64,000 bases of DNA. Source: Microbacterium sp. MYb54 (GTDB lineage: Bacteria > Actinomycetota > Actinomycetes > Actinomycetales > Microbacteriaceae). The notes below the pieces were generated by a model that was given only the letters and a program-made list of their open reading frames with translations, searched no databases and was not told the DNA's origin. Positions 1 to 64,000 of this stretch are shown here, in pieces. Position 1 is the stretch's first letter. Each line of letters starts with the position of its first letter. The position numbers and the translations under genes are program-made. Where the stretch lies: positions 124,001 through 188,000 of the forward strand of contig NZ_PCPA01000001.1 in NCBI RefSeq assembly GCF_002979515.1, given 5' to 3'.

Positions 1-927
1 GCCGGCCGCGAAGCAGTCCAGGGCCGCAGCTGGGAGAGCGTGTGCGACCAGCTCCTCGATCATTTCGAGGAGGCGCGGATCCTGCATCGGGCGGATTCCG
101 GTGCCCGCGCTCGCCGCGTCGTCCGTCCGGAACCGTCCGCTCCGGTCGCCGCCCGCCGGTGGCACCGCTACGTCGCGATGGGAGACTCACTCACCGAAGG
201 GCTCTGCGATCCGGCGCCGGACGGGGCGCTGCGTGGCTGGGCCGATCGTCTCGCGTTGCTTCTCGCCGCGCGGGGAGGGCTGCACTATGCGAACCTCGCG
301 ATCCGATCGAAGCGCGTGCGTGACGTGTCGGGCGTCCAGCTGGAGCGGGCCATCGAGCTGCGTCCCGACCTCGTGTCGATCCTGATCGGGGCCAACGACC
401 TGGTCAAACGCCGGGTCGACGTCGCGGTGCTCGCCGCGGAGCTGGAAGGCACGGTGCGGACGTTGCGGGGGATCGGCGCCGACGTGCTCCTGGTGACGCC
501 GTTCCTCCCGGGGCGCCGTGCTGCCTTCATCTACACGCGGCGGTTCGCCGCTTTCGCCACCGCGCTGACGGGCATCGCCGCGCGTACCGGAGCCTTCCTG
601 ATCGACACGGATCTGCATCCGTCCCTGGCCGAACGGCCGAACTGGGGAGAAGATCTCGTGCACCTGAGCAGCCGGGGCCACCGGTTCCTGGCCTATCGGG
701 CGGGAGAGATGCTCGGGGTGCCGGACGCCGACGCGCTCGGAGCCTTGGATGCCGCCATGCACGAGCACGAGTCGATCGGTGCAGGGGTGTGGTGGCGCCG
801 ACACGCGCTGCCGTGGGTCTGGCGTCGCCTGAACGGTCGTGCAGCAGGGGATGGCCGCACGGCGAAGCATGACGACTACGTCTACCTCGGTCGCTCGGCG
901 GCGGCCAGGGGCGCGCTCGCCCGCTGA
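1..927 (+). CDS. SGNH/GDSL hydrolase joined to a glycosyltransferase-like tail (5' end outside window)
   Basis: The frame is open from base 1 with no stop before the hydrolase. The first ~25 codons (GREAVQGRSWESVCDQLLDH) look like the C-terminal helix of GT4-type glycosyltransferases, and the chain then runs into an SGNH hydrolase. Block I (AMGDSLTEG, nucleophile Ser) is at about bases 175-200, the GAND block III near 388, and the Asp-x-x-His block (EDLVHLSSRGH) near 650. The C-terminus (WWRRHALPWVWRR...GDGRTAKHDD) is typical of actinobacterial SGNH proteins that usually exist as free proteins of about 260 residues. The hydrolase would be an esterase or deacylase of unknown substrate. If the gene is not a fusion, the nearest start is GTG at 40. 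The hydrolase call is strong; the fusion depends on sequence outside the window. Confidence 0.75.
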   Translation, partial: AGREAVQGRSWESVCDQLLDHFEEARILHRADSGARARRVVRPEPSAPVAARRWHRYVAMGDSLTEGLCDPAPDGALRGWADRLALLLAARGGLHYANLAIRSKRVRDVSGVQLERAIELRPDLVSILIGANDLVKRRVDVAVLAAELEGTVRTLRGIGADVLLVTPFLPGRRAAFIYTRRFAAFATALTGIAARTGAFLIDTDLHPSLAERPNWGEDLVHLSSRGHRFLAYRAGEMLGVPDADALGALDAAMHEHESIGAGVWWRRHALPWVWRRLNGRAAGDGRTAKHDDYVYLGRSAAARGALAR

Positions 928-946
928 CGCCTTCGGGTTGGAGCCG

Positions 947-2257
947 TCAGCGTCGACCCATGCCGTGGTACTGCCAGCCGGCCGCGCGCCATGCCGCGGA
1001 GTCGAGGCAGTTGCGTCCGTCGATGATGATGCGTCCTCGCACGAGACCACCGGCATGTTCCGGGGAGAGGTCGCGCCGGTACTCGTCCCATTCCGTGACC
1101 ACGACGACCGCATCGGCCTCACGCAGCGCGTCGTCACGGTCGCGCGCGTAGCCGAGCTGCGGGTGGGCGGCTGCGGCGTTGTCGATCGCGGCCGGATCGG
1201 TGACGACGACGTCCGCCCCCAGTCCGCGCAGGCGAACGGCGACATCTAGCGCGGGGGAGTCTCTGATGTCGTCACTGAAGGGTTTGAACGCCGCGCCCAG
1301 GACCGCGATCCGGCGTCCGAACACGAGGCCGCCCAGTGCATCGACCACCAGTTGGACGGCGCGGTCGCGGCGCCGGAGGTTGATCGTGTCGACCTCGCGG
1401 AGGAAGCCGACCGCCTCACCGCGCCCGAGCTCCTCTGCTCGTGCGGCGAACGCCCTGATGTCCTTCGGAAGGCAGCCCCCGCCGAAACCGATGCCCGCGC
1501 CGAGGTAGCGTCGTCCGATCCGCGTGTCGTGGCCGAGCGCATCGGCGAGAAGTGCGACATCCGCGCCCGAGGCCTCAGCGATCTCCGCCATCGCGTTGAT
1601 GAACGAGATCTTGGTGGCGAGGAATGCGTTCGCTGCGCCCTTGACGAGCTCAGCCGTTGCGAGGTCGGTCACCAGGAAAGGTGTTCCCGACTCGACGGCC
1701 GACGCGTACACCTGACGGAGCACGCCGACGGCGCGCTCGCCCGCCGCGTCGGATTCCGCGCCCACCACGAGTCGATCCGGCGTCAGAGTGTCGTGCACCG
1801 CCCATCCCTCGCGAAGGAACTCGGGGTTCCAGACGAGCGTCGCTCCGGTGTCGACCAGTCGCCCAGCGATTCGCGCAGCGGTGCCGACCGGCACGGTGGA
1901 CTTCCCGGCGATCACATCACCGGGGCGGAGGTGAGGCAGCAGCGCGTCGATCGCGGCGTCGACATATCTCAGATCTGCGGCGTGACCGCCGGGCACCTGC
2001 GGCGTGCCGACCGCGACGAAGTGCACGTCACAGCCGACGGCATCCGCCATCACGCTGCTGAACTGCAGTCGTCCCTTTCTCAGACCGTCCGAGAGCAGTT
2101 CCGACAGCTGAGGCTCGAAGAACGGCGCCGTGCCTGTTGCCAGCATCGCGACCTTCTGTTCATCAACATCGATGCCGATGACGTCGTGTCCGATCGAGGC
2201 CATTGCTGCGGCGTGCACGGCACCGAGGTACCCGCAGCCGATCACAGACATGCGCAT
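947..2257 (-). CDS. UDP-glucose 6-dehydrogenase
   Basis: Predicted 436-residue NAD-dependent enzyme that oxidises UDP-glucose to UDP-glucuronate, a precursor for acidic exopolysaccharides and glycoconjugates. The N-terminus carries the Rossmann motif (SVIGCGYLG), the middle contains the helical dimerisation region, and the catalytic loop GFGGGCLPKD supplies the thiohemiacetal cysteine. The C-terminal UDP-binding domain (GAAFKPFSDDIRDSPALDV) is complete. The start at 2257 is chosen because the Rossmann strand begins immediately; an in-frame ATG at 2287 would add ten residues with no family counterpart, and ATG at 2251 is also possible. It converges on the SGNH gene and is divergent from pnp. 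Family assignment is firm; a related UDP-sugar dehydrogenase cannot be excluded. Confidence 0.88.
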   Translation of the reverse strand: MRMSVIGCGYLGAVHAAAMASIGHDVIGIDVDEQKVAMLATGTAPFFEPQLSELLSDGLRKGRLQFSSVMADAVGCDVHFVAVGTPQVPGGHAADLRYVDAAIDALLPHLRPGDVIAGKSTVPVGTAARIAGRLVDTGATLVWNPEFLREGWAVHDTLTPDRLVVGAESDAAGERAVGVLRQVYASAVESGTPFLVTDLATAELVKGAANAFLATKISFINAMAEIAEASGADVALLADALGHDTRIGRRYLGAGIGFGGGCLPKDIRAFAARAEELGRGEAVGFLREVDTINLRRRDRAVQLVVDALGGLVFGRRIAVLGAAFKPFSDDIRDSPALDVAVRLRGLGADVVVTDPAAIDNAAAAHPQLGYARDRDDALREADAVVVVTEWDEYRRDLSPEHAGGLVRGRIIIDGRNCLDSAAWRAAGWQYHGMGRR

Positions 2258-2373
2258 GGACTCAGGACAGCGGATGCCCCTCACCATGCGGCATCCGTTG
2301 CGTGAACGGGCCGTGACCGGCGCATGTCCGATCCGCGGAGTGCGCGGACACGCAGGATTCGAGGTCTGCGCTG

Positions 2374-2379
2374 GTAGGG
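2374..2379 (+). promoter_or_regulatory. candidate -10 of the pnp promoter
   Basis: TAGGGT fits the actinobacterial -10 pattern TAnnnT. A start about 7 nt downstream would give a pnp leader of roughly 230 nt. No good -35 hexamer is visible. Confidence 0.4.
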
Positions 2380-2387
2380 TGGATGAG

Positions 2388-2403
2388 GTTGACGTGTGTC
2401 AAC
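2388..2403 (+). repeat. inverted repeat at the predicted 5' end of the pnp transcript
   Basis: GTTGAC-GTGT-GTCAAC is a perfect 6-bp palindrome with a 4-nt centre just after the candidate -10. It could be an operator or the first hairpin of the pnp leader. Confidence 0.45.
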
Positions 2404-2616
2404 TGCACAACTTCATATCGACTCATGGAGCGATCGGCGGAGAAGCTGGTCCCCTGTGGTGGGTTCCTCGGCGGATGTCGGGTGGCTTTCTACTGGTGGC
2501 CAGCGCAGGCGAGATTCGCGGGAGTGCCCGCGCGCCCGAACCCTTCCGATCAGCTCCTTTGAACACGCTCGCGCGTCACATGGATTCGCGAGTCTAAACA
2601 AAGAAGGAGAGACCTC

Positions 2617-4893
2617 TTGGAAGGTCCTGAAATCACCGCCACCGAGGCCGTTCTCGACAACGGCCGCTTCGGCACCCGCACCATCCGCTTCGAGACCGGC
2701 CGCCTCGCGCAGCAGGCTCAGGGCGCAGTCGCCGCGTACCTCGACGGCGAGACCATGCTCCTCTCGGCCACCAGCGCAGGCAAGCACCCGCGCGAGGGCT
2801 TCGACTTCTTCCCGCTGACGGTCGACGTCGAGGAGCGCTCCTACGCTGCCGGCAAGATCCCCGGCTCGTTCTTCCGTCGTGAGGGCCGCCCCTCCACCGA
2901 GGCGATCCTCGTCTGCCGTCTGATCGACCGTCCGCTGCGTCCGTCGTTCGTCGACGGCCTGCGCAACGAGGTCCAGATCGTCATCACGGTCCTCTCGATC
3001 GCTCCGGGCGAGTTCTACGACGCTCTCGCGATCAACGCCGCGTCCGCGTCGACCCAGATCTCGGGTCTGCCGTTCTCGGGCCCCGTCGCCGGTGTGCGCC
3101 TCGCGTTCATCCCGGGTCACGGCGAGCACGCCGACCAGTGGGTCGCGTTCCCCACGGCCGAGCAGGTCGCAGAGGCCGTGTTCGACCTGATCGTCGCCGG
3201 TCGCGTCGTCACGAAGGCCGATGGCACGGAAGACGTCGCGATCATGATGGTCGAGGCCGAGGCCACCGAGGGAAGCTGGAACCTGATCAAGGCCGGCGCC
3301 ACCAAGCCGAACGAGGAGATCGTGGCCCAGGGCCTCGAGGCCTCGAAGCCGTTCATCGCCCAGCTCGTCAAGGCTCAGGCCGAGCTCGCAGCGACGTCGT
3401 CGAAGGAGCCGGGTGTGTACCCGGTCTTCCTGCCGTACTCGGAAGAGGTCTACAGCTTCGTCTCCGAGCGCGCGTTCGCCGAGCTCAGCGATGTCTACCA
3501 GATCGCCGACAAGGTCGAGCGTCAGACCGCTGACGATGCGATCAAGGACCGTGTCAAGGCGGAGCTCATCGAGGCCACCGAGGCGGGTTCGCTCCCGGCC
3601 GCGGCTCCGCTCGAGTTCTCCGCCGCGTACAAGTCCGTCACGAAGAGGATCGTCCGCGGACGCATCCTCACCGAGGGCGCTCGTATCGACGGTCGTGGCC
3701 TTGCGGACATCCGTCCGCTCGACGCCGAGGTGCAGGTCATCCCGCGCGTGCACGGTTCCGCGATCTTCCAGCGCGGCGAGACTCAGATCCTGGGTATCAC
3801 CACGCTGAACATGCTCAAGATGGAGCAGCAGATCGACTCGCTGTCGCCCACGACGAGCAAGCGCTACATGCACCACTACAACTTCCCGCCCTACTCGACC
3901 GGTGAGACCGGCCGTGTCGGTTCGCCGAAGCGTCGCGAGATCGGGCACGGCTTCCTCGCCGAGCGCGCGCTCGTGCCGGTGCTGCCGAGCCGCGAGGAGT
4001 TCCCGTACGCGATCCGTCAGGTCTCCGAGGCGCTGAGCTCCAACGGCTCCACGTCGATGGGCTCCGTCTGCGCGTCGACCCTGTCGCTGCTGAACGCGGG
4101 TGTGCCGCTGCGCGCTCCCGTCGCCGGTATCGCGATGGGACTCGTGTCCGATGAGGTCAACGGTGAGACCCGCTACGCGGCGCTCACCGACATCCTCGGT
4201 GCAGAAGATGCACTGGGCGACATGGACTTCAAGGTCGCCGGAACCGGTGAGTTCATCACCGCCATCCAGCTCGACACGAAGCTCGACGGCATCCCGACCT
4301 CGGTTCTCGCCGGTGCGCTCACCCAGGCCCGCGATGCTCGTCTGACGATCCTCAACGTGCTGAACGCCGCGATCGACGCTCCTGACGAGATGGCGCCGAC
4401 CGCGCCTCGCGTCATCAGCGTGCAGATCCCGGTCGACAAGATCGGCGAGCTGATCGGCCCGAAGGGCAAGACGATCAACGCGATCCAGGACGAGACCGGT
4501 GCACAGATCTCCATCGAGGAGGACGGCACCGTCTACATCGGCGCGACCGACGGCCCTTCGGCTGAGGCCGCCCGTGCCCAGGTCAACGCGATCGCCAACC
4601 CCACCAACCCGGAGGTCGGGGAGCAGTTCCTCGGCACCGTCGTGAAGATCGCCACCTTCGGTGCGTTCGTCTCGCTGCTTCCGGGCAAGGACGGCCTGCT
4701 GCACGTCACCGAGGTGCGCAAGCTCGCCGGTGGCAAGCGTGTCGAGAACGTCGACGACGTTCTCTCGGTCGGCCAGAAGATCCTCGTGAAGATCACGAAG
4801 ATCGACGACCGCGGCAAGCTGTCCCTCGAGCCTGTGCTCGATGACGCGGCTGCCGCTGACGCAGCTCCCGCAGAAGACGCTGCGGCCGAGTAA
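2617..4893 (+). CDS. pnp: polyribonucleotide nucleotidyltransferase (PNPase)
   Basis: 758-residue 3'-5' phosphorolytic exoribonuclease that degrades mRNA and structured RNA in a homotrimer. Two RNase PH domains are separated by the alpha-helical domain; the second RNase PH domain contains the FERGET-like stretch IFQRGETQ and the GDMDF active-site region. A KH domain ([14 protein letters not shown]) and an S1 domain ([12 protein letters not shown]) follow, then an acidic Ala-rich tail. Translation starts at TTG 2617, 5 nt after a strong ribosome binding site (AGAAGGAGA). It is monocistronic with a strong terminator. Family length and domain order are normal. Confidence 0.97.
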
Positions 4894-4910
4894 GCGCGAC
4901 GCTCCAACCG

Positions 4911-4945
4911 AACCCGGGTCCGTCCGCACAGGGCGGGCCCGGGTT
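4911..4945 (+). terminator. intrinsic terminator after pnp
   Basis: A 15-bp stem (AACCCGGGTCCGTCC paired with GGGCGGGCCCGGGTT, two G-U pairs) with loop GCACA lies 18 nt after the pnp stop. As usual in high-GC actinobacteria the U-tract is weak. Confidence 0.85.
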
Positions 4946-5038
4946 CTGTCGTCTTCGATGTGACCGAATCGTTATCGGACGTTTCCGCGCCGTTCCCTGG
5001 AATGGTCGGGAGGTTCTCAGATGTCGCTTACCCTCGAA

Positions 5039-5090
5039 GTACGCACCGGGGGGTGCAAGATCCAGCAGGTACGCAGGTCGGTACGCACCG
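5039..5090 (+). repeat. three GTACGCA repeats upstream of the AKR-like gene
   Basis: GTACGCA occurs at 5039, 5069 and 5081, with the first and third extended to GTACGCACCG. The array lies 23-74 nt before the start codon at 5113, a position suited to an activator or repressor site. No regulator is identified. Confidence 0.4.
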
Positions 5091-5112
5091 ACCGACGCGG
5101 GGGTGAGAGAGT

Positions 5113-6141
5113 ATGCGGTTGTTCAGCGTAGGCGCAGGGGCGTCCGCAGAACGCGCCCAGCACGAGGGTGCGGAGCATCCGTCCGCGCCGATTCCGATCG
5201 TCGGGCCCGGCATAGGAGAAACCATCCGCGTCTCGCTCGGCGAGACCGGATTCGAGACATTCCCGCTGATGCTGGGTGCCGCGGAGTTCGGCTGGAACGT
5301 CGACCTCGAGACGAGTCACGGCATCCTCGATCGCTACGTGGAGTTCGGCGGCAACGCGATCCACACGGCCGACGGATTCTCCGGCGGGCGCAGCGAGCAC
5401 ATCATCGGACAGTGGCTACGTTCCCGCGGTCGTCGCGATCGAGCGCTTCTGAGCGTCCGCATCGGAGCTCATGCCGACAATCCGGGCCTCGGCTCGGTCA
5501 ACCTCGTCCGTGCCGTGGAGGGCTCGTTGACGAGGCTCGGCGTCGACCGCATCGATGTCCTGTACCTCGACGCCACCCTCGACGCGACCACGAATCTCGA
5601 AGACACGCTGGCGACTGTAGAATGGCTCACCGACGCCGGCAAGATCGGCGCCCTGGGAGCATTCGGTTTCGCGCCGGAGCGTCTCGTCGAGGCGCGGATC
5701 CTCGCCGCGGCCGGTTATCCGCGCATCCAGGTGATCGACGCGCCGTACAACCTCATCAGGCGCCAGCCCTTCGAAGGTGACCTTCGTCTCGTGGCCGGTG
5801 CGCAGCACTTGGCGGTCACGCCGTCGCACGCGCTCGAGCACGGGTTCCTGTCCGGTCGCCACCGCAACAAGGCGCTCACATCCCGCGGCGTTCGTGGCGA
5901 GCAGTTGCGCGGCCACCTGAACAGGCGCGGCATCAAGATCCTTCGTGCACTCGATCAGGTTGCTGAAGAGCTCGCGGTTCCCGTGGCCGCCGTATCCGTG
6001 GCCTGGCTGCTCGCTCAGCGCACGGTCGCAGCGCCCATCGTGAACACTTTCGCAACCGATCATGTCGACGAGCTCATGCAGGGCGCGGGCGTCTCGCTCT
6101 CGCGAAGCCAAGTCGCTGAGCTGACCCGGGCAGGCAACTGA
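5113..6141 (+). CDS. aldo/keto reductase-fold protein without the catalytic tetrad
   Basis: 342 residues with recognisable aldo/keto reductase (beta/alpha)8 features: RVSLGETGFETFPLMLG at 39-55, GRSEHIIG at 92-99, DRIDVLYLD at 145-153, and a C-terminal VAAVSVAWLLAQRTVAAPIV at 291-310. The usual tetrad Asp-Tyr-Lys-His is replaced: the IDTAD-type Asp is His84, the Tyr is Phe89, the Lys is Arg116 and the His is Asp153. Residues 1-38 are an extension not needed for the fold. Either it is a pseudoenzyme with a binding or regulatory role, or it catalyses something different. The start is ATG 5113 after GGTGAGAG. The frame is intact, so it does not look like a decaying gene. Automatic annotation will probably call it an oxidoreductase; I would not assume activity. 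Confidence 0.8.
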   Translation: MRLFSVGAGASAERAQHEGAEHPSAPIPIVGPGIGETIRVSLGETGFETFPLMLGAAEFGWNVDLETSHGILDRYVEFGGNAIHTADGFSGGRSEHIIGQWLRSRGRRDRALLSVRIGAHADNPGLGSVNLVRAVEGSLTRLGVDRIDVLYLDATLDATTNLEDTLATVEWLTDAGKIGALGAFGFAPERLVEARILAAAGYPRIQVIDAPYNLIRRQPFEGDLRLVAGAQHLAVTPSHALEHGFLSGRHRNKALTSRGVRGEQLRGHLNRRGIKILRALDQVAEELAVPVAAVSVAWLLAQRTVAAPIVNTFATDHVDELMQGAGVSLSRSQVAELTRAGN

Positions 6142-6145
6142 GCAT

Positions 6146-6173
6146 CCTTCCACCTGTGACATAGGGTGGAAGG
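6146..6173 (+). terminator. hairpin after the AKR-like gene
   Basis: CCTTCCACC (6146-6154) and GGTGGAAGG (6165-6173) form a perfect 9-bp stem 4 nt after the stop codon. There is no T-run, and a TAGGGT -10-like hexamer overlaps it (6162-6167), so it could be a terminator, a promoter element for the next gene, or both. Confidence 0.5.
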
Positions 6174-6210
6174 GAGGCCCGGCGGATGCTGGCGATGAAG
6201 CGAGCGAGTT

Positions 6211-6813
6211 GTGACGCACTACATATATCTGGTCAGACATGGTGAACATCAGGATGCAGAGCACGGTCTCGCCGACGGACCCCTCTCGCCGCGAGGACAG
6301 CGTCAGGCCGAGCTGATCGCCGACCGGCTCTCCGGGCTCCCGCTCGACGCCGTCTGGCATTCGCCGTTGCTGCGTGCCAACGAGACGGCCCGCGCGATCG
6401 CTGCACGCCTGCCGTCCGTCGACCCCGAGCCGACCGCGCTCCTCTTCGACTGCGTGCCCACCGGGATGACAGAGGAGACTCCCGCGGTGTTCGAGCCGTT
6501 CTTCGGTTCGGTGACCGAGGCCGAGATCGAAGCAGGACGCGCGCAGATGTCTGACGCCGTCAACGAGTTCCTCGTGCGCAAGACCGGCGACGTGCACGAG
6601 GTGCTGATCACGCACAACTTCGTGATCTCCTGGTTCGTCCGCGAGGTGCTCGCTGCTCCGGAATGGCGGTGGATGACCCTGAACCAGTCGCACTGCGGGC
6701 TGACGGTCATCGCTCAGAAGCAGGGGCGTCCGTGGACGCTCCTCACCCACAATGACACCGGTCACCTTCCGGTGGAGCTGCGTACCGGAATCCCCGACGC
6801 GCTTCTGGTCTGA
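6211..6813 (+). CDS. histidine phosphatase family protein
   Basis: 200-residue phosphoglycerate-mutase-like phosphatase. The phospho-acceptor motif RHG is at residues 9-11 (YLVRHGEH), the arginine-containing segment HSPLLRANETA follows near 50, and the second catalytic histidine is in LITHNFVISW. This fold dephosphorylates small phosphoesters or phosphoproteins; the substrate cannot be read from sequence. Start GTG 6211 gives the family N-terminus directly before the RHG strand; the ribosome binding site is weak. It ends 2 nt from the converging patatin gene. Confidence 0.88.
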   Translation: MTHYIYLVRHGEHQDAEHGLADGPLSPRGQRQAELIADRLSGLPLDAVWHSPLLRANETARAIAARLPSVDPEPTALLFDCVPTGMTEETPAVFEPFFGSVTEAEIEAGRAQMSDAVNEFLVRKTGDVHEVLITHNFVISWFVREVLAAPEWRWMTLNQSHCGLTVIAQKQGRPWTLLTHNDTGHLPVELRTGIPDALLV

Positions 6814-6814
6814 G

Positions 6815-7741
6815 TCACTCCCAGAAGTCGGTGAGTGCCACCGCCGCGGCTCGACCTTGGCGGAAGCCCGCTTGAGCGGCAGGCACGCGCGTCGACGGAT
6901 CCATCACGTTCTCACCGAATGCGCCGCGTGATTCGTCGTCCGGAAAGATGGTCCGCACACTGCTGCCCTGCGAGCGCAGACGGTCGATCTGAGCGGACAG
7001 ATGGGTGCCCCACGTGACGGGCATCCTCGACGCCCCTCCGAAGGGTGCCAATATGAGGACCTTCGTGTATCCGAGCGCGAGGTCGGCATTCTCGGCATTG
7101 GCGCGGTAGCCACCGTCGATGTACCGTGACGCACCGACGTCGTAGGCGAAACCGCTGGCGCAACTGGCGGCCACGGCGTCAACGAGAGCGACACCGCTGA
7201 ACCGGTCGAACACGACGGGCTCACCGGTTGACGCATCGACCGCGGTGAGGAGTATCCGCTGCTCCGGCCACTCGGGGCGTGGCAGCCGCGCCGCGACGGT
7301 CTCCCGCCATCGCTGACCGGCGCCTGCCGACGTGGTGGCCAGCTCGATCGCCGCCGCCCCCATCCTGCGGCGCATATCCTCGACGTCTCGTGAGGCGTCG
7401 ATGATTCGTTGAGTCCGCTCCAGATGAGCTGCGGCCGAACCGCTCTGGCCGCGCGCCGTCGCACGTCCGCTCGGGGTCGCGTGTGGACTCACAGCGCTGG
7501 AGATGACGTCGTCGAACAACTGAGCCGGTGAAGTACCGGTGATCTGGGCCGCTGCGGTCGCTCCGGCAGACGTGCCGACGATCAGATCGGCGGCGTTCGC
7601 GTCGAGTCCGGCATCCGCGAGGCCGGCGACCACGCCGATCAGCCAGGCGTTGCCCGCTGAGCCGCCTCCGCCGAGGACGAGCGCGCGCTGTGTCGTGTTT
7701 CCCTCATTCGTGGAAGAGGAGGGAGAGAAGGTGTTGTTCAT
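6815..7741 (-). CDS. patatin-like phospholipase family protein
   Basis: 308-residue predicted serine lipase or acylhydrolase with the patatin catalytic dyad. The glycine-rich oxyanion motif GGGGSAG is at 24-30, the nucleophile elbow GTSAG at 56-60 (Ser58), and the catalytic Asp is in DGGYRANAEN (Asp209). No signal peptide or membrane helix is seen, so it is likely cytoplasmic. ATG 7741 is chosen because it follows AAAGGCA at good spacing and directly precedes the family core; an in-frame ATG at 7822 would overlap the leader ORF described separately. The gene is transcribed away from dapB and preceded by a short upstream ORF with a far better ribosome binding site. Confidence 0.88.
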   Translation of the reverse strand: MNNTFSPSSSTNEGNTTQRALVLGGGGSAGNAWLIGVVAGLADAGLDANAADLIVGTSAGATAAAQITGTSPAQLFDDVISSAVSPHATPSGRATARGQSGSAAAHLERTQRIIDASRDVEDMRRRMGAAAIELATTSAGAGQRWRETVAARLPRPEWPEQRILLTAVDASTGEPVVFDRFSGVALVDAVAASCASGFAYDVGASRYIDGGYRANAENADLALGYTKVLILAPFGGASRMPVTWGTHLSAQIDRLRSQGSSVRTIFPDDESRGAFGENVMDPSTRVPAAQAGFRQGRAAAVALTDFWE

Positions 7742-7784
7742 GGGAGTGCCTTTCGCGAATGCGTGGCGGGGCTCCCGATCTCGA

Positions 7785-7844
7785 CTACCGGCGTCGCGCG
7801 AGAGTGTGAAGAGAGGGAGCACCCATCAGGGATACTGCGTTCAT
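7785..7844 (-). CDS. 19-residue upstream ORF (candidate leader peptide) of the patatin gene
   Basis: On the minus strand a near-perfect ribosome binding site GGAGGTGA (around 7850-7857) sits 6 nt before ATG 7844, opening a 19-codon frame, MNAVSLMGAPSLHTLARRR, that stops with TAG at 7785. It ends 43 nt before the patatin start and is in another frame. This is the strongest Shine-Dalgarno sequence in the neighbourhood. A leader peptide ending in three arginines could control downstream translation or termination through ribosome stalling. Its translation is not proven and no homolog is known to me. Confidence 0.5.
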   Translation of the reverse strand: MNAVSLMGAPSLHTLARRR

Positions 7845-7972
7845 GGGACTCACCTCCAGACGATGGATCGCGACCTCGGAACGGTATCACGTCGCATGAC
7901 GTCGAGGATCGAGGGAGGTTCCGGACTACGTCAGGCCCGCGCGCCCCGGGCCAGACCCGGCTGCCCGCGAAA

Positions 7973-7978
7973 TAGACT
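7973..7978 (+). promoter_or_regulatory. -10 hexamer of dapB (leaderless)
   Basis: TAGACT lies exactly 6 nt upstream of ATG 7985, placing the transcription start at or next to the start codon. There is no Shine-Dalgarno sequence. Confidence 0.65.
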
Positions 7979-7984
7979 GGACGC

Positions 7985-8725
7985 ATGACTACGCAGGTAG
8001 CACTCGTCGGCGGAACCGGGAAGCTCGGCACGATCATCGGTGCGGTGATCGATGAGCTCGAGGGGTTCGAGGTGACCCGTGTGCTGACCTCGTCAAGCGA
8101 CCTCTCCGAACTTCAAGGCGCAGATCTCGTGGTCGATGCTTCGACCCCTCAGGTGAGCATCGAGGTCGTCCGCGCCGCCGTGGAGCGTGGCATCAATGTG
8201 CTGGTCGCGACGTCGGGGTGGTCAGCGGAGCGGATCGCCCTGGTGCGTCCTCTCGTCGAAGCAGCGGGTACCGGAGCGGTCTTCATCCCCAACTTCTCGC
8301 TCGGCTCTGTTCTCGGCTCTGCGCTGGCGGCGGCGGCGGCACCGTTCTTCGGCTCCGCCGAGATCGTCGAAGCACACCGCGAGACGAAGATCGACTCTCC
8401 CAGTGGTACGGCGGTTCGCACCGCGGAGCTGATCGCGGCGGCCCGTGCGGAGCAGGGACCGGTCAGCGCACCGCACGCGGATCAGCGCGCCCGAGGCCAG
8501 CAGGTCGGCAGCGTTCCGATCCACTCGCTGCGTCGTCCCGGGGTCGTTGCCAAGCAGGAGGTCATCCTCTCGGGACCCGGCGAGTCGCTCACGTTCACGC
8601 ACGACACGACCGACTCGGCGCTCGCCTATGCGCCGGGCATCCGGCTCTCCGTGCCGTTCGCATTGAAGGCCACCGGCGTGGTCGTCGGCCTCGAGCACAT
8701 GATCGACATCGGCATCCGGTCGTGA
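7985..8725 (+). CDS. dapB: 4-hydroxy-tetrahydrodipicolinate reductase
   Basis: 246-residue NAD(P)H-dependent reductase of the diaminopimelate/lysine pathway, feeding peptidoglycan and lysine. The N-terminal Rossmann motif VALVGGTGKLG is at residues 5-15 and the family signature EAHRETKIDSPSGTA carries the catalytic His and Lys. Length matches the family. The mRNA appears leaderless. The stop codon overlaps the start of the next gene (TGATG), so the small membrane protein downstream is translationally coupled. dapA and dapF are elsewhere in the window, not in one operon. Confidence 0.96.
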   Translation: MTTQVALVGGTGKLGTIIGAVIDELEGFEVTRVLTSSSDLSELQGADLVVDASTPQVSIEVVRAAVERGINVLVATSGWSAERIALVRPLVEAAGTGAVFIPNFSLGSVLGSALAAAAAPFFGSAEIVEAHRETKIDSPSGTAVRTAELIAAARAEQGPVSAPHADQRARGQQVGSVPIHSLRRPGVVAKQEVILSGPGESLTFTHDTTDSALAYAPGIRLSVPFALKATGVVVGLEHMIDIGIRS

Positions 8726-9159
8726 TGTCGCGTATCGGCGTCGGCCTGATGGCCGCGGCTCTGCTCGTCTATCTCGCCGTCGCGATCTGGCTCGCGGTGA
8801 TGTTCATCTCGGTCGGCTCGCCCATCTCCATCGGTATGGGGATCACCCTCGTCGTGCTCGCTCCGATCGGGGCCTGGGCACTGGTACGGGAGATGATGTT
8901 CGGCTTCGGAGCGGATCGTCTCGGACGCCTGCTCGATGCGGAGGGCGGGATGCCCCCGGTCGAGACGGAGCTGACGCCGAGCGGACGCATCGCTCGCGCT
9001 GATGCGGATGCACTCATCGCGCGGTACACGGCTGAAGCTGAATCAGCGGGCGATGACTGGCGCGCGCGCTATCGATTGGGCGTCGTCCAAGACGCCGCCG
9101 GACGCCGCAAAGACGCCAGGGCCAGCATCCGCGAGGCCATCAGCCTCTCGCGCCGCTGA
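8725..9159 (+). CDS. small membrane protein with helical (TPR-like) C-terminus
   Basis: 144 residues with no family I can name. Two hydrophobic helices span about 5-30 and 35-55. The soluble C-terminal half (ADALIARYTAEAESAGDDWRARYRLGVVQDAAGRRKDARASI) has the spacing of one tetratricopeptide-like helix pair. ATG 8725 overlaps the dapB stop by one base; GTG 8722 is the alternative. Tight coupling to dapB suggests a housekeeping role in the same message, but no function is assigned. Confidence 0.75.
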   Translation: MSRIGVGLMAAALLVYLAVAIWLAVMFISVGSPISIGMGITLVVLAPIGAWALVREMMFGFGADRLGRLLDAEGGMPPVETELTPSGRIARADADALIARYTAEAESAGDDWRARYRLGVVQDAAGRRKDARASIREAISLSRR

Positions 9160-9174
9160 CCCTGACAGGAGTGT

Positions 9175-9600
9175 TCAGGCGAGGGTCGCCTCGAGGGTGA
9201 TCTCGATACCGGCGAGCGCCTGCGAGACCGGGCAACCGGTCTTGGCGCCGTTCGCGATCTCCTGGAACGCCTCGGGCGTCAGGTTCGGGATGGTCGCGTT
9301 GACGTTGAGGTGACTGCCGGTGATGCCGACGCCGGGCTTGAAAGTGACCGATGCCGTCGTGTTCACACGTTCCGGCGGGGTCCCGTTCTCGGCGAGCGCG
9401 TGCGAGAGAGCCATGCTGAAGCAGGATGCGTGCGCAGCTGCGATGAGCTCTTCCGGCGTGGTCGTCGTGTCGCTGCCCTCGCTGCGAGCCTTCCAGTTGA
9501 TCGGGAAGGTGCCGAGTTTCGACGACGAGAACGCGACGGTGCCGGATCCCTCCATGAGCGATCCGGTCCAGGTGCTGGCGGCTTCGCTGGTGACGGGCAT
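9175..9600 (-). CDS. OsmC family peroxiredoxin
   Basis: 141-residue thiol peroxidase of the OsmC/Ohr superfamily that reduces organic hydroperoxides. The two reactive cysteines are visible: Cys60 in HASCFSMAL and Cys123 in KTGCPVSQAL. ATG 9600 follows a good ribosome binding site (CCGGAGGAATC). It lies 81 nt downstream of the DUF4395 gene and third in the same direction as the thioredoxin gene, so the three probably form a redox operon. The thioredoxin-like partner is a plausible electron donor; that is an inference. Confidence 0.93.
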   Translation of the reverse strand: MPVTSEAASTWTGSLMEGSGTVAFSSSKLGTFPINWKARSEGSDTTTTPEELIAAAHASCFSMALSHALAENGTPPERVNTTASVTFKPGVGITGSHLNVNATIPNLTPEAFQEIANGAKTGCPVSQALAGIEITLEATLA

Positions 9601-9681
9601 GATTCCTCCGGTTCTCGCTCTGCGGGTGCAGCGGCGACTCCCGGCCAGCCTAGCGAGCGCCCGCAGGTGGGGGAACAGTGC

Positions 9682-10260
9682 TCAGGACACGGTGGCCTCA
9701 CGACCGACGACGCCGGCGCGCTGCAGCAGGAGGTAGAGCTGGCAGCCCAGGCAGAACGCGAAAGCGGCGTTGAGGAACGCGGCGATGAACGCGGCAGCCG
9801 TGGCGATCGGGAGTGCCCACGGCACGCCCAGGAGGTGCAGCACGAGTCCGATGCCGACGACGAACAGCCCGACGCCCTGGGAGAACCGTGGCGGACGGGG
9901 GTCCTCGAGCTCCGACGGCGGTGCGAGGCGCGGGCGCACGAGCGTGCGGAAGGCCACGGCCCAGGGAGCTGTCCGCGGTGCGGCGACGCCCCACAGGAAC
10001 AGGAGAGCGATGACGACCGTGAGCAGGAAGCCCGGGTCGAGGGCCCGCTGACCGACAGAAGCCGATGAGATCGCCCACCCGGTGGGCGTGAAGGAGGCAT
10101 CCGCCAGAGGTTGATAGGCGAACCAGCCGAAGGTGGCGGTGCCGGCCCGCTCGGTCGAGATGCCGGTCAGCGCCAGGAATGTCGCCACCAGCAGCAGGAC
10201 TGCCGTGATGGTGGCCGCGAAGCGGGGGCCGCGCGGATCGATGCCTGCGGGAGTGCTCAT
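9682..10260 (-). CDS. DUF4395 domain membrane protein
   Basis: 192 residues with four predicted membrane helices (about 15-37, 75-92, 127-145, 148-170). The DUF4395 signature with paired cysteines, FCLGCQLYLL, is in the last helix. In other actinobacteria and proteobacteria this family sits beside thioredoxin- and OsmC-type genes, as it does here: the thioredoxin gene ends 21 nt upstream. A membrane component in thiol or sulfur metabolism is likely; the exact reaction is unknown. The CxxC-like pair could carry electrons across the membrane. Confidence 0.88.
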   Translation of the reverse strand: MSTPAGIDPRGPRFAATITAVLLLVATFLALTGISTERAGTATFGWFAYQPLADASFTPTGWAISSASVGQRALDPGFLLTVVIALLFLWGVAAPRTAPWAVAFRTLVRPRLAPPSELEDPRPPRFSQGVGLFVVGIGLVLHLLGVPWALPIATAAAFIAAFLNAAFAFCLGCQLYLLLQRAGVVGREATVS

Positions 10261-10281
10261 GCGTGCTCCAGATCTCGCGCC

Positions 10282-10692
10282 TCAGATGGCGGCGATGGCT
10301 TCGGTGAGGGCGTGCCGGTGTGGAACGCCGTGGAATCGGGCGCGGACGGCTCCCGCCCCGTCGACGACGAAGGTCGTCGGAGTCTGCAGCACCTTGTAGC
10401 GCGTCGAGAGATCAGGACGGTGAGTGAGATCCACCTCCACGTGTCGGAGCCCGTCGTGGTCCGCCGCATAGTCGCCGAGCAAGCGCCTCACCTGCGGGCA
10501 CCGCGCGCACATCTCGGTGCTGAACTGCACCAGGGTCGCATGCGAACCGAGTTCTGTGGCGGCATCCAGTGGATCGAACCGGAGTGTTCCGCCGGAGCGT
10601 CGGCGTCCATCGCGGCGGCGCAGCACGACGCCGACGACCGTGGCGAGCGCGAGGAGCGCTGCGGCGATCCCGAGGGCGAGCACGGGTGACAT
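10282..10692 (-). CDS. membrane-anchored thioredoxin family protein
   Basis: 136 residues. An N-terminal hydrophobic helix (about 3-24) followed by Arg-rich residues anchors the protein; a thioredoxin domain begins near residue 36. The active site is Cys62-Ala-Arg-Cys65 and the cis-proline loop is QTPTTFVV. The small size and CARC active site resemble thioredoxins paired with DUF4395. ATG 10692 is supported by a -10 hexamer 6 nt upstream (leaderless). First gene of the thioredoxin-DUF4395-OsmC run. Confidence 0.9.
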   Translation of the reverse strand: MSPVLALGIAAALLALATVVGVVLRRRDGRRRSGGTLRFDPLDAATELGSHATLVQFSTEMCARCPQVRRLLGDYAADHDGLRHVEVDLTHRPDLSTRYKVLQTPTTFVVDGAGAVRARFHGVPHRHALTEAIAAI

Positions 10693-10698
10693 GGGTCG

Positions 10699-10704
10699 AG
10701 AGTA
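10699..10704 (-). promoter_or_regulatory. -10 hexamer of the thioredoxin operon (leaderless)
   Basis: TACTCT on the minus strand ends 6 nt before ATG 10692. Confidence 0.6.
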
Positions 10705-10796
10705 CGTCGCCCGACGGGGCGTGCGGGCCGATGTTTCCGACCATGACGAACCTGTCCGTGCGGGAGGGGCATCGCCCCTGGCGCGGGTGGGGAAGG

Positions 10797-10802
10797 TATC
10801 GT
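10797..10802 (+). promoter_or_regulatory. -10 hexamer of thyA
   Basis: TATCGT ends 7 nt before ATG 10810. It overlaps the alternative GTG at 10801, which favours the ATG as the true start. Confidence 0.5.
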
Positions 10803-10809
10803 GGCTGTC

Positions 10810-11619
10810 ATGAGCGCAGCCGTCCCGACTCCTTATGAAGACCTGCTCCGTGACGTGCTGGAGACCGGCACGCACAAGTCCGATCGCACCGGGACCGGCA
10901 CGACGAGTGTCTTCGGGCGCCAGATCCGCTTCGACCTGTCGAAGGGATTCCCGCTCATCACCACGAAGCGCGTGCACTTCAAGTCGATCGCGTACGAGCT
11001 CCTCTGGTTCCTGCAGGGCGACTCCAACGTGGGCTGGCTTCGCGAGAACGGCGTGACGATCTGGGACGAGTGGGCAGACGAGTCCGGCGATCTCGGCCCC
11101 GTCTACGGGGTGCAGTGGCGGTCGTGGCCGAAGCCGGATGGCGGGAGCATCGACCAGCTGTCCGAGGTGATCGAGCAGATCCGGCGCTCGCCCGACTCCC
11201 GACGGCTCATCGTCTCGGCCTGGAATCCGGCCGATATCCCCGACATGGCCCTCGCCCCTTGTCATGCCCTGTTCCAGTTCTACGTCGCCGACGGCAAGCT
11301 CTCCTGCCAGCTTTACCAGCGAAGCGCCGACATGTTCCTCGGGGTGCCGTTCAACATCGCCTCGTATGCGCTGCTCACGATGATGATCGCCCAACAGGTC
11401 GGTCTCGAGCCCGGAGACTTCGTCTGGACGGGCGGCGACTGCCACGTGTACGACAATCACGTCGAGCAGGTGCGTGAGCAGCTCAGCCGCGAGCCGTACG
11501 AGTACCCGACGCTGCGTTTCGCACGGAAGCCGGAATCGATCCTCGACTACCGCTACGAGGACTTCGTCGTGGAGAACTATCAGCATCACGCGCCGATCAG
11601 GGCGGCGGTGGCGGTATGA
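10810..11619 (+). CDS. thyA: thymidylate synthase
   Basis: 269-residue enzyme that methylates dUMP to dTMP with methylenetetrahydrofolate. The signature [12 protein letters not shown] is near the N-terminus, the nucleophile Cys151 is in [11 protein letters not shown], and the phosphate-binding RRL segment ([11 protein letters not shown]) is present. ATG 10810 is preferred over GTG 10801 because the latter lies inside the -10 hexamer, although a GGAAGG stretch precedes it by 4 nt. The stop overlaps the folA start (ATGA), coupling the pair that uses and regenerates folate. Confidence 0.96.
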
Positions 11620-12092
11620 CCTGGGTCGGGTTGATCTGGGCCGAGGCGGACGGTGGCGTGATCGGTGCCGAGGGCGGGATGCCCTGGCACGTGCCGGAAG
11701 ACCTGGCTCATTTCAAAGAGGTCACCCTCGGCGCTCCCGTCGTGATGGGGCGCAAGACCTGGGACTCCCTCCCGGAGCGCTTCCGGCCGCTCGCCGGCCG
11801 CGACAACATCGTCGTGACCCGACAGCAGGACTGGTCCGAGGAGGGCGCGCGCCGAGCGGCCACCGTCGCCGAAGCCGTGCGCGGACTCGAGAGGGTCTGG
11901 ATCATCGGCGGTGCGGAGATCTTCCGACAGGTGATCGGGGATGCTGATCGGCTCGAGGTCACCGAGCTCGATCTCGAAGTCGCCGGCGATGCCTACGCTC
12001 CGGCCAAGACCGGATGGCGCCTCGTCGACGAGGGGGAGTGGCATACCTCGCGCACCGGCATCCGCTACCGCTTCCTCGGATACGAGCGCTGA
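11616..12092 (+). CDS. folA: dihydrofolate reductase
   Basis: 158-residue NADPH-dependent reductase that regenerates tetrahydrofolate from the dihydrofolate made by ThyA. Family features in order: [20 protein letters not shown] with the Met20-loop Trp, the substrate acid in PEDLAHFK, the cofactor motif GRKTWDSLP, and [10 protein letters not shown]. It overlaps thyA by 4 nt and the following SDR gene by one base, so the three are translated as one coupled operon. Confidence 0.96.
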
Positions 12093-12853
12093 TGCCCACC
12101 GCACTCATCACCGGAGCCAGCGCCGGACTGGGCGCCGAATTCGCCCGCCAGCTCGCGCGTCGTCGCGCCGATCTCGTCCTGGTTTCGCGCTCCGAGGATG
12201 CGCTCGAGACTCTGGGCGCGGAGCTGCGAAGTGAGTACGGCGTCGCGGTCGAGATCATCTCCGCCGATCTGGCGGTGGAAGCCGGAGTCGAGAAGGTCGC
12301 CGAGCGACTGCGCGACAAGGCGGACCCCATCGATCTCCTGGTGAACAACGCCGGGTTCGGGCTTCCCCTGCAGTTCGCCGACAACGACATCGACGACGAG
12401 GTGCGTCACCTGCGCCTGCACGTAGAAGCTTCGATGCGTCTCATGCACGCGGCCCTGCAGTCCATGCGCGGACGCGGAGGACGCATCATCAACGTGGCGT
12501 CCGTCGCCGGCTTCATCTCGAGGTCGACATACTCCGCCTGCAAGGCCTGGCTCATCGGCTTCAGCCGCTGGGCGAATGCGGAGTATGCCAGGGACGGCGT
12601 TTCCGTGACGGCGTTGTGCCCCGGATTCACGCATACGTCGTTCCACGAGCGCATGGGGCTCACCGTCGGCGAGGAGGGCGTGCCAGGGATCATGTGGCTG
12701 AATGCGCGCGATGTCGTGCGTACCGGTCTGCGTGACGCCGCTCGCGGCAGGTCAGTCTCCGTTCCGTCGTTGCGGTACAAGGTGATCGTGGCTCTGACGC
12801 GCGTCTTGCCGAGCTCGCTCACCTCCGGCGTCGCGCGTCGCGGCCGCGTCTGA
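12092..12853 (+). CDS. SDR family NAD(P)-dependent oxidoreductase
   Basis: 253-residue classical short-chain dehydrogenase. The cofactor motif TGASAGLG is at 7-14, NNAG near 87-90, and the catalytic Ser-Tyr-Lys set is in NVASVAGFISRSTYSACKAW. Substrate unknown. ATG 12092 shares its A with the folA stop (TGATG), so it belongs to the thyA-folA operon even though no folate role is known for this subgroup. Confidence 0.9.
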   Translation: MPTALITGASAGLGAEFARQLARRRADLVLVSRSEDALETLGAELRSEYGVAVEIISADLAVEAGVEKVAERLRDKADPIDLLVNNAGFGLPLQFADNDIDDEVRHLRLHVEASMRLMHAALQSMRGRGGRIINVASVAGFISRSTYSACKAWLIGFSRWANAEYARDGVSVTALCPGFTHTSFHERMGLTVGEEGVPGIMWLNARDVVRTGLRDAARGRSVSVPSLRYKVIVALTRVLPSSLTSGVARRGRV

Positions 12854-12862
12854 TCCTCGGGC

Positions 12863-13414
12863 TCAGCGGAACCTGCCGAGAAGGATTGCGGCTTTTGCGA
12901 TCGCGGCGATGGTCTCTCCGTCGGTGATGGTGCCTTGGGCGATCATCGCCAGCACCTCGTCGAACGGGACCCAGGAGACGGCTTGGATGCCCTCTTCCGC
13001 CTGAGTCTCGGCAGCATCCTCGTCGGTCACGGCCGCCCGGAGATCCCGGGCGAGGAAGACGTATTCGATCGCCTCGGCCACGCCGTTCAGAGCGCTCATG
13101 CTGCCGAGGGAGGTCCAGTCGCCCGCCTCGAACCCGGTCTCCTCGCGGAGCTCCCGCTGCGCAGCCTGCAGCGGATCCTCACCATCGCTGCCGCCGGCGG
13201 GAATCTCGGTGGAGACCCCGACGGTGTAACGGTCGATCGTGACGAGGCATATCCGGTCCTCGTCGTCGAGCGCGACGATGAACACTGCGGGATGCCGCAT
13301 CGCGACCACGCCGTAGATGCCATCACCCCCACCGGGACCTGTGACACGGTCTTCACGCACGCTGATCCAGGCGTTCTCGTACTTCGTCTCTGATCCTCGC
13401 GTCACCCATGCCAT
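12863..13414 (-). CDS. NUDIX hydrolase
   Basis: 183-residue NUDIX pyrophosphohydrolase. The Nudix box is complete (GGSDGEDPLQAAQREL followed by REETGFE) near residues 74-96, preceded by EIPAGG as in ADP-ribose pyrophosphatase-like members. The likely substrate is ADP-ribose or a related nucleoside diphosphate derivative; this is family-level inference. ATG 13414 has a -10 hexamer 6 nt upstream and no Shine-Dalgarno sequence. It converges on the SDR gene and is divergent from dapA. Confidence 0.9.
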   Translation of the reverse strand: MAWVTRGSETKYENAWISVREDRVTGPGGGDGIYGVVAMRHPAVFIVALDDEDRICLVTIDRYTVGVSTEIPAGGSDGEDPLQAAQRELREETGFEAGDWTSLGSMSALNGVAEAIEYVFLARDLRAAVTDEDAAETQAEEGIQAVSWVPFDEVLAMIAQGTITDGETIAAIAKAAILLGRFR

Positions 13415-13420
13415 GTGTCG

Positions 13421-13426
13421 AGCGTA
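13421..13426 (-). promoter_or_regulatory. -10 hexamer of the NUDIX gene (leaderless)
   Basis: TACGCT on the minus strand, 6 nt before ATG 13414. Confidence 0.6.
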
Positions 13427-13516
13427 GGGGCCGGGCGGATTGGAACCGCGGGATCGGCCCCACGAGCGCAGGCCTCATCCGCGTCACCGCGTCAGCATGA
13501 GCGGCATTCGAACCGA

Positions 13517-13522
13517 TACGCT
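13517..13522 (+). promoter_or_regulatory. -10 hexamer of dapA (leaderless)
   Basis: TACGCT, 6 nt before ATG 13529; no Shine-Dalgarno sequence. Confidence 0.6.
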
Positions 13523-13528
13523 GGGTGC

Positions 13529-14506
13529 ATGACGCACTCGGGCAACCCTTTCGGACAGGTTCTCGTCGCGCTCGTCACTCCGATGACGGCCGACGGTGAA
13601 GTCGATTGGCCCGCCGTCGAGAAGCACATCGATGACGTGATCACCGCAGGCGCGGACGGCATCGTCGTGACGGGAACGACTGGCGAGACCTCAACGCTGA
13701 CCGACCCCGAGAAGCTCAAGCTCGTCGAGGTCGGCAAGTCCGTCTCCGCCGGCCGCGCCAAGATCATCACCGGCGGTGGCTCCAACGAGACCGCCCACGC
13801 GATCGAGCTGTACAAGGCCAGCGAGAAGGCCGGCGCCGACGGCATCATGATCGTCACGCCGTACTACAACAAGCCGACGCAGGCCGGCATCCTCACGCAC
13901 TTCCGTCTGGTCGCAGATGCGACCGACCTGCCGGTGATCCTCTACGACATCCCCGGCCGCACCGGTGTGCCGATCAAGTACGAGACGATCCTGCGCCTTG
14001 CGAAGCACCCGAACATCCTCGCCGTGAAGGACGCCAAGGGGGACTTCTCCGAGGTGAGCCGCGTGCTCAATCAGACCGACCTGATGTACTTCTCCGGCGA
14101 CGACGCGAACGTGCTGCCGCACCTCGCGATCGGAGCCACCGGACTCATCGGTGTCACGGCGAACGTCGCTGCTGCGCCCTACCGCACGATCATCGACGCC
14201 GTGAACGCGGGCGACCTCGCCACGGCGACCGCTGAACACAAGCGCCTCGAGCCACTCGTGCGTGCGGTGATGACGCATGTCCCCGGCACCGTTGCAGCGA
14301 AGTACATCCTGCACGGGCTCGGCCGCATCTCGAGCCCGCGTGTGCGTCTTCCCCTGGTCGGCCCCGAGGAATGGGAGGCCGCGCTGATCGAAGATGAGCT
14401 CGACCTCGTCCAGAACGTCCCCGGCGCCGACTTCTCGAACTTCCGACCCGACCGCAATGCGGCTGCGGGCGGTGCCCTGCCGAAGGTGCACGGCACGACG
14501 CGCTGA
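13529..14506 (+). CDS. dapA: 4-hydroxy-tetrahydrodipicolinate synthase
   Basis: 325-residue class I aldolase condensing pyruvate with aspartate semialdehyde, the first committed step to diaminopimelate and lysine. The motif GTTGETSTLT and the Schiff-base lysine Lys167 in AVKDAKGD are present, as is the tyrosine in YDIPGRTG. The start at 13529 fits the -10 hexamer and family length; an open frame continues 38 codons upstream but is not supported. The ribonuclease J gene follows 53 nt downstream, an arrangement conserved in actinobacteria. Confidence 0.96.
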   Translation: MTHSGNPFGQVLVALVTPMTADGEVDWPAVEKHIDDVITAGADGIVVTGTTGETSTLTDPEKLKLVEVGKSVSAGRAKIITGGGSNETAHAIELYKASEKAGADGIMIVTPYYNKPTQAGILTHFRLVADATDLPVILYDIPGRTGVPIKYETILRLAKHPNILAVKDAKGDFSEVSRVLNQTDLMYFSGDDANVLPHLAIGATGLIGVTANVAAAPYRTIIDAVNAGDLATATAEHKRLEPLVRAVMTHVPGTVAAKYILHGLGRISSPRVRLPLVGPEEWEAALIEDELDLVQNVPGADFSNFRPDRNAAAGGALPKVHGTTR

Positions 14507-14559
14507 GTCGCGTCCCCATGAACGAACGGACGCGTGGAGTGTCCGACTGAGGAGACAGC

Positions 14560-16236
14560 ATGTCCATTCCCCTGGCAGAACCGTCCGCTCTCGACCAAGG
14601 AACGCTGCGGGTCATCCCGATCGGCGGCCTCGGCGAGATCGGTCGCAACATGACGATGTTCGAGTACGACGGCAAGATCCTGATCGTCGACTGCGGCGTG
14701 CTCTTCCCCGAAGAGCACCAGCCCGGCGTCGATCTGATCCTCCCCGACTTCGAGCCGATCCGCGATCGTCTCGACGACATCGTCGGCGTTGTGCTCACGC
14801 ACGGCCACGAAGACCACATCGGGGCGGTCCCGTACCTGCTGCGTCTGAAGAGCGACATCCCACTGATCGGCTCCGGGCTCACCCTGGCGTTGGTCGAAGC
14901 GAAACTCAAGGAGCACCGCATCAAGGCCTTCACCCTGACGGTGAAGGAGGGGCAGCAGGAGAAGGTCGGTCCCTTCGACCTCGAATTCGTCGCGGTTAAC
15001 CACTCGATCCCGGATGCGCTGGCCGTCGCCATCCGCACCCCAGCCGGCATGGTGCTCGCGACGGGCGACTTCAAGATGGACCAGCTGCCGCTGGACGGCC
15101 GCATCACCGACCTGCGGGCGTTCGCCCGCCTCGGTGAAGAGGGTGTCGACCTGTTCCTCGTCGACTCGACCAACGCCGACGTTCCCGGCTTCACGCCGAC
15201 TGAGCGCTCCATCGGGCCGGTCCTCGACCAAGTGATCGCCAAGGCGCCGCGTCGCGTCATCGTCGCGAGCTTCTCCAGCCACGTCCACCGCGTGCAGCAG
15301 GTCATCGACGCCGCGTATGCCAACGGACGCCGCGTCGCGTTCCTCGGTCGCAGCATGGTGCGCAACATGACCATCGCCGAGCAGCTCGGCTACCTGAAGG
15401 TGCCGGACGGGGTCCTCATCGACTTCAAGAAGGCCCGCGATCTCCCCGACGAGCAGATCGTCTACATGTCGACCGGATCGCAGGGCGAGCCGATGGCCGT
15501 GCTCAGCCGCATGGCGAACATGGACCACGCCATCGAGGTGAGCGAGGGGGACACGGTCATCCTCGCCTCCAGCCTCATCCCGGGCAACGAGAACGCGGTG
15601 TACCGCGTGATCGACGGTCTGACGAAGCTCGGCGCGCACGTCGTGCACAAGGCGAACGCGAAGGTGCACGTCTCCGGCCATGCCGCCGCCGGCGAGCTGA
15701 TCTACTGCTACAACATCCTGAAGCCGAAGAACGTGCTCCCGGTGCACGGCGAGTACCGTCACCTCATCGCGAACGCGAAGCTCGCGCAGGAGACCGGTGT
15801 CCCCGAGTCGAACACGATCATCGCCTCCAACGGCACCGTGATCGACCTCAAGGGCGGCGTCGCCAATGTCGTCGGACAGCTGGATCTCGGTTTCGTCTAC
15901 GTCGACGGGTCCACGGTCGGGGAGATCACCGACGCGGACCTCAAGGATCGACGCATCCTCGCAGAAGAGGGCTTCATCTCGGTGATCGTCGTGGTCGATG
16001 CAGCGACCGGCCGGATCATCTCCGGCCCCGAGATCCACGCACGCGGCGTCGCGGAGGACGATTCGGTCTTCGACGACGTCGCACCGAAGATCGTGGCCGC
16101 CCTCAAGGAAGCGGCGGGCAACGGAGTGCGAGACACCCATTCGCTCTCCCAGGTCGTGCGGCGCACGATCGGTCGCTGGGTGAACCAGCGTCTGCGTCGC
16201 CGTCCGATGATCGTCCCTCTCGTCATCGAGGCGTGA
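14560..16236 (+). CDS. rnj: ribonuclease J
   Basis: 558-residue metallo-beta-lactamase/beta-CASP ribonuclease with 5'-3' exo- and endonuclease activity in mRNA decay and rRNA maturation. The zinc motif H81-G-H83-E-D85-H86 (THGHEDHIGA) is complete; further ligands lie in VNHSIPDA and TGDFKMD. The beta-CASP region contains GSQGEPM and the C-terminal HVSGHAAAGEL segment. ATG 14560 follows a good ribosome binding site (GAGGAG). Probably cotranscribed with dapA. PNPase is also in the window, at another locus. Confidence 0.96.
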   Translation: MSIPLAEPSALDQGTLRVIPIGGLGEIGRNMTMFEYDGKILIVDCGVLFPEEHQPGVDLILPDFEPIRDRLDDIVGVVLTHGHEDHIGAVPYLLRLKSDIPLIGSGLTLALVEAKLKEHRIKAFTLTVKEGQQEKVGPFDLEFVAVNHSIPDALAVAIRTPAGMVLATGDFKMDQLPLDGRITDLRAFARLGEEGVDLFLVDSTNADVPGFTPTERSIGPVLDQVIAKAPRRVIVASFSSHVHRVQQVIDAAYANGRRVAFLGRSMVRNMTIAEQLGYLKVPDGVLIDFKKARDLPDEQIVYMSTGSQGEPMAVLSRMANMDHAIEVSEGDTVILASSLIPGNENAVYRVIDGLTKLGAHVVHKANAKVHVSGHAAAGELIYCYNILKPKNVLPVHGEYRHLIANAKLAQETGVPESNTIIASNGTVIDLKGGVANVVGQLDLGFVYVDGSTVGEITDADLKDRRILAEEGFISVIVVVDAATGRIISGPEIHARGVAEDDSVFDDVAPKIVAALKEAAGNGVRDTHSLSQVVRRTIGRWVNQRLRRRPMIVPLVIEA

Positions 16237-16296
16237 CGGCAGGGCGACCTCCGCTCGTTCACGGCTGTCCGTCATCCCGACGTAACACCCGCGTCC

Positions 16297-16302
16297 TATG
16301 CT
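16297..16302 (+). promoter_or_regulatory. -10 hexamer of the GNAT gene (leaderless)
   Basis: TATGCT, 6 nt before ATG 16309. Confidence 0.55.
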
Positions 16303-16308
16303 CGCGTC

Positions 16309-16803
16309 ATGTACAGGGGATTCTCCCTTCGCAGGGCGGCGCAGACGGATGCGATGTTCCTCGGCGACATGCTCGTCGAGGCGGCAAACTGGCGTGCCGG
16401 GGGCGTACGCCCGCGCCATGAGGTGCTGACGTCCGTCGATCATCGACGCTACCTCGCGGGGTGGAAGCGTTCGTCCGATGACGGGCTGGTGGCGACGGGT
16501 GAGGATGATCTACCGGTCGGCGCCGCGTGGTATCGGGTTCTCCCGCAGGATGATCCGGGGTTCGGCTTCATCGGGGTCGCGGTTCCCGAGCTCATCATCG
16601 GCGTGCATCCGCTCTGGCGGGCGCGTGGGGTCGGACGATCGCTGTTGCGTGGCGTCGTGCGGCTCGCTGGCGCGCAGGGCCACGCACGCATCAGCTTGAG
16701 CGTCGAACGAGACAACTTCGCCCGCAACCTGTATCGCGCCGAGGGATTCGCCGTCGTGGGGGAGGGCGCGACCCGCGACACGATGGTGCGGCGCACTACG
16801 TAG
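16309..16803 (+). CDS. GNAT family N-acetyltransferase
   Basis: 164 residues with the GCN5 acetyltransferase fold. Acetyl-CoA binding motif A is visible as LIIGVHPLWRARGVGRSLLR (R-x-x-G-V-G), followed by SVERDNFARNLYRAEGF, the usual C-terminal strand and helix. Substrate unknown. It has its own leaderless promoter between rnj and ftsK. Confidence 0.88.
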   Translation: MYRGFSLRRAAQTDAMFLGDMLVEAANWRAGGVRPRHEVLTSVDHRRYLAGWKRSSDDGLVATGEDDLPVGAAWYRVLPQDDPGFGFIGVAVPELIIGVHPLWRARGVGRSLLRGVVRLAGAQGHARISLSVERDNFARNLYRAEGFAVVGEGATRDTMVRRTT

Positions 16804-16864
16804 TCGAACAGTCTCGGATCCGCAGAAAGCCGCGTCATTACGCGGAGATGTCGGCTGTTGGTCG

Positions 16865-16870
16865 TAACGT
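16865..16870 (+). promoter_or_regulatory. -10 hexamer of ftsK (leaderless)
   Basis: TAACGT, 6 nt before ATG 16877. The intervening GAGAGC could also serve as a weak ribosome binding site. Confidence 0.5.
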
Positions 16871-16876
16871 GAGAGC

Positions 16877-19582
16877 ATGGCCAGGAGTACCACGAAGACA
16901 GAGCGCGCGTCGACCAGCGCACCGTCGCGCCCGAAGCGGCAGACGGCTCCCAAGGCCCAGCCCGCTCCCAAGAAGTACATCGACGAGGCCGACAAGCCTC
17001 CAGTGGCCGTCCGTGCCTGGGTCGGGCTGGCGCACGGCGTCGGCGGACTCTTCCGCGCCTTCGGACCTGAGACCCTCGAGAAGGACGACCGCCGCGACGG
17101 TTTCCCGTTCTTCCTCGTGCTGCTCGCCGTGCTCGGCGCGGTGAACGAGTGGTTCTTCATCGGCAACGAGGTCGCGGCCAACATCAGCGCGTACTCGGTC
17201 GGTCTCTTCGTCGGTCGTGTGGCCTTCATCATGCCGGTACTGCTTCTGCTGCTCGCCGGCTGGCTGTTCCGCCACCCCTCTTCCGTCCATGACAACGGAC
17301 GCATCGGCATCGGCTTCGGCATGTTCGTGCTCGCGCTCGCGGGTATCTTCCATGTCGCCGGCCCGCGTCCGCATCCGAATCAGGGGATGCCCGCGCTCAG
17401 CGAATCCGGCGGACTGCTCGGTTGGCTGGTCGGGCAACCTCTCACCTATCTGACCGACATCCCCGCGTACATCGTGCTGTCGCTCCTGATGGTGCTGAGC
17501 CTCCTGATCCTCACGAAGACCCCGCCGAATCGCATCGGCGCGCGTCTCGGGGATCTGTACGCGTGGATGTTCGACGCGGAGCGCACTGAGAAGCCAGCGA
17601 AGGACACTGCCGCGATCGACGAGGCCGACAAGGTCGACGACCCCGACGTCCTGCCGTGGTGGCGGCGCAACAGGACCGGTCGTGAAGAAGATCCCGATGA
17701 GGGCACCCTCGGGTCCGACGACATCACTGCGCTGCTCACGACATCCGACCCGACGCCCGCCTACGATCAGGCCGTCGTCGTCGAGAACCCCTACGACGCG
17801 GCCACCGAAGTGTTGTCAGAAGTTCGCTCGGTCGCCGATTCGCTCGCAGAGCAGCAGACCACCGCGCTCCTCGATGACACTTCCGACACCGGCGAGGTGC
17901 CGGAGCTTCCCGGTCTCGACGGTTTCGGCACCGAGGGCCCGGGCGACCGTGGGCCGCAAGCTCCCGTGACGCCGTACATCCTGCCCTCTCCCGGCATCCT
18001 GGTCGAGGGCCCCGCTCCGGTCCTGCGTTCCGAGGCGACAGACAAGGTGATCGAGCAGATCACGAGCGTCCTTTCCCAGTTCAAGGTCGACGCGAAGGTC
18101 ACCGGTTTCTCTCGCGGCCCGACGGTGACCCAGTACGAGGTCGAGGTCGGACACGGCGTCAAGGTCGAGAAGATCCTGCAGCTGAGCAACAACTTCGCCT
18201 ACGCCGTGGCGTCGAACGACGTGCGCATCCTCTCGCCGATCCCCGGCAAGAGCGCCATCGGTATCGAGATCCCCAACGCCGACAAAGAGATGGTCGCTCT
18301 CGGCGACGTGCTGCGGTCGCCCGCGGCGCAGAAGAGCACGCACCCGATGACGATCGGCGTCGGCAAGGATGTCGGCGGCAACATCGTGATCGCGAACCTC
18401 GCCAAGATGCCTCACCTGCTCGTGGCGGGTTCCACAGGCTCCGGTAAGTCGAGCTTCGTGAACTCGATGATCACGAGCCTGCTGATGCGGGCTCGTCCCG
18501 CTGATGTGCGGATGGTCCTGATCGACCCGAAGCGCGTCGAGCTCACCAGCTACGCCGGCGTCCCGCACCTGATCACGCCCATCATCACGAACCCGAAGAA
18601 GGCGGCCGAAGCGCTGCAGTGGGTCGTGAAGGAGATGGACATGCGGTACGACGACCTCGCCTCTTTCGGGTTCCGCCACATCGACGACTTCAACCGTGCG
18701 GTGCGTGCCGGCGAGGTCGAACTGCCCGTGGGCAGCGAGCGGGTGCTCAAGCCCTACCCGTACCTTCTGGTCGTGGTCGATGAGCTGGCCGACCTGATGA
18801 TGGTCGCCCCTCGTGATGTCGAGGATTCGATCGTTCGCATCACGCAGCTGGCGCGAGCGTCCGGCATCCACCTCGTGCTCGCGACGCAACGTCCGAGCGT
18901 CGACGTGGTCACCGGTCTCATCAAGGCCAACGTCCCCTCTCGACTCGCCTTCGCCGTCACGAGCGTCACCGACAGCCGGGTCATCCTCGACAGCCCCGGC
19001 GCCGACAAGCTCATCGGTCAGGGTGATGCGCTGTTCTCGCCGATGGGCTCGTCGAAGCCGTTCCGTCTGCAGGGAGCGTGGGTCGACGAGAAGGAGATCG
19101 ACGCGGTCGTCAAGCACGTCACCCGCCAGGCACGACCGGACTATCGTCCCGATGTGCAGGAGGCGATGGAGCCGACCAAGAAGAAAGAGGTCGACGAGGA
19201 CATCGGCGACGATCTCGAGCTGCTGCTCGCCGCCGCAGAGCTCATCGTGTCTTCCCAGTTCGGTTCGACATCGATGCTCCAGCGCAAGCTGCGCGTCGGC
19301 TTCGCGAAGGCCGGCCGCCTCATGGACCTGTTGGAATCCCGCGAGATCGTCGGGCCGTCCGAGGGCTCCAAGGCCCGAGACGTGTTGGCCACGGCGGAAC
19401 AGCTTCCTCAGGTGATGGCGAAACTGCGCGGAGACGATGCTCCGGCGGCTTCGGCTCCGGTGGCGCCTCCGGTCCCGCCGATGCCGCAGACGCATGACCC
19501 GATCGCCGCTCAGTACGAGGGACTCCCCGAGGTGGAAGCTGAGGGCGACGAAGACGCCTGGGGCCTGACGGGGCGCGACTGA
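16877..19582 (+). CDS. ftsK: DNA translocase FtsK/SpoIIIE
   Basis: 901-residue septal motor that pumps chromosomal DNA and aligns dif for XerCD. A basic, Ala/Pro-rich N-terminus precedes four membrane helices (about 75-235), then a ~150-residue acidic linker. The motor carries Walker A GSTGSGKS at 518-525, Walker [12 protein letters not shown] and the [12 protein letters not shown] motif. The C-terminal gamma winged helix that reads KOPS sequences is present ([20 protein letters not shown]). First gene of the coupled ftsK-pgsA-cinA run; its stop overlaps pgsA by one base. Confidence 0.96.
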
Positions 19583-20157
19583 TGGCGATTCCTCGGCAAC
19601 TGCCCAACGCCATCACCGTCGCGCGTATCCCGCTCGCGGTCATCTTCTTCGTCCTGCTTCTGCTCGGCGGAACCTACGGCCTTCCTGAGCCGGCGCTCCG
19701 CTGGACAGCGGCGATCCTCTTCATCGTCGGGATCTCCACGGACTGGGTCGACGGCTATCTCGCCCGTAAATACGACATCGTCAGCGACTTCGGCAAACTC
19801 TGGGATCCGATCGCCGACAAGCTGCTCACCGGGGCCGGGTTCGTCGGACTTGCCATCCTCGGTGAGGTCGATTGGTGGATCGTCGCGATCATCCTGGTGC
19901 GCGAGTGGGGGATCACGATCCATCGGCTCATGGTCGCCAGCGAGCACGTCGTCGCCGCAGCGTGGATGGGCAAGATCAAGACCGCGTTCCAAGGAGTAGC
20001 ACTCGGCTGGGCGTTGCTTCCCCTCCACTACCTCATCGGACTCGATGCCTGGACGTTGATCACCTTCGTCCTGATTCTCATCGTCTTGGTGCTCACGGTG
20101 GCGAGCGGGATCGACTACATCGTGGCCCAGGTGCGAGGATCCCGGCGAAAGCAGTGA
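19582..20157 (+). CDS. pgsA: CDP-diacylglycerol-glycerol-3-phosphate 3-phosphatidyltransferase
   Basis: 191-residue membrane enzyme making phosphatidylglycerophosphate, precursor of phosphatidylglycerol and cardiolipin. The CDP-alcohol phosphotransferase motif DG-x2-AR-x8-G-x3-D-x3-D is intact, spanning DGYLARKYDIVSDFG and LWDPIADK. About five hydrophobic helices surround it. Position after ftsK and before clgR-like and recA matches pgsA3 in other actinobacteria. Paralogs with slightly different alcohol substrates exist, so the exact acceptor is inferred. Confidence 0.93.
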   Translation: MAIPRQLPNAITVARIPLAVIFFVLLLLGGTYGLPEPALRWTAAILFIVGISTDWVDGYLARKYDIVSDFGKLWDPIADKLLTGAGFVGLAILGEVDWWIVAIILVREWGITIHRLMVASEHVVAAAWMGKIKTAFQGVALGWALLPLHYLIGLDAWTLITFVLILIVLVLTVASGIDYIVAQVRGSRRKQ

Positions 20158-20639
20158 GCGCGGCGGCTGCAGCGGTCTTATCCGCGTTGGGTCGAAGGGG
20201 ATGGACTCTGGGTGTCGCCGAGTCCCTCACCGGAGGGGCGCTGTGCGCAGAACTCGTCTCGGTTGCCGGCGCGTCTGCCGTGCTGCGTGGGGGAGTGGTC
20301 GCGTACGCGACACCGGTCAAGACGACGGTTCTCGGCGTCGATGCCGATCTCCTCGCCGAGCATGGTCCCGTGCATCCGCAGGTCGCCGTGCAGATGGCCG
20401 ACGGTGTGCGGCAAGTGCTGAGCGTCGGCGGAAAGGCAGCCGAGGTCGGCATCTCGACAACGGGTATCGCCGGCCCGGATTCTCCTGATGGACAGCCGGT
20501 GGGAACGGTGCACGTGGGGATCGTGACACCGGACACCTCGAGTGCCACGTCATTCCGTTTCCATGGTGATCGTGCCTCGATTCAGGAACAGACGGTGGCT
20601 GCGGCGCTCGACGCATTGCTCAAGATGCTCGCGGAATAG
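20154..20639 (+). CDS. CinA family protein (nicotinamide-nucleotide amidohydrolase domain)
   Basis: 161 residues containing only the C-terminal CinA/PncC amidohydrolase domain, without the N-terminal molybdopterin-like domain. Signature segments are AESLTGGALCAELVSVAGAS and TTGIAGPDSPDGQPVGTVHVG. The enzyme would deamidate nicotinamide mononucleotide in pyridine nucleotide recycling. GTG 20154 overlaps the pgsA stop by 4 nt, so translation is coupled. In many bacteria cinA lies beside recA, consistent with this neighbourhood. Confidence 0.92.
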   Translation: MSAAAAAVLSALGRRGWTLGVAESLTGGALCAELVSVAGASAVLRGGVVAYATPVKTTVLGVDADLLAEHGPVHPQVAVQMADGVRQVLSVGGKAAEVGISTTGIAGPDSPDGQPVGTVHVGIVTPDTSSATSFRFHGDRASIQEQTVAAALDALLKMLAE

Positions 20640-20723
20640 TGACGGCGGCGCGCTGGTTATTGAAGATGTGCTCACATTCAAACCACAGAGTGCAAGGGTA
20701 GATTTTGAAGAGGTCAGGAGTAA

Positions 20724-20729
20724 TAGACT
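20724..20729 (+). promoter_or_regulatory. candidate -10 of the clgR-like gene
   Basis: TAGACT about 51 nt before ATG 20781. The surrounding ~140 bp is AT-richer than its neighbours, as expected of a promoter. No confident -35 or ClgR box was found. Confidence 0.45.
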
Positions 20730-20780
20730 GGCTGTCTCATCGGGGGTAACCTCGAACGATCACATGGGGAGGAGGTTCCG

Positions 20781-21089
20781 ATGATTCTTGTACGACAGGA
20801 AATCGGCGATGTGCTGAGGGACTTCCGCCTGCAGAAGGGGCGCACGCTCCGGCAGGTCGCAAGCAAGGCTTCGGTTGCGCTCGGCTACCTCAGCGAGGTC
20901 GAACGCGGGCAGAAAGAAGCGTCGAGCGAGATCCTCGCATCAGTCGCAGACGCTCTCGACGTTCCCATCTCGACGATCATGCGCGAGGTCGGAGACCGTA
21001 TCTCCGTACTCGAGGGCATCCAGGTCTTCCCTGATGTCGTCCCTGACGACCTCGTGGCGTCGATCGAGCCCCAGCTCTCGCTGCACTGA
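20781..21089 (+). CDS. XRE-family transcriptional regulator, ClgR-like
   Basis: 102-residue helix-turn-helix protein: the HTH spans about 8-62 (RTLRQVASKASVALGYLSEVERGQKEAS). Position downstream of pgsA-cinA and upstream of DUF3046-recA matches ClgR of mycobacteria and corynebacteria, which activates clp protease and DNA-repair genes. The C-terminus (EPQLSLH) lacks the terminal Ala-Ala that makes some ClgR proteins ClpP substrates. Start ATG 20781 has a strong ribosome binding site (GGGGAGGAGG). ClgR function is an inference from synteny and HTH similarity. Confidence 0.85.
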   Translation: MILVRQEIGDVLRDFRLQKGRTLRQVASKASVALGYLSEVERGQKEASSEILASVADALDVPISTIMREVGDRISVLEGIQVFPDVVPDDLVASIEPQLSLH

Positions 21090-21107
21090 TCCGCGGCGAG
21101 GTGACCG

Positions 21108-21332
21108 ATGCGTCGTAGCGAGTTTCTCCGCGCCGTCGACACCGAATTCGACGCGAGGGCGTCGTCGTTGGTGAATGACCTCGGGCTCACGGCCCTTCAC
21201 GGGCGTACCGCGGTCGAAGCGTTGGCTGATGGTACGCCGCCGCGGCAGATCTGGCTCGCCTTGTGCGCCGAGATGGACGTGCCGGACAGTCGACGGCATG
21301 GCGTCGGTCGGCAGGAGCCTCGCGGGCGCTGA
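21108..21332 (+). CDS. DUF3046 domain-containing protein
   Basis: 74-residue small protein of a family confined to actinobacteria and nearly always found just before recA. Family features: MRRSEFLRAVDTEF at the N-terminus, HGRTAVEALADG, and PRQIWLALCAEMDVP. Function unknown; recA linkage hints at DNA metabolism. Start ATG 21108 follows GAGGTGA, 18 nt after the clgR-like stop, so these two are probably cotranscribed. Confidence 0.9.
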   Translation: MRRSEFLRAVDTEFDARASSLVNDLGLTALHGRTAVEALADGTPPRQIWLALCAEMDVPDSRRHGVGRQEPRGR

Positions 21333-21391
21333 TCGTCCCCGGGCGATGTCCGGAGCGTACGGGACACGCTTGTCGATATTCGGCGTGTCGT

Positions 21392-21405
21392 CGAAGATCT
21401 GTTCG
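21392..21405 (+). promoter_or_regulatory. LexA (SOS) box upstream of recA
   Basis: CGAAGATCTGTTCG matches the Gram-positive/actinobacterial SOS consensus CGAACnnnnGTTCG except for the fifth base. It ends 9 nt before a TAATCT -10 at 21415-21420, so LexA bound here would block the recA promoter. Confidence 0.7.
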
Positions 21406-21414
21406 AAACCGGCG

Positions 21415-21420
21415 TAATCT
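21415..21420 (+). promoter_or_regulatory. candidate -10 of recA
   Basis: TAATCT, with the LexA box over its -35 region. The resulting leader to ATG 21604 would be about 180 nt. Confidence 0.5.
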
Positions 21421-21603
21421 TCTGCACAAGTGGTTCAGGGATTCTGTTCTCCACGATGGATGCGTTCGCCAAGTCGATGTCGGTGGTCTCTCCTACGGTG
21501 GAAAACAAGCCGAAGAGCCATTACGCCTTGTCGGAGAGTTCCTCCCAACCGGGAGAGCCGCGACAGCCTACAGGCGGCACCACGCGCGCAGAAGGAGCAG
21601 ACC

Positions 21604-22653
21604 ATGCCATCACCCGCCGACCGCGAGAAGTCCCTCGAGACCGCACTCGCTCAGATCGACCGCCAGTTCGGAAAGGGCTCGGTCATGCGGCTGGGCAGCG
21701 ATGAGCGCGCCCCCGTGGCCGTCATTCCCACCGGCTCCATCGCCCTCGACGTCGCTCTCGGCGTCGGAGGTCTCCCGCGTGGTCGAATCGTCGAGATCTA
21801 CGGCCCGGAGTCCTCGGGTAAGACCACGCTGACCCTGCATGCGATCGCGAATGCGCAGCGCGGCGGTGGTATCGCGGCGTTCATCGATGCTGAGCACGCG
21901 CTCGACCCCGACTACGCGGCGAAGCTCGGTGTCGATATCGATGCGCTTCTGGTGTCGCAGCCCGACACCGGTGAGCAGGCGCTCGAGATCGCCGACATGC
22001 TCGTCCGATCCGGTGCCATCGACCTCATCGTCATCGACTCCGTCGCCGCGCTCGTGCCGCGTGCCGAGATCGAGGGCGAGATGGGCGATTCTCACGTGGG
22101 TCTGCAGGCTCGACTCATGTCGCAGGCGCTGCGAAAGCTCACCGGTGGCCTGAGCCAGACCAACACCACGATGATCTTCATCAACCAGCTTCGCGAGAAG
22201 ATCGGCGTCTTCTTCGGCTCGCCTGAGACCACCGCCGGTGGAAAGGCACTGAAGTTCTATGCGTCCGTCCGTATGGACATCCGTCGTATCGAGACTCTGA
22301 AGGACGGTACCGATGCGGTCGGAAACCGCACCAGAGTGAAGGTCGTGAAGAACAAGATGGCTCCGCCCTTCAAGCAGGCCGAGTTCGACATCCTCTACGG
22401 CATCGGCATCTCTCGCGAAGGCAGCCTGATCGACTTCGGCGTCGAGCACGCGATCGTGAAGAAGTCCGGGTCGTGGTACACCTACGACGGCGATCAGCTG
22501 GGACAGGGCAAAGAGAACGCGCGGACGTTCCTGCTCAACAACCCCGATATCGCCTTGGCGATCGAGACGCAGATCAAGCAGAAGCTCGGCATCGGCGGCC
22601 CGGCCGCTGTGCCTGCCGCTGCAGACGAGCTCGCTGAGCGTCGTCCGGCCTGA
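21604..22653 (+). CDS. recA: recombinase RecA
   Basis: 349-residue strand-exchange ATPase and SOS coprotease. Walker A GPESSGKT is at 67-74, Walker [11 protein letters not shown] follows, and the DNA-binding loop segments [20 protein letters not shown] and [19 protein letters not shown] are intact. ATG 21604 follows AGAAGGAG; the open frame upstream to 21430 has no RecA counterpart. No intein is present, unlike mycobacterial recA. The stop overlaps recX by one base. Confidence 0.98.
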
Positions 22654-23525
22654 TGAACGACACTCGTGGGGGCGATCCTGATCGGATCGCCCCCATCATC
22701 CCCCTCTTCGGTGGCACGCCCAAAAGGGCGCAGGCTGCACCGGCCTTCGCAAGTGGCGAAGGCGATCAAGCCCCAAAGGACGTGCCGAGTAGCGCAGATG
22801 AGCGAGCGCTTTGGCGTTCGACCTGGGATGCACCGTCCGGCTCGAGAACAGCCGTCGAACCGATCGAGGCGGGCACTCCCAGCGGTAATCATCCGGCCCG
22901 GGGGGCTGCGTCCGCTTCGGGCTCGCGGGGATCACACCCTGCGAAGTCTGCTCCTCGTCTCCGAGCCCTCGGAAATGTGCAGAGCGACGAGAGCGGCGAG
23001 GAAGAGATCGCGACGCCGGACGAGATCCGCGTCGCGGCCGAAGAATCCCTCGTTCGCAAGTTGCGGACTCGGTCGTTGTCGATCTCGGAGGCTCGACAGG
23101 CCCTGAGAGGGAACGGGCTCGACGGCGGTGCGGTCGACGACGTGATCGACGACTTCTGCCGCCGCGGCTATCTCGACGATGCCGCCCTCGCCGGGGTTCT
23201 CGTGATCTCCGGCGTGCAGCGGAAGGGCCAGGGACGAGTCGCGCTGTCGCGTGCGCTTGCACAGCGAGGCATCCCGCGCGATGTCATCGACAGCGCACTC
23301 GATGAGCTGCCGGATGACGACGATGAGCGTGCGCTCGATTTCGCCCGCAACAAGGCCCGATCATTGAGTCGCCTCGACCATGACACGGCCCTGCGACGCC
23401 TGGTGGGTCAGCTTTCCAGGCGCGGGTACAACGGAGCGGTCTCGATGAAGGCGGCGAAGGCCGCGTTGCGGGAAGAGGCATCCGGGGGCCCGACCTCCGG
23501 AGTTCATTTCGTCGAATCGGACTGA
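22653..23525 (+). CDS. recX: regulatory protein RecX with long N-terminal extension
   Basis: 290 residues; the three-helix-repeat RecX core begins only around residue 120 ([20 protein letters not shown]) and runs to about 275. RecX proteins are commonly 150-200 residues, so the first ~118 residues, rich in Gly, Ser, Pro and Ala and predicted disordered, are an extension. RecX caps RecA filaments and inhibits recombination. ATG 22653 overlaps the recA stop, so an earlier or later independent start is unlikely; coupling keeps RecX in proportion to RecA. Confidence 0.9.
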
Positions 23526-23560
23526 GATCTCGGCGCAGCACCGGGCTAGGTAACGGCTCG

Positions 23561-23566
23561 TACAAT
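23561..23566 (+). promoter_or_regulatory. -10 hexamer of miaB
   Basis: TACAAT, close to the TATAAT ideal, 9 nt before ATG 23576; the transcript would have no leader or only a few bases. Confidence 0.55.
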
Positions 23567-23575
23567 GGATCCATC

Positions 23576-25123
23576 ATGACTATCCCGCGCAGCGAACCGA
23601 CGATCATCAGCGCATCGTCGGCAGCCGTCGACGAAGACGGACGACACCGATCGTACGAAGTGCGCACCTTCGGGTGCCAGATGAACGTGCACGACTCCGA
23701 ACGGCTCTCCGGCTCGCTGGAGAGCGCCGGCTACGTGCGGGCGATCGACGGCGCAGAAGCCGATGTGGTGATCATCAACACCTGCGCGGTCCGAGACAAT
23801 GCTGCCGGCAAGCTGTATGGCACGTTGGGGCATCTCGCATCGGTCAAGCGCCGCAAAGAAGGCATGCAGATCGCGGTCGGCGGCTGCCTGGCTCAGATGG
23901 ACAAGCAGGCTGTCCTCGACAAGGCCCCCTGGGTCGACGTGGTGTTCGGTACCCACAACATGGGCTCGCTGCCGGGATTGCTGGAGCGTGCGCGGCACAA
24001 CGGCGACGCCGAACTCGAGATCCTCGAATCGCTCGAAGTGTTCCCCTCTACGCTGCCGACCAAGCGTGACTCCGCACACAGCGGGTGGGTGTCGATCTCG
24101 GTGGGCTGCAACAACACCTGCACGTTCTGCATCGTGCCGAGCCTGCGGGGCAAGGAGAAAGACCGTCGTCCCGGCGACATCCTGAACGAGATCAGACTCC
24201 TGGTCGAAGACGGTGCGATCGAGGTCACCCTCCTCGGACAGAACGTGAACTCCTACGGAGTCGAGTTCGGCGACCGTCAGGCGTTCGGCAAGCTGCTGCG
24301 TGCTGCCGGCGAGATCGAGGGACTGGAGCGCATCCGGTTCACGAGCCCGCACCCCGCGGCCTTCACAGACGACGTGATCGACGCCATGGCCGAGACACCG
24401 AATGTGATGCCGCAGCTGCACATGCCGCTGCAGTCGGGGAGCGATCGCATCCTCAAGGCGATGCGACGTTCGTACCGCAGCGAGCGGTTCCTCGGCATCC
24501 TCGACCGTGTTCGTGCTCGCATCCCGAACGCCGCGATCACCACCGACATCATCGTCGGCTTCCCCGGAGAGACCGAGGAAGACTTCGAAGACACGATGCG
24601 AGTGGTGGAACAGGCCCGCTTCTCGAGCGCCTTCACGTTCCAGTACTCCATCCGCGAGGGAACCCCCGCTGCGACCATGCAGGACCAGGTCCCCAAGGAG
24701 ATCGTCCAGGCGAGGTACAACCGTCTGCTCGCGCTCCAGGAGCGCATCTCCCTGGAGGAGAACCAACAGCAGGTCGGCCGTCGGATCGAAGTGCTCGTCT
24801 CGTCCGGCGAAGGCAAGAAGGACACCGCGACCCACCGGCTCACCGGGCGGGCCGAAGACAACAGGCTGGTGCACTTCGAAGTGACGCCGGGATCCGACCT
24901 CCCGCGCCCTGGCGATGTCGTCACCGTGACGGTCACACATGGGGCCCCGTTCCACCTGCTGGCCGACGACCCCACAGGCGCACCGCTCGAGATCCGTCGC
25001 ACTCGCGGGGGAGACGCCTGGGACCGCTCGCAGTCGGAATCGTGCGCGGTTCCCACCCCCAGCAGCGACAGTGGGCCGAAGGCCGTCTCGCTCGGGCTGC
25101 CCACTCTGCGTGTCGGCGTGTGA
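23576..25123 (+). CDS. miaB: tRNA-2-methylthio-N6-dimethylallyladenosine synthase
   Basis: 515-residue radical-SAM methylthiotransferase acting on i6A37 of tRNAs made by MiaA. Order: N-terminal UPF0004 domain with cluster cysteines ([21 protein letters not shown]), radical-SAM CxxxCxxC at Cys178/182/185 ([13 protein letters not shown]), and a C-terminal TRAM domain. The last ~45 residues are extra and low in complexity. The next gene, miaA, starts inside the stop codon region (GTGA overlap), joining the two successive steps of the modification. Confidence 0.95.
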
Positions 25124-26031
25124 CCGGACCACGCCTGTGGGCGATCGTCGGGGCAACCGGCACCGGCAAGAGTGATCTCGCGATAGATCTGGCTGAACGG
25201 CTGCGGTCCCGCGGCAACCCGGCCGAGATCGTCAACGCCGACGCGATGCAGCTCTATCGCGGAATGGACGTCGGGACGGCGAAGGTCTCGATCTCGGAGC
25301 GCCGTGGCATCCCGCACCACCTCTTCGACGTCCTCCCAGTCGACGAGGACGCTGCGGTCGCGTGGTATCAGCCACGGGCTCGTGCCGCAGTGGAGGAGGT
25401 CCATCGTCGCGGCGGGGATGCGATCCTCGTGGGTGGTTCGGGTCTCTACGTCTCGAGCGTCGTGTATGACTTCAGGTTCCCTCCGCGCGACCCGGAGCTG
25501 CGCGAGCGACTCGAACGAGAACTCGAGACCGAAGGGCCCGCGCGACTGCTCGAAAGGCTGCGTGTGCTCGATCCCGAGGCCGCAGCCCGCGTCGATCCGC
25601 GCAACCCACGGCGCATCGTCCGCGCACTCGAAGTCCGGGAGCAGGGGAGCGCCACGCACGGTGCCGCGCTTCCTGATCAACCGATCCTGTGGCATCCGCG
25701 CACCCGACTGTTGGGCCTCCACGTCGACCGAGCCGCGCTTGTCGAGCGACTCGACGCCAGAGTCGAGCGGATGTGGGAGGGCGGACTCCTCGCCGAAGTC
25801 GCCGAGCTCCGAGGCCGAGGGCTCGAACACGGAGCGACTGCACCGCGGGCCATCGGCTACGCACAAGCGCTCGCACAGCTCGACGGGACTCTCACCGAGC
25901 GCGAGGCCATCGCTCAGACCCAGGCGCTCACCCGTCGCTACGCCCGCCGCCAGGTGTCGTGGTTCAAGCGGTATCCCGACTTGGAGTGGCGAGACGCCCC
26001 GGTGGACGCCGACGCACTGCTCCAATCCTGA
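25120..26031 (+). CDS. miaA: tRNA dimethylallyltransferase
   Basis: 303-residue enzyme that attaches the dimethylallyl group to A37 of UNN-reading tRNAs. The P-loop GATGTGKS is at 11-18, [17 protein letters not shown] carries the catalytic Asp, and the C-terminal [13 protein letters not shown] binds tRNA. GTG 25120 is chosen because it overlaps the miaB stop by 4 nt and places the P-loop at the family position. Confidence 0.95.
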
Positions 26032-26068
26032 ACCGATCGGTGTCGGAGGCCCATGCAAGGCTGATCGC

Positions 26069-26596
26069 ATGACGACCCACTTCTACACCGCATCCAGCCT
26101 CGACGGGTTCATCGCGACCGAGGAGCACTCGCTGGACTGGCTGCTCACGCAGGACATCGATCAAGACGGCCCGATGGCGTACACGGGCTTCGAGCGGAAC
26201 ATCGGCGCACTGGCCATGGGAGCTTCGACGTACGAATGGGTGATGCGTCATGAAGAGGGGCGGTGGGGCTACACCCAGCCCACCTGGGTCTTCTCGCACC
26301 GTCAGCTCGACCTTCCGGTAGACGCAGACGTGCGGCTGACACAGGCCGACATCAGCACCGTGCACTCCGAGATGGTGGCGGCAGCCGGCGGGAAAGACCT
26401 TTGGGTCGTCGGTGGTGGAGACCTCGCCGGCCAGTTCGCAGATGCCGGGCTGCTTGACGAGGTGTGGGTGCAGTACGCACCGGTGACACTCGGCTCCGGC
26501 GCCCCACTGCTTCCACGAAGGCTCGACCTGGAGCTCATCGAGGTGGCGCGCAATCGGAACTTCCTCTGCGGCCGTTACCGGGTCACGCGGGTCTGA
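26069..26596 (+). CDS. dihydrofolate reductase family protein (RibD C-terminal-like)
   Basis: 175-residue member of the DHFR/RibD-C superfamily: the start MTTHFYTASSLDGFIA, the GASTYEWVM helix and VVGGGDLAGQFADAGLLDEV are characteristic. It lacks the full DHFR signature, and a true folA is at 11616, so it is not the main dihydrofolate reductase. Likely an NADPH-binding reductase of unknown substrate. Located between miaA and dapF. Confidence 0.87.
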   Translation: MTTHFYTASSLDGFIATEEHSLDWLLTQDIDQDGPMAYTGFERNIGALAMGASTYEWVMRHEEGRWGYTQPTWVFSHRQLDLPVDADVRLTQADISTVHSEMVAAAGGKDLWVVGGGDLAGQFADAGLLDEVWVQYAPVTLGSGAPLLPRRLDLELIEVARNRNFLCGRYRVTRV

Positions 26597-26614
26597 GCGC
26601 ACCTCCGCGATATC

Positions 26615-26620
26615 TAGACT
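26615..26620 (+). promoter_or_regulatory. -10 hexamer of dapF (leaderless)
   Basis: TAGACT, 6 nt before ATG 26627; identical hexamer and spacing to dapB. Confidence 0.65.
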
Positions 26621-26626
26621 GATCTC

Positions 26627-27499
26627 ATGGTCGCATTCACCAAGGGGCACGGCACGGGCAACGACTTCATCATCATCGCTGATCCCGATGGCGAGCTTGA
26701 TCTGACGGTCGAGCAGGTTGCGGTGCTGTGCGATCGTCACTTCGGGATCGGTGCCGACGGCATTCTTCGTGTCGTCAGGTCTTCCGCGATCGCGGAGGGC
26801 GCGGCATCGCTCGAAGAAGAGCCGGGCGCCGAGTGGTTCATGGACTACCGCAATGCCGACGGATCCATCGCAGAGATGTGTGGCAACGGCATCCGGGTGT
26901 TCGCTCATTACCTCGTCCGTTCCGGCCTCGCGACCATCGACCCCGGATCGACGCTGCCGATCGGCACCAGGGCGGGCGTTCGTGATGTGACCCGGAGCGC
27001 CACGGGATATCAGGTCGATCTCGGCCGATGGAAGCTCCCGGGCGACGATCCGCTCGTACGTGTAGACGGCCTCTCCGTCACTCGTCCCGGAGTCGGCATC
27101 GACGTCGGAAACCCCCACGTCGTCGTCGCTCTCGCTTCGGAGGCCGAGCTCGCATCGCTCGAGTTGCACCGCGCGCCCGACTTGGAGCCCGCGTTGCCGG
27201 CGGGTGCGAACATCGAGTTCGTGGTTCCTGGAGAACCCCTGGTGCGCGATGGAGTCGGACACGTGAGCATGCGTGTCTATGAGCGGGGCGTCGGTGAGAC
27301 CCTCAGCTGCGGCACGGGGGTCGCGGCGACCGCGCTCGCTGTTCGCTACTGGGCTGGCGAGAAGGCTCCGAACAACTGGCAGGTGGAGGTTCCGGGCGGG
27401 ACCCTCGGCGTTCGCATGTTCCCCGCGGAAGATGGCGAGCATGTCGCTCTTTCCGGTCCGGCGCAGCTCGTCTTCCAGGGCGAGGTCGATCTCGCTTGA
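26627..27499 (+). CDS. dapF: diaminopimelate epimerase
   Basis: 290-residue PLP-independent racemase converting LL- to meso-diaminopimelate for peptidoglycan and lysine. The two catalytic cysteines are Cys85 ([14 protein letters not shown]) and Cys228 ([11 protein letters not shown]). The N-terminus [12 protein letters not shown] is canonical. Together with dapA and dapB, three pathway genes lie in the window at separate loci, all with leaderless promoters. Confidence 0.96.
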
Positions 27500-27519
27500 G
27501 CGAGTGACCCGCGAGCGAC

Positions 27520-28161
27520 TCAGCCGAGGATGATCGGCTCGGTCGGCGGATTTCCGTGCTTGCGCACCTTGAGGATCCGGTACCCCTTGCCCGTAGCGGT
27601 GCGGAAGACGCTGTAACCGGGATGGAACGTCGACCCGATCCATCGCTGGAGCGAATCGGCGCCGAGGTTGCGCTGGACCACGAGCCAGGCGTCGCTGCGC
27701 TCATCGAGGCGAGGGATCCAGCGCTCCAGCAGTCCGTGGAGTTCGTTCTTGCCGACACGGATGGGCGGATTCGAGCGAATCGTGCGGAACGAGACGTGCT
27801 CGGGAACATCGTCGGGCAGTGATGCGTTGACGTTAGTGAGCCCGAGAGCTGCGGCGTTCCGACGCACGAGATCGAGGGCACGCTCGTTCACGTCGACGGC
27901 CCACACCGTCGCGTGGGGAGCAGCCAAGGCCATCGACAGGGTCACAGGACCCCAACCGCTGCCGAGGTCGAGAAGATCGCCACCCGGGGGAACCGGGGGC
28001 ATGTTGGCGAGGAGCACTGCAGTGCCGGCATCCAGACGATCCGGGCTGAAGACTCCACCAGCGGTGGTGACTTCCAGCTCTCGACCTGCGAGCGATACGC
28101 GGATCTTACGCAGATTCTCGGGGCTTGCCGGGGCCGCAGTGAAGTAGTGATCTGACCCCAT
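27520..28161 (-). CDS. class I SAM-dependent methyltransferase (RsmC-like)
   Basis: 213 residues. The SAM-binding motif DLGSGWGPVTLSMAL is near residue 68, AVDVNERAL follows, and the catalytic-type NPPIRVGK matches the NPP[F/I] motif of RNA and protein N-methyltransferases of the RsmC/MTS family. The likely target is a guanine in 16S rRNA; RsmC identity is not certain because the protein lacks the N-terminal half of E. coli RsmC. ATG 28161 has a -10 hexamer 6 nt upstream. Confidence 0.87.
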   Translation of the reverse strand: MGSDHYFTAAPASPENLRKIRVSLAGRELEVTTAGGVFSPDRLDAGTAVLLANMPPVPPGGDLLDLGSGWGPVTLSMALAAPHATVWAVDVNERALDLVRRNAAALGLTNVNASLPDDVPEHVSFRTIRSNPPIRVGKNELHGLLERWIPRLDERSDAWLVVQRNLGADSLQRWIGSTFHPGYSVFRTATGKGYRILKVRKHGNPPTEPIILG

Positions 28162-28167
28162 ACGGTG

Positions 28168-28173
28168 AGCGTA
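28168..28173 (-). promoter_or_regulatory. -10 hexamer of the methyltransferase gene (leaderless)
   Basis: TACGCT on the minus strand, 6 nt before ATG 28161. Confidence 0.6.
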
Positions 28174-28188
28174 CCGGACAGCGCGGGC

Positions 28189-28194
28189 TAAGGT
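28189..28194 (+). promoter_or_regulatory. candidate -10 of hflX
   Basis: TAAGGT, about 35 nt before ATG 28230; this gene also has a ribosome binding site (AAGGAAC) and so a leadered transcript. Confidence 0.4.
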
Positions 28195-28229
28195 TAAGGC
28201 TCGCAACAAAACCCAGAGACAAGGAACGG

Positions 28230-29741
28230 ATGACGGAGACCACAACCCCCTCCACCGACGACCACACGGTCGATCGTGTGCTCGCGAATGCAGAGAAGCG
28301 CTCGGACGTCCATGTCTTCGGCGCCGCCCAGGCGCTGCAGGATGATTCGACGGCATCGCATACGAGCATGGACGGCGCGCAGTGGGATCTCGAGGACCGG
28401 CACGCGCTTCGCCGCGTCGGGGGACTCTCGACAGAGCTCGAGGATGTCACCGAGGTCGAGTACCGTCAGTTGCGCCTGGAGAACGTCGTCCTCGTCGGCG
28501 TCTACCCCCAGGGTGCGCAGGAAGATGCGGAAAATTCTCTGCGGGAACTCGCGGCACTTGCCGAGACCGCCGGTGCCGTCGTGCTCGACGGCGTCTTGCA
28601 ACGTCGTCCGCACCCTGATGCTGCGACCTATCTCGGCCGAGGCAAGGCTCAGGAGCTCAAGGACATCGTCGCCGCCGTCGGTGCCGACACCGTCATCGCC
28701 GATACGGAACTCGCGCCGAGCCAGCGTCGTGCACTCGAAGACGTCGTCAAGGTCAAGGTCATCGACCGCACCACGGTGATCCTCGACATCTTCAGCCAGC
28801 ATGCCAAGAGCCGGGAGGGCAAAGCTCAGGTCGAGCTGGCTCAGCTCGAGTACCTGCTTCCTCGTCTTCGTGGCTGGGGCGACTCGATGAGCCGTCAGGC
28901 CGGTGGCCAGGTCGGTGCCGGTGGCGCGGGTATGGGTTCGCGCGGTCCGGGTGAGACGAAGATCGAGCTCGATCGTCGTCGCATCCGCACCAAGATGGCA
29001 CTGTTGCGTCGGCAGATTCGTGACTTCGGCCCTGCCCGAGAGGCGAAGCGTGCCGAGCGCAAGCGCAACACGATCCCCTCGGTCGCGATCGCCGGTTACA
29101 CGAACGCCGGCAAGTCCAGTCTGCTCAATGCGCTCACCAGCGCAGGGGTCCTGGTCGAGAACGCACTCTTCGCGACGTTGGATGCGACTGTTCGTCGCGC
29201 TGAGACGGAAGACGGCCGTGTCTACACGCTGACCGACACCGTCGGATTCGTCCGCAACCTCCCGCCCCAGCTCGTCGAGGCCTTCCGCTCGACGCTGGAG
29301 GAGGTGGGAGAAGCCGACGTCGTGCTCCACATCGTCGACGGCTCGCACCCGGATCCTGCCGGTCAGCTGCAGACCGTGCGCGACGTTCTGGGTGATGTCG
29401 GTGTTCGTGACCTGCCGGAGATCGTCGTCTTCAACAAAGCCGATCTGATCTCTGAAGACGAGAGGCTGGTGCTCCGCGGCCTTCAGCCCCATGCGCACTT
29501 CGTGTCTTCGAGGTCGGGCGAGGGCATCGCCGAGTTGCGGGCCGTCGTGGAAGCGGCGCTTCCGAAGCCTGCTGTCGAGGTCCACGCCGTGATTCCTTAC
29601 GATCGCGGCGATCTGGTGGCGGCGATCCATGAGACCGGGATGCTTCTCTCGGTGGAGCACGGCGAGAACGGCACCGCCGTGCACGCTCGTGTCTCTGAGC
29701 GCCTCGCGGCCGAACTCGCCCCGTTCATCACCGGGGGCTGA
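28230..29741 (+). CDS. hflX: GTPase HflX
   Basis: 503-residue ribosome-associated GTPase that splits stalled or hibernating ribosomes. An N-terminal HflX domain (PHPDATYLGRGKAQELK) and the long coiled linker QLEYLLPRLRGWGDSMSRQ precede the GTPase domain: G1 GYTNAGKS at 289-296, G3 DTVGFVRNLP and G4 NKAD. The extra ~60-residue N-terminus is common in actinobacteria. Confidence 0.95.
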   Translation: MTETTTPSTDDHTVDRVLANAEKRSDVHVFGAAQALQDDSTASHTSMDGAQWDLEDRHALRRVGGLSTELEDVTEVEYRQLRLENVVLVGVYPQGAQEDAENSLRELAALAETAGAVVLDGVLQRRPHPDAATYLGRGKAQELKDIVAAVGADTVIADTELAPSQRRALEDVVKVKVIDRTTVILDIFSQHAKSREGKAQVELAQLEYLLPRLRGWGDSMSRQAGGQVGAGGAGMGSRGPGETKIELDRRRIRTKMALLRRQIRDFGPAREAKRAERKRNTIPSVAIAGYTNAGKSSLLNALTSAGVLVENALFATLDATVRRAETEDGRVYTLTDTVGFVRNLPPQLVEAFRSTLEEVGEADVVLHIVDGSHPDPAGQLQTVRDVLGDVGVRDLPEIVVFNKADLISEDERLVLRGLQPHAHFVSSRSGEGIAELRAVVEAALPKPAVEVHAVIPYDRGDLVAAIHETGMLLSVEHGENGTAVHARVSERLAAELAPFITGG

Positions 29742-29747
29742 TCCCGC

Positions 29748-30413
29748 TCAGCGGGCGAGGAAGCGTGCCTCGACCGTTGCGGAGATGATGATCTCCTCCG
29801 GCTCGTACTCCATTGGCGGAGCCGTGTCGGCGGCGAATGCGACGCCACCGCGTGCCTTCAGCATCTGGGCTCCAGGTGCCGGCTGTCCGCTGGACATCAG
29901 GCCGACATCGGCGATCTCTGACGGCGTCACCTCGTCCAGGCCGAGGGCACCGGCGTATGCCTTGGCGCGGGTGACGGCGACGCTCACCGCCTCGGCCGCG
30001 ACATCGCGTTCGACCTGGGCCCGCGTCACCGGAGTGAGGTGCCAGTCGACCCAGCCCACCTCGACCCCGTCCCAGGGGGAGATGTCGGATACCCAGATGG
30101 AGAGCTCTGAGGCCTCCGGGAACGTCGCCGTGAAGTCGATGCTCGCGTAGTAGACCGGTGCGAGGCGTTTGCCCTCGTTGTTCCAGGGTCGTTCCGCCCG
30201 GACGGAGAGCCGCTTGCTGGTCCAGTCGACGACAGTGCCGGCCTCGACCCGTTCCGTGATGCTGCTGCGGACGGGCTCGGCGAGGCGCATCACATGCTCG
30301 ACCACCGTGGTGCGCTCGGGGCCTTCAGCGCGCACTCCGACGCGGATGGTGGCGCGTTCGGGCGCGATGCGCGCCTCATGCTCGCCGCGGACGGTGACGG
30401 TGACTTCGCTCAT
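29748..30413 (-). CDS. SIMPL domain-containing protein
   Basis: 221 residues matching the SIMPL (DUF541) fold: MSEVTVTVRGEHEARIAPERATI is the typical first strand and VEAEAVSVAVTRAKAYA-like helices follow (RDVAAEAVSVAVTRAKAYA). Other members are periplasmic or kinase-linked, but no signal peptide is seen here, so it is probably cytoplasmic. Function unknown. Convergent with hflX; divergent from ssrA. A -10 hexamer sits 6 nt upstream of ATG 30413. Confidence 0.87.
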   Translation of the reverse strand: MSEVTVTVRGEHEARIAPERATIRVGVRAEGPERTTVVEHVMRLAEPVRSSITERVEAGTVVDWTSKRLSVRAERPWNNEGKRLAPVYYASIDFTATFPEASELSIWVSDISPWDGVEVGWVDWHLTPVTRAQVERDVAAEAVSVAVTRAKAYAGALGLDEVTPSEIADVGLMSSGQPAPGAQMLKARGGVAFAADTAPPMEYEPEEIIISATVEARFLAR

Positions 30414-30419
30414 GGGGCG

Positions 30420-30425
30420 ACTCTA
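30420..30425 (-). promoter_or_regulatory. -10 hexamer of the SIMPL gene (leaderless)
   Basis: TAGAGT on the minus strand, 6 nt before ATG 30413. Confidence 0.6.
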
Positions 30426-30474
30426 CGCCAGGGGACAGAACGTCAGCGGAATGGCGGAGCGGCCGCGAACGTTG

Positions 30475-30480
30475 TAGACT
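30475..30480 (+). promoter_or_regulatory. candidate -10 of ssrA
   Basis: TAGACT about 75 nt before mature tmRNA. A hairpin CTCGGG...CCCGAG (30486-30506) follows in the precursor leader. Confidence 0.45.
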
Positions 30481-30554
30481 TTAGGGCTCGGGTGCTTGTC
30501 TCCCGAGTTGGCAATTCCACAGTGTGACAGCGGCTCCTTCGAGAGAAGGACCAC

Positions 30555-30924
30555 GGGGCTGATCGGTTTCGACAGCGCCTGTGAATCCACGAGAAGCGGG
30601 CCGAGGATGCAGAGTTATCTCGTAAACGCTCTCTGCAAAAAAATAGTTGCCGAAACCAAGCGCAACGACTTCGCCCTCGCTGCATAAGCGAGCCCGATAG
30701 TCCGTCAGGCCGTATGTGATTCCGATACGGATCCTGGCGTTATTTAGGAATCTTGCTGCGTGATGGCGTCTGGACGTCACGTGGGACTCTTCCCAGGCTG
30801 GGCTTGTCGACTTAGGTGTCTGTGACAAAGGTCGGAGCCGAGTAGAACGTCTTCACAGACTGCGCCCGGAGAAGGCGTGGAGACTCAGCGTTGGACGGGG
30901 GTTCGATTCCCCCCAGCTCCACCA
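30555..30924 (+). ncRNA. ssrA: transfer-messenger RNA (tmRNA)
   Basis: About 370 nt. The 5' end GGGGCTGATCGG pairs with the 3' end CCAGCTCC to form the tRNA-Ala-like acceptor, and CCA is encoded (ACCA ends at 30924). The TpsiC arm GTTCGATTCC is present. The resume codon is GCC at 30649 and the tag reads AETKRNDFALAA, stop TAA at 30685. The tagged C-terminus LAA is the usual ClpXP/ClpAP degron. It rescues ribosomes stalled on broken mRNA together with SmpB, which is not in the window. Confidence 0.96.
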
Positions 30925-30944
30925 GGTCGCTGTCACAGGAATTG

Positions 30945-30985
30945 AGGCCCGCCTCCCCAGTGAGAACTGGGGAGGCGGGCCTTTT
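30945..30985 (+). terminator. intrinsic terminator after ssrA
   Basis: A perfect 17-bp stem (AGGCCCGCCTCCCCAGT and its complement) closed by a GAGA tetraloop, followed by TTT. One of the strongest hairpins in the window. Confidence 0.93.
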
Positions 30986-31107
30986 CACTACGGATAGCTC
31001 ATCAGCCGGTGAACCTGTTCACACTTTGCTCACATCTGGTGCCGTGAACATGACGGATGACCGTACCGTGACCTCCCAACACGACGATCGCCCCGGCAAC
31101 TGAACAT

Positions 31108-31145
31108 AAAGACCCCCATCTGGCCTGGGCCGGGTGAGGGTCTTT
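31108..31145 (-). terminator. terminator hairpin after the M23 peptidase gene
   Basis: AAAGACCC (31108-31115) pairs with GGGTCTTT (31138-31145), and the stem continues inward for about 7 more mostly paired bases. It lies 14 nt past the M23 stop and, being symmetrical with A/T ends, could also stop transcription from the ssrA side. Confidence 0.75.
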
Positions 31146-31159
31146 GAACCTTTTCCTGC

Positions 31160-31957
31160 CTACGCCGTGGGCGCTCCGATATACCCGGCGAGGAATGCGA
31201 AAGTATCCCACGCAACGCCGGGTACTTTCGAAAGCTCGGGCAGCGGCAGGATGTCCGTCGCTCCAAGGCTGCGCAGAGTATCTACCTGCTGACGGAAAAT
31301 GTTGTACTGCTCCACGCTGGAGAAGTCTGTCTTGCCGCCCTGCCGCAAGTGCACGATGGTTCCGTTGGGAACCTTTACGATCGCTTCCATGTTTCTCTCC
31401 TGTTGGGGTGTTTCCGGTGCGCTACCTGCAAGCGGTGCGTCGTTGATGTACGGGTCGGGGTCAAGCGCGACGCCATTGCGCTGGACTTCAATGTGCAGAT
31501 GCGGTCCGGTGGATTTGCCCGAGCTGCCGACTCTTCCGATGAACTGCCCCCGAACCACAGGGCCGAGTCCAACACGCGTGCCTTCGATCATGTGCGCGTA
31601 GACCGTCCGGTATCCATCGGCGTGTTGAATATGGATGCTCTCTCCATAGGCGCCATCATTTCCGCTGATACCGCTAACGATGATGGTTCCATCGGCAACC
31701 GCGTGGATCGGCGTGCCGAGGCCCGGCGTGTAGTCAATCCCGGCGTGTTTCGGGTATGGCCCGACGAAGCCGCGTGAGCGTCCGGAGCGAAATGTGAACG
31801 GGTAACCCCATGTCATGGCCGCCGCTGCTGACTGCGGGCGAGCTAGAGCACCTACGCCGGCAGCAGCGACGGCAGCAGTGATCGCCGCTGCCGTCATGAA
31901 AGTCCTCCGGCGTACACCGGGCAGCGCTGACGGAGGTTCCGGTTCATTCGGGTGCAT
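31160..31957 (-). CDS. Tat-exported M23 family metallopeptidase with phage-lysin-like tail
   Basis: 265 residues. The N-terminus has a twin-arginine signal (VRRRTFM followed by a hydrophobic Ala-rich stretch and an Ala-x-Ala-like site near 45). The M23 endopeptidase domain follows with zinc motifs HAGIDYTPG (H-x3-D) and GPHLHIEV (H-x-H), so it should cut peptidoglycan cross-bridges outside the cell. After a short linker, the last ~75 residues (from MEAIVKVPNGTIVHLRQGG) resemble C-terminal segments I associate with actinophage endolysins. The region is visibly lower in GC than its neighbours and lies directly behind ssrA, a frequent integration site, so transfer or a prophage remnant is likely. 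ATG 31957 is supported by the signal peptide and a -10 hexamer 6 nt upstream. Confidence 0.85.
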   Translation of the reverse strand: MHPNEPEPPSALPGVRRRTFMTAAAITAAVAAAGVGALARPQSAAAAMTWGYPFTFRSGRSRGFVGPYPKHAGIDYTPGLGTPIHAVADGTIIVSGISGNDGAYGESIHIQHADGYRTVYAHMIEGTRVGLGPVVRGQFIGRVGSSGKSTGPHLHIEVQRNGVALDPDPYINDAPLAGSAPETPQQERNMEAIVKVPNGTIVHLRQGGKTDFSSVEQYNIFRQQVDTLRSLGATDILPLPELSKVPGVAWDTFAFLAGYIGAPTA

Positions 31958-31963
31958 ATAAAG

Positions 31964-31969
31964 ACAGTA
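31964..31969 (-). promoter_or_regulatory. -10 hexamer of the M23 gene (leaderless)
   Basis: TACTGT on the minus strand, 6 nt before ATG 31957. Confidence 0.5.
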
Positions 31970-32267
31970 GCGTCCGCGCTGTCCTTCTCGCTGTCCCCCG
32001 TTTGGCCTACATACGCGCACGCTTAGAACTGATACGGGCGCGAGGCCAGCACTAGTGTTCAGACCGGGGCGGGCCGTCCGCTTGTGCCCGACTGAAATCG
32101 AAGACATTCCTGTTCCTGGATTGATGATCGACAAGCCGCATTCGCGCACGAGGAAAGCCTGCTCGTACAGAATCCATTTGCGCATCGCAGCGTGAGCAGT
32201 TCGATTTCCTCTCCTGCGCGACCGGGTCGCCGTCAAATCAGACGCCTGGATGTCGTCGTCGTGGACC

Positions 32268-32273
32268 TATATT
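32268..32273 (+). promoter_or_regulatory. -10 hexamer of the P-type ATPase gene (leaderless)
   Basis: TATATT, 7 nt before GTG 32281. It contains the alternative TTG start (32272), which therefore is unlikely to be used. Confidence 0.6.
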
Positions 32274-32280
32274 GAAGTCT

Positions 32281-35151
32281 GTGGACACGACCCCCGCAGA
32301 CGTCTCGACCGGTCTCACGAGAGCTCAGGTCTCCGAGCGTGTCGCTGCGGGGAAGACGAACGCCTTCGTCGCCGATACGAGTCGGAGCGCGTGGAGCATC
32401 GTGCGGGCGAACGTCTTCACGCTCTTCAACGGCATCGTCTTCGCCTGCTTCCTCGTGCTGTTCCTCGTCGGGCGCTGGCAGGATGCGCTCTTCGGGCTCG
32501 CGGCGTTCGCGAACGCGATCATCGGGTGCGTTCAGGAGTTCCGTGCGAAGTCCGCACTCGACCGTCTCGCTCTGATGAATGCACCGCGAGCACTGGTGCT
32601 GCGAGACGGAACCGAGGCGGAGATCGCGCCAGGCGAGGTCGTCCTCGATGACGTTCTCGTGCTTCGTGCCGGGGAACAGGTGCCTGCTGACGCCGACGTC
32701 ATGACCGCGCGCGGTCTGCAGATCGATGAGTCGATGCTCACCGGGGAGTCCGACCCGGTGGAGAAGCAGCCGGGGGACGAAGCTCTCTCCGGCGCGGTCG
32801 TCGTCGCGGGGGAGGGCACCGCCCGAACGACCAGGGTGGGTGCCGACTCGTATGCGAACCACTTCGCCGGTGAGGCCAAGCGCTTCTCCCTCGTCTCCAG
32901 CGAGCTTCGCACCTCGGTCAATCGGGTCCTGAAGTGGGTGAGTTGGATCATCGGGCCCGTCGGCCTGTTGGTCCTGAACGCTCAGATCGTTGTCCTCGGC
33001 GGGTATGCCAACGTGTTCTCGAACGGTGCCTGGGTGCAGGCCGTCGTGAACACCATCGCCTCGCTGACGGCGATGATACCCCTCGGCCTCGTGCTCATGA
33101 CGAGCATCGCTTTTGCCGTCGGTGCATCGAGGCTGGCGCGCAGACAAGTGCTGGTCAATGAGCTACCCGCAGTCGAAGGACTCGCGAGGGTCGACGTCGT
33201 CTGCCTCGACAAGACCGGCACCCTCACGGTCGGCGAGATCGGATTCGACCAAGCCCACGGTCTCACCGGGCTCACTCCCGAACGGGAGGATGCCGTGGCG
33301 GCGGCGCTTGCTTGGTATGCCGCATCTCCGGACGCGAATGCGACGGCACGGTCGATGCGAACGGCGTATCCGGTCGCTGCGCCGCTCGTCGTGGCGGGGT
33401 ACATCCCCTTCTCGTCAGCGCGCAAATGGAGCGCGGTCTCGTTCGCGGAGAGCACCGGAACCTGGGTGATGGGAGCGCCGGAGATGGTGTTCGGCGACGC
33501 CGCGACATCGACCGAGACGGAACTCGGCCGCACGGTCACCGAACACGCCGAGACCGGCCGCCGCACGCTGGTGATCGGATACTCGGACTCCACACTGTCC
33601 GAAGACGACGTCGATTCCGAGCGCCTCCCCGATGGCCTCGCCGCGATCCTGGTCCTCACCTTCCGCGAACAGGTGCGCCCGGACGCGGCGCAGACGCTCG
33701 CGTACTTCGCGCGCCAGCAGGTCGGAATCCGCATCATCTCGGGAGACAACCCGCGAACGGTGGCCGCGATCGCTCGTGAGGTCGGTCTCGACGTCTCCGA
33801 AGGCTTCGATGCGCGACGACTTCCGCAGGACGATGCCGAACTCGCAGACGTGCTCGACCAGCATGCGGTGTTCGGGCGGGTCACGCCAGAGCAGAAGAAG
33901 CGCATGGTCACCGCGCTGCAGAGTCACGGGCACACCGTCGCGATGACGGGCGACGGAGTGAACGACGCGCTGGCGATCAAGGCTGCAGACATCGGGATCG
34001 CGATGAACTCCGGCTCACCCGCCACCAAGGCTGTCGCGCGTCTGGTCCTGCTCGACGGCCAATTCTCCCACCTGCCGGATGTCGTCGCGGAAGGCCGTCA
34101 GGTCATCGCGAACATCGAGCGGGTGTCGATGCTGTTCCTGAACAAGACGGTCTACGCGACTCTGCTCGCGATCATCTTCGGGGTCTTCGTGCTCGAGTTC
34201 CCGTTCCTGCCTCGCCAACTGTCCATCACCGACGGCCTCACGATCGGCATCCCGGCGTTCTTCCTCGCGCTCATGCCGAACGCGGCACGGTATGTGCCGG
34301 GGTTCCTCCGGCGGTCGTTGAGCTTCGCGATTCCGTCTGGGATCGTCGTCGCGCTCGGTCTGACCTGGTACACGTTCGTCGCACGAGGGTTCGGGGTCCA
34401 CGAAGAACAGCTGCGCACCGGCGCCACCGTGATCCTCGCGGTCGTCGGCATCTGGGTGCTGGCTGTGCTCGCCCGCCCCCTCAACCGCTTCAAGGTGCTG
34501 GTCGTCGGTGCGATGTTCATTCTGCTCATCGCCGTCTTCACGATCCCGCTGGCCCGGCAGTTCTTCGTCTTGGTGGACCCGGGCGAAGACCTTGCGATCG
34601 CGCTCACCGGGATCACGATCGTGATGGTCGCCGCCATCGAGGTGGTGCGGCTGCTGCACCGTCGTCTCGTCCTCTCGGCGCCGTCGGACAGCGCGATGAG
34701 TGGGGCGCCAGCGGCGACTGCGCCCTCCCCGTCTGATTCCCCCGTCGTGGCCTCGATCATCACCACGGTGGTGGCGGTGCTCGCCTACGCCTTCGGAGTG
34801 CTCGCGACGGGCTTCGGCATCCTGGTCTTCCTCGGACGGTACGACGCGGATGTGGCGACCTCGGTGTTCTCGGTCGCGGGTGCGGCGATCGCCCTGTTCG
34901 GGCTGCTGGTACTCGCCGTCGCCGCCGGCGTGCGCCGTGGCAGCGGACTCTCGCGGCTCATGCTCACGATCTTCCTCGGGATCGCCATCGCGCTCAGCGC
35001 CGTCGTACTCATCTTCGGCGACCGCTGGGACTGGGGAGCGGCCATCACCGCTGCGATCGCCACCGCCATCATCGTGCTGCTGTGGACTCCGCCGGTCGCG
35101 CGTGGTTTCGGCCGGATCCTCGAGAGTTCGATGGGCGCGGCGGGACCGTGA
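32281..35151 (+). CDS. HAD-IC P-type ATPase, CtpE-like, with extra C-terminal membrane domain
   Basis: 956-residue cation pump. Actuator motif TGES is at 154-157, the M4 ion-site proline is Pro267 (AMIPLGLVLMTSIAFAVG), the phosphorylated aspartate is Asp310 (DKTGTLT) and the hinge TGDGVND is at 556-562. Overall it resembles CtpE, a calcium-uptake ATPase of mycobacteria, of about 800 residues; the transported ion here is inferred. Residues from about 800 on are additional: a Ser/Pro/Ala linker, then four hydrophobic helices to the C-terminus. No stop or frameshift separates the parts. Start GTG 32281 fits the -10 hexamer. Confidence 0.9.
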   Translation: MDTTPADVSTGLTRAQVSERVAAGKTNAFVADTSRSAWSIVRANVFTLFNGIVFACFLVLFLVGRWQDALFGLAAFANAIIGCVQEFRAKSALDRLALMNAPRALVLRDGTEAEIAPGEVVLDDVLVLRAGEQVPADADVMTARGLQIDESMLTGESDPVEKQPGDEALSGAVVVAGEGTARTTRVGADSYANHFAGEAKRFSLVSSELRTSVNRVLKWVSWIIGPVGLLVLNAQIVVLGGYANVFSNGAWVQAVVNTIASLTAMIPLGLVLMTSIAFAVGASRLARRQVLVNELPAVEGLARVDVVCLDKTGTLTVGEIGFDQAHGLTGLTPEREDAVAAALAWYAASPDANATARSMRTAYPVAAPLVVAGYIPFSSARKWSAVSFAESTGTWVMGAPEMVFGDAATSTETELGRTVTEHAETGRRTLVIGYSDSTLSEDDVDSERLPDGLAAILVLTFREQVRPDAAQTLAYFARQQVGIRIISGDNPRTVAAIAREVGLDVSEGFDARRLPQDDAELADVLDQHAVFGRVTPEQKKRMVTALQSHGHTVAMTGDGVNDALAIKAADIGIAMNSGSPATKAVARLVLLDGQFSHLPDVVAEGRQVIANIERVSMLFLNKTVYATLLAIIFGVFVLEFPFLPRQLSITDGLTIGIPAFFLALMPNAARYVPGFLRRSLSFAIPSGIVVALGLTWYTFVARGFGVHEEQLRTGATVILAVVGIWVLAVLARPLNRFKVLVVGAMFILLIAVFTIPLARQFFVLVDPGEDLAIALTGITIVMVAAIEVVRLLHRRLVLSAPSDSAMSGAPAATAPSPSDSPVVASIITTVVAVLAYAFGVLATGFGILVFLGRYDADVATSVFSVAGAAIALFGLLVLAVAAGVRRGSGLSRLMLTIFLGIAIALSAVVLIFGDRWDWGAAITAAIATAIIVLLWTPPVARGFGRILESSMGAAGP

Positions 35152-35349
35152 GGGTTCGCTTCTCCTCACCGTACCGCCCTGAGTTCCGAAGGCGGGCGTC
35201 AGCGTACTGATCGACGTCGGGTGCGTGGGCCGATGCCCTCGTCTTGCGCGGGCGTACGCGGCGGCGGTGCCCCCGAACAGTTTCTCTGAACGCTTTGATG
35301 AATCCGGTGGTGGTGGCGTGCCCCGAAAGGGGTGATCGATCCTCGGCGG

Positions 35350-35919
35350 TCAGGCCGGCCATTCGATCAGAATCAGTCCCTGGCGGGTGTCGGCGAGCCG
35401 CACCCAGCCGTCGCCGAAGAGGTACGTCATCCCGTAGCCGTCTTCATCGGTGCCCATCGCGTAACGCGGGTCCTCGGTGTAATAGATTCCGTCCGGACCG
35501 TCCTCGCGCTTCCAGCCTTCCTCGAGAAGACCTGCCTGCGCGGCTGCGGCGTCTGCCTCGTCCACCGCTGCCCAGCCGTAGAGCTGACCGTGGTCGGACC
35601 CGACCGTGTAGTCCGCCCAGAAGCAGAGCAGGCCATCGGTGAACTCGACCCCGCCGACCACGAACTCCTTCGTCTCGGCCGTCCAGCCGGCATCTGCCAG
35701 CGCTGCCACCGTGCCGTCCGAGATCATCGACTCGCAAGTGACTTCCGCGGCCGGTGATTCCGGAGCGGGCGAGCCGACGGGCGCTGTGCTCGCGGTGGGT
35801 GTGGGAGGGGCAGGCTCCGCGGTCGGCGAGGACCGAGGCTCCGAAGGCCCAGCGCATGCGGTGAGGGCCGCGAGCAGCAGCAAGACGCCCGCAGTGGCAG
35901 ACATTATGCGGGGAGTCAT
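35350..35919 (-). CDS. putative lipoprotein
   Basis: 189 residues. A lipoprotein signal peptide with lipobox LTAC places the lipidated cysteine near residue 22, followed by a long Pro/Thr/Ser/Ala linker (about 25-60) and a compact domain with two cysteines (EVTCESMI and LLCFWAD) that may form a disulfide. Exported and membrane-tethered. I do not recognise the domain. It lies 20 nt downstream of the hisN-like gene in the same direction. Confidence 0.82.
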   Translation of the reverse strand: MTPRIMSATAGVLLLLAALTACAGPSEPRSSPTAEPAPPTPTASTAPVGSPAPESPAAEVTCESMISDGTVAALADAGWTAETKEFVVGGVEFTDGLLCFWADYTVGSDHGQLYGWAAVDEADAAAAQAGLLEEGWKREDGPDGIYYTEDPRYAMGTDEDGYGMTYLFGDGWVRLADTRQGLILIEWPA

Positions 35920-35939
35920 CGCGGCCCTCGTCCTTCGGA

Positions 35940-36731
35940 TCAGTCTTGCAGCAGCGTCAGGAAGTCTTCGTGCAGGGTGCCGTTGGTAGCGAGTGTCGAG
36001 CGCGCGGAGATCGTCTCCGCGCCGTCGACAGCCGTCATCCGTCCTCCGGCCTCGCGCACGATCGGGACGGCGGCCGCGATGTCGTACTCCTTGACTCCGA
36101 ACTCGGCGACCATGTCGATGCGACCTTCTGCAAGGAGCATGTACGCGTAGACGTCGCCGTAGGCGCGGTCGCGCCAGACGCGCGCGGCCATCTTCAACAG
36201 GGTGTTCAGGCGGCCTGCATCCGACCACTGCGCGATGCTCTGGAAACTCACGCTGGCATCGTCGAGAGACGAGACCGAGGAGGTCTGGAGCTGACGCGGC
36301 TCGCCTTCGGTGGCGGTCCAGGCGCCTTCTCCGGCCGATGCCCACCAGCGTCGTCCGAGTGCAGGCATGCTGACGACGCCCACCTGTGGCACGCCGTCGA
36401 TCGCGAGGGCGATCATCGTTCCCCACAACGGCACCCCGCGAAGGAAGTTGGCCGTCCCGTCGATCGGGTCGATGATCCACTGACGGTGCGTGCCGCCCTG
36501 AGCGCCGAACTCCTCGCCGAAGATCCCGTCTTCGGGACGCTCGGTCTCCAAGATGCTGCGGATCGCGCGTTCGGTTGCGAGATCGGCGTCGGTGACGTGC
36601 GAGTTGTCGGCCTTGGTCGAGATCTCGAGGTCGTCGGCATCGAACCGGGGGAGCGACTGGGCATCTGCAGCGTCGGCGAGGCGCAGCGCGAGTTCGAGGT
36701 CGCTGCGGAGGCTATCGGGGGAGGTGGTCAC
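35940..36731 (-). CDS. hisN: inositol monophosphatase family protein, probable histidinol-phosphatase
   Basis: 263-residue Mg-dependent phosphatase. Metal sites: GEEFG (72-76), DPIDGT (88-93) and EYDIAAAVPIVREAGG near 220. Actinobacterial homologs of this subgroup dephosphorylate histidinol phosphate in histidine synthesis; other IMPase substrates cannot be excluded. GTG 36731 is supported by a -10 hexamer 6 nt upstream. Confidence 0.85.
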   Translation of the reverse strand: MTTSPDSLRSDLELALRLADAADAQSLPRFDADDLEISTKADNSHVTDADLATERAIRSILETERPEDGIFGEEFGAQGGTHRQWIIDPIDGTANFLRGVPLWGTMIALAIDGVPQVGVVSMPALGRRWWASAGEGAWTATEGEPRQLQTSSVSSLDDASVSFQSIAQWSDAGRLNTLLKMAARVWRDRAYGDVYAYMLLAEGRIDMVAEFGVKEYDIAAAVPIVREAGGRMTAVDGAETISARSTLATNGTLHEDFLTLLQD

Positions 36732-36737
36732 GGTCTA

Positions 36738-36743
36738 AGAATA
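36738..36743 (-). promoter_or_regulatory. -10 hexamer of the hisN-like gene (leaderless)
   Basis: TATTCT on the minus strand, 6 nt before GTG 36731. Confidence 0.6.
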
Positions 36744-36887
36744 CTGGCCGGATCGGCGGGGCCCGAGTGTCGAAAGGCCACATTTCGGCGCCCTCGCGGG
36801 GGCGGCACGCCCGGGGTCCGAGCTCGATTTCACATGGACCCGGTCGACTGGTAATGTAATTCCTCGGTCGGGGTTATCCCGGGCCAC

Positions 36888-36960
36888 GCACCTCTAGCTC
36901 AATCGGCAGAGCAACTGACTCTTAATCAGTGGGTTCTCGGTTCAAGTCCGAGGGGGTGCA
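36888..36960 (+). tRNA. tRNA-Lys(CTT)
   Basis: 73-nt cloverleaf: acceptor GCACCTC/GGGGTGC, D arm GCTC...GAGC, anticodon stem ACTGA/TCAGT with loop CTCTTAA (anticodon CTT, reads AAG), T arm CTCGG-TTCAAGT-CCGAG and discriminator A. CCA is not encoded. Confidence 0.97.
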
Positions 36961-36966
36961 CGGAAC

Positions 36967-37005
36967 AGCCCTGTAGACACTCTCGCCAGTGTCGACAGGG
37001 CTTTT
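36967..37005 (+). terminator. terminator after tRNA-Lys
   Basis: AGCCCTGT..ACACT pairs with AGTGT..ACAGGGCT around a 6-nt loop, with a 2x2 internal mismatch, followed by TTTT. Confidence 0.85.
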
Positions 37006-37259
37006 CTGCGCCTTGGGGGAGCGCGGTGGACGTGCCGGCGCCAGATTCTGCCACGGCGAACCGCTCCTTCTGAGCGTTGGAGCGCCCCCGGAACCACCCA
37101 GTGCTTTTCCCTGTTCTGACTGAATCCCCATGTATCACGTAATGGAATCCCCCTGAGTACGTCTCTCATATGGGGACATCCGCGTCACCTCGATCGGATG
37201 CGTCGCTGAGCGACGCATGACCGACGGGGTGGGGCTTCATCAAGAAACTGGGGAACACC
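37006..37259 (+). other. intergenic region before the surface protein gene
   Basis: No gene is supported. Besides the palindrome at 37198-37218 it holds a ribosome binding site-like GGGGAA just before TTG 37260. A frame opened by ATG 37217 runs across the start region in another register and is not convincing. Confidence 0.45.
37198..37218 (+). repeat. perfect 10-bp palindrome upstream of the surface protein gene
   Basis: ATGCGTCGCT-G-AGCGACGCAT, 41 nt before TTG 37260. The 1-nt centre favours a protein-binding operator over an RNA hairpin. Confidence 0.55.
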
Positions 37260-38801
37260 TTGTACAGAAGCATCGGGCGCGCCCGCGCGCGCCGCAAGAC
37301 GACAACAACGATCATCGCTGCCGCTGTGGCAGCTCTCACCGCCGGGATCACGCTCGCCGGCGCGGGGGCCGCTTCGGCAGCCGAGTACGACTATCCGGCA
37401 GCCATCGACCCTTCGTCGATCACCGTGACGACAGTCGGTGGCGGCGGCACGGTGTCGCAGTGGGACCACGTGCGAGTCGACGCTGACTGGGCGGTTCCGG
37501 ATGGCGCGGTGGGCGGTCAGACCTTCGGGTTCACGCTCCCGAAGGAGTTCGCCGGCGCCGGTACGACGTTCTCGGTTCCGTCGGCGGAAGACCCGAGCAA
37601 GTCGATCGCCGAGTGCACCGTGAGCAGCGACGCTGCACCCGTGGTGACGTGCACGCTCACCGACTACGTGAACGGCCGCACCGGAGTCACCGGCTCGCTC
37701 TGGTTCGTCGCGAGCGCCGACGAGCAGACCACGGAGACCACGGTGGGATTCACGGTCGATGGCAAGATCACCCCGGTCGAGGTGCCCGGTGGCGGTATCG
37801 GTCCGTCCGCCCCGCTGCCGACGGAACCGCAGAAGTGGTCGTGGCAGACGGCCGACGGACGGATCGCCTGGCAGCTGGTGCTGCCCGGCGCGAGCTTCGA
37901 CGGCGCGGAATCGATGATCATCGACGACACTCTGACGGGCGCGGGCGACGGGGTCGCCGAGCACCACAACGAAGACCGGCAGCTCGTCGTCTGGAGCACC
38001 GACAAACAGGACAAGGACCCGCAGACGATCACGAACTGGACCGGCTCCTGGAACGCGGAGGGAACGTCGTTCCACCTCGAGATCCCGGGCCCGATCGATC
38101 CGGCGCGGACATATCTCGTCAAGTACTTCACGGTGCCCAGCGCCCAGGTCGACGGAGCCACCTACGGCAATGTCGCGGACGTCAACGGGGTCAAGCTCCA
38201 GGAGAAGGCCGTCTGGACCGTCACGGGCGGTGGAACCGGTGACGGCGATGCCTCGGGTGCCTTCACGGTGACCAAGGCCGTCGCAGGTTCGGGTGCGTCT
38301 GCCGTGCCGACGGACGCGGTGTACACGGTGCGTTACAGCTATGGCGACCCGGCGGTCGAGCGAACCGTCGCCGTCACGGCCGGAGCCACGTCGCCCCTCA
38401 TCCAGCTTCCCGCTGGAACCGTCGTCACGCTGGGGGAGCTGACCCCGCCAGCCGTCGATGGCATCGAATGGGGCACGCCCGTGTTCTCCGGCACCGGCGT
38501 GCGCGCTCTTGCCGATGGCGGTGCGCAGCTCACGGTCGGCGAGGGGGCGACGTTGGCGGTCACCTTGACCAACACCGCTGCATCGAAGCCTCCGGTGATC
38601 CCGCCGACCACGCCCCCGACGCCGCCCGCCGCCGTCACGCCGCCGACCGAGCTGCCCCTGACCGGTGGCTCGTCGCTCGCGACCACGGGCGCGGACATGC
38701 CTGCCGGAATTCTCTGGGCCGGTGGCGCCGCCGTGGTGCTCGGCCTCGCGCTCACCGTCCTCGGCGCCGTGCGCGCGCGTTCACGCCTGACCCAGGACTG
38801 A
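37260..38801 (+). CDS. cell-wall-anchored surface protein with Ig-like domains and tandem sorting motifs
   Basis: 513 residues. An Arg-rich n-region and hydrophobic core with AGAASAAEY give a Sec signal peptide of about 41 residues. Residues ~50-320 have the pattern of SdrC/collagen-binding-type Ig-like adhesin domains (RVDADWAVPDGAVGGQTFGF). A DUF5979-like domain follows (GAFTVTKAVAGSGASA). A Pro/Thr spacer precedes LPLTG (465-469) and LATTG (473-477), a membrane helix and an Arg-containing tail. LAxTG is the substrate of class E sortases; LPxTG is the classical motif. TTG 37260 is the only start giving a signal peptide. The ligand is unknown. Confidence 0.85.
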   Translation: MYRSIGRARARRKTTTTIIAAAVAALTAGITLAGAGAASAAEYDYPAAIDPSSITVTTVGGGGTVSQWDHVRVDADWAVPDGAVGGQTFGFTLPKEFAGAGTTFSVPSAEDPSKSIAECTVSSDAAPVVTCTLTDYVNGRTGVTGSLWFVASADEQTTETTVGFTVDGKITPVEVPGGGIGPSAPLPTEPQKWSWQTADGRIAWQLVLPGASFDGAESMIIDDTLTGAGDGVAEHHNEDRQLVVWSTDKQDKDPQTITNWTGSWNAEGTSFHLEIPGPIDPARTYLVKYFTVPSAQVDGATYGNVADVNGVKLQEKAVWTVTGGGTGDGDASGAFTVTKAVAGSGASAVPTDAVYTVRYSYGDPAVERTVAVTAGATSPLIQLPAGTVVTLGELTPPAVDGIEWGTPVFSGTGVRALADGGAQLTVGEGATLAVTLTNTAASKPPVIPPTTPPTPPAAVTPPTELPLTGGSSLATTGADMPAGILWAGGAAVVLGLALTVLGAVRARSRLTQD

Positions 38802-38814
38802 TCGATCGGACACG

Positions 38815-38851
38815 GCCGGTGCCGGGAAGCTTCGTGCTCCCCGGCGCCGGC
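38815..38851 (+). terminator. terminator after the surface protein gene
   Basis: GCCGGTGCCGGGAAGC pairs with GCTCCCCGGCGCCGGC (one mismatch, one G-U) around TTCGT, then CTTCGTC. Located 14 nt after the stop. Confidence 0.75.
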
Positions 38852-38902
38852 TTCGTCGTCTCGCCGTCCAAGGATGCCGGAGTGCTGTCGGGACCGAGAG
38901 AC

Positions 38903-39385
38903 TCAGACGACGGCGATGACCGCTCCGTCGGTGACACGACAGAGTTGATCGAACGTCAACGGCATGACGGTGTGCGGGTGACCTGCGGCTGCCCAGAGCT
39001 CCTCGTGGTCCTGCAATGCTTCGTCGATGAACGTCCGGATCGGAGCGGGGTGTCCGACGGGAGCGACGCCGCCGATGGCCTGGCCGGTGGCGGAGCGCAC
39101 TACCGATGCGGGCGCCATCACCACCTCTGCAGCGCCGATGTGCAGTCTCAGAGCCTCGAGGTCGGCCCTGTGTCCGCCGCTGGTCATCACGAGTACGGGC
39201 TCACCGTCGGCCAGGAAGATCAGGCTGTTCGCGATCGCCGCTACGTCACACCCGATTGCGGATGCCGCCTCCTGGGCGGTGCGGGCCGAGTCGGGAAGCA
39301 CCCGGATCTCCGTCTCGACACCGGCATGCGTCAAGTGTCGATGCACCAGCCTGCTGCGTTCAGGGAGATGAGAGGGTTCTTTCAT
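38903..39385 (-). CDS. YbaK/EbsC family aminoacyl-tRNA deacylase
   Basis: 160-residue YbaK-fold protein, related to enzymes that hydrolyse mischarged aminoacyl-tRNAs. Family segments: RTAQEAASAIGCDVAAIANSL, VLVMTSGGHRADLEAL, and AIGGVAPVGHPAPIRTFIDEAL. The position of the YbaK catalytic lysine (I-A-K-S/T-L) is Asn here, a variant also common in this actinobacterial branch, so the editing activity is uncertain. A -10 hexamer sits 6 nt upstream of ATG 39385. Confidence 0.87.
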   Translation of the reverse strand: MKEPSHLPERSRLVHRHLTHAGVETEIRVLPDSARTAQEAASAIGCDVAAIANSLIFLADGEPVLVMTSGGHRADLEALRLHIGAAEVVMAPASVVRSATGQAIGGVAPVGHPAPIRTFIDEALQDHEELWAAAGHPHTVMPLTFDQLCRVTDGAVIAVV

Positions 39386-39391
39386 CGCCCC

Positions 39392-39397
39392 ACGATA
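39392..39397 (-). promoter_or_regulatory. -10 hexamer of the YbaK-family gene (leaderless)
   Basis: TATCGT on the minus strand, 6 nt before ATG 39385. Confidence 0.6.
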
Positions 39398-39462
39398 TCC
39401 AAGGGCCGGATGCAGCAGCGTCGGATCGGGCGCCGATGCCCGGTCCGACGCTGCAGTCTTGC

Positions 39463-40692
39463 TCAGGCGGCGTCGCCCACGAGGATCGCGGCAGCATCCT
39501 CCACGGCGGCGTCCGCCGGCTGGTCGTCGATGTGGGCGAGCACCCGGCGACCCAGGAACACGGTGAGCGCGGCGAGCAAGACGGACGCGGCGGCGAACAG
39601 GTAGGGCACCGTCGCGTTGAACGCGTGCCACAGGAGCGCTGCGATCGGAGGCGCCATCGCACCACCGAGGAACCGGACGGCCGAGTAGGCCGACGATGCG
39701 ACCGAACGGGGCAGGTCGGTCGCCTCCATGACGGCCTCGGTCAGCACGGTGTTCATCACACCGAGCAAGAGCCCACCCGCGACGATGCAGGCGACCAGGG
39801 CTGCGGCGTTACCCACGAGGAAACCCGCGGCGACGAGATCGAGTGCGAGCAGCGGCAGGACGATGAGGATGATGCGGGTTCGCGGCATCCGGCGCATGAG
39901 GACCGGTGCCACCCAGACGCTCGTGACAGCGAGGGCGACGCCCCAGCCGAAGAACGTGAACCCGATGCCCATCGCCCCGAACCCGAGAGGGAACGGCGAG
40001 AACGCCAGCAGCACGAAGAAGCCGATGTTGTAGAAGAGCGCCGCGATCGCGAGAACCGCCAGTGCCGGACGCCGCAGAGCGGTGAACGGGGCCGAGAACG
40101 GCACCGGCACGCGCTTCTCGCCGGGACCGCGCAGCAGTACGAGCACGGCGACGAACGCGATGGCCATCAGCACGACGACGCCGAAGAACGGTCCGCGCCA
40201 GCTCTGTTCGCCGAGAAGGCCGCCCAGGAGGGGACCCACGGCGATACCGAGACCCAGAGCCGCTTCGTAGAGGATGATCGCCGCACTGCTGCCGCCGGAG
40301 GCGGCGCCGACGATCGTCGCGAGGGCTGTGGAGATGAACAGGGCGTTCCCGAGGCCCCAGCCGGCACGGAACCCGATGACGGCGTCGACGCTGCCGCTCA
40401 GCGCGCACAGGAGTGCGAAGACGACGATGAGTGCGAGTCCGATGAGCAGCGTGGCCTTCGCCCCGATGCGACTGGAGATCCAACTGGTCACGAGCATCGC
40501 CAGCCCGGTCACGAGGAGGTAGCTGGTGAACAGCAGCTCGGTCTCTACCGGCGATGCCTGGAGCGATTCGGCGATCGCAGGAAGGATCGGGTCGACGAGT
40601 CCGATGCCCATGAAGGCGACGACGCACGCGAATGCGACCGCCCATACTTGCGCCGGCTGCTTCCACACCGAGGGGGTGGTGCTGGTGTTCAC
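39463..40692 (-). CDS. MFS transporter (drug-efflux type)
   Basis: 409 residues with twelve predicted membrane helices. The loop 2-3 motif SSRIGAKATLLIG and motif C-like GPLLGGLLGEQSWRGPFF identify a drug:proton antiporter of the DHA type. It overlaps the MarR gene by 4 nt (ATGA) and is second in that operon, so it is probably the pump controlled by MarR. Substrate unknown. Confidence 0.9.
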   Translation of the reverse strand: MNTSTTPSVWKQPAQVWAVAFACVVAFMGIGLVDPILPAIAESLQASPVETELLFTSYLLVTGLAMLVTSWISSRIGAKATLLIGLALIVVFALLCALSGSVDAVIGFRAGWGLGNALFISTALATIVGAASGGSSAAIILYEAALGLGIAVGPLLGGLLGEQSWRGPFFGVVVLMAIAFVAVLVLLRGPGEKRVPVPFSAPFTALRRPALAVLAIAALFYNIGFFVLLAFSPFPLGFGAMGIGFTFFGWGVALAVTSVWVAPVLMRRMPRTRIILIVLPLLALDLVAAGFLVGNAAALVACIVAGGLLLGVMNTVLTEAVMEATDLPRSVASSAYSAVRFLGGAMAPPIAALLWHAFNATVPYLFAAASVLLAALTVFLGRRVLAHIDDQPADAAVEDAAAILVGDAA

Positions 40693-41126
40693 CGAGATTC
40701 TCCTTTTCGTTCAGTGGCGGTGTGCGCGGCGAGGATCTCGGCGGCGCGGGTGAGAGCGGACCATTCTTCGTCGTTGAGAGCGGCGAATCGCGGCGCGAGC
40801 GTCTCACGGAACTCCGCGCGCCAGGACGTGAGCGCTGCGGTGCCGTGTGGGGTGATGTCCACGACGGTGGCTCGTGAATCGTCGGGATCGGGGGAGCGGA
40901 GGACAAGTCCGTCGCGCTCCAACCCACCCAGGAGACGGGTCATGCCCGGCTGCGTGGTGCGCGCGGCCGCTGCGAGCTCTCCCACCCGTCGAGAGCCCGC
41001 CTGTTCCAGGAGGCTGAGCACGCGCCACTGTGCGGCGGGTGCGTCGTTGCCGGCATCCTGGGCTGCGATGCGTCCCAGCGCGTACCCGGAGAGCACCAGG
41101 GAGGGGATCACGTCCGAACGATTCAT
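40689..41126 (-). CDS. MarR family transcriptional regulator
   Basis: 145-residue winged-helix repressor. The recognition region RRVGELAAAARTTQPGMTRLLGGLERDGLVLR and wing DPDDSRATVVDITPHG are typical. It precedes and overlaps the MFS gene. A palindrome lies between its presumed -35 and -10, so autorepression relieved by a small ligand is the likely mode. Confidence 0.92.
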   Translation of the reverse strand: MNRSDVIPSLVLSGYALGRIAAQDAGNDAPAAQWRVLSLLEQAGSRRVGELAAAARTTQPGMTRLLGGLERDGLVLRSPDPDDSRATVVDITPHGTAALTSWRAEFRETLAPRFAALNDEEWSALTRAAEILAAHTATERKGESR

Positions 41127-41133
41127 ACCAGCA

Positions 41134-41139
41134 AGTATA
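41134..41139 (-). promoter_or_regulatory. -10 hexamer of the marR-MFS operon
   Basis: TATACT on the minus strand, 7 nt before ATG 41126; leaderless. Confidence 0.6.
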
Positions 41140-41156
41140 TACCCATTGGTATGTAT
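41135..41156 (-). promoter_or_regulatory. probable MarR operator
   Basis: Perfect core ATACC-CATT-GGTAT (41139-41152), with arms that extend imperfectly to about 9 bp each. It overlaps the -10 hexamer and the spacer, the standard position for MarR autorepression. Confidence 0.65.
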
Positions 41157-41163
41157 TGCCGTT

Positions 41164-41952
41164 CTATCGTCGGGTGCTCGCGATCCGTGCGGAAAGCTGG
41201 TGCGCGTGTGCGAGGAGCGTGCGGCCGAGTTCCGCCATCCGATCCGGGCCGAAGCGGAACTCGACCCCGGTCAGGCTCAGAGCCCACTCCGGGCGCCCCG
41301 AGCGATCGAAGACCGCGGCGCCGATGCCCCAGCTGCCTTCCACGATCAGGCCCGGGTTCACCGCGTATCCTCGCTCCTTGGTCTCGGCGAGGCGCGTGAG
41401 CAGTGCCCGACGGCCGTGCGGACGACCCCACCCGGTCTCGAGCTCGGGGTGTCGCTCCAAGTACGCGTCCACATCGTGGTCGGGAAGGAATGCGAGGATC
41501 GCGAGCCCGGCGCTGGCGACGCCGAGGGGGAAACGCACGCCCTCGCTCAAGACGAAGGAGCGGATGGGGAACGCTCCTTCCTCGCGCAGGAGGCACACCG
41601 TCTCATCCGCGCGCCGCACCGAGAAGAACGCGCTCTCCTCGGTCTTGACGGCCAGTGACCGCACGATGTCTCGAGCGAGTGCGGTCACGTCGTATCGCGC
41701 CGCGGCCACCGAACCCATGAGGTAGAGCTCCGGTCCCGGCATCCAGCGAGCGCTCTCGTCGTCGCGATCGATGAGTCCTTCGAGCTTGAGGGCGCTCAGC
41801 AGACGGTGGGCGGTCGATCGCGTCAGGTCGGCTTCGCGGGCGAGGTCGTGCAGCGCGGCGCCGTCGGTCCCCGCAGCGGTGACCAGGCGCAAGAGGCGCG
41901 CCGCGCGCGCGATCGCCTGCGCTCCGGGGACGGCGGGTCCAAGCGGTTCCAT
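41164..41952 (-). CDS. IclR family transcriptional regulator
   Basis: 262 residues. The N-terminal winged helix (ALHDLAREADLTRSTAHRLLSAL) spans about 10-70 and the GAF-like effector domain the rest. It is divergent from the CoA-transferase/thiolase operon, 104 nt away, so it most likely controls it; the effector would be a keto acid or CoA-related metabolite. ATG 41952 has a TAGCGT hexamer 7 nt upstream. Confidence 0.9.
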   Translation of the reverse strand: MEPLGPAVPGAQAIARAARLLRLVTAAGTDGAALHDLAREADLTRSTAHRLLSALKLEGLIDRDDESARWMPGPELYLMGSVAAARYDVTALARDIVRSLAVKTEESAFFSVRRADETVCLLREEGAFPIRSFVLSEGVRFPLGVASAGLAILAFLPDHDVDAYLERHPELETGWGRPHGRRALLTRLAETKERGYAVNPGLIVEGSWGIGAAVFDRSGRPEWALSLTGVEFRFGPDRMAELGRTLLAHAHQLSARIASTRR

Positions 41953-41959
41953 AATGTGG

Positions 41960-41965
41960 ACGCTA
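41960..41965 (-). promoter_or_regulatory. -10 hexamer of the iclR-like gene
   Basis: TAGCGT on the minus strand, 7 nt before ATG 41952; leaderless. Confidence 0.55.
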
Positions 41966-42056
41966 CCTCCGCGATCGGCCACATCGCAAGACCTGACTAC
42001 CGGACGCGGGGGTCGTGGGCGGATGCTGGAGGGAGCACGTGATCGAAGGAGCCGAC

Positions 42057-42830
42057 GTGATCGACAAGCAATGGGAATCAGCGCGCGCCGCGGTCGCCGA
42101 CATCGAGGACGGATCGTCGCTCGCGGTCGGCGGGTTCGGGTTGTCGGGAAACCCGATCGCTCTGATCGAAGCCCTGCTCGCACAGGGCACGAAGGATCTG
42201 AGCGTGGTGAGCAACAACTGCGGCGTCGACGACTGGGGTCTCGGGGTGCTTCTCGCCGCGCAGCGCATCCGCAAGATGACGTCGTCGTACGTGGGGGAGA
42301 ACAAGGAGTTCGAACGCCAGTTCCTGAGTGGCGAACTCGAGCTCGAGCTCACCCCGCAGGGAACCCTGGCCGAGAAGCTGCGGGCCGGCGGCTCGGGGAT
42401 CGCCGCGTTCTTCACGCAGACGGGTGTGGGCACCCAGGTCGCGGAAGGCGGACTACCCCGCAGGTACAACCCGGACGGCACGATCGCGGTCGCCTCGCCG
42501 ATCAAGGACGTGCGCACCTTCGATGTGAACGGTGAGCCCAGGGAGTTCGTACTGGAGGAGGCGATCGCCACCGACTTCTCGCTCGTCCATGCCGCCCGCG
42601 GTGACCGCCACGGCAACCTCGTCTTCAACAAAGCGGCCCGCAACTTCAATCCGCTGGCCGCCATGGCCGGCCGCATCTGCATCGCCCAGGTCGAGCAACT
42701 CGTCGAACCGGGGGAACTCGACCCGGACAGCGTCCACCTCCCCGGAGTCTTCGTGCACCGCATCGTCGAGGTCGGCACCGACGCCCCGAAGCGCATCGAG
42801 CGGCGCACCGTCGCTGCGGAAGGAGCCTGA
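42057..42830 (+). CDS. 3-oxoacid CoA-transferase subunit A
   Basis: 257 residues of the class I CoA-transferase alpha subunit: [10 protein letters not shown] near the N-terminus and [16 protein letters not shown] are characteristic. With subunit B it moves CoA from succinyl-CoA to acetoacetate or 3-oxoadipate. GTG 42057 is chosen because AAGGAG precedes it by 5 nt. Subunit B starts one base after its stop codon. The pairing with an acetyl-CoA-acetyltransferase-like thiolase favours acetoacetate over 3-oxoadipate. Confidence 0.92.
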
Positions 42831-42831
42831 G

Positions 42832-43500
42832 ATGGCACTCACCCGAGACCAGATGGCGGCTCGTGCAGCTGCGGAGCTCGCGGACGGCGCGTACGTCAAC
42901 CTCGGCATCGGCCTGCCGACTCTCGTTCCGAACCACGTGGCGAGCGACATCACGGTCGTCCTGCAATCGGAGAACGGAATCCTCGGCGTCGGTCCCTATC
43001 CCCGCGAGGATGCCGTCGACCCGGACCTCATCAATGCGGGCAAGGAGACGGTCACCACGCTCCCAGGAGCTGCGTTCTTCGACTCGGCGACGAGCTTCGG
43101 GATGATCCGTGGCGGCAAGATCGATGCTGCGATCCTCGGTGCCATGCAGGTCTCCGCGACGGGCGACCTCGCGAACTGGATGATCCCCGGCAAGATGGTC
43201 AAGGGCCCAGGCGGTGCCATGGACCTCGTGCACGGCGCCGGCCGGGTGATCGTGCTCATGGAGCACGTGGCGAAGGACGGATCGGCGAAGATCGTCGACG
43301 AGTGCTCGCTGCCCCTGACCGGGCGCGGCGTGGTCGACCGGATCATCACCGATCTGGCGGTGATCGACATCACCCCCGATGGGCTCGTGCTCGTCGAGAC
43401 CGCACCGGGGGTCACCGTCGAGGAGATCATCGCCGCCACCCGACCGCCCCTCATCGTCTCCGATGCCCTGCTCACCGAAAGGACCCATGACCATGACTGA
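42832..43500 (+). CDS. 3-oxoacid CoA-transferase subunit B
   Basis: 222 residues. The catalytic glutamate is in [11 protein letters not shown], the covalent glutamyl-CoA site; [14 protein letters not shown] and [12 protein letters not shown] are family landmarks. ATG 42832 lies immediately after subunit A. Its end overlaps the thiolase start by 8 nt, so all three are coupled. Confidence 0.94.
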
Positions 43501-44677
43501 GAACGACGTCGTCATCGTCGCCGCTGCCCGCACCCCGCAAGGGCGCCTCAAAGGACAGCTGGCCTCCTTCACCGCGCCTCAACTCGGATCCTTCGCGATC
43601 CGTGGCGCGCTGGAACAGGCATCGATCGACCCGGCGGACGTCGATGCCGTCATCGTCGGTCAGGTGCTCGCCGCGGGATCTGGGCAGAATGCGGCACGCC
43701 AGGCGGCGATCGGCGCAGGCATCGGCTGGGACGTCCCCGCGCACTCGGTGAACAAAGTGTGCCTCTCAGGCCTGACAGCGATCATCGACGCCGCACGGAT
43801 GATCCGCACCGGCGATGCAGATGTCGTGGTCGCCGCGGGGATGGAGTCGATGACACGGGCACCGCACCTGCTTATGGGATCGCGCGACGGCTGGACCTAC
43901 GGGAGTGTCGAAGTGCTCGACCACATGGCGTACGACGGGCTCACCGATGCCTACGACCGGGAGAGCATGGGGGCGTCCACCGAGCGGCACAATGCTCGCT
44001 TTGAGCTGACCAGAGGGGCGCAGGACCAGGTCGCCGCACTGTCGCACCAGCGTGCGGCAGCTGCGCAGGAGGCCGGAGTGTTCGACGGAGAGATCATCGC
44101 CGTCGATGTTCCGCAGCGTCGTGGCGAGCCGGTGCGCGTGACCAAAGACGAGGGAGTGCGCCCCGACACCACGGTCGATACGCTCGCGGGTCTTCGTGCC
44201 GCCTTCGTGGAGGGCGGTTCGATCACAGCCGGGAACTCCTCGCCGATCTCCGACGGGGCATCCGCAGTGGTCGTCACCACGCGGCGCACTGCTGAGGCCA
44301 AGGGCTGGCCTGTGCTCGTCACGGTCGGCGCGAGCGGCCAGACGGCCGGACCCGACAACTCCCTGCAGGCGCAGCCGGCTCGGGCGATCGAGCGCGCATG
44401 CGAGAAGCAGGGCATCACCCCGTCGGACCTCGACCTGGTCGAGATCAACGAGGCCTTCGGGGCTGTCGTGGCACGTTCTCAGGTCGAGCTCGGTCTGGAT
44501 GAGAGCATCGTGAACATCCATGGCGGAGGCATCGCGATCGGCCACCCGATCGGCGCGTCCGGCAACAGACTGGTCGTGCACGTCGCGCACGAGCTCGTTC
44601 GCCGAGGTGGCGGGACGGCAGCCGTCGGACTGTGTGGCGGAGGCGGTCAGGGCGAGGCGCTCATCCTCACCCGGTGA
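43493..44677 (+). CDS. acetyl-CoA C-acetyltransferase (thiolase)
   Basis: 394-residue thiolase. The nucleophile cysteine is in [11 protein letters not shown], the histidine in [14 protein letters not shown] and the second cysteine in [31 protein letters not shown] resembles acetoacetyl-CoA thiolases of actinobacteria rather than 3-oxoadipyl-CoA thiolases. It would split the acetoacetyl-CoA made by the CoA-transferase into two acetyl-CoA. Start ATG 43493 is 9 nt after AAAGGA; ATG 43487 is too close to it. Confidence 0.92.
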
Positions 44678-44689
44678 GTCGCGCCGGGT

Positions 44690-44989
44690 TCAGGAGCGCT
44701 GGTCCTTCGCGTGGTCCTGTGTGTCGGCGAGGGCCTTCTGAGAGCGGAACTGGAGCCGCTGAGCCTTCTTCGCCTTCTTGACCGACTGGGGGGAATCCGC
44801 ATCGACCAGCACGCCGCGGCGCTCGCGGTTCATGTCGATGACGGCGCCGACGGCCAGGGCCATGGTGATGCCCCAGCTCGCCCAGGACAACACGGCGCGC
44901 CAGGTGATGGGCTGCTCGCGGGTGCCGCGCAGCAGGGAGACCCCCGCCGTGATCGCCGCGATGAGTCCGGTGCTGAAGAGGTAGCGCAT
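44690..44989 (-). CDS. hypothetical small membrane protein
   Basis: 99 residues with two hydrophobic helices (about 3-20 and 31-50) and a basic, Lys/Gln/Asp-rich cytoplasmic tail (VKKAKKAQRLQFRSQKALA). No family recognised. It converges on the thiolase gene. ATG 44989 has a TAGCGT hexamer 6 nt upstream. Confidence 0.72.
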   Translation of the reverse strand: MRYLFSTGLIAAITAGVSLLRGTREQPITWRAVLSWASWGITMALAVGAVIDMNRERRGVLVDADSPQSVKKAKKAQRLQFRSQKALADTQDHAKDQRS

Positions 44990-44995
44990 TCCCTA

Positions 44996-45001
44996 ACGCT
45001 A
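44996..45001 (-). promoter_or_regulatory. -10 hexamer of the small membrane protein gene (leaderless)
   Basis: TAGCGT on the minus strand, 6 nt before ATG 44989. The hexamer overlaps the last codon region of the aminotransferase gene. Confidence 0.55.
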
Positions 45002-46204
45002 CCTTCCCGCACCCCAGGTCGTACCGAGCCTTGACAAGCCCTCCATGATCCTGGCAGGGGAGTAGGTCGTGAACGACAGGCGGAGCGTGCGCTCGTCGGG
45101 CCGGCCGGAGAAGAACGATGTGCCGGGAACGTATGCGACGTCGCGCGTGAGGGCCCGCGTGAGCGAGGAGGCGGCGTCCATCCCCTCCGGCAGTCGTGCC
45201 CAGATGAACATTCCGCCGTCAGGTCGATTCCACGCGCTCCCCTCGGGAAGGGCGCTGGAGAGGGCGTCGAGCATCGCGTCGCGACGTGCGGCGTATGCCT
45301 CGCGGATGCGTGCGAGCGCCGGCTCGCCTCGGTCTGAGGCGAGGTAGTGGGCGGCCGCCGCCTGATCGATCGTGGAGGTGTGCAGGTCGGCGGCCTGCTT
45401 GGCGATCGTGACCGAGGAACGGATGTCGACGGTGGTGCGGATCCAGCCGATGCGGAGGCCGGGCGCGATCACCTTCGAGAAGCTGCCGAGGCTGATGACA
45501 TGCTCGGGCGCGAACTCGGACAGCGATGGCAGGGCGTCACCGGAGTATCGCAGCTGACGGTAGGGCTCATCCTCGATGATGCGGAACCCACGACGCTGGG
45601 CGATCGTGGCGATCGCTCGGCGCGCTTCGAGTCCGTGGGTGCGCCCCGTCGGGTTCTGGAACGTCGGTACGGTGTAGAAGAATTTCGGGGCATGCTCGGC
45701 CGCGAGCTGTTCCAGCGCCTCGAGGTCGAGGCCGTCACCGATGTAGGGCACACCGACCACACGGGCACCGGCGAGGGCGAAAGTCTGCAGAGCGGCCAGA
45801 TAGCAGGGTTCCTCGACCAGGATCGTGTCGCCGGGATCGATCAGCGTCGTCGCGAGGAGCCCGAGGCCCTGTTGCGATCCTGTCGTCACGATCAGATCGG
45901 ACGGCTCCGTGGGAAGCCCATCAGCGCAATAGCGCCTCGCGATCTCGTCTCGCAGCATCGGGTCCCCCTCCGAGGTCGAGTACTGGAGCACGCCGGGGGA
46001 GCCGAGCGCCGCGTCGAACGCCATGCGAATCCCCTCGAGGTCGAACAGCTCAGGCGCCGGAAGGCCGCCGGCGAAGGAGATGACCTCGGGGCGCTCGGTC
46101 AGTGCGAGAAGGTCGCGGACCGGCGAGGTCTTGGCGCTTCCCGCGCGCCGGGACCGCGGGGGAAGGGCGAGGGACGGGGCAGCGGCCTGCGGGGCGGTGG
46201 GCAA
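44999..46204 (-). CDS. PLP-dependent aminotransferase (class I/II, 2-aminoadipate-transaminase-like)
   Basis: 401 residues of fold type I. EVISFAGGLPAPELFD, the TTGSQQGLGLLA segment, YTVPTFQNPTG and the PLP-lysine context SLGSFSKVIAPGLRIGW are typical of the LysN/MocR-related transaminases, but there is no GntR DNA-binding domain. Substrates are probably aromatic, branched or 2-aminoadipate-type amino acids. TTG 46204 is preferred because GAGGAGG sits 5 nt upstream; ATG 46306 would add 34 residues unlike the family. Confidence 0.87.
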   Translation of the reverse strand: MPTAPQAAAPSLALPPRSRRAGSAKTSPVRDLLALTERPEVISFAGGLPAPELFDLEGIRMAFDAALGSPGVLQYSTSEGDPMLRDEIARRYCADGLPTEPSDLIVTTGSQQGLGLLATTLIDPGDTILVEEPCYLAALQTFALAGARVVGVPYIGDGLDLEALEQLAAEHAPKFFYTVPTFQNPTGRTHGLEARRAIATIAQRRGFRIIEDEPYRQLRYSGDALPSLSEFAPEHVISLGSFSKVIAPGLRIGWIRTTVDIRSSVTIAKQAADLHTSTIDQAAAAHYLASDRGEPALARIREAYAARRDAMLDALSSALPEGSAWNRPDGGMFIWARLPEGMDAASSLTRALTRDVAYVPGTSFFSGRPDERTLRLSFTTYSPARIMEGLSRLGTTWGAGR

Positions 46205-46352
46205 CGGGTCCTCCTCGGGAGCGCATCGTGCAGTGGGTGCCGCCCAGACTAGACCCGTCGCTGGCCGCTCGTTTCCCTGCCAGTGGTCGGGTGCGCGCGC
46301 TATCATGGCGGTGTCGCGGCTCGCCGCGGCCGCACAACCGTGTATCTACCGG

Positions 46353-46370
46353 CCGTCGGCTTTCCGACGG
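46353..46370 (+). repeat. 7-bp inverted repeat upstream of the MFS gene
   Basis: CCGTCGG-CTTT-CCGACGG, about 45 nt before ATG 46414, within a ~210-bp divergent region that also has a TATCAT hexamer at 46301. Possible operator or leader hairpin. Confidence 0.35.
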
Positions 46371-46413
46371 ACAGCGGCGGCACCCGACATCGCGTCTTCG
46401 ACGCGCGAGAGCC

Positions 46414-47670
46414 ATGACACCCGCAACGACATCGCAGCAACCCGCCCAGCGGAGCCTTCTCCAGCTCGCAGGCCTTCCCTACTTCCTCATCGCCTTCATC
46501 GCTCGGCTTCCGTTCGCGATGATGGTCGTCGGGGTCCTCACAGTGGTCGTCTCGGCCAGAGGTTCCCTGTCGCTCGGCGGACTCACCTCGGCGGCCGTCG
46601 GACTGGGCACCGCGTGTTTCGGACCGCTGCTGGGGGCAGCAGCAGACCGCTTCGGTCAGCGAGGCGTGCTCATCGTGCTCGCGCTCGCGAACGGTGCGAT
46701 GCTCCTGCTCTTCACCTTCGTGGTCTACGGGACAGCTGCCGACGGCTTCGTACTGCTCGCCGCGGTCGGCATCGGCGCGACCGCCCCACAGGTCGCCCCG
46801 CTCTCGCGCTCGCGTCTGGTCACCATCATCAGCGAGCGGATGCCGACGGAGCGGCGGGACAAGACCGTCTCGGGCACGATGGCGTATGAGTCCGCGGCCG
46901 ACGAGACCGTGTTCGTCTTCGGTCCCTTCCTGGTCGGCATCCTGGCATCCGTGCTCGCCCCGTGGGCGCCTCTGGTGGGTGCCGCGGTGCTGACGGTCGT
47001 CTTCGTCGGCGCGTTCGCGCTGCACCCCAGCGGGCGTCATGTGTCCCAGGACCGTGATGCCGACGGCAAGGCTCCTTCTGCCGTGTCGGAACTGTTCCGT
47101 CCGCAGCTGCTGATCGTGGTCCTCGGCATCCTGGGCGTCGGGATCTTCTTCGGCACGATGCTCACCGCGCTGACCTCGTTCATGGCAGACCGTGGCGCTC
47201 CCGAACAGGCAGGCCTGCTCTACGGCGTGATGGGCGTCGGTTCTGCCATCCTCGCGCTCGGCGTCGCCTGGCTTCCCCCGGCATTCTCCATGCGTGCGCG
47301 TTGGCTCGTGTTCTCCGGCATCCTGCTGGCAGGGACGCTCCTGCTCGGCTTCGTCGACTCGCCCGGCACGATGATGGTCGCGCTGGCGATCATGGGCATC
47401 GGCATCGGCCCCACTCTGGTGACGCAGTACAGCTTCGGCGCGGCGCGCAGTCCGCGCGGACGCTCGGCGACCGTGATGACGATGCTGGGCTCCGGCGTCG
47501 TGGTCGGGCAGTCGATCGGCGCCGCCGTCGCCGGTGAGATCGCCGAGAACATCGGAACGCCCGCTGCGCTTCTGCTGCCGATGGTCGCAGCGTTCATCGC
47601 CTTCGCGGCGGGTGTCGCGAACTGGGTGCTCAGCGGCGACGGTCGGCGGCGTTCGCCGGTCGCCGCCTGA
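46414..47670 (+). CDS. MFS transporter
   Basis: 418 residues with about twelve membrane helices in two halves and a central hydrophilic loop (residues ~205-230). The motif AAADRFGQRGVLIVLALANG corresponds to the MFS loop 2-3 signature. The first half has an unusual long helix-rich APLSRSRLVTIISERMP segment. No regulator is adjacent; it is divergent from the aminotransferase gene, so export or uptake of amino acids or drugs is possible. Substrate not assignable. Confidence 0.87.
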   Translation: MTPATTSQQPAQRSLLQLAGLPYFLIAFIARLPFAMMVVGVLTVVVSARGSLSLGGLTSAAVGLGTACFGPLLGAAADRFGQRGVLIVLALANGAMLLLFTFVVYGTAADGFVLLAAVGIGATAPQVAPLSRSRLVTIISERMPTERRDKTVSGTMAYESAADETVFVFGPFLVGILASVLAPWAPLVGAAVLTVVFVGAFALHPSGRHVSQDRDADGKAPSAVSELFRPQLLIVVLGILGVGIFFGTMLTALTSFMADRGAPEQAGLLYGVMGVGSAILALGVAWLPPAFSMRARWLVFSGILLAGTLLLGFVDSPGTMMVALAIMGIGIGPTLVTQYSFGAARSPRGRSATVMTMLGSGVVVGQSIGAAVAGEIAENIGTPAALLLPMVAAFIAFAAGVANWVLSGDGRRRSPVAA

Positions 47671-47735
47671 CGGCCGGGGCGGAATCTCACCATCCTGGGT
47701 AGGTTGGATACAACCGCTGGTGTGAGGAGTCCCAC

Positions 47736-49142
47736 TTGACAGCTGCAGATTTCGTCGTCGTCGCCAACCGGCTGCCCGTCGACCGGGTGGAAGGGCCTGA
47801 CGGCGAGGAGATCTGGCGGACATCGCCAGGTGGACTGGTCGCTGCCCTCGAACCGATGATGCGCAATGTCAACGGTGCGTGGGTCGGCTGGGCAGGACAA
47901 GCCGACGTCGAGCTCGAGCCGTTCGAGGCTGGCGGGATCCGGCTGATCCCCGTTGCTCTCAGCGCCGAGGAGGTCGCGGAGTACTACGAGGGCTTCGCCA
48001 ATGACACGATCTGGCCCCTGTACCACGATGTCATCGCCCCGCCGCAGTACCACCGAGAGTGGTGGGATGCGTATGTGACGGTGAACCGCCGCTTCGCAGA
48101 GGCCGCGGCTGCCACCGCAGCGCCCGAAGGCACGGTCTGGGTGCATGACTACCAGTTGCAGCTCGTCCCGCAGATGGTGCGGGAGCTGCGCCCGGACGTC
48201 ACGATCGGGTATTTCCACCACATCCCGTTCCCCGCCCACGGCCTGTACGCGCAGCTGCCCTGGCGTGATCAGGTGCTGCGCGGACTGCTCGGTGCCGACG
48301 TCATCGGCTTCCAGCGTGCGCAGGACGCCACGTACTTCCTCACCGCCGTGCGGCGGCGACTGCGCTACGAGGTCAAGGGCGCTCACGTCTCCGTCCCCGA
48401 TGGCGATGGAGTGCGCACGGCGATGGCGCGGGCGTTCCCGATCTCCATCGACACCACGCCGTATCTCGAGCTCGCCGCGAGGGAAGACGTCCGCGCGCGC
48501 GCAGCCGAGATCCGTGCGAGCCTCGGCAACCCCAAGCGCATCCTGCTCGGGGTCGACCGGCTCGACTACACCAAGGGCATTCGCCACCGGATCAAGGCCT
48601 ACGGCGAACTGCTCGCGGAAGGGCGTCTGAAGGTCGAAGACGTCACCCTGGTCCAGGTCGCAAGTCCCAGCAGGGAGCGCGTCGACGCCTACGTGCACCT
48701 GCGGGACGAAATCGAGCTCGCCGTCAGCCGCATCAACGGCGACACCGACACGATGGGCCACTCCGCGATCCGCTATCTGCACCAGGGGTTCCCGCGCGAG
48801 GAGATGGTCGCGCTGTACCTGGCTGCCGACGTGATGCTCGTGACCGCCTTGCGCGACGGCATGAACCTCGTCGCCAAGGAATACGTCGCGACCCGCGTCG
48901 ACGATCGCGGTGTACTGGTCCTCAGCGAGTTCACCGGAGCTGCCGACGAACTGCGGCAAGCGGTGCGGGTCAACCCGCACGACATCGAGGGCCTCAAGGA
49001 CGCGATCATGACGGCGGTCGAGATGACGCCGACCGAGCAGGGGCGCCGAATGAGATCACTTCGGCGACGCGTGCTGGACAACGACGTCGATGCCTGGTCA
49101 TCGTCTTTCCTGGCCGCCCTCTCCGAGGTCCGTGGCCGCTGA
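47736..49142 (+). CDS. otsA: alpha,alpha-trehalose-phosphate synthase (UDP-forming)
   Basis: 468-residue GT20 enzyme joining UDP-glucose (or another NDP-glucose) to glucose 6-phosphate to give trehalose 6-phosphate. Key segments: VVVANRLPVDR, VWVHDYQLQLVPQM, LGVDRLDYTKGI and DGMNLVAKEY. TTG 47736 follows GTGAGGAGT. otsB follows 52 nt downstream. Trehalose serves as osmoprotectant and as reserve or glycolipid precursor in actinobacteria. Confidence 0.96.
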   Translation: MTAADFVVVANRLPVDRVEGPDGEEIWRTSPGGLVAALEPMMRNVNGAWVGWAGQADVELEPFEAGGIRLIPVALSAEEVAEYYEGFANDTIWPLYHDVIAPPQYHREWWDAYVTVNRRFAEAAAATAAPEGTVWVHDYQLQLVPQMVRELRPDVTIGYFHHIPFPAHGLYAQLPWRDQVLRGLLGADVIGFQRAQDATYFLTAVRRRLRYEVKGAHVSVPDGDGVRTAMARAFPISIDTTPYLELAAREDVRARAAEIRASLGNPKRILLGVDRLDYTKGIRHRIKAYGELLAEGRLKVEDVTLVQVASPSRERVDAYVHLRDEIELAVSRINGDTDTMGHSAIRYLHQGFPREEMVALYLAADVMLVTALRDGMNLVAKEYVATRVDDRGVLVLSEFTGAADELRQAVRVNPHDIEGLKDAIMTAVEMTPTEQGRRMRSLRRRVLDNDVDAWSSSFLAALSEVRGR

Positions 49143-49194
49143 GCGCTCGCGCGGCCGCGATACTGAGAACCACCCCCTGCGATAGGAGAAATCT

Positions 49195-49992
49195 GTGACG
49201 CGCCCTTGGACCCCCGGAACAGTCGACGACGACCTGACCACGCTCGCCGCCACGCCGCGGTTGGTGGTGGCCCTCGACTTCGATGGGACCGCCTCACCCC
49301 TGGTCGCCGATCCGATGGCGGCGAGGGCACTTCCGGAAGTCGCCACCCAGGTCGAGCGCCTGGCGGCATTGCCCGACACGGTCGTCGCCTACGTCTCCGG
49401 ACGCAGCATGCACGACCTGAGGGTGATCACCGAGCACACCGACGACTCGGCGATCGCACTCGCCGGCTCACACGGCGCTCAGTACTGGTTCCCCGGAGAA
49501 GGCGACGCCGACGCCCCGGGCGAGGCCACCGAGGAAGGCGCTCGCGAGGAGCTCTGGGCAGCTGCGAAGCCGATCATCGAGCGCTTCGAGGGTGCCGAGT
49601 TCGAGCCCAAGACGTTCGGGATGGGCGTGCACACCCGACGCGCCGACCGAGAGACCGAGGAGCGCGTCTTCGCGGAGATCGACGCACTCGTCGCCGAGCG
49701 CTTCCCGCACTGGCGGCGGCGTGCGGGGCATCGGGTGCTGGAATTCTCCTCGCGTACCGAGGGCAAGGACGCGGCGATGTCGGCGCTCAGAGAGCGATTC
49801 GACGCCACCGGCATCCTGTTCGCCGGCGACGACGTGACGGATGAGGATGCGATGCGGGTGCTGCAGCCCGGCGACCTCGGCGTGCGTGTCGGTCCGGGCG
49901 AGAGCGTGGCGACCCTGCGTGTGGACACTCCACAAGAGATCGCCGCGCTTCTGGAGGCGCTGGCGGACGAACGTACCTCTGCGCGGCAATAG
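49195..49992 (+). CDS. otsB: trehalose-phosphatase
   Basis: 265-residue HAD phosphatase completing trehalose synthesis. The nucleophile and acid are Asp28 and Asp30 in LDFDGTASPL; the metal motif GDDVTDEDAM is near 215. GTG 49195 follows GATAGGAG. Its TAG stop codon is the first half of the ilvD -10 hexamer. Confidence 0.95.
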   Translation: MTRPWTPGTVDDDLTTLAATPRLVVALDFDGTASPLVADPMAARALPEVATQVERLAALPDTVVAYVSGRSMHDLRVITEHTDDSAIALAGSHGAQYWFPGEGDADAPGEATEEGAREELWAAAKPIIERFEGAEFEPKTFGMGVHTRRADRETEERVFAEIDALVAERFPHWRRRAGHRVLEFSSRTEGKDAAMSALRERFDATGILFAGDDVTDEDAMRVLQPGDLGVRVGPGESVATLRVDTPQEIAALLEALADERTSARQ

Positions 49993-49995
49993 ACT
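49990..49995 (+). promoter_or_regulatory. -10 hexamer of ilvD, overlapping the otsB stop codon
   Basis: TAGACT, 6 nt before ATG 50002. Bases 49990-49992 are also the TAG stop of otsB, so a leaderless promoter is built into the operon junction. Confidence 0.6.
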
Positions 49996-50001
49996 TCCGT
50001 C

Positions 50002-51720
50002 ATGTCCTCGCATGATCCCTCCAGCAGCGCGCCCATCGACATCAAGCCCCGCAGCCGCGTCGTCACCGACGGCATCGAGGCTACGACCTCCCGAGGCATG
50101 CTCCGTGCCGTCGGCATGGGCGACGCGGACTGGGACAAACCGCAGATCGGCATCGCCTCCAGCTGGAACGAGATCACTCCCTGCAACCTGAGCCTCGACC
50201 GGCTCGCGCAGGGCGCGAAGGAGGGCGTGCATTCGGGTGGGGGATACCCGCTGCAGTTCGGCACGATCTCCGTCTCGGACGGCATCTCCATGGGCCACGA
50301 GGGGATGCACTTCTCGCTCGTGTCGCGCGAGGTCATCGCGGACTCCGTAGAGACCGTGATGATGGCCGAGCGACTCGACGGCTCCGTCCTGCTCGCAGGC
50401 TGCGACAAGTCGATCCCCGGCATGTTGATGGCCAGCGCCCGCCTCGACCTCTCCAGCGTCTTCCTGTACGCCGGATCGATCGCTCCCGGCTGGGTCAAGC
50501 TCTCCGACGGCACTGAGAAGGACGTCACGATCATCGACTCGTTCGAGGCCGTCGGCGCCTGTCGCGCGGGTCTCATGAGCGAGGAAGACCTCAAGCGCAT
50601 CGAGTGTGCCATCGCCCCCGGCGAAGGCGCCTGCGGCGGCATGTACACCGCCAACACGATGGCATCGGTCGCCGAGGCCCTCGGGCTCAGCCTCCCGGGC
50701 TCGGCAGCACCTCCCGCGGCTGATCGCCGCCGCGACTACTTCGCCCACCGCTCGGGCGAGGCCGTGGTCAACCTCCTGCGACAGGGGATCACGACCCGCG
50801 ACATCCTCACCAAGGAGGCGTTCGAGAACGCCATCGCGCTGGCGATGGCTCTCGGCGGCTCCACGAACGTCGTGCTGCACCTGCTCGCGATCGCCCGTGA
50901 GGCCGATGTCGAGCTGAGCCTGCACGACTTCAACCGCATCGGCGACAAGGTTCCGCACGTCGCCGACATGAAGCCCTTCGGCAAGTACGTCATGAACGAC
51001 GTCGACCGTCACGGTGGTATCCCGGTCATCATGAAGGCGATGCTGGACGAAGGCCTGCTGCATGGCGATGCTCTCACCGTCACGGGCAAGACGCTCGCCG
51101 AGAACCTCGCGGACCTTGACCCGCAGCCGATCGACGGCGAGGTCATCCACACGTTCGACAACCCGATCCACGCGACCGGCGGGCTCACGATCCTCCACGG
51201 ATCGCTCGCTCCCGAGGGCGCCGTCGTCAAGACCGCCGGCTTCGATGCCGCCGTCTTCGAGGGCCCGGCCCGCGTGTTCGAGCGCGAGCGCGCAGCGATG
51301 GATGCCGTCGCAGACGGTGAGATCGAACCCGGCACCGTCATCGTCATCCGCTACGAAGGCCCCAAGGGCGGACCCGGCATGCGCGAGATGCTCGCCATCA
51401 CCGCGGCCATCAAGGGCGCGGGGCTCGGAAAAGATGTACTACTCTTGACTGACGGACGATTCTCAGGCGGCACAACCGGCCTGTGCATCGGCCACATAGC
51501 ACCCGAAGCGGTGGACGCAGGTCCTATCGCCTTCGTGCGCGATGGTGATCTGATACGGGTCGATATCGCAGCTCGCTCTCTCGACCTACTCGTCGACGAA
51601 GCTGAGCTCGCCTCCCGCCGCTCTGGCTGGGAGCCACTTCCCCCGCGCTACACCCGAGGCGTTCTTGCCAAGTATTCGCGCCTCGTGCGGTCCGCCGCCG
51701 AGGGAGCGACCACCGGCTGA
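50002..51720 (+). CDS. ilvD: dihydroxy-acid dehydratase
   Basis: 572-residue iron-sulfur dehydratase of valine, isoleucine and leucine synthesis, turning dihydroxy acids into 2-keto acids. Cluster cysteines are Cys61 (TPCNLSLD), Cys134 (GCDKSIPG) and Cys211 ([12 protein letters not shown]). The C-terminal [11 protein letters not shown] motif carries the catalytic serine. Length is normal. ilvB follows after 51 nt. Confidence 0.96.
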
Positions 51721-51771
51721 TCCGGACGCTCCGGCATCCGGCGTCCTCCACAGATCATCAGAAGGAAACTC

Positions 51772-53574
51772 ATGACTGCTGATTCCGCCCCGGCCGTGCC
51801 GAGGCCACCCGCCCGTCAATCCTCTGCCCCGGAGATCTCGGGTGCCGAAGCCGTCGTCCGCTCGCTCGAGCTCCTGGGCGTGACCGATGTGTTCGGGCTT
51901 CCGGGTGGAGCGATCCTCCCGGTCTATGACCCGCTGATGGATGCCGTGGACCTGCGCCATATCCTCGTGCGGCATGAGCAGGGCGCCGGCCACGCGGCCG
52001 AGGGCTACGCGTCCGCATCCGGCAAGGTGGGTGTCTGCATCGCGACGTCCGGCCCCGGTGCCACGAACCTCGTCACCGCGATCGCCGACGCATACATGGA
52101 CTCGGTGCCGATGCTGGCCATCACCGGCCAGGTGTTCTCGACGCTGATGGGAACCGACGCGTTCCAGGAAGCCGACATCGTCGGCATCACGATGCCGATC
52201 ACGAAGCACTCGTTCCTGGTGAAGGACGCCGCTGACATCCCCGCCGCAATCGCTGCTGCCTACGAGATCGCCGGTACGGGTCGCCCCGGGCCTGTTCTCG
52301 TCGACATCACGAAGGACGCTCAGCAGGCGATGGCGCCCTTCGTCTGGCCGCCCAAGATCGACCTTCCCGGTTATCGTCCGGTGACCAAGGCGCACGGCAA
52401 GCAGATCCAGGCAGCCGCTGCGCTGCTGGCCACAGCCAAGAAGCCGGTTCTGTACGTCGGCGGCGGTGTGATCCGCGGCAAGGCATCGGCCGAGCTCCTC
52501 GAGCTCGCTGAGTCGACGGGTGCGCCGGTGGTCACCACGCTGATGGCCCGCGGCGCGTTCCCCGACTCGCACCCGCAGCACCTGGGTATGCCGGGGATGC
52601 ACGGCACGGTCCCTGCCGTGCTGGCGCTGCAGGAGGCCGACCTCCTGGTGTCGCTCGGCGCCCGGTTCGATGACCGCGTGACCGGCAAGGCGGCGCTGTT
52701 CGCCCCCAACGCCAAGGTCGTTCACGTCGACATCGACCCTGCCGAGATCTCCAAGATCCGCACCGCCGATGTCCCGATCGTCGGCGACGTGCGCGACGTG
52801 CTCACCGATCTCGACGCGGCCTTCCGCGGCGCGACCGCCGACACCAAGCCGGACATCGAGGAGTGGTGGTCGTACCTCGACGGGCTGCGCACCGAGTTCC
52901 CGCTCGGCTACGCGCCGACGACCGACGGCCTCCTCGCACCTCAGTACGTGATTCAGCGGATCGGTGAGCTCACCGGGCCCGAGGGGATCTACGCCTCCGG
53001 CGTCGGGCAGCACCAGATGTGGGCTGCGCAGTTCATCAAGTACGAGCGACCCAACGCGTGGCTGAACTCCGGTGGTGCCGGCACCATGGGCTACTCGGTC
53101 CCCGCGGCGATGGGCGCGAAGGTCGCCGAACCGGATCGTCCTGTCTGGGCGATCGACGGCGACGGCTGCTTCCAGATGACCAACCAGGAACTCGCGACCT
53201 GCACGATCAACAACATCCCGATCAAGGTCGCGATCATCAACAACTCGTCGCTGGGCATGGTGCGCCAGTGGCAGACGCTGTTCTACGACGGTCGCCACTC
53301 GAACACCGATCTCAACACCGGGCACGGCACCGTGCGCATCCCCGACTTCGTCAAGCTCGCCGAGGCCTACGGCTGCCTCGCGATCCGCGTGGAGAAGGAG
53401 GAGGAGGTGGACGCCGCCATCAAGCTCGCGCTCGAGACGAACGACCGCCCCGTCGTGATCGACTTCGTCGTGAGTGCCGACTCCATGGTGTGGCCGATGG
53501 TGCCGCAGGGCGTCAGCAACAGCTACGTCCAGTACGCCCGCGAACACGCGCCCGAATTCGATGAGGAGGTCTGA
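51772..53574 (+). CDS. ilvB: acetolactate synthase large subunit
   Basis: 600-residue ThDP- and FAD-dependent enzyme forming acetolactate or acetohydroxybutyrate. The ThDP-activating glutamate is in [15 protein letters not shown], the FAD domain in the middle, and the ThDP motif [17 protein letters not shown] to IINN near 460-490. ATG 51772 follows AGAAGGAAA. The small subunit gene starts 3 nt after its stop. Confidence 0.96.
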
Positions 53575-53577
53575 GCC

Positions 53578-55195
<1,618 letters not shown>

Positions 55196-55210
55196 TTCGA
55201 TTCTCGAAAC

Positions 55211-55238
55211 AACGGGCGTCCCCTCGGGGGCGCCCGTT
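55211..55238 (+). terminator. terminator after the ilv genes
   Basis: AACGGGCGTCCCC and GGGGGCGCCCGTT form a stem of up to 12-13 bp 15 nt after the ilvC stop, followed by CTTCGTTG. Confidence 0.8.
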
Positions 55239-55266
55239 CTTCGTTGTCGGGGCTCTGGCGCGCCCT

Positions 55267-55280
55267 AAACATCCGATGTC
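55267..55280 (+). promoter_or_regulatory. operator copy 1: AAACATCCGATGTC
   Basis: A near-palindrome (AACATC-C-GATGT) 10 nt before the GH29 start. It is the same as the site at 57820-57833 except at the centre and the last bases, marking a shared regulator, most simply the ROK protein encoded next door. Confidence 0.65.
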
Positions 55281-55289
55281 TATGCCAGG

Positions 55290-56564
55290 ATGGAAGCCAT
55301 GCGACAGGAATGGTTTGATCAGGCCCGGTTCGGCATGTTCGTCCACTTCGGCCTCTACAGCGGGGCCGCGCGGCACGAATGGGTGCAGAACTACGAGCGC
55401 CTCACCGACGAGGACTACCGGCAGTACTTCGAGCACTTCGACCCCGATCTCTTCGACGCCGCAGCGCTCGCGCGCACAGCGAAGGAGACGGGTATGGGAT
55501 ACGTGGTGCTCACGACGAAGCACCATGACGGCTTCTGCCTGTGGGACTCGAAGCTGACCGACTTCACGTCCGTCGCGAACGCCGGACGCGACCTCGTGCG
55601 CGAGTACGTCGATGCGCTCCGGGCCGAGGGGATCAAGGTCGGGCTCTACCACTCGGTGATCGACTGGCATCACCCGGACTTCACGGTGGATTGGAATCAT
55701 CCTCGTCGTGATGACGAGGGCGCGCACGAGCTGAACGTCGGGCGCGACATGGCTGCATATCGTGCTTATCTGCATGGTCAGGTGCGGGAGCTCCTCACGG
55801 AGTACGGCGACATCGACTACCTGTTCTTCGACTTCACGTATCCCGAGGAGAAGGACGGCTGGGCCGGCAAGGGGCCGGAGGACTGGGACGCGACCGCACT
55901 GCTTGCCCTGTGCCGTGAGCTGCAGCCGGACATGCTCGTGAACGATCGTCTCGGCATCCCGGCCGACTTCGTCACGCCCGAGCAGTACCAGCCGACCGCG
56001 CCGATCGTGCGTGACGGCGTGCCACTGATCTGGGAAGCCTGCCAGACCCTCAACGGCTCCTGGGGTTACCACCGTGACAACACCGACCAGAAGTCGCCCA
56101 CGCTGCTCGTGCAGATGCTGGTCGACTCGGTGTCGATGGGCGGCAACATGCTGCTGAACATCGGTCCGGACGGTCGCGGGGCGATCGCACCGCGCGATGC
56201 GCAGACGCTGGGGGAGATCGGCGAATGGATGCGCCTGCATCGCAGTGCTGTGGTCGGCGCGGGGCACACTCCGTTCACGCCGCCGCGTGAAGGCGTGTAC
56301 ACCCGACGCGGGAATCGCCTCTACCTGAGTCTCTTCAGCTGGCCGATGGGCTTCGTGCATTTGCCGGAGCTCGCCGGAAAGGTCTCCTACGCGCGGCTGC
56401 TCGACGACGGGTCCTGGCTCAAGACGAGTGTGTCCGACCCTGACCGTGAGGCGGATCTGATGACACCGGCCGGCGAGGCGGAGGGGACGCTGACCGTGCA
56501 TCTGCCGGTGCGCCGCCCCGACGTGCTGGTCCCCGTGATCGAGCTGACGCTGATCGAGGACTGA
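55290..56564 (+). CDS. GH29 alpha-L-fucosidase
   Basis: 424 residues of glycoside hydrolase family 29, with no signal peptide, so a cytoplasmic enzyme acting on imported fucosides. RFGMFVHFGLYSG opens the barrel, TTKHHDGFCLWDS (75-87) is the family signature, and the probable nucleophile is Asp181 in YLFFDFTYPEE. The C-terminal part contains GGNMLLNIGPDGRG and a short beta-domain. ATG 55290 or ATG 55299 could start it. It has its own operator and converges on the ROK repressor gene. Compact size suggests a GH29 subgroup with few accessory domains. Confidence 0.9.
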   Translation: MEAMRQEWFDQARFGMFVHFGLYSGAARHEWVQNYERLTDEDYRQYFEHFDPDLFDAAALARTAKETGMGYVVLTTKHHDGFCLWDSKLTDFTSVANAGRDLVREYVDALRAEGIKVGLYHSVIDWHHPDFTVDWNHPRRDDEGAHELNVGRDMAAYRAYLHGQVRELLTEYGDIDYLFFDFTYPEEKDGWAGKGPEDWDATALLALCRELQPDMLVNDRLGIPADFVTPEQYQPTAPIVRDGVPLIWEACQTLNGSWGYHRDNTDQKSPTLLVQMLVDSVSMGGNMLLNIGPDGRGAIAPRDAQTLGEIGEWMRLHRSAVVGAGHTPFTPPREGVYTRRGNRLYLSLFSWPMGFVHLPELAGKVSYARLLDDGSWLKTSVSDPDREADLMTPAGEAEGTLTVHLPVRRPDVLVPVIELTLIED

Positions 56565-56583
56565 TCTGAGTGGTGGCGGCGGA

Positions 56584-57735
56584 TCAGGCCGTCGCCACGG
56601 GGATGTCCATGCCCTCGAGCGCGAGGCGCGCGGCGCCGTGCAGGATCGCGTCGGCTCCGGTGGTCGCTGCCTCGATCTGCAGGCGCTGGGTCGCGAGCGG
56701 GTGGCATGCCTCGTACACGCGGCTGCGGACGGCCGCGATGAACGGTTCTGACGCGCTCATGCTGCCGGTCAGGAACACCGCGTGCGGGTTGAAGAAGTTG
56801 ACCACGCCGGAGAGCGCTTGTCCGAGGTGAGTCCCGGCAGTGCGGACCAGCGTCGTGGCCAGGGGGTCCGCGTCGCGGGCGAGGCTGAGCACGTCGGTCG
56901 TCGTGTGCACGGTCTCGATGCCGCGGTCGCGCATCTGGCGTACGAGGCTCGCACCGCTGGCCACCGTCTCGAGACAGCCGGTGTTGCCGCACGAGCAGGG
57001 GATGTCTCCGCTCCCGTCGATACGGGTGTGTGTGATGTCGCCGGCGGCAGAGGTCGCCCCGCGATGCACCCGGCCGTCGACGATGATTCCGCTGCCGATC
57101 GCGGTTCCCGCCTTCACCGTGATGCTGTGGCCTGTGTGCCCGAACCGTTCTCGGTGCTCGCCGAGGGCAGCGAGGTTGGCGTCGTTGTCGACCGCGACGG
57201 GGACGCCATAACGCGCGGAGAGGTGGTCTCCGACGCGGAAGCCGGGCCACCCGGGCATCCGTGAGGGCTGGTCGACGGAGCCTGTCGCGATGTCGACGGG
57301 CCCCGGGAGGCTCACTCCGATCGCGTGCACCTTGCCCGTGGTCGTGAGGCGGTCGAACACCCCGGCGAGACGGTCGAGTGTGGCTTCCGGGCCTTCTGTC
57401 ACGTCGACGGCGATCGACTCGCTGTCCAGGAGCGCGCCGCTGAGCGAGTGCCTGCCGATCCGGGCATGACCGCCGCCGATGTCGGCGGTGAGCACGAAGC
57501 CGTCGGCGGCGATCTGGAGGACCCGTGGGCGTCGCCCGCCGCGTGACGTGCCGTCTCCGGCTTCGCGGAGCACGCCGGCATCGAGGAGCGCCTGAACGCG
57601 GAGTCCGACCGTCGATGCGGCCACACCGAGCAGTGCGGCCAGTTCTGAGCGGGAGCGGGCTTCGCCCCGTGCGACGAGGTCGAGGATCCGTCGCGTCTGC
57701 GGATCGTCGACTGCGGTGTCAGCGGAGTTGGTCAT
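56584..57735 (-). CDS. ROK family transcriptional repressor
   Basis: 383 residues: an N-terminal winged helix (EARSRSELAALLGVAASTVGLRVQALL) fused to a ROK sugar-binding domain. The ROK zinc motif IPCSCGNTGCLE is intact, but it is the HTH that makes it a regulator like XylR/NagC. It lies between the first fucosidase and the ABC operon, divergent from the latter, and is the natural candidate for the AAACATCSGATGT sites. ATG 57735 follows AGGAAAG. Confidence 0.92.
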   Translation of the reverse strand: MTNSADTAVDDPQTRRILDLVARGEARSRSELAALLGVAASTVGLRVQALLDAGVLREAGDGTSRGGRRPRVLQIAADGFVLTADIGGGHARIGRHSLSGALLDSESIAVDVTEGPEATLDRLAGVFDRLTTTGKVHAIGVSLPGPVDIATGSVDQPSRMPGWPGFRVGDHLSARYGVPVAVDNDANLAALGEHRERFGHTGHSITVKAGTAIGSGIIVDGRVHRGATSAAGDITHTRIDGSGDIPCSCGNTGCLETVASGASLVRQMRDRGIETVHTTTDVLSLARDADPLATTLVRTAGTHLGQALSGVVNFFNPHAVFLTGSMSASEPFIAAVRSRVYEACHPLATQRLQIEAATTGADAILHGAARLALEGMDIPVATA

Positions 57736-57819
57736 GGGAGCACTTTCCTGGTCGGAGCATCGTCAGCGTAGCGGGGGATGGTCGTGTTTCCCGGGAGTTA
57801 CGAATTATCAAGCTCCGAT

Positions 57820-57833
57820 AAACATCGGATGTT
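57820..57833 (+). promoter_or_regulatory. operator copy 2: AAACATCGGATGTT
   Basis: Perfect 6-bp palindrome AACATC-G-GATGTT in the repressor/ABC intergenic region, matching the site before the GH29 gene. It could control both divergent transcripts. Confidence 0.7.
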
Positions 57834-57854
57834 CAGCTTGCGGCCACTTGCGAA

Positions 57855-57876
57855 GTATGAAACGGTAACTTCATAC
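57855..57876 (+). repeat. inverted repeat GTATGAA-N8-TTCATAC
   Basis: Perfect 7-bp arms, 61 nt before the transporter gene start. Second candidate operator of the ABC operon; not found before the fucosidase gene. Confidence 0.55.
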
Positions 57877-57888
57877 GAAATCCTACTA

Positions 57889-57913
57889 GGTTAATTCGAG
57901 ACTCGAACTAACC
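57889..57913 (+). promoter_or_regulatory. inverted repeat GGTTAATTCGAG-A-CTCGAACTAACC
   Basis: 12-bp arms with a single mismatch, 24 nt before the start of the substrate-binding protein gene. Its length and odd-numbered symmetry resemble LacI- or GntR-type operators. It probably overlaps the -10 or the transcription start. Confidence 0.65.
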
Positions 57914-57936
57914 AGTTCCCTTCCAGGAGGCATTCA

Positions 57937-59196
57937 ATGAAGAAGTTGCGTGTAGGGGCTGTGGTCGCCGTCGCAGGCGTCGCAGTCGCGATGACCGGCT
58001 GCGCGAGCGGCAGCGGCACGGGCGGTTCCGCCGACGGCGACACGATCGTGGTCGACATGTGGGCGGGGAGTGAGTCCGATGTCGATGCCCTCGAGGCTCA
58101 AGTCGCTCTGGCGCAGGAACAGAACCCCGACATCAAGATCAAGCTGCAGACGTCGCCGTGGAGCGACTTCTTCACGAAGCTGACCACGAACATGGCCAGC
58201 GGCAACATGGCCTGCGTCACCGGAATGAGCGGCGCGCAGCTCGGCGGCTACACGGGCGGATTCCGCGAGCTGAGCGACGCCGACCTGAAGACGGCCGGCA
58301 TCGACTGGGCTGAGTTCAACCCCAGTGCCGACGGCATCCTCAGCTTCGAGGGCAAGACCTACGGAGTGCCGTTCGACGTGGCCACCATGCTCGTCTACTA
58401 CAACCAGGACATGCTGACCGCGACCGGCGCTGCCACCCCGGAGATCGGTTGGACCTTCGACGACTTCGACACCATCGCGGCCGACGCGACGAAGGACGGC
58501 AAGTTCGGTTTCGGCATGGGCATGGGCGGTTACCAGTGGATGTCGATGCCGATCGCGTACTCCGCGACGCAGCCGGCTTCCGAGGACGGCACGCTGCACA
58601 TCGACGAGAAGGCCTTCGTCGATGCTTCGACCTGGTACGCCGAGCTCGTCACCGAGAAGAAGGTCGCCGCCCCCGTGGCATCCGCCTCCGACACCGGCTG
58701 GGGCGAGAACCAGTACACCGGCGCCAACGCCGCCATGGCGGTCGACGGAACCTGGAACGCGGTCAGCTACCTCGACAACGAGTCCGGCTTCGCCGCCGGC
58801 ATGGTCCCGCTGCCCGCGGGTGTCGACGGCAACCCCGGCCCGATCCTCGGCTCGGGCTACGGCATCTCGGCGAACTGCAAGAACCCCGAGGCCGCACTCA
58901 AGGTCATGGGCTCGCTGCTGGGTGAGGACGCACAGGACTACATCGCCTCCTCCGGCCGCTCGTACCCCGCGCGCACGTCTTCGCAGCCGCTGTACTTCGA
59001 GTCGATCGACGAGCAGTACCGCGACCAGGTGCAGTCCGTCTTCGAGGCGGCGTTCGCCGACACCGTCCCGCTGTACATGACGAAGAACTGGCAGAAGCTC
59101 GACAGCTACATCCAGCCCAACCTCGTCAGCGTCTACAACGGCCAGATGACGATGGAAGAGCTGCTCTCGAACGCGCAGGCGCAGTTCGGCGAGTGA
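57937..59196 (+). CDS. ABC transporter sugar-binding lipoprotein (CUT1)
   Basis: 419 residues. Signal peptide with lipobox MTGC puts the lipidated cysteine at about residue 22, followed by a Gly/Ser linker. The family-1 extracellular solute-binding fold is seen in [36 protein letters not shown] and [15 protein letters not shown]. It delivers an oligosaccharide or glycoside to the two permeases. Ribosome binding site AGGAGG. Neighbouring fucosidases suggest fucosylated sugars. Confidence 0.93.
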
Positions 59197-59246
59197 CCCG
59201 GCTCCGGCCACCGCAGCAGTAACGCAGCAACAGAGAAAGAACTGAG

Positions 59247-60152
59247 ATGACGATCACGACGAGAAGTCGACGATCGCTCGCCAAGGTGGAGGCCGGTCAG
59301 GCGCTGGGATTCGCAAGCCCAGCCCTGATCGGGCTCGCCGTGTTCACGATCGTGCCCGTCGGGCTCTCGATCGTGATGAGCGTCTTCGACTGGCCGACCT
59401 TCGGCGAGCGGACCTTCAACGGGGTGGACAACTACTTCAAGCTGTTCACCAGCAGCCCCGACTTCTGGCCGGCGCTGCGCAACTCGGCGGTGTACACACT
59501 GCTCTACGTGCCGTTGAGCGTCGCTCTCTCGCTCGTGCTCGCTCTCGGCCTCGGCTCGCGCATCCGCGGACGAGGCGCCCTGCGCGTGCTCTTCTTCATC
59601 CCCGTCGTGACCCCGATGGTCGCCAACGTACTGGTGTGGAAGATGATGCTGCAGCCGCAGGGACTCTTCAACGGTCTCTCGCAGACCTGGTTCGGGATCG
59701 AACTGCCGAACTTCCTCGCCGACCCGTCGTGGGCCATGATCATGGTCGTCGTGATGAGTGTCTGGCAGGGACTCGGCTACAACATGCTGATCTTCTCCGC
59801 CGCTCTCGAGCAGCTGCCCGAGAGCGTGCTCGAGGCTGCGAGTATCGATGGTGCCCGAGGATTCCGGCGTGTGTGGAGCATCATCATCCCGATGATCTCG
59901 CCCTCGATCTTCTTCGCCACCATCATGACGATGATCACCTCCCTGCAGGTGTTCGTGCAGCCGCAGATGCTCACCGGCGGTGGACCGGGCAACGCGACCA
60001 AGCCTCTCGTCATGTACATCTGGGAGCAGGGATTCACCTTCGGTGATCTCGGCCTCGCCGCCGCAGCCGCCTGGATCCTGTTCGCGATCATCATCGCGAT
60101 CACCGGTCTCCAGTTCGCCGCGCAGAAGAAGTGGGTGCACTATGAGCACTGA
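59247..60152 (+). CDS. sugar ABC transporter permease (MalF type)
   Basis: 301 residues, six membrane helices. The cytoplasmic EAA loop that contacts the ATPase is EAASIDGARGFRRVWSIIIP. No long periplasmic domain. It overlaps the second permease by 11 nt. Confidence 0.93.
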   Translation: MTITTRSRRSLAKVEAGQALGFASPALIGLAVFTIVPVGLSIVMSVFDWPTFGERTFNGVDNYFKLFTSSPDFWPALRNSAVYTLLYVPLSVALSLVLALGLGSRIRGRGALRVLFFIPVVTPMVANVLVWKMMLQPQGLFNGLSQTWFGIELPNFLADPSWAMIMVVVMSVWQGLGYNMLIFSAALEQLPESVLEAASIDGARGFRRVWSIIIPMISPSIFFATIMTMITSLQVFVQPQMLTGGGPGNATKPLVMYIWEQGFTFGDLGLAAAAAWILFAIIIAITGLQFAAQKKWVHYEH

Positions 60153-61050
60153 GACCCTCGTCCGCCCCACGGGTCGTGCCGGCCGCTCCGACCGCGACCG
60201 CGCGCGCGGCGCCGCCACGACGCCGGCCGCCCGCGTGCGTCTGATCCTCGCGCACGTCGGCATCTATGTCGCGGCGCTGATCTTCATCTCGCCGTTGATC
60301 TACGCCTTCTTCTCGGCGCTGAAGCCGAACGCCGAGATGTTCTCGATGCCGCCGACCCTCATCGGGTCGGAGCTGCGGTGGAGCAACTTCGTCGACGTCT
60401 TCGCGTACGGTCCGTTCCTGACCTACATCATGAACTCCTTCATCGTCGCGATCGGCGGCACGCTCGTCGTGCTGGTCGTCTCGACCACGGCCGGATACGC
60501 CTTCGGGCGTCTGCGATGGAAAGGCCGCGACGCGGTCTTCGTGCTGTTCCTCGCGACGCTCATGGTGCCGGCCGAGGTGCTCGTGATCCCGATGTTCCAG
60601 GTGATGCAGTGGTTCAGCTGGGTCGACACCTACCAAGCGCTGATCCTGCCGTTCGCGTTCGGCGCGTTCGGAACGTTCCTGATGCGCCAGTTCTTCCGAG
60701 GCATCCCGTACGAGCTCGAAGAGGCAGCCCGCGTCGACGGTGCAGGCCCCGTGCGCTCGTTCCTGCAGATCATCCTGCCGCTGTCGAAGTCGGCGGTGGC
60801 CGTGCTGGCCGTGTTCACCTTCCTCTCCTTCTGGAACAGCTACCTGTGGCCATTGATCGTGACGGTCGACTACAACGCGCACGGCACGCTTCCGGTGGGG
60901 CTGGCGAGCTTCGCCGGGCTCACCGGCACGCGGTGGGACCTGCAGATGGCCGCGGCGATCATCTCGATGGTGCCGACGACGATTCTCGTGATCGTGCTGC
61001 AGAAGCACCTCGTCAAGGGCATCGCGATGGCAGGACTGGGCGGACGCTGA
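60142..61050 (+). CDS. sugar ABC transporter permease (MalG type)
   Basis: 302 residues, six membrane helices after a basic ~30-residue N-terminus. EAA loop: EEAARVDGAGPVRSFLQIILP. The C-terminus KHLVKGIAMAGLGG is the typical MalG ending. ATG 60142 lies inside the end of the first permease gene. No ATPase gene follows; a shared MsiK-type ATPase encoded elsewhere is expected. Confidence 0.93.
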   Translation: MSTETLVRPTGRAGRSDRDRARGAATTPAARVRLILAHVGIYVAALIFISPLIYAFFSALKPNAEMFSMPPTLIGSELRWSNFVDVFAYGPFLTYIMNSFIVAIGGTLVVLVVSTTAGYAFGRLRWKGRDAVFVLFLATLMVPAEVLVIPMFQVMQWFSWVDTYQALILPFAFGAFGTFLMRQFFRGIPYELEEAARVDGAGPVRSFLQIILPLSKSAVAVLAVFTFLSFWNSYLWPLIVTVDYNAHGTLPVGLASFAGLTGTRWDLQMAAAIISMVPTTILVIVLQKHLVKGIAMAGLGGR

Positions 61051-61052
61051 GC

Positions 61053-62027
61053 ATGGTCGGTCAGGAACACGGGATCACCATGCCCATCGCGGTCTCCTCG
61101 GGGCCTGCAGCAGGACTGGTCGGGATCGACATCGGCGGCACCAAGATCGCCGCACTCCTCGTCAGCGAAGAGGGCGCGGTGCTCGCAAGGGGGAGTGTTC
61201 CCGCTCCCGCCGCTCTCGGCGGAGGCGCGATGGCGGACGCGGCGGCAGGTCTTGTCCGCGCCCTCGTCGCTGAAGCCGACGTGACGCTCGTGGCAGCCGG
61301 GGTCGGCGCCGCGGGGGTCATCGACCATGAGACCGGAACGATCCGGGCGGCATCGGCGACCTTCGTCGGGTGGGCGGGCTTCCCGCTGGCGGACGAGCTC
61401 GAAGCGCGCCTCGGGGTTCCTGTGCGCGTCGAGAACGACGTGAACGCCTTCCTCCTCGGTGAGGCGGCGGCCGATGGCAGGACAGACCGCGACGTGCTCG
61501 GCGTCATGCTCGGCACGGGCGTCGGCGGGGCACTCATCATCGACGGCGAGCTGCACCACGGCCCGCACGGCGCGGCGGGGGAGATCGGTCACACGCCCGG
61601 CTACAGCGACCTGGTGTGCACCTGCGGGCAGACCGGACACCTGGAGACCCTCGCATCCGGCACCTCGATCGCGCTGCGCTATCAGGAGCGCACGGCGGGT
61701 CAGGTGCTCGATGCCAGGGAGGTCGCGGACCGTGCCCGAAGTGGTGACGCAGATGCGATCGCGGTGTTCGACGCCGCCGGTCGCGCGCTCGCGCTCGCCT
61801 GTGCCAGCGCGGCAACGATCCTCGATCTGCCGTGTGCGATCGTCGGCGGTGGAGTGACCGCGGCCTGGGATCTCCTCGCGCCGGCGATCGCCCGCACTCT
61901 GCGCACGGATTCGCCGGTGTCGGGCATTCCGCTGCGCATCGTCCCCGCTGTCCTCGGTTCCGATGCCGTCGCACTCGGCGCCATCGAAACCGCCCGCCGC
62001 GCCCTCGTGCCGGCCGGCGCACACTGA
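61053..62027 (+). CDS. ROK family sugar kinase
   Basis: 324 residues without a DNA-binding domain, so an enzyme rather than a regulator. Phosphate loop DIGGTKIAALL is at 26-36, the catalytic Asp is in RVENDVNAFLLGEA, and the zinc motif is VCTCGQTGHLE with His in place of the last Cys, as in several ROK kinases. It would phosphorylate a hexose or N-acetylhexosamine released from the imported glycoside. It starts 2 nt after the second permease gene. Confidence 0.88.
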   Translation: MVGQEHGITMPIAVSSGPAAGLVGIDIGGTKIAALLVSEEGAVLARGSVPAPAALGGGAMADAAAGLVRALVAEADVTLVAAGVGAAGVIDHETGTIRAASATFVGWAGFPLADELEARLGVPVRVENDVNAFLLGEAAADGRTDRDVLGVMLGTGVGGALIIDGELHHGPHGAAGEIGHTPGYSDLVCTCGQTGHLETLASGTSIALRYQERTAGQVLDAREVADRARSGDADAIAVFDAAGRALALACASAATILDLPCAIVGGGVTAAWDLLAPAIARTLRTDSPVSGIPLRIVPAVLGSDAVALGAIETARRALVPAGAH

Positions 62028-62060
62028 GCTCGACCCTCGCACTGACAAGGAGCGCATCAC

Positions 62061-63638
62061 GTGACCACACGTCCCGAAGCCCACGAGATCTGGATGGGTC
62101 CTCTTCCGACCGTCGCCGACGGCGGGCTCTCGAGGCCCCGTATCGGCATCGCAGGGATCTCGATCGAGTCGAGCACGTTCTCCCCTCACATCTCCGGGGA
62201 CGAGGCCTTCACGGTCCGCACCGGAGAGACGCTGCGGGCGTACTACCCCTTCCTCGATGACGGGCGTGAGCTCGCCGCCGCTGCCGAGTGGGTACCGCTC
62301 ACGCACGGTCGCTCACTGCCCGGAGGCGCCGTGGCGCCAGACACCTATCGGCGGATGAAGGACGCGATCATCACGGGCATCCGCGAGCACGGCCCCTTCG
62401 ACGGGTTCTTCTTCGACATCCACGGCGCGATGAGCGTCGTCGGGATGGACGACGCCGAGGGCGACCTCGCGCTCGCGGTACGTGCGGCGCTCGGCCCGGA
62501 CACCCTGGTGTCGACCTCGATGGACTTGCACGGCAACGTCTCCGAGGTGCTGCGCGACGCGGTCGATCTGCTGACCTGCTACCGGATGGCGCCGCACGAG
62601 GACTGGATGAACACCAAGGAGCGTGCGGTGTGGAATCTGCTCGCCCGGCTGCGAGGGCCGTACGGCACCGACCCGCTGCGTCGCCGCCCGTTCTCGGCGT
62701 GGGTGCCTGTCCCGGTGCTCCTGCCCGGTGAGAAGACAAGCACCCGCCTCGAACCCGCACGCAGCATCTACGCAGAGCTGCCGGTCATCGAGGCGCTTCC
62801 CGGCGTCGTCGACGCCTCGGTCTGGATCGGCTACGCGTGGGCGGATGAACCGCGGTGCCAGGCGTACGTCGTGGTGACCGGAGACGACGAGGACCTGATC
62901 GCGCGCGAGGCGGAGCGCGTGGCGCGGATGTTCTGGGACGCTCGTGAGGACTTCGTGTTCGTGGCCGAGACCGGCTCGCTCGACGAGGCGCTCGAGAAGG
63001 CCCTCGCCGCGGATGCCCCGCACCCGTATCTGATCTCGGACTCCGGCGACAACCCGACCGCCGGCGGAGCGGGCGACGTGACCTGGACTCTGGCGCACCT
63101 GATCGAGCGTCCGGAGCTCACCGACGGTAGCCACACCACCCTGGTCGCTTCGATCTTCGATCGCAGGGCCGTCGCGCACGCGGTCGTCGCCGGCGTCGGT
63201 GCCGCCGTCACGCTCGATGCCGGCGCCGGGGTCGACGCGGGCCCGCATGGCCCTGTGGCGATCACCGGGACCGTGTTCTCCATCACCGAGGGCGATTCGG
63301 ACGCGGGAACACAGGTCGTGATCGAGGTGGGCGGACTGCGCGCCATCATCACCGAGCGCCGCAAGCCGTTCCACCACCTCTCGGACTTCCGGATCCTGGG
63401 CCTCGAGCCCACGACCGCCGACATCGTCGTGGTGAAGATCGGCTACCTCGAGCCCGAGCTGTACGAGCTCGCTGCGGGGTGGACCCTCGCCCTGACACCC
63501 GGCGGCGTCGACCAGGACCTCCTGCGTCTGGGGCATCACAGCCTGCAGTCCGGTGTCTATCCCTTCGACCTGGACGGGGATCCCGACCTGACAGCGGTGG
63601 TCGTCCGCCGCGGAGCCTTCGAGGAGCAGAACGCATGA
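62061..63638 (+). CDS. M81 family metallopeptidase (MlrC-like)
   Basis: 525 residues of the M81/MlrC family, named for microcystinase C. The zinc ligands expected from MlrC are present: Glu36 (GISIESSTFSP), His121 (DIHGAM), Asp155 and His157 (DLHGNVS). The late motif SDSGDNPTAGGAGD is also characteristic. No signal peptide. It starts 33 nt after the ROK kinase gene and overlaps the next fucosidase gene by 4 nt, so it is an integral part of the sugar operon, where a peptidase is unexpected. It may act on an amide or another bond of the imported glycoside. GTG 62061 follows AAGGAG. Confidence 0.9.
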   Translation: MTTRPEAHEIWMGPLPTVADGGLSRPRIGIAGISIESSTFSPHISGDEAFTVRTGETLRAYYPFLDDGRELAAAAEWVPLTHGRSLPGGAVAPDTYRRMKDAIITGIREHGPFDGFFFDIHGAMSVVGMDDAEGDLALAVRAALGPDTLVSTSMDLHGNVSEVLRDAVDLLTCYRMAPHEDWMNTKERAVWNLLARLRGPYGTDPLRRRPFSAWVPVPVLLPGEKTSTRLEPARSIYAELPVIEALPGVVDASVWIGYAWADEPRCQAYVVVTGDDEDLIAREAERVARMFWDAREDFVFVAETGSLDEALEKALAADAPHPYLISDSGDNPTAGGAGDVTWTLAHLIERPELTDGSHTTLVASIFDRRAVAHAVVAGVGAAVTLDAGAGVDAGPHGPVAITGTVFSITEGDSDAGTQVVIEVGGLRAIITERRKPFHHLSDFRILGLEPTTADIVVVKIGYLEPELYELAAGWTLALTPGGVDQDLLRLGHHSLQSGVYPFDLDGDPDLTAVVVRRGAFEEQNA

Positions 63639-64000
63639 TGAATTTCGAGAAGCGCACGGGCCCGGACTTCGGGGCGAGTGCTCCGGTGTATCCGACGCAG
63701 GGTGTGCCCGACTGGTATCGCGACGCGAAGCTCGGCTTCTTCGTGCACTGGGGGCTCTACTCGGTGCCGGCGTGGGCGGTGCAGCACGGTGAGGGCGTGA
63801 ACATCCCCACCGAAGACGCCTATGCCTGGCACCAGTACGCCGAGTGGTACGGCAACACGGTGCGGATCGCGGGCAGCCCGACGTGGGAGCGGCATCAGCA
63901 GCTCTTCGGACCGGGCACCTCTTACGAGGACCTGGCGGATCAGTGGGATGCCACGTCCTTCGACGCGGATGCGTTCGTCGGCGAGCTCGTCGGCGCGGGC
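63635..64000 (+). CDS. GH29 alpha-L-fucosidase, second copy (3' end outside window)
   Basis: 122 codons are visible. VPDWYRDAKLGFFVHWGLYSVPAW is the GH29 barrel start and DLADQWDATSFDADAFV matches the following helix. It is more like classical bacterial alpha-L-fucosidases than the compact enzyme at 55290, so the locus carries two diverged GH29 types. No signal peptide is apparent. ATG 63635 overlaps the M81 stop (ATGA); ATG 63638 is equally possible. Confidence 0.88.
   Translation, partial: MMNFEKRTGPDFGASAPVYPTQGVPDWYRDAKLGFFVHWGLYSVPAWAVQHGEGVNIPTEDAYAWHQYAEWYGNTVRIAGSPTWERHQQLFGPGTSYEDLADQWDATSFDADAFVGELVGAG

Follow-up and report, generated by a model that had tools for sequence, protein, structure and literature searches.

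Few reductases are as widespread as the aldo/keto reductases (AKRs). In one described member, AKRtyl, the nicotinamide of the cofactor is stacked on Trp214 and its carboxamide is contacted by Ser160, Asn161 and Gln186; the Y53F variant is inactive, and the H130A variant is down 50-fold (accessible part of PMC10923870). Pseudoenzymes are already well known as a class (accessible part of PMC10211241; PMC5106787).

The window analysed here is a 64,000-nucleotide stretch of the genome of Microbacterium sp. MYb54. Next to pnp, this soil bacterium carries a gene whose product has kept the shape of an AKR, has lost its reaction centre and probably does a different, non-reducing job.

The AKR-fold gene next to pnp and its catalytic positions

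The gene and its neighbours in the window are as follows:

2617..4893, + strand: pnp (polynucleotide phosphorylase), conserved upstream neighbour (Pfam RNase_PH, PNPase, KH and S1)
5113..6141, + strand: gene of the putative AKR-fold pseudoenzyme, 342 aa (ORF, Pfam, predicted structure and relatives)
6211..6813, + strand: histidine phosphatase (PGM-like, hereafter PGM), conserved downstream neighbour (Pfam His_Phos_1)
7985..8725, + strand: dapB, further downstream (Pfam DapB_N/DapB_C)

The AKR-fold ORF starts with the ATG at 5113, 219 bases after the pnp stop, and ends with the stop codon at 6139-6141. A search around the gene for σ70-like promoters and for terminators found none, which carries little weight in such a genome. 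Between PGM and dapB there is an opposite-strand ORF (6815-7822, - strand), which we take to be patatin-like from its GGGGSAG and GTSAG motifs; in several other Microbacterium loci the PGM-dapB gap is only about 40-115 bases.

Pfam PF00248 (Aldo_ket_red) covers residues 52-339 of the window protein (E 5.6e-39). The AlphaFold model (pLDDT 91.8, pTM 0.88), in which residues are numbered as in the protein minus 19, has its best PDB match in 7utf_C (Z 40.2, rmsd 1.4, 288 residues aligned). An earlier model built from 52 Microbacterium sequences was poor (pLDDT 64.6) and was set aside. The (beta/alpha)8 AKR-type barrel is thus assigned by both Pfam and the model, and the fold is kept as far as structure prediction can tell.

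The sequence-only reading had claimed that all four catalytic residues of this AKR fold are replaced, and Pfam, HMMER alignments, the model and control AKRs bear this out. The family tetrad Asp-Tyr-Lys-His (D-Y-K-H) reads His84-Phe89-Arg116-Asp153 in the window protein:

5362..5364, + strand: His84 codon CAC, at the catalytic Asp position of AKRs, strand 2 of the barrel
5377..5379, + strand: Phe89 codon TTC, at the catalytic Tyr position
5458..5460, + strand: Arg116 codon CGC, at the catalytic Lys position, strand 3
5569..5571, + strand: Asp153 codon GAC, at the catalytic His position, end of strand 4

In HMMER alignments with four solved AKRs, the catalytic Asp, Tyr and His are matched each time by His84, Phe89 and Asp153. 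Arg116 falls on the Lys in three of them (8hwn, 7utf and 9wk1); in the alignment with 4xk2, a four-residue insertion shifts it off the Lys position. When the window protein is aligned with D-Y-K-H copies of its own family, there is no gap at any of the four tetrad residues. The idea that intact catalytic residues might be found elsewhere in the barrel received no support from the alignments and strand positions.

By Pfam, the genome of MYb54 encodes 15 AKRs, of which the pnp-linked one scores weakest. The remaining 14 all read D-Y-K-H, the His lying in the second matched piece in three of these controls. Among 17 paralogue and outgroup rows, two of them AKRs from the same genome, 16 read D-Y-K-H and one E-Y-K-H. 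Ordinary AKR variation as the cause of the altered tetrad was rejected on these two sets of controls. A second, diverged AKR gene was seen near the pnp-linked one in four genera (L139 5305-6180, L153 1707-2618, L165 5124-6035 and L173 1465-2385), and AKR genes are also present on contigs of a viral collection (L256-L290).

Conservation, origin and erosion of the altered tetrad

A close match to the window protein (E<=1e-90) was retrieved from 355 of 366 Microbacterium genomes, the tetrad being read in those of them that were fetched. D-Y-K-H occurs in none of 168 pnp-linked Microbacterium rows (L001-L033, L059-L138, L179-L204, L206-L208, L211, L225-L229 and L236-L255; some genomes appear twice), so that the catalytic motif of the family is lost in sequence. 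These rows collapse to 140 distinct core sequences including that of the window, 134 from a main clade and six from strongly diverged, eroded copies described below; ten other-genus rows without D-Y-K-H (L143, L148, L169 and L217-L223) and eight paralogue rows (L205, L209, L210, L212-L215 and L224) were kept out of this set. Main-clade tetrads are HFRD (108), HYRD (24), HYKD (1) and TDRD (1), and the eroded copies carry HDRD (3), HFRD (1), HLRD (1) and QERD (1). Position 84 is His in 138 of the 140 sequences (Thr in L228, Gln in L211), position 116 is Arg in 139 and Lys in one, and position 153 is Asp in all 140. Position 89 is softer, with Phe in 109, Tyr in 25 (together 134) and other residues in six. 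The expectation that the same substitutions recur in orthologs behind pnp thus holds within Microbacterium, at the same place, with three of the four residues near-universal; for the fourth, the claim of replacement has to be relaxed to Phe or Tyr, and Lys116 survives in a single sequence.

In all 113 Microbacterium rows compared for gene order (L001-L033 and L059-L138), the AKR-fold gene has pnp upstream and PGM downstream of it, both on its own strand; a number of loci have dapB beyond PGM. One of the 113 rows, from Microbacterium sp. NIBRBAC000506063 (L122), has a partial pnp match: the best match ends at residue 501 and leaves 989 bases to the AKR-fold gene, an interruption that we ascribe to a disrupted frame or to misassembly. 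Among 80 close relatives that carry names, 74 are titled Microbacterium and the other six are named at family or higher rank only.

Selection maintains the gene across species. Relative to the window genes, the median dN/dS over 77 common loci, obtained by a simple counting method at a median silent-site distance of 0.89, was 0.092 for the AKR-fold gene, compared with 0.069 for PGM, 0.105 for dapB and 0.112 for pnp.

In other genera the tetrad reads differently. The best other-genus matches that were read first carry D-Y-K-H in 25 of 25 cases. Of the 85 genera searched, 53 had a match at E<=1e-60, a threshold that would miss strongly diverged copies; 40 regions were fetched from these, one per genus, and 37 read D-Y-K-H, the exceptions being DAKD (L143), VHRE (L148) and DVTR (L169). 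Position 84 is Asp in 39 of the 40. PGM lies downstream in 37 of these regions, and in 22 the fetched stretch shows pnp upstream. The comparison set of 61 distinct D-Y-K-H sequences was picked by that very reading, so that 25/25 and 37/40 are the informative figures. A search of 297 genomes at order level (E<=1e-55) gave 23 genomes with a match, including one from outside the family (38% identity).

Further genomes were read for the three exceptions. In the genus of L148, all five rows are altered (VHRE in three, VHRQ and VHHE), and in that of L169 all three genomes with a match carry DVTR. A second genome from the genus of L143 reads D-Y-K-H (L216), pnp and PGM being absent from the fetched stretch.

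In trees built without the tetrad columns, Microbacterium forms one clade (support 100 in a quick tree, 100/100 in a careful one), and the DVTR row sits among D-Y-K-H rows elsewhere in both. The VHRE and DAKD rows join Microbacterium in the quick tree (support 91) and are not resolved in the careful one. Since 37 of the 40 other-genus copies keep D-Y-K-H, the altered tetrad is, judged from the sequences compared, a derived state of Microbacterium and not of every pnp-linked AKR. The position of the DVTR row among D-Y-K-H rows, with Microbacterium as one clade, implies that the tetrad was lost here independently at least twice, and perhaps three or four times. The sequence-only reading had named orthologs that keep the tetrad as evidence that would overturn it; there are none among the 168 Microbacterium rows read, and the syntenic copies of other genera do keep D-Y-K-H, which limits that reading to the genus.

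The pnp-linked AKRs of three other genera of the family (L036, L044 and L051) likewise lie between pnp and PGM; unlike the window protein, to which they are 48-51% identical, they retain D-Y-K-H. L036 and L044 share with it an N-terminal extension of the HPSAPI type. This extension, with an HPSAPIP-type motif, occupies residues 22-35 of the AKR-fold protein (window 5176-5217), mostly at low confidence in the models. It is common to Microbacterium and some D-Y-K-H relatives (L034, L036, L044 and L139); a narrow pattern missed it in most of the remaining 40 other-genus regions.

Certain other genera have, between the AKR gene and PGM, an ORF that carries the motif HFLEHLLFKG, presumably the signature of an M16 peptidase (L148 735-2237 and L142 1749-3128). 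No ORF of this type is present at 6141-6211 of the window, and no Peptidase_M16 match was found in the window's genome. A tie between loss of the tetrad and loss of the peptidase-like ORF was rejected: in L036 and L044, which read D-Y-K-H, PGM lies within about 170-200 bases of the AKR gene, and L148, which reads VHRE, retains the ORF.

Of the 11 Microbacterium genomes without a close match, six carry a strongly diverged copy, four a deletion, and one (G575) is a 72% complete assembly. Five of the six eroded copies are flanked by PGM and dapB in the fetched stretch, four of these five by pnp as well; the sixth (L203) has only pnp beside it. In the four deletions (G411, G453, G494 and G654; L308-L311), pnp and PGM adjoin, and a tblastn search of the gap detects no AKR; the two ORFs of L308 are separated by about 115 bases. 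A tree of pnp and PGM joins the eroded and lost genomes in one clade (support 99), with the losses nested inside (inner supports 84-86). The eroded copies are 38-43% identical to the window protein at PGM identities of 76-80%, compared with about 60-68% for main-clade copies at like PGM identities. All six keep Arg116, Asp153 and an acid at position 209 (Asp in four, Glu in two), and five keep His84; Glu58 is lost in four and Ser238 in five. As a sequence pattern, this retention is compatible either with fold stability or with a small site that has been kept. Deletion and erosion within one Microbacterium clade mean that the role of the gene is dispensable in at least one lineage.

The remodelled site and its possible roles

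Positions were called newly fixed when a residue is present in at least 97% of main-clade sequences and in at most 10% of D-Y-K-H copies. There are 13 such positions among 304, and six of them belong to 13 listed AKR-site positions (Fisher p 2.4e-6); with the tetrad removed, three are among nine listed site positions (p 0.002), both p-values flattering the result since the list was made from AKR contacts after the alignment had been seen. The positions outside the tetrad that matter for the argument are:

5284..5286, + strand: Glu58 codon, newly fixed (Glu in 134 of 134 main-clade sequences, mostly Val in D-Y-K-H copies)
5662..5667, + strand: Phe184-Gly185 codons, where AKRs have the Ser-Asn pair that binds the carboxamide (matched by motif position)
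5737..5739, + strand: Asp209 codon, at the carboxamide-contacting Gln position of AKRs (Asp in 133 of 134 main-clade sequences, mostly Gln or Glu in D-Y-K-H copies)
5824..5826, + strand: Ser238 codon, at the nicotinamide-stacking aromatic position of AKRs (Ser in 134 of 134; Tyr, Arg or His in D-Y-K-H copies)
6043..6045, + strand: Asn311 codon, end of strand 8 (Asn in 134 of 134; Ser or Gly in D-Y-K-H copies)

In the model, Glu58 lies just past strand 1 and Asp209 within strand 6, and Phe184, Ser238 and Asn311 sit at the ends of strands 5, 7 and 8, respectively. Matched by motif position, Tyr53, His130, Ser160, Asn161, Gln186 and Trp214 of AKRtyl, as given in the accessible part of its description, correspond to Phe89, Asp153, Phe184, Gly185, Asp209 and Ser238. 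The window protein thus lacks, as far as its sequence tells, the nicotinamide contacts of AKRs (Ser-Asn pair, Gln and stacking aromatic). Most of these contacts are replaced in all Microbacterium copies read at the locus. Replacement of the tetrad and of the contact positions, together with the behaviour of the AKRtyl mutants, makes NADPH-dependent reduction very unlikely.

The protein is, on this sequence evidence, probably a conserved AKR-barrel pseudoenzyme that would carry out no NADPH-dependent carbonyl reduction and would be kept for a binding or structural role. Without the Tyr and the His there would be no acid/base step, and without the nicotinamide contacts (Ser-Asn pair, Gln and stacking aromatic) no productive NADPH binding. 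Since the buried centre retains its charges (Asp84 and Lys116 ancestrally, Arg116 and Asp153 now), we read them as a re-sited ion pair: the carboxylate partner of the buried Lys would have moved from position 84 to 153 as the Lys became Arg. The Arg116-Asp153 pair may then stabilise the barrel around the dead centre, and the remodelled mouth (Glu58, His84, Arg116, Asp153, Asp209, Ser238, His239, His243 and Asn311) may bind a non-nicotinamide ligand or a protein partner. Counter-examples to the ion pair are the VHRQ and VHHE rows, two of the five from the genus of L148, and the DAKD row (L143), which keeps Asp84.

The strongest competitor, which we hold to be unlikely, is a non-redox enzyme (a hydrolase, isomerase, lyase or metal enzyme) that would use His84, Arg116, Asp153 and Asp209, with Glu58, Ser238, His239 and His243 near by. 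The predicted structure places these residues at or just past the C-terminal strand ends or in the loop after strand 7, that is, in the active-site zone of TIM barrels, and main-clade sequences show little or no variation at them. Tentatively, the reciprocal Asp/His exchange and the replacement of the cofactor site could have produced a His-Arg-Asp centre backed by the acid at position 209; the joint claim, that this happened while sister genera still hold the ancestral reductase at the locus, is similarly doubtful. What the eroded copies keep of this site (Arg116, Asp153 and the acid at 209 in all, His84 in all except one) speaks for such a centre, and their frequent loss of Glu58 and Ser238 against it. 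The place of Arg116 between His84 and Asp153 in strand order disfavours a metal site, and no precedent for such chemistry is found among the literature matches listed. The fixed new mouth residues, with the lasting His84 and acid at 209, could nevertheless speak against a pseudoenzyme and for a new reaction. Because these two residues outlast most changes in the eroded copies, we lowered our estimate for the pseudoenzyme slightly and raised that for a new reaction slightly.

It is improbable that the gene is simply on its way out, having lost catalysis and drifting without function before deletion. Such a course is seen in one Microbacterium clade, with its six eroded copies and four deletions (support 99); across the main clade, a dN/dS of about 0.09, the presence of a close copy in nearly all genomes of the genus and new residues that are fixed rather than drifting argue against it. 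We consider it about as improbable that the protein is still a reductase with an altered mechanism, in which the exchanged Asp and His together with the Arg would do the acid/base work and NADPH would be bound otherwise. In favour of that mechanism, the site retains its charges (Asp/Lys to Asp/Arg), and 25 of the 140 sequences still have Tyr89. Against it stand Phe89 in 109 of the 140, the replacement of the Ser-Asn, Gln and stacking positions, and the fact that Y53F alone fully inactivates AKRtyl (accessible part of PMC10923870). An alignment or frame artefact hiding an intact tetrad can practically be dismissed: its sole support is the shifted Lys position in the 4xk2 alignment, the other three solved AKRs and the family alignments agree, and the same procedures recover intact tetrads in the controls, which already contradicts it.

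Thus, of the two outcomes that the sequence-only reading had offered, the conserved pseudoenzyme is strengthened by recurrence, purifying selection and loss of the NADPH contacts, and new chemistry was neither established nor discarded.

Comparison with known systems

An AKR pseudoenzyme conserved across a genus, or an altered AKR tetrad, was not met with among the open-licence literature matches listed, and the accessible main text of PMC10211241 holds no AKR case ('aldo' occurs 0 times). A domain search alone would label the gene a reductase, which is a warning for annotation.

The closest sequence matches of the window protein in PDB are DepB (8hwn) and the deoxynivalenol AKR 7utf (E about 1e-31), which have the same fold (288-296 residues, Z 39-40) at 29% identity. 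Both carry Asp-Tyr-Lys-His; in the window protein all four residues are replaced and the cofactor site is rebuilt. The fold is shared as well with AKRtyl/AKR12D (8jwk-8jwo; Z 38.8) and with the beta subunit of Kv channels (AKR6; 1zsx and 1exb; Z 38.9). The Kv beta subunit is an AKR barrel with a mainly regulatory role that binds NADPH and keeps the Tyr and much of the site. In the pseudoenzymes treated in the accessible part of the review PMC10211241 (POMK), a catalytic motif is lost on a conserved fold and charged residues are re-sited, as here; the re-sited pair of the window protein differs in that it looks structural, not catalytic.

Pseudoenzymes as such being known, what is new is an AKR-fold variant documented as an evolutionary series. 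The locus shows the stages together: intact copies in sister genera, the remodelled form in Microbacterium, and eroded copies and deletions in one of its clades. It thus lends itself as a natural system in which to study how the fold of a barrel outlives its reaction centre, and whether a new function preceded the loss.
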